Assembly (NCBI GenBank): GCA_017547865.1
Contig: JAFYOA010000154.1
Span: 1 to 20,217 of the forward strand
Direction of reading: 5' to 3'
DNA: 20,217 bases
Source: Clostridia bacterium
GTDB lineage: Bacteria; Bacillota_A; Clostridia; Oscillospirales; Acutalibacteraceae
Shown: piece after piece, positions 1 to 20,217 of the stretch
Position numbering within the stretch: position 1 is the first letter of the stretch
How the letters are laid out: every line of letters starts with the position of its first letter
Made by a program: the position numbers and the translations under genes
The notes under the pieces: generated by a model
The model's input: only the letters and a program-made list of their open reading frames with translations
The model's database searches: none
What the model was told of the DNA's origin: nothing

Positions 1-524
1 GCATGACCGGCGAACTGCCGGATGCCGTGGTTGCCTGCGTAGGCGGCGGTTCCAATGCCATGGGCATGTTCTCCGGCTTCCTGAATGATCCGGTGGATAT
101 TTACGGCGTAGAACCCCTGGGCAAAGGCCCCACCCTGGGTGACCATGCCGCCAGCCTGAAGTACGGCACCGAAGGCATTATGCACGGCTTCAACAGCATT
201 ATGCTGAAAGACGAAAACGGCGAGCCCGCCCCGGTGTATTCCGTGGCCAGCGGTCTCGATTATCCTTCCTCCGGCCCGGAGCACGCTTTTCTGCATGACC
301 TTGGCCGCGTAAAGTACGACGTGGTGGACGACGAAGAAACCATCGATGCTTTCTTCAAGCTCTCCCGTCTGGAAGGCATTATTCCCGCCATTGAAAGCGC
401 CCACGCTGTGGCCTACGGCATGAAGCTGGCCAAAGAGATGGGCAAGGGTTCCGTGCTGATCAATCTTTCCGGCCGCGGCGATAAAGACATGGATTACGTG
501 CTTGAAAAGTTTGGCATGCGCTGA
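1..524 (+). CDS. trpB: Tryptophan synthase beta chain, C-terminal part (5' end outside window)
   Basis: This is the last 173 or so residues of the PLP enzyme that condenses indole with serine to make tryptophan. The reading frame is open from the window edge, so the start, the PLP lysine and the N-terminal half lie upstream. The visible diagnostic features are the PLP-phosphate loop GGGSNAMG (about residues 14-21 of the fragment), the segment GVEPLGKG, the conserved [12 protein letters not shown] region, and near the C-terminus LSGRGDKD, whose serine contacts the PLP ring nitrogen in the family. The C-terminus is full length, ending soon after GRGDKD as is usual for the TrpB1 class. The next element is a terminator, not trpA, so this gene ends its transcription unit. 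Family assignment is firm; only the gene neighbourhood is unusual. Confidence 0.97.
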
Positions 525-540
525 GTTTGATAAGAACAAA

Positions 541-574
541 AAAGAAGCAGAGTGTGGTTGCTCTGCTTCTTTTT
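541..574. terminator. Bidirectional intrinsic terminator between trpB and the nucleoside-hydrolase-like gene
   Basis: A perfect 12-base stem (541-552 with 561-572) with an 8-base loop is followed by T residues on the plus strand and preceded by a run of A residues, which is a T tract on the minus strand. It sits 16 bases after the trpB stop and 15 bases beyond the stop of the convergent minus-strand gene, so it can end both transcripts. Confidence 0.9.
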
Positions 575-589
575 CTATGTTGTTTTGAA

Positions 590-1528
590 TTATTCTGCGG
601 CGCCGCTGCGCAGCACGGTGTAAAAATCAGAGAAAATCGCATCCCGGTCAAAACGGTCCACGTAAATCATTTCCCGGCCGGGAAGAGACTCTTCTGCCCA
701 GTGGCCTTCGTTGGTGATGCTGCGGGCAGGCACCACCTGCACCCGCCCGGCTTTGCTGCCCAGCCGCAGGGCAGCAACGGAGGCTATATCCCACACGATG
801 CGGGTGCGGGAACAGCAGCTGCCGTTCTGCAGGGGCTCGCCTTCTTCCTCTGCCATAATGCGGCACAGGTAGCGGCCAACCTCGCCGGCGCTGTTTTGCA
901 GGTAGTGGTGCAGTTCGGCATTGGTGGTGGTAATGGCCTGGGTGCCGCCCAGGGCGGGCAAAACCACCACGGGCACACCGCATTCAAAAATCACCCGTGC
1001 CGAAAAGCGGTCCTGTGCCAGATTGAATTCATTGCAGTCGCCGCGCTCAAACGTATTGGCGCCCACCAAAAGCACCACGATCTTCTCCGCGATCTCCGGT
1101 GCCAGCAGCAGGGCAGAGGCTACATTGGTAAAGCAGCCCAGCGCGGCCACATACACAGTGCCGTTCGCTTCTTTGGCCAGGCGTACAATGGCTTCGGCGC
1201 CTTCGCTGGGAACAGGGGCAGAAATATTGGCCATATACGCGGTGCTGCCGCGGAAAGCAGGAATGTTCCGGCGGTTTTCCGGGTCGATCAAACCGCGGAC
1301 GCGCAGAATTTCCCGGTAGCTTTTCTCCATGCCTTCTGCGGGGGTTGCGGCACGCTGATTGCGAAACGGTGCCGCAACAATGCCCAGCAGATGAATGTTC
1401 TCTGCCAGCATGGCATAGGCAATGGCAAACTGATCGTCGATCTCGTTGTACGTATCGGTGTCCAGAATCAGTTGTTTTGGGGTGGGAGAGCCGAGATCCT
1501 GCAGGATCTCCTGTAAAGAAGCAGACAT
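590..1528 (-). CDS. Nucleoside-hydrolase-family protein with variant active-site signature
   Basis: A 312-residue protein of inosine-uridine nucleoside N-ribohydrolase type; the family cleaves the N-glycosidic bond of ribosides using a calcium-bound water. The N-terminal signature at residues 23-32 reads DTDTYNEIDD. Compared with the classical DxDPGxDD it keeps the flanking aspartates but is two residues longer and lacks Pro-Gly. A later segment has CNEFNLAQD (165-173), matching the family EFN...D region, and VWDIAS (245-250) holds the C-terminal aspartate (D247) but not the usual preceding histidine. No signal peptide is seen. The start is supported by an AAAGGA ribosome binding site. It follows the AraC-type gene by 24 bases on the same strand, so the two are probably co-transcribed. 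The substrate may be an unusual riboside or another glycoside; the exact specificity is not deducible. Confidence 0.85.
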   Translation of the reverse strand: MSASLQEILQDLGSPTPKQLILDTDTYNEIDDQFAIAYAMLAENIHLLGIVAAPFRNQRAATPAEGMEKSYREILRVRGLIDPENRRNIPAFRGSTAYMANISAPVPSEGAEAIVRLAKEANGTVYVAALGCFTNVASALLLAPEIAEKIVVLLVGANTFERGDCNEFNLAQDRFSARVIFECGVPVVVLPALGGTQAITTTNAELHHYLQNSAGEVGRYLCRIMAEEEGEPLQNGSCCSRTRIVWDIASVAALRLGSKAGRVQVVPARSITNEGHWAEESLPGREMIYVDRFDRDAIFSDFYTVLRSGAAE

Positions 1529-1552
1529 ACTCTGTGTTCCTTTCGCAATTTG

Positions 1553-2386
1553 TTATTCGGAAGAACGGTTCAGCTGTTCGCTGCGGTATTGCCGGGGAGA
1601 AACGCCGAACGCCTTTTTAAAAGCACGGTAAAACGCGGCGTGATCCGCAAATCCCACCTGTGTGGCAATCTGTTCCAACGGGACACCGGATGCAATGAGC
1701 CGGCGGGCAGCGATGAGGCGGCGCTGAATGACATAGTTGTAGAAGCTGTTGTCCAGCTGGCTACGGAAAAGCTTGCTGATGTAGCTTTCGCTGACCAGGA
1801 AATAGTGGGCGGTTTCTGCCAGGGTGATCTTGTTTTCCAGGTTGTGCTCCACGTAATTGCGGATACGGCTCAGCAGGTGGCCCTGTTCGTAAGAAAGGCT
1901 TTGGTCGTCCTGCAAATAGCGGATCATCAGACCCAGGAGCGTGGTGATGCGCCCGGCCAAAAGAAGTGCCCGCCCGACCTGGCCCTGCCCGCGCTGTGCT
2001 TCGGCCAAAATGCTGTCTGCAAAAGAGGTCAGGTGTTCAAACTGTGTGCCGGAGGTGCGGATCAGATGGTAGCCGCGTTCCAGCACGATGGCCGGAATCG
2101 GCTTTTCCAGCTTTTCGATGGTTTGCAAGGCCCCATCGCCGATGTACAGGGCAATGTGCCTGTACAGCTTGCCGCTTTGGGGCGTGATGACATTGCGCGC
2201 CTTACCGGGGGGCAAAAGAAGAATATCGTTGGGAGAAAGGGTGGTGTGAACTTTGTCCCGGAGGTATTCGGCGGAGCCTTCCCGGCAGATCACAATCCAC
2301 AGGGCAGATGAATCTCGGAAAACAACCGGGGAATCCCCTGTGTGAACATGAATATCCATGGGTAAATTGGTGGAAAAATCTTTCAT
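1553..2386 (-). CDS. AraC-family transcriptional regulator (cupin + AraC HTH)
   Basis: A 277-residue regulator. The first 150 or so residues have the beta-rich pattern of an AraC-type cupin sensing domain, including LSPNDILLLPPGK, common in sugar-responsive members. The C-terminal 100 or so residues form the double helix-turn-helix, with the hallmark stretch AARRLIASGVPLEQIATQVG and then F-x-x-x-F-K-K-x-F-G-V-S-P-R-Q-Y-R. I chose the ATG at 2386, which has a GAAGGG site upstream; a 15-codon extension would need a GTG lying almost on the predicted -10 box. It is divergent from the GPH symporter and upstream of the nucleoside-hydrolase-like gene, so it probably controls both, with autoregulation suggested by an operator-like repeat over its own -35 box. 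The effector is unknown. Confidence 0.93.
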   Translation of the reverse strand: MKDFSTNLPMDIHVHTGDSPVVFRDSSALWIVICREGSAEYLRDKVHTTLSPNDILLLPPGKARNVITPQSGKLYRHIALYIGDGALQTIEKLEKPIPAIVLERGYHLIRTSGTQFEHLTSFADSILAEAQRGQGQVGRALLLAGRITTLLGLMIRYLQDDQSLSYEQGHLLSRIRNYVEHNLENKITLAETAHYFLVSESYISKLFRSQLDNSFYNYVIQRRLIAARRLIASGVPLEQIATQVGFADHAAFYRAFKKAFGVSPRQYRSEQLNRSSE

Positions 2387-2435
2387 GGTTAACCCTTCTT
2401 CGGCGGCTTTTTTGCTAAAAATAAAGTACACCTAT

Positions 2436-2464
2436 ACTATACCACGCAATTGACGGATTAACAA
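2436..2464 (-). promoter_or_regulatory. Predicted promoter of the AraC-type regulator gene
   Basis: On the minus strand, TTGTTA (2459-2464) is separated by exactly 17 bases from TATAGT (2436-2441). The predicted start of transcription lies about 40 bases before the ATG at 2386. The -35 box falls inside the first copy of the direct repeat at 2449-2465, so a regulator bound there would block or modulate this promoter. Confidence 0.65.
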
Positions 2465-2486
2465 TATAGATTGTGGGATTAACAAT
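2449..2486. promoter_or_regulatory. Tandem direct-repeat operator, probable AraC-type binding site
   Basis: Two 17-base copies, 2449-2465 and 2470-2486, match at 15 of 17 positions (shared ATTG..GGATTAACAAT). They start 21 bases apart, two helical turns, so both copies face the same side of the DNA. This is the usual architecture for AraC-family dimers. Copy 1 overlaps the regulator's own -35 box; copy 2 ends where the -35 region of the divergent transporter promoter would be, the normal place for an activator that contacts RNA polymerase. The repeat is seen directly; assigning it to this regulator is inference. Confidence 0.7.
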
Positions 2487-2514
2487 TTAAAAACTGTTCA
2501 TATTCATGTAGAAT
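2486..2514 (+). promoter_or_regulatory. Predicted weak, probably activator-dependent promoter of the GPH symporter gene
   Basis: A reasonable -10 box TAGAAT (2509-2514) has only TTTAAA (2486-2491) at the 17-base -35 position. A poor -35 immediately next to the second operator copy fits a promoter that needs the AraC-type activator. The transcript would have a long leader of about 145 bases. Confidence 0.45.
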
Positions 2515-2562
2515 AGTGTCAACGAAGCCGGGATTTTAAAAGTAATTTCGGCACTTTATTCT

Positions 2563-2627
2563 ATTCAAAATCTGCCAGTGCCCGTGGGGGAGTTCTTTGG
2601 GAAAACGGGAACCGGCAGGTGTTGAAT
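2563..2627 (+). promoter_or_regulatory. Structured 5' leader of the symporter mRNA
   Basis: Three nested complementary pairs lie between the promoter and the ribosome binding site: ATTCAA/TTGAAT (2563-2568 with 2622-2627), CTGCC/GGCAG (2572-2576 with 2614-2618) and CCCGT/ACGGG (2581-2585 with 2605-2609). Together they form one long interrupted hairpin with a loop of about 19 bases. It matches no riboswitch I recognise and lacks an immediate T tract, so it is not a standard terminator. It may be a regulatory leader or a decayed repeat. Confidence 0.4.
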
Positions 2628-2664
2628 ATGAAAAAATTTTTATATTCAGAAAGGAGCAACCCCT

Positions 2665-4275
2665 ATGTCCAAGAAGCCTCTTGAAGATGTGGCAACCGGT
2701 GTCCATCGTGCAAAACTGTGGGAGATCGCGTTCTATGCTCTGAACAACACCTCTACCAACGTGTACATGATGGTCGTGGGCTCCATCTCCTACTTCCTCG
2801 TCGGTATCGTCGGCGTCGGCGCCGTTCTGGCCGGCTCCATCGTTACCCTTCTGCGTGTGTGGGACGGCGTGACCGACCCGTTTGTCGGCATGGCTGTTGA
2901 CAACACCAACACCAAGTTTGGTAAGAACCGTCCGTTTATCCTGCTGGGTCAGATCATTCTGTTCACCACCACTTTTGTTATGTTCCGGTTCCTGCCGGTC
3001 ATTCCCACGGGCGGCCGTTTTGTGGCCTTTATTCTGATCTACATGATCTACATCATCGGCTACACCTGCCAGTGCGTTGTCACCAAGTCTGCTCAGACCT
3101 GCCTGACCAACGATCCTCAGCAGCGTCCCATGTTCTCTATGTTCGACTCCACCTACAACATCATTCTGATGAGCGTGTTCTGGCCCCTGTTCCTCTCCGG
3201 TACTCTGGTTCCCCAGTTTACCCTGAACATGACCGAGCATGCCGATCAGCTGAATGCTCTGATCGCTCAGAGCCCCAACCTGGCCAACTGCGTCAAGGAT
3301 GGCGTTCTCTCCGGTCTGTACAACCCGGCCCTGTGGCAGCACATGCAGCTGGTCATGGGTGTTGTTTCTGCCGTGTTTGCTACCTGCGGTATCATCGGTC
3401 TGTGGCGCAAGGATAACTCCAAGTACTACGGCCTGGGCAAGGCTGCCAAGGTTTCCTTCAAGGATTACGCCGACGTTCTGGCCCACAACCGTGGTATCCA
3501 GATGTTGGTTCTGGCCGCTTCCTCCGATAAGCTGGCCGCCAACTGCACCGGCAACACCTCCGTGCTGATTGCCCTGTACGGCATCATCTTCGGCAACTTC
3601 GCTCTGTCCGGTTCCGTTTCCGCCATCACCGGTGTGCCCACCGCCCTCATCGGCATCCTGGGCATCGGCATCCTGGCCCGCAAGATGGGTCAGAAGCAGT
3701 GCCTGGTCATCGGTACCTGGGGCTCCATCATCTCCGCTGTTATTCTCGGCGTGATGATCTTCTTTGGCCGCGGCGGCAATATGGTGCTGCCCACCTTCAA
3801 CCTCACCAAGCTGGAAACCTACGGCAACCTGATCAACCCCGCCAGCTGGAGCATCTTTGGTCTGATCTTCTGCCTGGTGTTCGTTGTGATGAAGGGCTTC
3901 TCCACCATGTCCGGCTCCATCGTTATCCCCATGACCGCCGACTGCGCCGACTACGAAGTGTATCGTTCCGGCCGCTATGTGCCCGGTCTCATGGGTACCC
4001 TGTTCAGCTTTGTGGATAAGGTGATCTCCTCTCTGGCTGCTACCATCGTTTCTCTGGTGTATGCTGCTATCGGTTACACCAACAGCCTGCCGGCTGAAAA
4101 CGATCCCTATTCCATGGGCATCATGATCTGCACGCTGATCTGCTTCCTGGGCATGCCCATGATCGGCTGGCTGCTCAACGTTGTTGCCATGAAGTTCTAT
4201 CCCCTCTCCAAAGAGAAGATGGAATCCATTCAGGATGACATCGCCCGCATTAAGGCCGAAGCTGCCAAGCAGTAA
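2665..4275 (+). CDS. GPH-family (MelB-like) cation:sugar symporter, MFS superfamily
   Basis: A 536-residue, roughly 12-helix membrane protein of the glycoside-pentoside-hexuronide:cation symporter family (MFS_2), which imports oligosaccharides, glycosides or uronides with Na+ or H+. The family signature lies at residues 66-90: WDGVTDP (D67 and D71 correspond to the MelB helix-II cation-site acids), then VGMAVDN...GKNRP. The middle (about 180-225) has a polar 40-residue stretch longer than the usual loop, followed by further hydrophobic helices and a charged cytoplasmic tail. The start has a good AAAGGAG site. Codon use is strongly biased to C/G-ending codons, suggesting high expression. It is divergent from the AraC-type regulator and the nucleoside-hydrolase-like gene, so its cargo may be the substrate of that enzyme or of the lyase operon nearby. 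Confidence 0.93.
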   Translation: MSKKPLEDVATGVHRAKLWEIAFYALNNTSTNVYMMVVGSISYFLVGIVGVGAVLAGSIVTLLRVWDGVTDPFVGMAVDNTNTKFGKNRPFILLGQIILFTTTFVMFRFLPVIPTGGRFVAFILIYMIYIIGYTCQCVVTKSAQTCLTNDPQQRPMFSMFDSTYNIILMSVFWPLFLSGTLVPQFTLNMTEHADQLNALIAQSPNLANCVKDGVLSGLYNPALWQHMQLVMGVVSAVFATCGIIGLWRKDNSKYYGLGKAAKVSFKDYADVLAHNRGIQMLVLAASSDKLAANCTGNTSVLIALYGIIFGNFALSGSVSAITGVPTALIGILGIGILARKMGQKQCLVIGTWGSIISAVILGVMIFFGRGGNMVLPTFNLTKLETYGNLINPASWSIFGLIFCLVFVVMKGFSTMSGSIVIPMTADCADYEVYRSGRYVPGLMGTLFSFVDKVISSLAATIVSLVYAAIGYTNSLPAENDPYSMGIMICTLICFLGMPMIGWLLNVVAMKFYPLSKEKMESIQDDIARIKAEAAKQ

Positions 4276-4294
4276 TTTCTTTGTTCGCCTAAAC

Positions 4295-4328
4295 AACCCG
4301 CCGGGCAGCCCTTGTCCGGCGGGTTTTA
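4295..4328 (+). terminator. Strong intrinsic terminator after the symporter gene
   Basis: A perfect 10-base GC-rich stem (4295-4304 with 4316-4325) with an 11-base loop runs directly into TTTT, 20 bases after the symporter stop. Confidence 0.92.
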
Positions 4329-4358
4329 TCATCCGTAGTAAAGCCGAGGTATTGTGCT

Positions 4359-4778
4359 ATGTCTGAAAAAGAGAACAACACGCAAGTGAAAAATGACGCC
4401 GTTGCCCCCGTTTTTGAGGACAAAGAAGGTGATAGCTACGCCCGCAAGCTGGCTAAAATGGACTTTGAACTGCAGGCCGCCCAGCACGAAGCCGGTGTAA
4501 AGGAAAATACCTACGGCGTGTGGGGTCCTATTTGGAAGTTCATGCAGTGGTACGACAGCAAGCGTGTGGACCACACCTTTAAAAAGAAGACCTATATGTG
4601 GCTGATGCTGTTTACGGGCTTCTTTGGCGGGCACCGCTGGTACCAGGGCCGCCGCTGGCTGGCTTTGTTCGAGACCCTGTTTTTCTGGACCGGTGTGCCG
4701 GCCATTATGCTGGTCACCGATTTTATGGAGGTTTTCCCCATAAAGCCGGATGAGAACGGCTACATCACCATGCGATGA
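4359..4778 (+). CDS. Small TM2-domain membrane protein
   Basis: A 139-residue protein. The first 75 residues are charged and soluble, with no signal peptide. Residues 79-126 form two hydrophobic helices separated by the short motif GGHRWYQG (90-97) and ending in TDFMEVF. This is the TM2-domain pattern: K-rich start, G-x-HRFYLG-like turn, and an aspartate near the end of helix 2. TM2 proteins are of unknown function; in bacteria they are often small membrane proteins. The ATG is preceded by a modest GAGG site 9 bases upstream. The gene begins only about 30 bases after the symporter terminator, so it relies either on read-through or on a weak promoter overlapping that hairpin. It has its own terminator. 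Confidence 0.75.
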   Translation: MSEKENNTQVKNDAVAPVFEDKEGDSYARKLAKMDFELQAAQHEAGVKENTYGVWGPIWKFMQWYDSKRVDHTFKKKTYMWLMLFTGFFGGHRWYQGRRWLALFETLFFWTGVPAIMLVTDFMEVFPIKPDENGYITMR

Positions 4779-4782
4779 TCGG

Positions 4783-4816
4783 AAGAGCGCTCTTTGTGGG
4801 CGCTCTTTTTTATTTT
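4783..4816 (+). terminator. Intrinsic terminator after the TM2 gene
   Basis: An 8-base stem (4783-4790 with 4800-4807) with a 9-base loop is followed by a T-rich tract, starting 4 bases after the TM2 stop codon. Confidence 0.85.
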
Positions 4817-4852
4817 GTATCGGTATGCGTGGTTTTATCGTAAAAAAGAAAA

Positions 4853-4885
4853 GCACCTGCCTTCAAAAGCAGGTGCAATTTTTTT
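4853..4885. terminator. Second, bidirectional intrinsic terminator
   Basis: A perfect 8-base stem (4853-4860 with 4869-4876) has a T tract on the plus-strand side and an A-rich tract (T tract for minus-strand transcripts) on the other. It can end the asparagine-synthetase-like transcript arriving from 4972 and back up the TM2 terminator. Confidence 0.85.
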
Positions 4886-4971
4886 ATTCGGATAACGGTT
4901 GCCTGTGCCGCGGACGTTTGCTTTGGACAATAGAAAAGCAACACCGCGATGCGGGAGCGGGCACGGCCCGT

Positions 4972-6507
4972 TTATCTTTTTACAAAGTATTCGTCGTACC
5001 ACACCAGGAAAGCGTAAATCGTCCAGATCTTCCGCCAGTTGTCGGAATTTCCGCCGATGTATTCATCGTACAGCGCTTTCAACTCTTCCATGCGGAAGAA
5101 CTTTTCCGCAATGGGGCCAAACAGTTTGGCGCGCACATCGGCGTTGTAGCGTTCATCGGCCAGCCATACGCGGATGGGCACCACAAAGCCCAGCTTTTTG
5201 CGGTAGGCGATTTCTTCCGGCAGCACTTTGGAGGCAGCGGCACGCAGAACCAGCTTGTTCTGTGTCTCGTCCACCTTCAGGGCGGCGGGTACACGGGCAG
5301 CAATGTCGTAAATGCGCAGGTCGGTGAGGGGCATGCGCACTTCCAGCCCGGCGGCTTCGCTCATTTTGTCTACGTTCAGGTAAATATCGCCATCCAGCCA
5401 AATCTGAATATCCACGTCCGTCATTTTGGAGAGGGGATCAAGCTCTTTGTTTTCGGCGTAAATTTCTTTGGTCAGGTCAATGGGCAGCAGGTCTTCTTTG
5501 TAATTTTTAAGCAAAGCCTGCTTTTCGGGTTCCTTCATAATGTTGGTGTTGCCAACATAGAAGTTCTCCAGCTCCGGGGCATAGCGTGCGGCGTTGCGGT
5601 ACATGTTGTACCCGCCGAAGAATTCATCGGCGCCTTCGCCGGAATAGCAAATGGAGGCGTGCTGAGCCACGCTGCGGCAGCCCAGCGCAAAAGCAACGGC
5701 AGAGGCATCGCCCAGGGGCTGCTCCATGTTGTACATAACGTAGGGCACAATGGCAAAGTAATCTTCCGGGGTCACCACGCAGCGGTTAAACTTGCGTTCC
5801 AGAATTTTCGCGGTTTCAGAGGCCAGACCGGATTCATCCAGCCGGCTGTCGTCGTAGCCACAGGAGTTGGCGGCGACGGCATCGGACATGGCCAGAACAT
5901 AGGAAGAATCCACACCGGCAGAAAGGAAGCTTTCCACGGTTTCGTCTTCGCTTTTTACTTCTTTCATCACCTGCTGCAGGGTGGTGTGCAGCTCATCGGC
6001 AAATTCTTCCACCGTTTTGGTGGTGTCCGGGGTAAAATACGGCTTCCAGTAGCGGTCGATGGTCAGTTCACCGTTCTGCCAGGTCAGGGTGCGGCCGGGC
6101 ATCAGCTTCTTCACGCCTTTAAAGAAGGTGTCTTCACCGGCGGGGTAGCTGAAGGTGAGGTACAGCTGCAGCCGGTCTTCGTTCAGTTCTTTCACAAAAC
6201 CGGGCTGTTCCATAAGCTTACGAATGGAGGTGCCCACCAGCAGGTTGTTGTCGGCGGTCACATAATAATAAAACGTTTTGGCGCCAAAGGGGTCACGCAG
6301 GCCGAAAAGTGTCTGCGTTTCTTCATCCCAAATGGCAGCGGCAAACATGCCGTGCAGGTGCAGTCCCATCTCTTTGCCCCAGGCGCGGTAAGCGGCCAGC
6401 AAAATGGCTTCTTCCCGTTCTTTGGCAGGCAGCAAACGATCGACGCCGAGTTCTTCACACAGCGCCGCCCAGTTTCGAATGTGTCCTCTGTATTCTAAAA
6501 TTCTCAT
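4972..6507 (-). CDS. Asparagine-synthetase-like amidotransferase with truncated glutaminase domain
   Basis: A 511-residue AsnB-type protein. The C-terminal ATP-pyrophosphatase domain is intact: PP-loop LSAGVDSS at 195-202 (second Gly of SGG replaced by Ala), SGEGADEFFGGY at 289-300, and a C-terminal EVRMPLTD region. The N-terminal part aligns only from the middle of a normal glutaminase domain onward (HGMFAAAIWDEETQTLFGLRDPFGAK, described by its landmarks GMFA at 53-56 and RDPFG at 71-75). The catalytic Cys2 and about 70 residues after it are absent; the protein starts MRILEYRG. The start is secure: there is an AAAAAGGA site and a near-consensus promoter ending about 30 bases upstream, leaving no room for the missing part. 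It probably uses free ammonia, or another amine or acid, to form an amide. Product identity as asparagine is likely but unproven. Confidence 0.87.
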   Translation of the reverse strand: MRILEYRGHIRNWAALCEELGVDRLLPAKEREEAILLAAYRAWGKEMGLHLHGMFAAAIWDEETQTLFGLRDPFGAKTFYYYVTADNNLLVGTSIRKLMEQPGFVKELNEDRLQLYLTFSYPAGEDTFFKGVKKLMPGRTLTWQNGELTIDRYWKPYFTPDTTKTVEEFADELHTTLQQVMKEVKSEDETVESFLSAGVDSSYVLAMSDAVAANSCGYDDSRLDESGLASETAKILERKFNRCVVTPEDYFAIVPYVMYNMEQPLGDASAVAFALGCRSVAQHASICYSGEGADEFFGGYNMYRNAARYAPELENFYVGNTNIMKEPEKQALLKNYKEDLLPIDLTKEIYAENKELDPLSKMTDVDIQIWLDGDIYLNVDKMSEAAGLEVRMPLTDLRIYDIAARVPAALKVDETQNKLVLRAAASKVLPEEIAYRKKLGFVVPIRVWLADERYNADVRAKLFGPIAEKFFRMEELKALYDEYIGGNSDNWRKIWTIYAFLVWYDEYFVKR

Positions 6508-6545
6508 TTGTTCGTTCCTTTTTGTGTATTTTGTTCACAGATTAT

Positions 6546-6574
6546 ATTGTACGATAACCGTGGTGTTTTTTCAA
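6546..6574 (-). promoter_or_regulatory. Strong sigma-A promoter of the asparagine-synthetase-like gene
   Basis: On the minus strand, TTGAAA (6569-6574) is separated by exactly 17 bases from TACAAT (6546-6551). Predicted transcription starts near 6539, about 30 bases before the ATG at 6507. Confidence 0.8.
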
Positions 6575-6648
6575 TGAATTCTTAAGAAAATATTACTTTT
6601 TTCTTTCTTTTTCCGATCACTTTCGACAGCATTTTTGCCGTTTTTCTT

Positions 6649-6700
6649 ATTATACCATAACGTTTCTCTTAAATCTACCAAATGTAAAGTGAAATCCACC
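6649..6700. promoter_or_regulatory. Second minus-strand -10 element and paired 9-base repeats in the divergent region
   Basis: On the minus strand an extended -10 box TGGTATAAT lies at 6649-6657 without a good -35. Just upstream of it are two direct copies of AAATCYACC (6671-6679 and 6692-6700), again 21 bases apart. The repeats lie between the asparagine-synthetase-like gene and the XRE regulator gene and could be that regulator's binding sites. Short repeats can arise by chance, so confidence is low. Confidence 0.3.
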
Positions 6701-6748
6701 CACGGTGAAAAAGGATGCGTTACAATAGAAAAGGAACGGGGTGATACG

Positions 6749-7048
6749 ATGGTGGGATTTGGAAACAGGCTGCGGCAATTGCGCAAAGAAAAGAAGCTGA
6801 CCCAACGGCAGCTGGCAGAAATGGTGGGCCTGCGCCACAGCGTGGTTTCTTTTTATGAGATCGGCGAGCGGAGCCCTTCCCCAGAGATTATTAAAAAACT
6901 GGCTTCGTCGCTGCATGTCAGTTCCGATTATCTTTTGGGGATCGACAGGGGAGAAACGGTGGATCTGTTCGGCCTGGATGAAGAGGACAAGCACCTGGTG
7001 CGCACCATGGTGGAGACCCTGCGCAGCAAAAAGCAGAAGGAACGGTGA
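6749..7048 (+). CDS. Small XRE-family helix-turn-helix regulator
   Basis: A 99-residue DNA-binding protein of the Cro/C1 (HTH_3) type. The HTH domain fills residues 7-66: a basic first helix RLRQLRKEKK, LTQRQLAEMVGL, the recognition helix around RHSVVSFYEIGER, and the usual P-x-x-x-x-x-x-LA...V-S-S-DYLLG ending. A short acidic then basic tail (67-99) follows, with no separate sensor domain. The ATG at 6749 has AAGGAA...GGGGTGAT upstream; the frame is open further 5' but without a site. A TACAAT at 6721-6726 could be its -10. It is divergent from the asparagine-synthetase-like gene, which is its most plausible target besides itself. Confidence 0.9.
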   Translation: MVGFGNRLRQLRKEKKLTQRQLAEMVGLRHSVVSFYEIGERSPSPEIIKKLASSLHVSSDYLLGIDRGETVDLFGLDEEDKHLVRTMVETLRSKKQKER

Positions 7049-7056
7049 TTCCGCAA

Positions 7057-7085
7057 TTGACAACCTCACCGCCCCGTGCTACAAT
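7057..7085 (+). promoter_or_regulatory. Near-consensus promoter of the beta-sandwich gene
   Basis: A perfect -35 TTGACA (7057-7062), a 17-base spacer and TACAAT (7080-7085) begin 9 bases after the XRE regulator stop. The predicted start near 7092 leaves only about 20 bases of leader, filled by an AGGAGG site at 7098-7103. Confidence 0.85.
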
Positions 7086-7111
7086 GGGGCAAAACCCAGG
7101 AGGTGTCTGCG

Positions 7112-7741
7112 ATGATTCAGTTGATGCGCTATAAAATGTACCCCGAAACCATGGAAGTGCTGTACGACCGGCCGTTCTCCGAAGAAATGCTGAAAGAAGA
7201 TTTTGAACTGAAAGACGGCCGCTGGTATGTGGATGAGGAAGGCTGGCTGGTAGGCGAAAACCGCCGCAGTTCTGCCGCTATGCTGATGTCCAAGGGAGAG
7301 TATTTCGGCGATGTGCTCATTGAGTTTGATGCCGCCACCGTGCTGCCCGCCACCCGTGATATCAACCTTACGTTCCACGGAAGCTGGGATGAAGAAAAGA
7401 ACTGCCGCGATGTAGCCTATGTGTTCGGCCTGGAGGGCTGGTATAACGGCTACGTTGGATTTGAAAAATCTCCGGAATATAAATTTGTGGTGAACACCAA
7501 GCTGCTGGATTTTAAGCCGGGCAAGGTATACCATGTGGCCGTGGGCAACATTGGCAACGATCTTTTTGTGGTGGTGGATGGCGTTTTGGCGCTGGAAATC
7601 CGCGATCCTGACCCCATTGATATCAATAAATATGGTCGCATTGGGTTTGAGGCATACTGCACCCGTGTAAAATATAAAAACCTGCAGGTAAAGCGTTTGG
7701 CTTACGAAGACGGCTTTACCCCCTATGAACCTGAATTCTGA
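7112..7741 (+). CDS. Predicted concanavalin-like / DUF1080-like beta-sandwich protein
   Basis: A 209-residue soluble protein with no signal peptide. It is rich in alternating hydrophobic beta strands and aromatic residues. Typical segments are GRWYVDEEGWLVGE (36-49), YFGDVLIEFDA, NLTFHGSWDE, GLEGWYNGYVGFE, then KVYHVAVGNIGNDLFVVVDG and a closing GRIGFEAYCTRVKYKNLQV. This pattern (bind/measure ... HVAV...DGxxALE...GRIGFEAY...VKYKNLQV) is that of the laminin-G/concanavalin-like domains found in 3-keto-disaccharide hydrolases (DUF1080) and related glycan-binding proteins. I see no definite catalytic residues. The ATG at 7112 follows a perfect AGGAGG by 8 bases. It has its own promoter and terminator, next to the lyase operon, so a role in the same carbohydrate pathway is likely but inferred. 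Confidence 0.65.
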   Translation: MIQLMRYKMYPETMEVLYDRPFSEEMLKEDFELKDGRWYVDEEGWLVGENRRSSAAMLMSKGEYFGDVLIEFDAATVLPATRDINLTFHGSWDEEKNCRDVAYVFGLEGWYNGYVGFEKSPEYKFVVNTKLLDFKPGKVYHVAVGNIGNDLFVVVDGVLALEIRDPDPIDINKYGRIGFEAYCTRVKYKNLQVKRLAYEDGFTPYEPEF

Positions 7742-7746
7742 TTTTG

Positions 7747-7778
7747 CGCCGCTGCGAAGCTTTTCGCGGCGGCGTTTT
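7747..7778 (+). terminator. Intrinsic terminator after the beta-sandwich gene
   Basis: A 12-base GC-rich stem (7747-7758 with 7763-7774, one G-T wobble) with a 4-base loop is followed by TTTT, starting 5 bases after the stop codon. Confidence 0.92.
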
Positions 7779-7792
7779 GTTTGCAAATGCTG

Positions 7793-7821
7793 TTGCAATT
7801 TAAAGCGGAAGCGTGTATAGT
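7793..7821 (+). promoter_or_regulatory. Predicted promoter of the five-gene lyase operon
   Basis: TTGCAA (7793-7798), a 17-base spacer and TATAGT (7816-7821) lie just after the preceding terminator and about 70 bases before the first lyase gene. The leader holds an AAGGAGG not used by any obvious ORF and a small hairpin (7850-7873). Confidence 0.65.
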
Positions 7822-7892
7822 ACAGATGTACCTTATTTTGCACAAGGAGGCACCCCCAAGCCGCTTTGGGTGCTGCAGAAAGGATGAACCGT

Positions 7893-9998
7893 ATGAATTT
7901 TTTTGAATACCGGGAATATATGAAGAAGAACACCACCGCGTTGTTCTCCGGGCTGGATGAAACCTGCCGCCGCCGTGCTGCCAACCGCCAAATGCTGCGG
8001 GATGCCCTGAACGGCAAACGCACCATGGAAGAACTGAAGGCTGCCGCCGGCGTGGACAACAACGAACTGCTGGTGGCCTACTATATGAACGGCACAAACG
8101 CCGAAACCGATGGCATGGAGACCGTTCGCGTGCCCGCGCCGGAAGAAGTGCTGCAGACTTTTAAAAACAACGGCAAGTGGGGCAAGCACCCCCGCATTAT
8201 GGCGAATGCAGAGACGTTTGCCAATATTCGCGCCCATAAAGATGAGCTGCCCTATTCCAACTGGGTGAAGACCCTGAAAGACCGGGCCGAGCCGTATATG
8301 GAGGCAGATTTTGCTCCCTGGGTGGATGCCGGCGACGAAGAAATGCCCAAAAAGAACTACCTTGGCCCCTGCCGTACGGTGAAGCAGCGGGTGCAGGCCC
8401 TGGCTATGCTGTACCACGTGACCGGCGAGCTGCGCTATGCCCAGCGTGCCAAGGCAGAAATGCTGAATTTCATTACCTACCCCACCTATTACCCGGAGCA
8501 TTACCTGAATGTGGCGGAAGCCTGCTATGCCCTGTGCCTGGGCTACGACTGGCTGTATGAGCTGTTCACCGAAGAGGAGCGGCAGAGCATTCGCGACGCG
8601 GTGAAGGAAAAGTGCTTTGACACCGCCTACGACCTGATGAAGACCACCAAGGGCTGGGCCGGTGTGCTGAACAACTGGAACCAGGTGTGCAACGGCGGCA
8701 TTGCCATTGGCGCCATGACGCTGATGGAATATTACCCGGAGCTTTGCAGTGAACTGGTGAGCTTTGCTGTGAAGAATATGCCCCGTTCCCTGGCAGATAT
8801 CAGCCCCGACGGCGTGTACCCGGAGGGCGTGATGTACTGGGAATACGGCACTACCTACGGCACCTACTTTATGGCGACGCTGGATTCTGTTTTGGGCGAA
8901 GATTACGGCCTGAGCAAGCTGCAGGGTTATGCGGAATCCATGGCCTATGCCATGTACTGCACTGCGCCCCAGGGTGCGCTGGCTTCTTACGCCGATACCC
9001 ATGTTTTGAATAAAGAAACCGGTATGATGGAGCGCGGCGCGCCCCAATCTTACTGGATGGCCGATCATTTCAATGAGCCCGCTTTTGCCTGGTTCCCGTT
9101 GACCTACATGCCCTACAGCGGCCTGTACGAAGGCGGCGTGTATGAAATGCTGTGGTATAAGCCGCAGGAAACGGTGACTCCTGCCCAGGCGGATTTCCCC
9201 CTGGATATGACCTACGACGGCACCGAAAGCATGACCTTCTTCCGCCAGAACTGGACGGACGAAGAAGCGATGTATGTTCTCTTTAAGGGCGGCAACAACC
9301 AGTCCAACCACGGCTGCCTGGATATCGGCCAGTTCCTGCTGGATCGCTTCGGCATCCGCTGGGCGGCGGACCTGCAGAGCGAAAGCTACGCCGTGCCGGA
9401 TTATTGGGATAAAATTGAGGGCCGCTGGCGCTACTACCGCAAGCGTGCCGAGGGCCACAATACCCTGCTCATCAACCCGGGCGAAGGGGCGGACCAGGAC
9501 GTGTTTGCTGCCTGCAGCATCGATACCTTTGGCGCAGCACCGGGCGCGGCTTTCTCTGTGTGCGATATCACAGAAGCCTACGCGCCCTTTGGCGCCGAAA
9601 GTGTGCGCCGCGCCTGCATGGTGTTTGATAACCGCACGAAGCTGCTGGTGCAGGACGAAGTAAAGTGCGAAAAGGAAAGTACCCTGTGGTGGCGCATGCA
9701 CACCGAAGTGAAGGATGTGACCGTGAACGGCAATGTGGCTGTTCTGAAAGAAAACGGCCATACCCTGCGTGTGACCGCCCAAACCCCCGGGGCAGTCTTT
9801 GTTCTCTCCGGTACAGAGCCGGTGGCTCCCAGCAAGGGCGATCCCTACGATTCTCCCAACCCGGATGTGCAGGTGCTGAGCCTGAAACTGGAAAATGTGA
9901 AGGAAGCCACCCTGCGCGTAGCCTTTACCTTTGATGGCGACGACACTTTGCCGCCGGAAATGAAGATCGATGAGTTTGCGGCATTTATTCAGAAATAA
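7893..9998 (+). CDS. Heparinase II/III-family polysaccharide lyase-like protein, copy A
   Basis: A 701-residue protein, cytoplasmic (no signal peptide). Residues of about 90-400 form the alpha/alpha-toroid and 430-701 the beta-sandwich of the heparinase II/III/alginate-lyase fold, which cleaves uronic-acid linkages by beta-elimination. Landmarks: NNWNQVCNGG at 260-269, EGVMYWEYGT at 311-320 holding the candidate catalytic tyrosine, SNHGCLDIGQF at 471-481 with H473, GIRWAADL after it, and KRAEGHNTLLINP at 517-529 with H522. I chose the ATG at 7893 because the paralogue downstream starts at the matching residue (M-x-FF-x-YREYM) and an AAAGGA site precedes it; upstream TTG and ATG options lack well-spaced sites. 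It is first in an operon with a close paralogue 29 bases downstream. The substrate is unknown; an intracellular location suggests imported oligosaccharides. Confidence 0.85.
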   Translation: MNFFEYREYMKKNTTALFSGLDETCRRRAANRQMLRDALNGKRTMEELKAAAGVDNNELLVAYYMNGTNAETDGMETVRVPAPEEVLQTFKNNGKWGKHPRIMANAETFANIRAHKDELPYSNWVKTLKDRAEPYMEADFAPWVDAGDEEMPKKNYLGPCRTVKQRVQALAMLYHVTGELRYAQRAKAEMLNFITYPTYYPEHYLNVAEACYALCLGYDWLYELFTEEERQSIRDAVKEKCFDTAYDLMKTTKGWAGVLNNWNQVCNGGIAIGAMTLMEYYPELCSELVSFAVKNMPRSLADISPDGVYPEGVMYWEYGTTYGTYFMATLDSVLGEDYGLSKLQGYAESMAYAMYCTAPQGALASYADTHVLNKETGMMERGAPQSYWMADHFNEPAFAWFPLTYMPYSGLYEGGVYEMLWYKPQETVTPAQADFPLDMTYDGTESMTFFRQNWTDEEAMYVLFKGGNNQSNHGCLDIGQFLLDRFGIRWAADLQSESYAVPDYWDKIEGRWRYYRKRAEGHNTLLINPGEGADQDVFAACSIDTFGAAPGAAFSVCDITEAYAPFGAESVRRACMVFDNRTKLLVQDEVKCEKESTLWWRMHTEVKDVTVNGNVAVLKENGHTLRVTAQTPGAVFVLSGTEPVAPSKGDPYDSPNPDVQVLSLKLENVKEATLRVAFTFDGDDTLPPEMKIDEFAAFIQK

Positions 9999-10027
9999 GC
10001 CGCACGAGATGTGAAAGGAAAGCGGAT

Positions 10028-12145
10028 ATGAAATTTTTTGATTACCGTGAATATATGAAAAACCACAGCACCGCTGTGTTTACCGGGCTGGACGAAGAGT
10101 GCCGCTGTAATGCCCCCGGCCGTCAGTTCCTGCGGGATGCCCGTGCCGGAAAGACCCCCGTGTGGGTGGATACCATTGCGCCGATTTCCGAGCCCGACGG
10201 CGATTGGGAATTCGGTGAGCTGCAAATTGCCCGTTTTATGCGCGGCACCGATGCCGCCACCGCCGGCATGGAGACCATCCGCGTACCCAAGCCGGAGGAA
10301 GTTCTGAACAAATTTAAAGAAAGCGGCTTGTGGGGCAAGCACCCCCGCATTATGGCCAACGAAGATACCTTTGCCCGTATTCGCGCCCACAAGGACGAGC
10401 AGCCCTATAAAAACTGGGTGAAAGCGCTGGAAAAACGGGCAGAACCCTATTTTACCGAGCCGTTTGCCCCCTGGGTGGATGCCTGCGGCAAAATGCAGCC
10501 CAAAAAGGACTACCTGACCCCCTGCCGCATGGTGAAGGTGCGTGTGCAGACCCTTGCCATGCTGTGGCGCATTACCGGCGAGCTGCGTTACGCCGAGCGC
10601 GCTAAGGCGGAGATGCTGAATTTCATCACCTACCCCACCTATTACCCGGAGCACTACCTGAACGTGGCAGAAGCCTGCTATGCTCTGTGCCTTGGCTATG
10701 ACTGGATGTACGATCTTTTCACCGAAGACGAGCGGCAGCGCATTCGCGATGCGGTGAAAGGAAAATGCTTTGATACCGCCTATGGCCCCATGTCCACCGC
10801 TACGGAATGGGCCGGCCGCCTGAACAACTGGAACCAGGTGTGCAATGGCGGCACCGCTATCGGTGCGTTGGCGCTGATGGAATACTACCCCGAGCTGTGC
10901 AGCGAACTGGTGAGCTTTGCTGTGGCCAACGTGCCCCGTTCTCTGGCAGATATCGGCCCGGACGGCGCGTATTCCGAAGGCCCCACCTACTGGGTGTACG
11001 GCACGGCCTACGCCACCTACTTTATGGCGGCCCTCACCTCTGTGCTGGGGGAAGACTTTGGCCTGAGCGAAGTGGACGGCTACCGCGAAACCATGAGCTA
11101 CATGATTTACTGCACTTCTCCCAAGGGTATGCTGGCTTCTTATGCCGATACCAACTCCAATGAGCGCGGTCTGGCCGGCCGCGGCACGCCCCAGGCTTAC
11201 TGGATGGCGCAGCTGTTTGACGAACCCACCTACGCCTGGTACCCGGTGAAGTACTATCCCTACGGCGGCGACAGCGAGGGCGGCGTGTACGAATTGCTTT
11301 GGTATAAGCCTGAGAAGGATGCTCCCCCCGCCGAAGCCGATTACCCCCTGGATATGGTTTACGGCGGCGTGGAAAGCCTGGCTTTCTTCCGCAAAGACTG
11401 GAACGACCCGGACAGCATGTACGCCTTCTTTAAGGGCGGCGATAACCAATCGAACCACGGCTGCCTGGACATCGGCCAGTTCCTGCTGGAACGCTTCGGC
11501 GTGCGCTGGGCCATGGATCTGAAGGGAGAAAACTACGCTGTACCCGAATACTGGGATCGTTTGGGCGGCCGCTGGCGTTACTACCGCAAGCGCGCCGAGG
11601 GCCACAACACCCTGCTCATCAACCCCGGCGAAGAAGCCGATCAGGATATTTTTGCCGCTGCTGCCATCGATACCTTCGGTACGGCCCCGGGCGCAGCCTT
11701 TGCGGCGTGCGATATCACCGAAGCCTACGCTCCCTTTGGTGCAAAAAGCGTGCGCCGTGCCTGCATGCTGTTCGATAACCGCAATAAGTTCCTGGTGCAG
11801 GATGAAGTAACATGCGAAAAGGAAAGCACCCTGTGGTGGAACCTGCATACGGAAGTGAAGGACATTACGGTGGAGGGCAACGTGGCTGTGCTGAAAGAAA
11901 ACGGCCACACCCTGCGCATCACCATGCAGACCCCCAACGCGCAGTTTGTTCTGACAGATGCCGTGCCGCTGCCCGGCAGCTACCAGACGCCTCACAACAA
12001 CCCCAACGAAGGCGTGCTCGTGCTGCGTGTTAAGCTGGAAAACGTGAAAGAAACCACTCTGCGTGCTGTGTTCACCTTTGACGGCGACGATACCCTGCCG
12101 CCGGAAATGAACATTGATGATTTTGCAGATTTTATTCAGAAATAA
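10028..12145 (+). CDS. Heparinase II/III-family polysaccharide lyase-like protein, copy B
   Basis: A 705-residue tandem paralogue of the preceding gene with the same architecture. Landmarks: NNWNQVCNGG at 266-275, EGPTYWVYGT at 317-326, SNHGCLDIGQF at 475-485 (H477) and KRAEGHNTLLINP at 521-533 (H526). The two copies share long identical runs, for example 36 residues at 185-220 of copy A, and near-identical C-termini. They differ most in residues 30-75, in the linker before the beta-sandwich, and around the candidate catalytic tyrosine loop (EGV-M-YWEYGT-TYG in copy A versus EGP-T-YWVYGT-AYA here). Identical protein stretches differ at third codon positions, so the duplication is not recent or has been under strong selection. 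The start has a GAAAGGAAA site. The pair may act on related linkages, or as a heterocomplex; both are inference. Confidence 0.85.
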   Translation: MKFFDYREYMKNHSTAVFTGLDEECRCNAPGRQFLRDARAGKTPVWVDTIAPISEPDGDWEFGELQIARFMRGTDAATAGMETIRVPKPEEVLNKFKESGLWGKHPRIMANEDTFARIRAHKDEQPYKNWVKALEKRAEPYFTEPFAPWVDACGKMQPKKDYLTPCRMVKVRVQTLAMLWRITGELRYAERAKAEMLNFITYPTYYPEHYLNVAEACYALCLGYDWMYDLFTEDERQRIRDAVKGKCFDTAYGPMSTATEWAGRLNNWNQVCNGGTAIGALALMEYYPELCSELVSFAVANVPRSLADIGPDGAYSEGPTYWVYGTAYATYFMAALTSVLGEDFGLSEVDGYRETMSYMIYCTSPKGMLASYADTNSNERGLAGRGTPQAYWMAQLFDEPTYAWYPVKYYPYGGDSEGGVYELLWYKPEKDAPPAEADYPLDMVYGGVESLAFFRKDWNDPDSMYAFFKGGDNQSNHGCLDIGQFLLERFGVRWAMDLKGENYAVPEYWDRLGGRWRYYRKRAEGHNTLLINPGEEADQDIFAAAAIDTFGTAPGAAFAACDITEAYAPFGAKSVRRACMLFDNRNKFLVQDEVTCEKESTLWWNLHTEVKDITVEGNVAVLKENGHTLRITMQTPNAQFVLTDAVPLPGSYQTPHNNPNEGVLVLRVKLENVKETTLRAVFTFDGDDTLPPEMNIDDFADFIQK

Positions 12146-12157
12146 ACGGAGGCAACC

Positions 12158-13051
12158 ATGATAAAAGATCAGTTTGGAAACACCTGGTATAAGGGCAACT
12201 GGCACACCCATACCACGGCGAGCGACGGCCGAAGCACGCCGGAAGATACCCTGCAGCTGTACCGGGAGAACGGCTATGATTTTATTGCCCTGACCGACCA
12301 CTACAAGTGGCGGCCGGAAAGCCTGGAAGAAAACGGTATTCTGTGCCTTTCCGGTGCAGAGTACGATACCGGCGCTGATGTGTGGGAGGGCGTGTACCAT
12401 GTAACCGCCATTGGCTGCACCGAAGAACCGAAGCTCTCCCGTGAACCGCAGAAAGCCTCTGTGGTGGAAATTATGAACGAGATCCACCGCTGCGGCGGTA
12501 TTGCCATTCTGGCGCATCCTGCCTGGTCTTTGAATACCCCGGAACAGCTGGAAAAGCTGCCCATGGATGGCGTGGAGATTTACAATACTGTTTCCGGCCG
12601 CCCCTGGAACTGCCGCCCAGAATCTGGTGCCATTGTGGATCAGCTGGCGGTGAAAGGCGTGTTTCCCCGGTGCATTGCCGCGGATGATACCCATTTTTAC
12701 GAGGGTGACCAGTGCCGCTCTTACATTATGGTGAAAGCCAACGAATGTACCCGCGAGGCCATTCTGCAGGCATTTTTAGCCGGTGATTACTACGCCACCC
12801 AGGGTCCGGAATTCTCCGTGGCCGTGGAAGGCGATGAGGTTGTGGTGCGTTCTTCTCCTGTGTTTGATGTGATTTTCTATACCAATATGCCCTGGACCCC
12901 CAAGCGTGTGGTGCGTGGGGAGAACGTGACCGAAGCCCGGTATCTCATTAAGAGCGGCGACCGCTTTGTGCGTGTGGAACTGATCGATGCAGAGGGCAAT
13001 TCTGCCTGGAGCCCGGCAATCCCCGTGAACGGCTGGCCGGAGAAAAAGTGA
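12158..13051 (+). CDS. PHP-domain metal-dependent hydrolase
   Basis: A 297-residue protein of the polymerase-and-histidinol-phosphatase superfamily, whose members hydrolyse phosphoesters with a two- or three-metal centre. All the expected ligands are visible: motif I WHTHTTASDG (H16, H18, D23), motif II ALTDH (D47, H48), GAEYD with E68, HVT with H81, AHPAW with H120, and DDTH (D176-D177, H179). The C-terminal 100 or so residues look beta-rich (VAVEGDEVVVRSS..., FVRVELIDAEGNSAWS), resembling the accessory domain of the CehA/McbA-type PHP hydrolases. There is no signal peptide. It starts 12 bases after the second lyase gene with a CGGAGG site, so it belongs to the same mRNA. It probably removes a phosphate or phosphodiester from the pathway's sugar; the exact substrate is unknown. 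Confidence 0.87.
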   Translation: MIKDQFGNTWYKGNWHTHTTASDGRSTPEDTLQLYRENGYDFIALTDHYKWRPESLEENGILCLSGAEYDTGADVWEGVYHVTAIGCTEEPKLSREPQKASVVEIMNEIHRCGGIAILAHPAWSLNTPEQLEKLPMDGVEIYNTVSGRPWNCRPESGAIVDQLAVKGVFPRCIAADDTHFYEGDQCRSYIMVKANECTREAILQAFLAGDYYATQGPEFSVAVEGDEVVVRSSPVFDVIFYTNMPWTPKRVVRGENVTEARYLIKSGDRFVRVELIDAEGNSAWSPAIPVNGWPEKK

Positions 13052-13067
13052 TTTTGGAGGAAAAGCC

Positions 13068-13835
13068 ATGGAAAAAGTGATTTTGATTTTGGTGGACGGC
13101 ATGCGCCCGGACGCTATGGAAGCCTGCGGCCACCCGCTGCTGGAAGAACTGCGCGAAACAACAGCTCACTGCGAACATACCCGCACGGTGATGCCCTCTG
13201 TGACCCTGCCGTGCCATATGTCGCTGTTCCACAGCGTGCCGCCGGAACGCCACGGTACCACCACCAATACTTACATGCCCCAGGTGCGCCCGGTGACCGG
13301 CCTCATTGATGCCGCCCACGATGCCGGCTGCTCCACGGCTATGTTCTACAGCTGGGAAGAGCTGCGGGATATCGCCCGCCCGGGTAAGCTGGATTATTCC
13401 GTGTTCATCAGCCTGCACAAGTTTGAACTGATGGGCACCCGCCTGACCAAAAGCGCCATTGCTTACTGCCAGGCAGAAAAGCCGGATTTTGTGTTCCTGT
13501 ATTTGGGCGAGCCCGACGAAGTGGGCCACAAGTACGGCTGGATGACCAAGGAGTACCTGGAGTCCGTTTCGCTGGCGATGGGCGATGCCAAGCTGGTGAT
13601 GGATGCCCTGGGCGATGAATATACGATTATTCTCACCGCAGACCACGGCGGCCACGACCGCGCCCATGGCACGGAAATGCCGGAAGATATGACCATCCCG
13701 CTGTTCATTCGCGGAAAAGAAGCACCCGCCGGTACAAAACTGCCGGAGGCTTCGATTCTGGACATTGCCCCCACAGTGGCAAAGCTGCTGGGTGTGCGTA
13801 AGCCGCGGGACTGGGAAGGCAAGGAGTTGCTGTAA
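13068..13835 (+). CDS. Alkaline-phosphatase-superfamily phosphodiesterase-like enzyme
   Basis: A 255-residue enzyme of the type I phosphodiesterase / nucleotide pyrophosphatase branch of the alkaline phosphatase superfamily, without a signal peptide. The two-metal site is complete: D10 in LILVDGMRPD, the nucleophile T46 in VMPSVTLPCHMS, D150 and H154 in GEPDEVGHKYG, D192 and H193 in LTADHGGHDRAHG, and H200. The threonine nucleophile and the lack of a sulfatase C/S-x-P-x-R motif argue for phosphoester rather than sulfate-ester hydrolysis. It is short compared with the usual NPP enzymes (about 400 residues), so it is a compact form. It follows the PHP gene by 16 bases with a GGAGG site. Two phosphoester hydrolases in one lyase operon suggest a phosphate-bearing glycan. 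Confidence 0.88.
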   Translation: MEKVILILVDGMRPDAMEACGHPLLEELRETTAHCEHTRTVMPSVTLPCHMSLFHSVPPERHGTTTNTYMPQVRPVTGLIDAAHDAGCSTAMFYSWEELRDIARPGKLDYSVFISLHKFELMGTRLTKSAIAYCQAEKPDFVFLYLGEPDEVGHKYGWMTKEYLESVSLAMGDAKLVMDALGDEYTIILTADHGGHDRAHGTEMPEDMTIPLFIRGKEAPAGTKLPEASILDIAPTVAKLLGVRKPRDWEGKELL

Positions 13836-13861
13836 TCTTTTTATTTAACGGAGGGTTATGT

Positions 13862-14818
13862 ATGAAATTGAGAAGAATGTTTTGGGCTGTTATTGCAATA
13901 GTACTGCTGTTGACCGGCTGCAGTGCTCCTGCAGGTGACAGCTGGGAAGATATGATCCCGGACGAAAACTTTGTGGTGGAAAACATCAGCAAATCTGTGC
14001 TGGACGCCTGCACGGATACCGTGGCCCTGCGCGAGGACGGAACGGTGCTGCTGGCGGGCAGCGGACAGGCCGGATCCCGGGGCTATGCGAGCCTGAAGGA
14101 TGTTGCGTCTGTTTCGGTCGGTCTCAATCATTTGGTGGTGCTGAAGACAGATGGCACTGTTGAACTGGTGGCACTTGGAATCGCCAGTGTACAGGACGAG
14201 GGTCTTTTCGCCGCCGTTGCGGAGTGGACGGATATAATGGATGTTTCCGTAGGCGGCTCTACGGTGGTTGGTCTGCGAAAGAACGGAACAGTGGTTGCTG
14301 CCGGTCACAGCGACACATGGGCCAAAAACGTGGCTAAATGGTCACAGATCGTAGCGATCGAAAGCAGCGGAGATTACATCGTGGGTCTGCGGGCAAACGG
14401 CACCGTTGTTGTGTGCGATGACAGCGCGCGCGGACGTGTGGATGGTTTTTCTGATTGGACGGACATTACGGATATCTCTGTCGGCTGGGTTGTGGTTGGC
14501 TTGAAAGATGACGGCACTGTGGTGGCCAAAGGTGAAAATAGTACCGGGCAATGCGACCTGGCCGACTGGACAGACATTGTGGCTGTTTCTGCCGGAGATT
14601 ACCATACAGTCGGATTGAAAAGCGACGGCACCGTGGTGGCTGTGGGGCACAACGACCATGGCCAGTGCGACGTGAGTGATTGGACAGACATCGTGGCAAT
14701 TGCAGCAGGTTCTTCCATCACAATGGGTCTTCGATCGGATGGAACGGTGGTTGCCGTGGGAAACAATGGGTTTGGCGCCTGCAATGTTTCCAACTGGACG
14801 AACGTCTGCTTGCCGTAA
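13862..14818 (+). CDS. Lipoprotein with seven RCC1-like beta-propeller repeats
   Basis: A 318-residue secreted lipoprotein. The N-terminus is KLRR, then a hydrophobic stretch, then LLTGC with lipobox Cys20; the mature protein would be membrane-anchored outside the cell. From residue 51 there are seven RCC1-like repeats, each centred on DGTV or NGTV at 59, 97, 141, 179, 217, 255 and 293. The period is exactly 38 residues except for one of 44, and consensus units read VGLKSDGTVVAVGxNxxGQC-x-x-x-x-WTDIVAIAAG. Seven blades fit a closed propeller. RCC1 propellers mostly bind proteins or ligands; no catalysis is implied. The gene follows the phosphatase-like gene by 26 bases with a GGAGGG site and no terminator between, so it is the last operon gene. 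Its codon use is less strictly C/G-ending than that of its neighbours, hinting at a separate origin. Confidence 0.88.
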   Translation: MKLRRMFWAVIAIVLLLTGCSAPAGDSWEDMIPDENFVVENISKSVLDACTDTVALREDGTVLLAGSGQAGSRGYASLKDVASVSVGLNHLVVLKTDGTVELVALGIASVQDEGLFAAVAEWTDIMDVSVGGSTVVGLRKNGTVVAAGHSDTWAKNVAKWSQIVAIESSGDYIVGLRANGTVVVCDDSARGRVDGFSDWTDITDISVGWVVVGLKDDGTVVAKGENSTGQCDLADWTDIVAVSAGDYHTVGLKSDGTVVAVGHNDHGQCDVSDWTDIVAIAAGSSITMGLRSDGTVVAVGNNGFGACNVSNWTNVCLP

Positions 14819-14825
14819 AAAAATA

Positions 14826-14859
14826 GCCTGCACTTTTTGTGGTGCAGGCATCTTTTTTT
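14826..14859. terminator. Bidirectional intrinsic terminator at the end of the lyase operon
   Basis: A perfect 8-base stem (14826-14833 with 14842-14849) has a T tract after it and a run of A residues before it. It lies between the convergent RCC1-lipoprotein gene and the Gfo/Idh/MocA gene and can serve both. Confidence 0.9.
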
Positions 14860-14861
14860 AT

Positions 14862-15914
14862 TTATCTGTTTTCGTCAAAAGCGACGCGGGCGCCGGTTTC
14901 GGCAGATTCAAAGGCGGCTTCCATCACCTTCATCACGCGGCGAACTTCGCAGTGCTTGATGGCCTGCTCGGCGGTGCCGTCGATGGCGGCGCAGAAGTTG
15001 CGGTAGAAGTCATGCACATCGGAAACAGGACGTTCCACTTCCCAGGTTTCCATGGTCACGCTGTCGCGGGGGGCCATGGTCTTGGTGATGCCGGCAGCGG
15101 TCTGTACGGGCAGCACGTCGCTTTCGTGCCAGGCCAGGCAGTGAGCCACCTGGGCCTTTTCACGCCAGTCGGTAATCAGGGCGGAGCCGTTTTCGGCCTG
15201 CATATAGAAGCGGGGCAGAGCGATGAAGTTGTAGGTGCCCACTTCCACATAGGCGGTTTTGCCGGTGGCAAAGTTGATGGTCAGCTTAAAGCCATCGTCC
15301 ACTTCTTTGTTGGTGATGTGGGTGGTGGTGCAGTATACGTTATCAATGGGGTCGGTGATCAGCTGCAGCATCTGGTCGATCAGATGCACGCCCCAGTCGA
15401 GGATCATGCCGCCGCCGTGTTCCTTTTCGCAGCGCCAGTCGCTGGGAATACCGCGGGAACCGTGGATGCGGGATTCTACGTTGATGGGAGCACCGATCTT
15501 GCCTTCGGTGATGATCTGCTTCATGGCCAGGAAGTCAACGTCCCAGCGGCGGTTCTGGTGTACGGTGAAGAGCTTGCCGGCAGCCTTGGCAGCAGCGAGC
15601 ATTTCATCCAGCACAGCCAGGGACATTTCCACGGGCTTTTCGCACACCACGTTTTTGCCGGCGGCCAGGGCAGCCAGAACAATGGGCAGGTGCGTGTCGT
15701 TGGGGGTGGCAACGGTAACAATTTCCACTGCCGGATCGGCCAGAACTTCTTCCAGAGAAGCATAGGCGTGGATGCCGCGGCTTTCGGCCAGGGCATTGCG
15801 CTCGGGTTTAATATCGTAAATACCGGCCAGGTTCAGCACGTCACTTTTCAGGGCGTGGTCGGCGTGCCAGCCGCCCTGTCCGCCATAACCAATAACAGCA
15901 ATGTTCTTTTTCAT
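14862..15914 (-). CDS. Gfo/Idh/MocA-family NAD(P)-dependent oxidoreductase
   Basis: A 350-residue soluble dehydrogenase of the glucose-fructose oxidoreductase/inositol dehydrogenase family. The N-terminal Rossmann fold begins KKNIAVIGYGGQGG (G9-x-G11-G12-x-G14). The family motif CEKPVEM has E92-K93-P94, whose lysine is catalytic, and the C-terminal domain carries GGGMILDWGVHLIDQ with D172 and H176, the usual DxxxH catalytic pair. Such enzymes oxidise or reduce hydroxyls on sugars, inositols or sugar acids; the exact substrate cannot be told. The start has an AAAGGA site and its own promoter lies 40-70 bases upstream. It lies 83 bases downstream of the AEC transporter gene on the same strand and may also be co-transcribed with it. 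Confidence 0.92.
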   Translation of the reverse strand: MKKNIAVIGYGGQGGWHADHALKSDVLNLAGIYDIKPERNALAESRGIHAYASLEEVLADPAVEIVTVATPNDTHLPIVLAALAAGKNVVCEKPVEMSLAVLDEMLAAAKAAGKLFTVHQNRRWDVDFLAMKQIITEGKIGAPINVESRIHGSRGIPSDWRCEKEHGGGMILDWGVHLIDQMLQLITDPIDNVYCTTTHITNKEVDDGFKLTINFATGKTAYVEVGTYNFIALPRFYMQAENGSALITDWREKAQVAHCLAWHESDVLPVQTAAGITKTMAPRDSVTMETWEVERPVSDVHDFYRNFCAAIDGTAEQAIKHCEVRRVMKVMEAAFESAETGARVAFDENR

Positions 15915-15954
15915 ATCAAAAATCCTTTCTTATTAGGAAAATATACCTACTGAA

Positions 15955-15983
15955 TTTATAACACAGGCGCTTGGCAGAGTCAA
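15955..15983 (-). promoter_or_regulatory. Predicted promoter of the Gfo/Idh/MocA gene
   Basis: On the minus strand, TTGACT (15978-15983), a 17-base spacer and TATAAA (15955-15960) lie in the gap between the AEC gene and the oxidoreductase gene. The AEC gene has no hairpin terminator here, so read-through is also possible. Confidence 0.7.
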
Positions 15984-15997
15984 GCTTTTTTGCGAAT

Positions 15998-16912
15998 TTA
16001 GTGCAGGAAAGTCAGCAGCAGGGTCATAATGGTAATGCTGATGGGAATGGAGAGAGAATTGATGGCTGCGGCCACGCTGCCGTCGGCGCCGGAGGCTTCC
16101 GTAAGCAGGGGGGCACTGCTGGCGCAGGGGGCCATCAGCACAACGCTGACCGACAGGCGGATATCCTGCGGCAGGGGCAGCAGGAAGTAAACGATCATAG
16201 ACATGGTGAAGCACATGGTGTAGCGCAGCACCAGCAGACGAACGATGATGGAGCGGCCCACTTTGGGCAGCTTCAGTTCAAACAGAATACCAATGCTTAG
16301 CATGGCCAAAAAGCCGTTGCCGCTGCCAATGGTGCCGGAAAGATCCAAAAATGCCTGGGGCAGCTGCACATTGCACAAAGAAAGGATGATGAGGGTCATG
16401 TAGGTGAGGAACACGGGGGAAGAGAAGATTTTCTTTACCAAAGGCACCAGCCGCACGCGGCCATCGCCGCCCATGCGGGCGTTGCCCACGGCAATGTTCA
16501 CGCCGTAGCACATCAGCGCCACAGAAATATCGAACATGCAGATGGCGGCAAAACCATCGGCAGAAACAAGGCCGTTGAGGAACGGCATGGAGAAGGTGGC
16601 AATGGCAAAGCCGTTTGTGCTGAAAGCGAAGATCGCCTGCTCGTTGGGGGTACGGCGAATGTTCAGCAGCTGGCCGGCCAGCAGAAGAGATGTATTGGCA
16701 AACAAACCAATGCCCAGACCCGCCAGCAGGTGGGGCGTGATGGAAACACCCTGAAAGCCGTTGATAATAGCGGCGGGCATGGTGAGATTCAGAATCACGC
16801 TGTTGAGAAATTTGGAATCGCTGCGGTGAAAAATACCCAGCTTTTTAAAGCTGTAGCCAATCAGCAGAATGGCTACGTAGATGAATGTTTTGATCAATAC
16901 TGCCTCGTTCAT
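15998..16912 (-). CDS. AEC (auxin efflux carrier) family transporter
   Basis: A 304-residue integral membrane protein with about 10 hydrophobic helices and the AEC/membrane-transport-protein pattern. An N-terminal helix leads into GYSFKKLGIF, then LNSVILNLTMPAAII at the family's first discontinuous helix region (around residue 40), and a matching second half ends with VVLMAPCASSAPLLTEASGAD...INSLSIPISI. Bacterial AEC proteins carry malate, malonate or other small organic acids, and bile-acid-related BART-superfamily folds share the architecture. The cargo here is unknown. The start has a GGAGG site 4-8 bases upstream of the ATG at 16912. It is followed by a Gfo/Idh/MocA oxidoreductase, so the cargo could be a sugar acid or its product. 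Confidence 0.88.
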   Translation of the reverse strand: MNEAVLIKTFIYVAILLIGYSFKKLGIFHRSDSKFLNSVILNLTMPAAIINGFQGVSITPHLLAGLGIGLFANTSLLLAGQLLNIRRTPNEQAIFAFSTNGFAIATFSMPFLNGLVSADGFAAICMFDISVALMCYGVNIAVGNARMGGDGRVRLVPLVKKIFSSPVFLTYMTLIILSLCNVQLPQAFLDLSGTIGSGNGFLAMLSIGILFELKLPKVGRSIIVRLLVLRYTMCFTMSMIVYFLLPLPQDIRLSVSVVLMAPCASSAPLLTEASGADGSVAAAINSLSIPISITIMTLLLTFLH

Positions 16913-16942
16913 AGTATCCTCCCACGGTGTAGTACTACTTTA

Positions 16943-16971
16943 AGTATACTTCGTTTTTGGGGGAATGTCCA
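16943..16971 (-). promoter_or_regulatory. Predicted promoter of the AEC transporter gene
   Basis: On the minus strand, TGGACA (16966-16971), a 17-base spacer and TATACT (16943-16948) lie about 30 bases upstream of the start codon. The -10 sits inside the 10-base palindrome AAGTATACTT (16942-16951). Confidence 0.7.
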
Positions 16972-17035
16972 CAGAAAGATTGAAGATTTGGCGGTTCTGC
17001 ATGAAAAGAAGGGCTGCGGTTTTCGGTTTTGGAGA

Positions 17036-17064
17036 TAGAAATTTTTGCTGCGCCGTGATATAAT
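17036..17064 (+). promoter_or_regulatory. Predicted extended -10 promoter of the HIT gene
   Basis: TATAAT (17059-17064) is preceded by TG one base away, an extended -10 form, with TAGAAA (17036-17041) at the 17-base -35 position. The HIT start codon is about 60 bases downstream. Confidence 0.65.
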
Positions 17065-17126
17065 AAATAAAAGTATGCGGCAACGCACGCAACGGAAGAT
17101 TTTTATAATAAGGAAGGTATTGTATT

Positions 17127-17552
17127 ATGATCGCAAAAGACTGCAACTGCGGCTATTGTATGCGCGGCGAACTGTTGGAACAGTTCGGTATCTACATTTG
17201 TGACCTCAGCGTTTCCACCCTCATTCTCTTCAAAGAGCAGAGCCATCCCGGCCGCTGCATCGTGGCTTACAAAGACCACGTGAGCGAGATCGTGAACATC
17301 AGCGACGAAGACCGCAACGCTTTCTTCGCCGACGTGGACCGTGCCGCCAAGGCCATCCACAAGGTGTTTGCTCCCAACAAGGTGAACTACGGCGCTTACG
17401 GCGATACCGGCTGCCACCTGCATATGCACCTGGTGCCCAAGTATAAGGATGAGTTCGAGTGGGGCGGCGTGTTTGCCATGAACCCCGGCCAGAAGTATCT
17501 CACCGACGAAGAATACGCCAAGATGATCGAAGACATCAAGGCTGCCCTGTAA
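17127..17552 (+). CDS. HIT-family nucleotide-binding hydrolase
   Basis: A 141-residue histidine-triad protein. The triad is exact: HLHMHLVPK, with H97, H99 and H101, where the middle one of the set attacks the alpha-phosphate of nucleotide substrates such as AMP-amides or dinucleoside polyphosphates. CxxC (C8, C11) near the N-terminus, with H51 in YKDHV, matches the structural zinc site of the Hint-type branch. The length is typical. The ribosome binding site is AAGGAAGG. Codon use is strongly biased, suggesting good expression. It has its own promoter and terminator, so it is monocistronic. Confidence 0.93.
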   Translation: MIAKDCNCGYCMRGELLEQFGIYICDLSVSTLILFKEQSHPGRCIVAYKDHVSEIVNISDEDRNAFFADVDRAAKAIHKVFAPNKVNYGAYGDTGCHLHMHLVPKYKDEFEWGGVFAMNPGQKYLTDEEYAKMIEDIKAAL

Positions 17553-17565
17553 TTTGGTTTTTGTG

Positions 17566-17596
17566 CCGCACCCTGCCAAAACGGGGTGCGGTTTTT
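17566..17596 (+). terminator. Intrinsic terminator after the HIT gene
   Basis: A perfect 8-base GC-rich stem (17566-17573 with 17584-17591) with a 10-base loop is followed by TTTTT, 13 bases after the stop codon. Confidence 0.92.
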
Positions 17597-17634
17597 CCTT
17601 AAAAAGTTGTGTTGAAAAGAAAGGAGCCTGCCGT

Positions 17635-18258
17635 ATGAAAATTACCTGGCTGGGCCACGCCTGTTTTAAAATTGAAAGCGAAGGCTATTCCGTTGTGATC
17701 GATCCCTTTGATCCGGAAATGCTGCCCTGGCTGCCGGCGGTGAACACCACCGCCGACCGTGTGCTGTGTTCCCATGGGCACGGCGACCACAACTACACCG
17801 CCGCCGTGGAAGTAAAAGCCAGCGGTGCCGCACCTCTGCGGGTGGAAGAGATCGCCACCTGGCACGACGATGAAAACGGCACCCTGCGCGGCCCCAACAC
17901 CATGTTTATTCTGGAGGGCGAAGGCCTGCGTGTTGCCCATGTGGGCGACCTGGGCTGCATGCCCAACGTCGAACAGCTGGAAAAGCTGAAAAATCTCGAT
18001 GTGCTGTGCATTCCCGTGGGCGGCTACTACACCATCAACGCCGAAATGGCCAAGCAGATCGTCTCTGCCGTGGAACCGCGCGTCGTCATTCCCATGCACT
18101 ATAAGGGCAAGGGATTCGGCTTCCCGGTGCTGGGCAGCGTGGAGCAGTTCACCAACCGCTTCTGCAGCAGCACCGTGCAGTGGTATAACACCAACGAAAT
18201 TGAAGTGACCGCCGACACATCCTACCAGGTGGCTGTGCTGACCTGCCCGTTGAAGTGA
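17635..18258 (+). CDS. Metallo-beta-lactamase-fold hydrolase (UlaG-like)
   Basis: A 207-residue MBL-fold protein starting MKITWLGHACFKIE, as in the UlaG/YtnP-type 'Zn-dependent hydrolases of the beta-lactamase fold'. The metal motif is SHGHGDHN (H47, H49, D51, H52). Further ligands are H102 and D105 in VAHVGDLG and H155 in VIPMHYK. Members include L-ascorbate-6-phosphate lactonase, but many have no known substrate. The ATG at 17635 has a strong AAAGGAG site; the frame is open earlier but runs back through the HIT terminator, so that extension is unlikely. Its stop overlaps the start of the next gene as TGATG, so translation is coupled. Confidence 0.9.
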   Translation: MKITWLGHACFKIESEGYSVVIDPFDPEMLPWLPAVNTTADRVLCSHGHGDHNYTAAVEVKASGAAPLRVEEIATWHDDENGTLRGPNTMFILEGEGLRVAHVGDLGCMPNVEQLEKLKNLDVLCIPVGGYYTINAEMAKQIVSAVEPRVVIPMHYKGKGFGFPVLGSVEQFTNRFCSSTVQWYNTNEIEVTADTSYQVAVLTCPLK

Positions 18259-18968
18259 TGCCCATGCAATACGAAGCGATTTTGTTTGATGTGGGCGATA
18301 CCCTCATCGAATACGAACCGGACTTGGGCAGCTATTATTTGCAGCGCCTACGTAAAATCTGCCCGCAGCTACTGGAAGATTCTCTGCGGACAGAACTTTT
18401 TGCCGCTGTGAAAAACGCAGAGTACGCGCAGTTGATGAAAGAATACCTTGGCGCACCCCGTATGCCCGACGACGACTTTATGACCATGATGGATCGTGCG
18501 GCGGTGGAAGTGATTTTTCCGGGTGAAGCCGATGGTTGGTTGCCAAAACTACAGGAAACACCTGCCCCTCGCATGAAGAAAATGGTAAAAGCTGAGATCC
18601 GCGGTGTGCTGCGGCAACTTTCTGCCCGTGTACGCCTGGGTGTGGTCTCCAACTATACTTCCGACCTGTTGAAGTACCTGCAGGAAATGCAATTGGCGGA
18701 ATTTTTTGAAACTATTGTTATTTCCGAAACGGTTGGCGTGGAAAAACCCGACCCACACATTATGGAGATCGCTTTGAATGACATGGGACTTTCTCCCGAA
18801 AAATGTCTGTATGTAGGTGATCATCCTTTTGATGTGCTGTGTGCCCGCCGTGCCGGCATGGATTGCGCCTGGCTTGCCCCGCCGCAGGCAAACCTGCCGG
18901 ATGGCATCGGCTGCGAAGAAACCATGCGTATCGGTTCACTGACGGAATTGTTGGCGCTGGTTGGGTGA
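18258..18968 (+). CDS. HAD-superfamily hydrolase
   Basis: A 236-residue haloacid-dehalogenase-type phosphatase. Motif I is ILFDVGDT with nucleophile D11 and Gly in the usual Asp+2 position; the second acid is D14. Motif II is VVSNYTS, motif III is around EKPDP with the conserved lysine, and motif IV is YVGDHPFDV. A roughly 100-residue helical cap separates motif I from motif II (C1-type cap, with aromatic and acidic residues). The ATG at 18258 overlaps the preceding MBL stop by one base (TGATG); an ATG at 18264 is a possible alternative start. It probably dephosphorylates a small sugar or nucleotide phosphate. Confidence 0.9.
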   Translation: MPMQYEAILFDVGDTLIEYEPDLGSYYLQRLRKICPQLLEDSLRTELFAAVKNAEYAQLMKEYLGAPRMPDDDFMTMMDRAAVEVIFPGEADGWLPKLQETPAPRMKKMVKAEIRGVLRQLSARVRLGVVSNYTSDLLKYLQEMQLAEFFETIVISETVGVEKPDPHIMEIALNDMGLSPEKCLYVGDHPFDVLCARRAGMDCAWLAPPQANLPDGIGCEETMRIGSLTELLALVG

Positions 18969-19272
18969 ATCCGTGCATTCTACACTCTAACACACCCGGT
19001 AGGGGCGAACTGTGTTCGCCCGCCAAAATCAGCAGAATCTTCAAATTTTCAGCCTTTAAATTTTTTGCTCGCGTTCGGAACCCCTCCACGTGTGGGTTCC
19101 GAGGTGAGTTTGCTGCAAATTTATAGTTCCTATGGATCCTCCTGCCCTTTTTGGACAATAAGGAGTTCCGCGCTCTGCGGAGCACGGGTCAGGGCGTTGC
19201 CCCGACGTCCTATGAACCTTTGAAAAGGTTCAATCGAAGCTTTTACGTTATCTTAATTTTAGGAGAACATCT
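18969..19272. repeat. Gene-free block with a cluster of GC-rich hairpin repeats
   Basis: This 304-base gap holds no credible gene. It carries at least five hairpins: 19003-19021 (8-base stem, GGGCGAAC/GTTCGCCC, loop TGT), 19075-19102 (9-base stem, TCGGAACCC/GGGTTCCGA), 19167-19181 (TCCGC/GCGGA), 19188-19206 (GTC-a-GGGC/GCCC-c-GAC) and 19213-19232 (TGAACCTT/AAGGTTCA). None is followed by a T run, so they are not standard terminators. They resemble the palindromic intergenic repeats common in Clostridia. No clear promoter for the following gene was found. Confidence 0.65.
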
Positions 19273-20208
19273 ATGTTAACACCCGATTTTCAGCCCCAGC
19301 GCCGCACGGAGCTTTACTCTCTGCTGGGCATTCTCCCCGCCCGTGATCTTCCCGTAACCTGCCGCACCGTGGCTGTGGAAGAGCACGAAGATTTTATTCT
19401 GGAGCGCCTTGTACTTGATGTTTGCAGCGGCACGCCGGAAAACCCCCGCGGCGAAGTGATCCCCGCGCTCTTTTCCCACCCAAAAACCGAAGGCCCCTAC
19501 CCGGCGGTGCTGTTCTGCCATTCCCACGGCGGCCAGTATTACAAGGGCAAAGACGAGCTCCTCACGCCGTCTCCCTATATGTACCCGGTGAACTACGCCA
19601 CCGCCCTTGCCAAACAGGGTATTGCCGCCCTTGCCATTGATCACTGGTGCTTTGGCGAGCGCAGCGGCCGCACCGAGCTTTCCACCTTCAAATCCATGCT
19701 GTGGCACGGCGAAGTGATGTGGGGCCGCATGGTGTACGACAGCCTGAAAGCCATGGATTATCTCCTTTCCCGCCCGGATGTGGATTCTGCCCGTGTGGGT
19801 GCTCTGGGTATGTCCATGGGCAGCACCATGGCCTGGTGGGTGGCCGCCCTGGATGACCGTGCCAAGCTGTGCGTGGACATCTGCTGCCTGACGGACTATG
19901 CGGAAATTGAAAAGGAAGACGGGCTGGACCGCCACGGCATCTATTATTATGTGCCGGGCCTGTGCCTGCACTTTACCAGCGCACAGATCAATTCTCTGAT
20001 CGCGCCCCGTCCGCATTTAGCCACCGTTGGCAAGTACGATGCCCTGACCCCCATGGCTGGTGTGGACCGTATAGAAGCGGAACTGATGGCCGTGTACGAA
20101 GAACTGGGCGCCAAAGAGAACATCTCCGTTCTGCGCTACCCGGCCGGGCACCTGGAAAGCGCCGCCATGCGCGCGGATATCCTGGCGTTTTTGGAAAAGC
20201 ATCTGTAA
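19273..20208 (+). CDS. Alpha/beta-hydrolase (dienelactone hydrolase / acetyl-esterase-like)
   Basis: A 311-residue alpha/beta-hydrolase without a signal peptide. The nucleophile elbow is GMSMGS (S181). The oxyanion-hole region is CHSHGGQ (82-88), and the acid and base are D256 in GKYDALTP and H293 in PAGHLES. The segment AIDHWCFGERSGRTE (121-135) is typical of the dienelactone-hydrolase / acetyl-xylan-esterase-like group that processes polysaccharide-derived esters. The ribosome binding site is TTTTAGGAG. It follows the hairpin-rich gap and ends 9 bases before the window edge, so its downstream partners are not visible. The exact ester is unknown. Confidence 0.9.
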   Translation: MLTPDFQPQRRTELYSLLGILPARDLPVTCRTVAVEEHEDFILERLVLDVCSGTPENPRGEVIPALFSHPKTEGPYPAVLFCHSHGGQYYKGKDELLTPSPYMYPVNYATALAKQGIAALAIDHWCFGERSGRTELSTFKSMLWHGEVMWGRMVYDSLKAMDYLLSRPDVDSARVGALGMSMGSTMAWWVAALDDRAKLCVDICCLTDYAEIEKEDGLDRHGIYYYVPGLCLHFTSAQINSLIAPRPHLATVGKYDALTPMAGVDRIEAELMAVYEELGAKENISVLRYPAGHLESAAMRADILAFLEKHL

Positions 20209-20217
20209 GAAAAGCAA

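Follow-up and report, generated by a model that had tools for sequence, protein, structure and literature searches.

The described enzymes closest to those considered here are the PL35 GAG lyases, for which the structures of GAGase II (8KHV), GAGase VII (8KHW) and a chondroitinase (9O3Q) have been solved. According to the available text of two reports, the substrates of the known PL35 enzymes are GAGs without phosphate (PMC12088678, PMC11262172), and in GAGase II the residues of the metal site surround an Mn ion (PMC12088678). A PL35 lyase also takes part in a described multi-step route: in the available portion of the report on Bacteroides caccae, the PL35 lyase encoded in PUL25 can use chondroitin sulfate once a sulfatase has acted on it, and a GH88 enzyme follows (PMC12269599). 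Uronate glycans bearing a phosphonate are represented by the CPS-B capsule of Bacteroides fragilis, which contains galacturonate and a 2-aminoethylphosphonate group according to the part of PMC12413058 drawn on here.

Here, we describe a cluster of five genes (Table 1) in a 20,217-nucleotide stretch of DNA from a Clostridia bacterium, the whole of which is referred to below as the window. Our tentative reading, held at less than even confidence, is that the cluster forms an operon for the cytosolic breakdown of an imported uronate oligosaccharide bearing a phosphate, phosphodiester or phosphonate. By analogy with the portion of the PUL25 report available, the operon resembles that route, which likewise pairs a PL35 lyase with an enzyme of AlkP fold (there a sulfatase removing a blocking group, here the product of gene 4), with phosphoesterases in the sulfatase's place and without GH88. 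The AlkP protein differs in having no sulfatase motif, a PHP protein is added, and a Pfam scan of 19 window proteins found no GH88/GH105, SusCD or sulfatase. The first-pass annotation had held that no standard pathway contains such a set, a claim that the chondroitin route of sulfatase, PL35 lyase and GH88 qualifies, as far as that source goes. Literature searches returned no precedent for an intracellular route to phosphorylated acidic glycans, nothing joining a PHP domain, heparinase and alkaline phosphatase, and nothing joining a phosphatase or phosphodiester with a polysaccharide lyase in the utilization of a phosphorylated polysaccharide.

Table 1. Features of the five-gene cluster and its borders, with positions in the window
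Feature	Length	Position	Strand	Basis or remark
Terminator-like hairpin and T run, belonging to the upstream gene		7746..7775	+	z -3.5, 1/200 shuffles equal
Candidate sigma-70-type promoter, TTGCAA-17-TATAGT		7793..7821	+	9/12 consensus matches
Five tandem genes		7893-14818	+	gaps 29, 12, 16, 26 bp
Gene 1, PL35-type lyase A	701 aa	7893..9998	+	PF16332 + PF07940; in-frame ATG at 7884 also possible
Gene 2, PL35-type lyase B	705 aa	10028..12145	+	PF16332 + PF07940
Gene 3, CehA/McbA-type PHP metallohydrolase	297 aa	12158..13051	+	NCBIfam NF038032
Gene 4, compact NPP-like AlkP-superfamily hydrolase	255 aa	13068..13835	+	PF01663, 88.4 bits
Gene 5, RCC1-repeat protein	318 aa	13862..14818	+	PF13540, E 4.3e-29; lipobox-like N terminus
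Bidirectional intrinsic terminator		14826..14849	.	folding vs shuffles; T runs on both strands

The close spacing of the genes agrees with the earlier view of five genes in one transcription unit, a Shine-Dalgarno-like sequence precedes each of the five starts, and from this layout we infer that the genes are co-transcribed. They had also been assigned a shared promoter and terminator, and these two elements fare differently. The terminator is strong (-17.7 kcal/mol, z -5.0, equalled by 0 of 200 shuffles), terminator-like sites as a class showing no enrichment in the window (9 versus 8.3 expected); since its T runs lie on both strands, the convergent gene at 14862-15914 can use it as well. The promoter is a consensus match commended by its position, as promoter-like sites are no commoner in the window than in shuffled sequence (5 versus a mean of 4.0). 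The hairpin upstream ends the preceding gene, and the operon therefore looks like a separate unit. The 5' leader has no significant structure (z -0.04), Rfam (gathering threshold) and tRNA scans of the window gave no match, and neither did a PDB sequence search with the gene at 7112.

Lyases A and B share 70% identity from end to end, and their nearest solved structures are the three PL35 enzymes named above, with which they have in common the domain pair and the catalytic Asn/Tyr/His. Residues 157-675 of lyase B match 8khv across both domains (E 8.4e-72), as does lyase A, and the matched region is preceded by about 90 more residues than in the PL35 structures. Residues of GAGase II, taken from the available text of PMC12088678, were mapped onto lyase B through this alignment and counted by hand. 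The triad Asn192/Tyr246/His401 corresponds to N267/Y321/H477 of lyase B; the same residues stand in the same alignment columns of lyase A and are invariant in all 120 listed homologs, out of 1657 at E<=0.001. Three of the four metal-site residues (Asp405, Asp421 and His457) are kept as well. The fourth, His403 of the PL35 GAG lyases, is replaced by Cys in both proteins (Cys479 in lyase B), a residue that can bind metal. These features point to PL35-type lyases with a predicted activity on uronate glycans. Alginate is disfavoured as a substrate: at N266 the lyase has the Asn of GAGase II (Asn191), where the alginate-active GAGase III has a His (His188) in the available part of PMC12088678; this position is His in 26 of the 120 listed homologs, so that N266 gives no more than a hint. 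In a simple hydropathy check none of the four enzymes has a signal-peptide-like N terminus, which upholds the earlier description of two intracellular heparinase-like lyases and sets lyases A and B apart from seven of the eight GAGases in the table of PMC11262172, the part of that source used here.

Two unrelated phosphoesterase-type genes follow, as had been annotated. The product of gene 3 exceeds the cut-off of the CehA/McbA-type model (91.2 bits versus 80) and falls below that of Pfam PHP (21.3 versus 26.4), and its PHP fold is joined to a C-terminal Ig/FN3-like domain. The residues H16, H18, D23, H48, E68, H120 and H179, which we take to be the His/Asp/Glu ligand set of the PHP active site, are the same in all 20 aligned sequences. 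Its closest structures by VIA-align, 3e38 and 2anu, are described in their titles just as predicted phosphoesterases.

In the AlkP protein, Thr46 occupies the nucleophile position and aligns with the Thr nucleophile of NPP enzymes. The protein is smaller than the members of the NPP/ENPP family, the bacterial NPP chain having about 380 residues and large insertions that are missing here, and the two are about 20% identical in structural alignment. Its best Foldseek match is a sulfatase, despite the lack of the C/S-x-P-x-R motif, the formylglycine motif of S1 sulfatases, for which it was searched. A sulfatase assignment was rejected on the absence of this motif and the Thr at the nucleophile position. 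There is also a weak resemblance to phosphonoacetate hydrolase (TIGR02335, E 3e-7; 1ei6, E 1e-6), a family likewise thought to use a Thr nucleophile (PMC10574752, available text). Judged from its residues, the protein looks like a phospho- or phosphono-ester hydrolase rather than a sulfatase. The last gene of the cluster, by the LLTGC read at its lipobox-like N terminus, encodes a probable surface lipoprotein.

The first-pass annotation had joined the four enzymes in one pathway, and their co-occurrence elsewhere is so far limited to the lyase and the PHP protein. We infer one such pair in a relative in which a lyase 66% identical to B (P0005) and a PHP protein 63% identical to gene 3 (P0125) come from the same source, each on a contig of 6320 bases. 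The set of lyase, PHP and AlkP genes was not seen elsewhere in the genome loci searched, which come from phyla other than the Bacillota, or in the plasmid regions. A profile search of genome contigs with the lyase alignment gave 80 PL35 loci among the matches listed (571 confirmed), at 31-39% identity, a range that leaves room for closer relatives; none of the 80 carries a PHP or AlkP relative in the DNA covered (tblastn, E 1e-6). Similarly, 20 regions around AlkP relatives of other phyla (29-50% identical) contain no PHP or PL35 relative (tblastn, E 1e-5), and 10 scanned neighbours of AlkP relatives in three loci (L109, L110 and L112) include no PHP protein, lyase or ABC importer. When 35 of the 80 PL35-bearing genomes were queried with the AlkP protein, 32 gave a match at E<=0.001, nearly always weak; just two matches reached at least 44% identity, and neither locus has a PHP or PL35 relative nearby. 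In Chloroflexota, AlkP relatives occur in 11 of 201 genomes at E<=1e-30, and 14 of 16 matches sit in longer frames and may be of another type. NF038032 is above its cut-off in all three PL35-bearing genomes tried, so the presence of a PHP protein by itself says little. No lyase is present in two plasmid records that carry a relative of the AlkP or PHP protein, the operon DNA found no match among plasmids in a distant-mode search, and viral contigs gave pattern matches, yet no lyase, PHP or AlkP relative.

No importer adjoins the operon; ABC-importer genes were often seen beside distant relatives of its two phosphoesterase-type genes. These relatives come from plasmid regions chosen manually, for the most part a single one for each genus, at 24-46% identity, with incomplete gene tables and no background rate. 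For the AlkP protein (220 plasmid records, 11 regions inspected, 10 annotated), ABC-importer genes directly adjoin the relative in 6 of the 10 annotated regions: those of Meiothermus, Paenibacillus, E. faecium and P. aeruginosa, and those of Pararhizobium and Shinella, in which the gene is for a solute-binding protein only. In four regions another phosphoesterase-type gene lies next to the AlkP relative or elsewhere in its cluster, encoding a metallophosphoesterase in Paenibacillus, a PHP protein of another type in E. faecium, a HAD protein in P. aeruginosa and an HD protein in Labrenzia, where it adjoins a TauD/TfdA gene and ABC genes lie 2.8 kb off. E. faecium was rejected as a second case of PHP with AlkP, its PHP protein being unrelated to gene 3 by BLASTP and profile comparison. 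Neither an importer nor a second phosphoesterase accompanies the AlkP relative in Rhodococcus, Phyllobacterium and Sulfuricella. For the PHP protein (36 plasmid records, 10 inspected, 8 annotated), ABC importers adjoin the relative in five of eight regions (Paenibacillus, Agrobacterium, Haematobacter, Rhizobium and Ensifer) and are not adjacent in Streptomyces, Verrucosispora and Haladaptatus. The importer clusters of Meiothermus, E. faecium, P. aeruginosa, Haematobacter and Rhizobium resemble the present operon in their AlkP or PHP relative, which is sometimes joined by another phosphatase-type gene or by phn genes, and no lyase was seen in them; unlike them, the present operon has no ABC importer. 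Among 21 plasmid records with lyase relatives, two were inspected: that of Ruegeria has glycosyltransferases nearby, and that of Bacteroides finegoldii has SusCD, two tandem heparinase-type lyases and GH88.

In the phosphorylated-oligosaccharide pathway that we tentatively favour, the NPP-like AlkP enzyme, with its Thr nucleophile and predicted metal dependence, would open the phospho-ester, the PHP enzyme would hydrolyse the ester remaining after this step, the paralogous lyases would cleave the chain at its uronates through beta-elimination, and the surface lipoprotein may bind the glycan. Intracellular breakdown of a uronate oligosaccharide is favoured by the enzyme families and the gene packing; a common substrate, its phosphate, the order of steps and the import route would follow by supposition. 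The earlier proposal of an imported phospho-oligosaccharide gains partial support from the kept triad, from the apparent phospho- or phosphono-ester character of the AlkP protein and from the ABC-importer genes near hand-picked distant relatives of the PHP and AlkP proteins, and a phosphorylated uronate glycan is plausible. The chief rival, which we consider nearly as likely, is that an unphosphorylated oligosaccharide of, for example, chondroitin or hyaluronan type is degraded, and that the PHP and AlkP enzymes serve general organophosphate salvage and just share the transcript with the lyases or act on a different compound imported under the same condition. The substrates of the known PL35 enzymes and the Asn at N266 agree with it, within the sources cited above. 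Moreover, relatives of the PHP protein (1285 proteins at E<=0.001) and of the AlkP protein (6833 at the same threshold) are common, whereas close-clade lyases number seven among the 120 listed homologs, so the former presumably occur mostly without the lyase. Against this rival stand the two unrelated phosphoesterase-type genes tightly spaced directly after the lyases, and the absence, among the scanned window proteins, of the GH88 or sulfatase that a GAG pathway would have. Xylose-2-phosphate of the GAG linkage region was considered as a substrate and set aside: no evidence for it was found, and the literature located concerns animal GAGs, as far as the available text goes.

Members named CehA/McbA include carbaryl hydrolases, in agreement with the listing made here, and the PHP enzyme might accordingly act on another ester or a carbamate of the glycan, leaving phosphate or phosphonate to the AlkP protein, or the latter might be a nucleotide or sugar-nucleotide pyrophosphatase. 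The purely predicted function of 3e38 and 2anu and the weak likeness of the AlkP protein to phosphonoacetate hydrolase fit this alternative. We regard it as unlikely, given that the presumed ligand set of PHP phosphoesterases is kept and that one of the eight annotated plasmid regions with a PHP relative, that of Rhizobium, is a cluster headed by phnF; in the Haematobacter region phn genes are found 5 kb downstream, with a Tn3 transposase in between. Turnover of a capsule or wall polymer belonging to the cell itself, in place of an imported glycan, would suit the missing importer and the probable surface lipoprotein at the end of the operon, and is very unlikely in view of the four enzymes without an export-signal-like N terminus and of the 19 scanned window proteins, none of which is for polymer synthesis.

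If the phosphoesterases and lyases do have a common substrate, the operon would be a means of degrading phosphorylated acidic glycans inside the cell, and it would tie foraging on capsules or glycans to the supply of phosphate or phosphonate. A narrower version, to which we attach little probability, is that the cell digests its neighbours' uronate glycans bearing phosphate or 2-aminoethylphosphonate, the NPP-like and PHP enzymes stripping the phospho-group and the Cys-ligand PL35 subfamily cleaving the chain inside the cell. A capsule like CPS-B, as described in the available text on it, would be a natural candidate substrate, a gut home for the host bacterium being our guess.

The Cys at the His403 position is confined, among the 120 listed homologs, to exactly the seven closest, P0001-P0007; 90 of the others have His at this position, and N, D, Q, M or K stands there in the remaining 23. 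In a midpoint-rooted tree of 14 sequences (nine close, five chosen outside), lyases A and B form with these seven a nine-sequence clade with support of 100/100, the stem of which measures 1.71 changes per column and for which the program issued a long-branch warning; homologs outside the clade, among the 120 listed, are 29-39% identical. Even if the lyases and phosphoesterases do not share a substrate, the clade is a deep-branching group of PL35 type, apparently cytosolic and altered at the metal site, a property that is directly testable. Within it, lyase A pairs with the near-identical P0004 and lyase B with P0001, and as these two come from the same source, each on a contig of 9479 bases, the tandem lyase pair is probably kept in one relative.

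Among the window proteins scanned, the GPH family was the sole sugar-importer family recognised, and its symporter gene lies outside the five-gene lyase operon, 3.6 kb upstream. Pfam and NCBIfam gave no match at E ≤ 0.001 for a 304-aa protein that seems to span the membrane and may act as a carrier.

The product of the gene directly upstream of the operon and the convergent oxidoreductase downstream could form a 3-keto-glycoside pair. The upstream product, which carries the PF06439 match, gave no match in a PDB sequence search. The oxidoreductase best resembles general oxidoreductases and inositol dehydrogenase, and its score against the disaccharide 3-dehydrogenase model is weak (46.8 bits against a cut-off of 650).

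Features in and around the lyase operon
Feature	Position	Strand	Remarks
GPH-family sugar symporter	2665-4275	+	weakly similar to glucuronide transporters
Asparagine-synthase-like protein	4972-6507	-	glutaminase domain matches start at profile positions 27 and 42
XRE-type regulator	6749-7048	+	RstR phage-repressor family, 74.2 bits, slightly below 80-bit cut-off
Promoter-like site TTGACA-17-TACAAT, 5' of upstream gene	7057-7085	+	11/12 matches, with TG; very good
Upstream gene	7112-7741	+	weak PF06439 (3-keto-disaccharide hydrolase) match, E 7e-5, under cut-off
RCC1-repeat lipoprotein	13862-14818	+
Gfo/Idh/MocA oxidoreductase, convergent, downstream of operon	14862-15914	-
304-aa protein	15998-16912	-

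Because its glutaminase matches begin only at those profile positions, the asparagine-synthase-like protein apparently lacks the N-terminal nucleophile region. The RCC1-repeat lipoprotein gene closes an operon of enzyme genes. Elsewhere, a 16.5-kb plasmid record from Bacteroides finegoldii (L136) holds a SusCD locus with GH88 and a sialate O-acetylesterase, in which two heparinase-type lyases stand in tandem.
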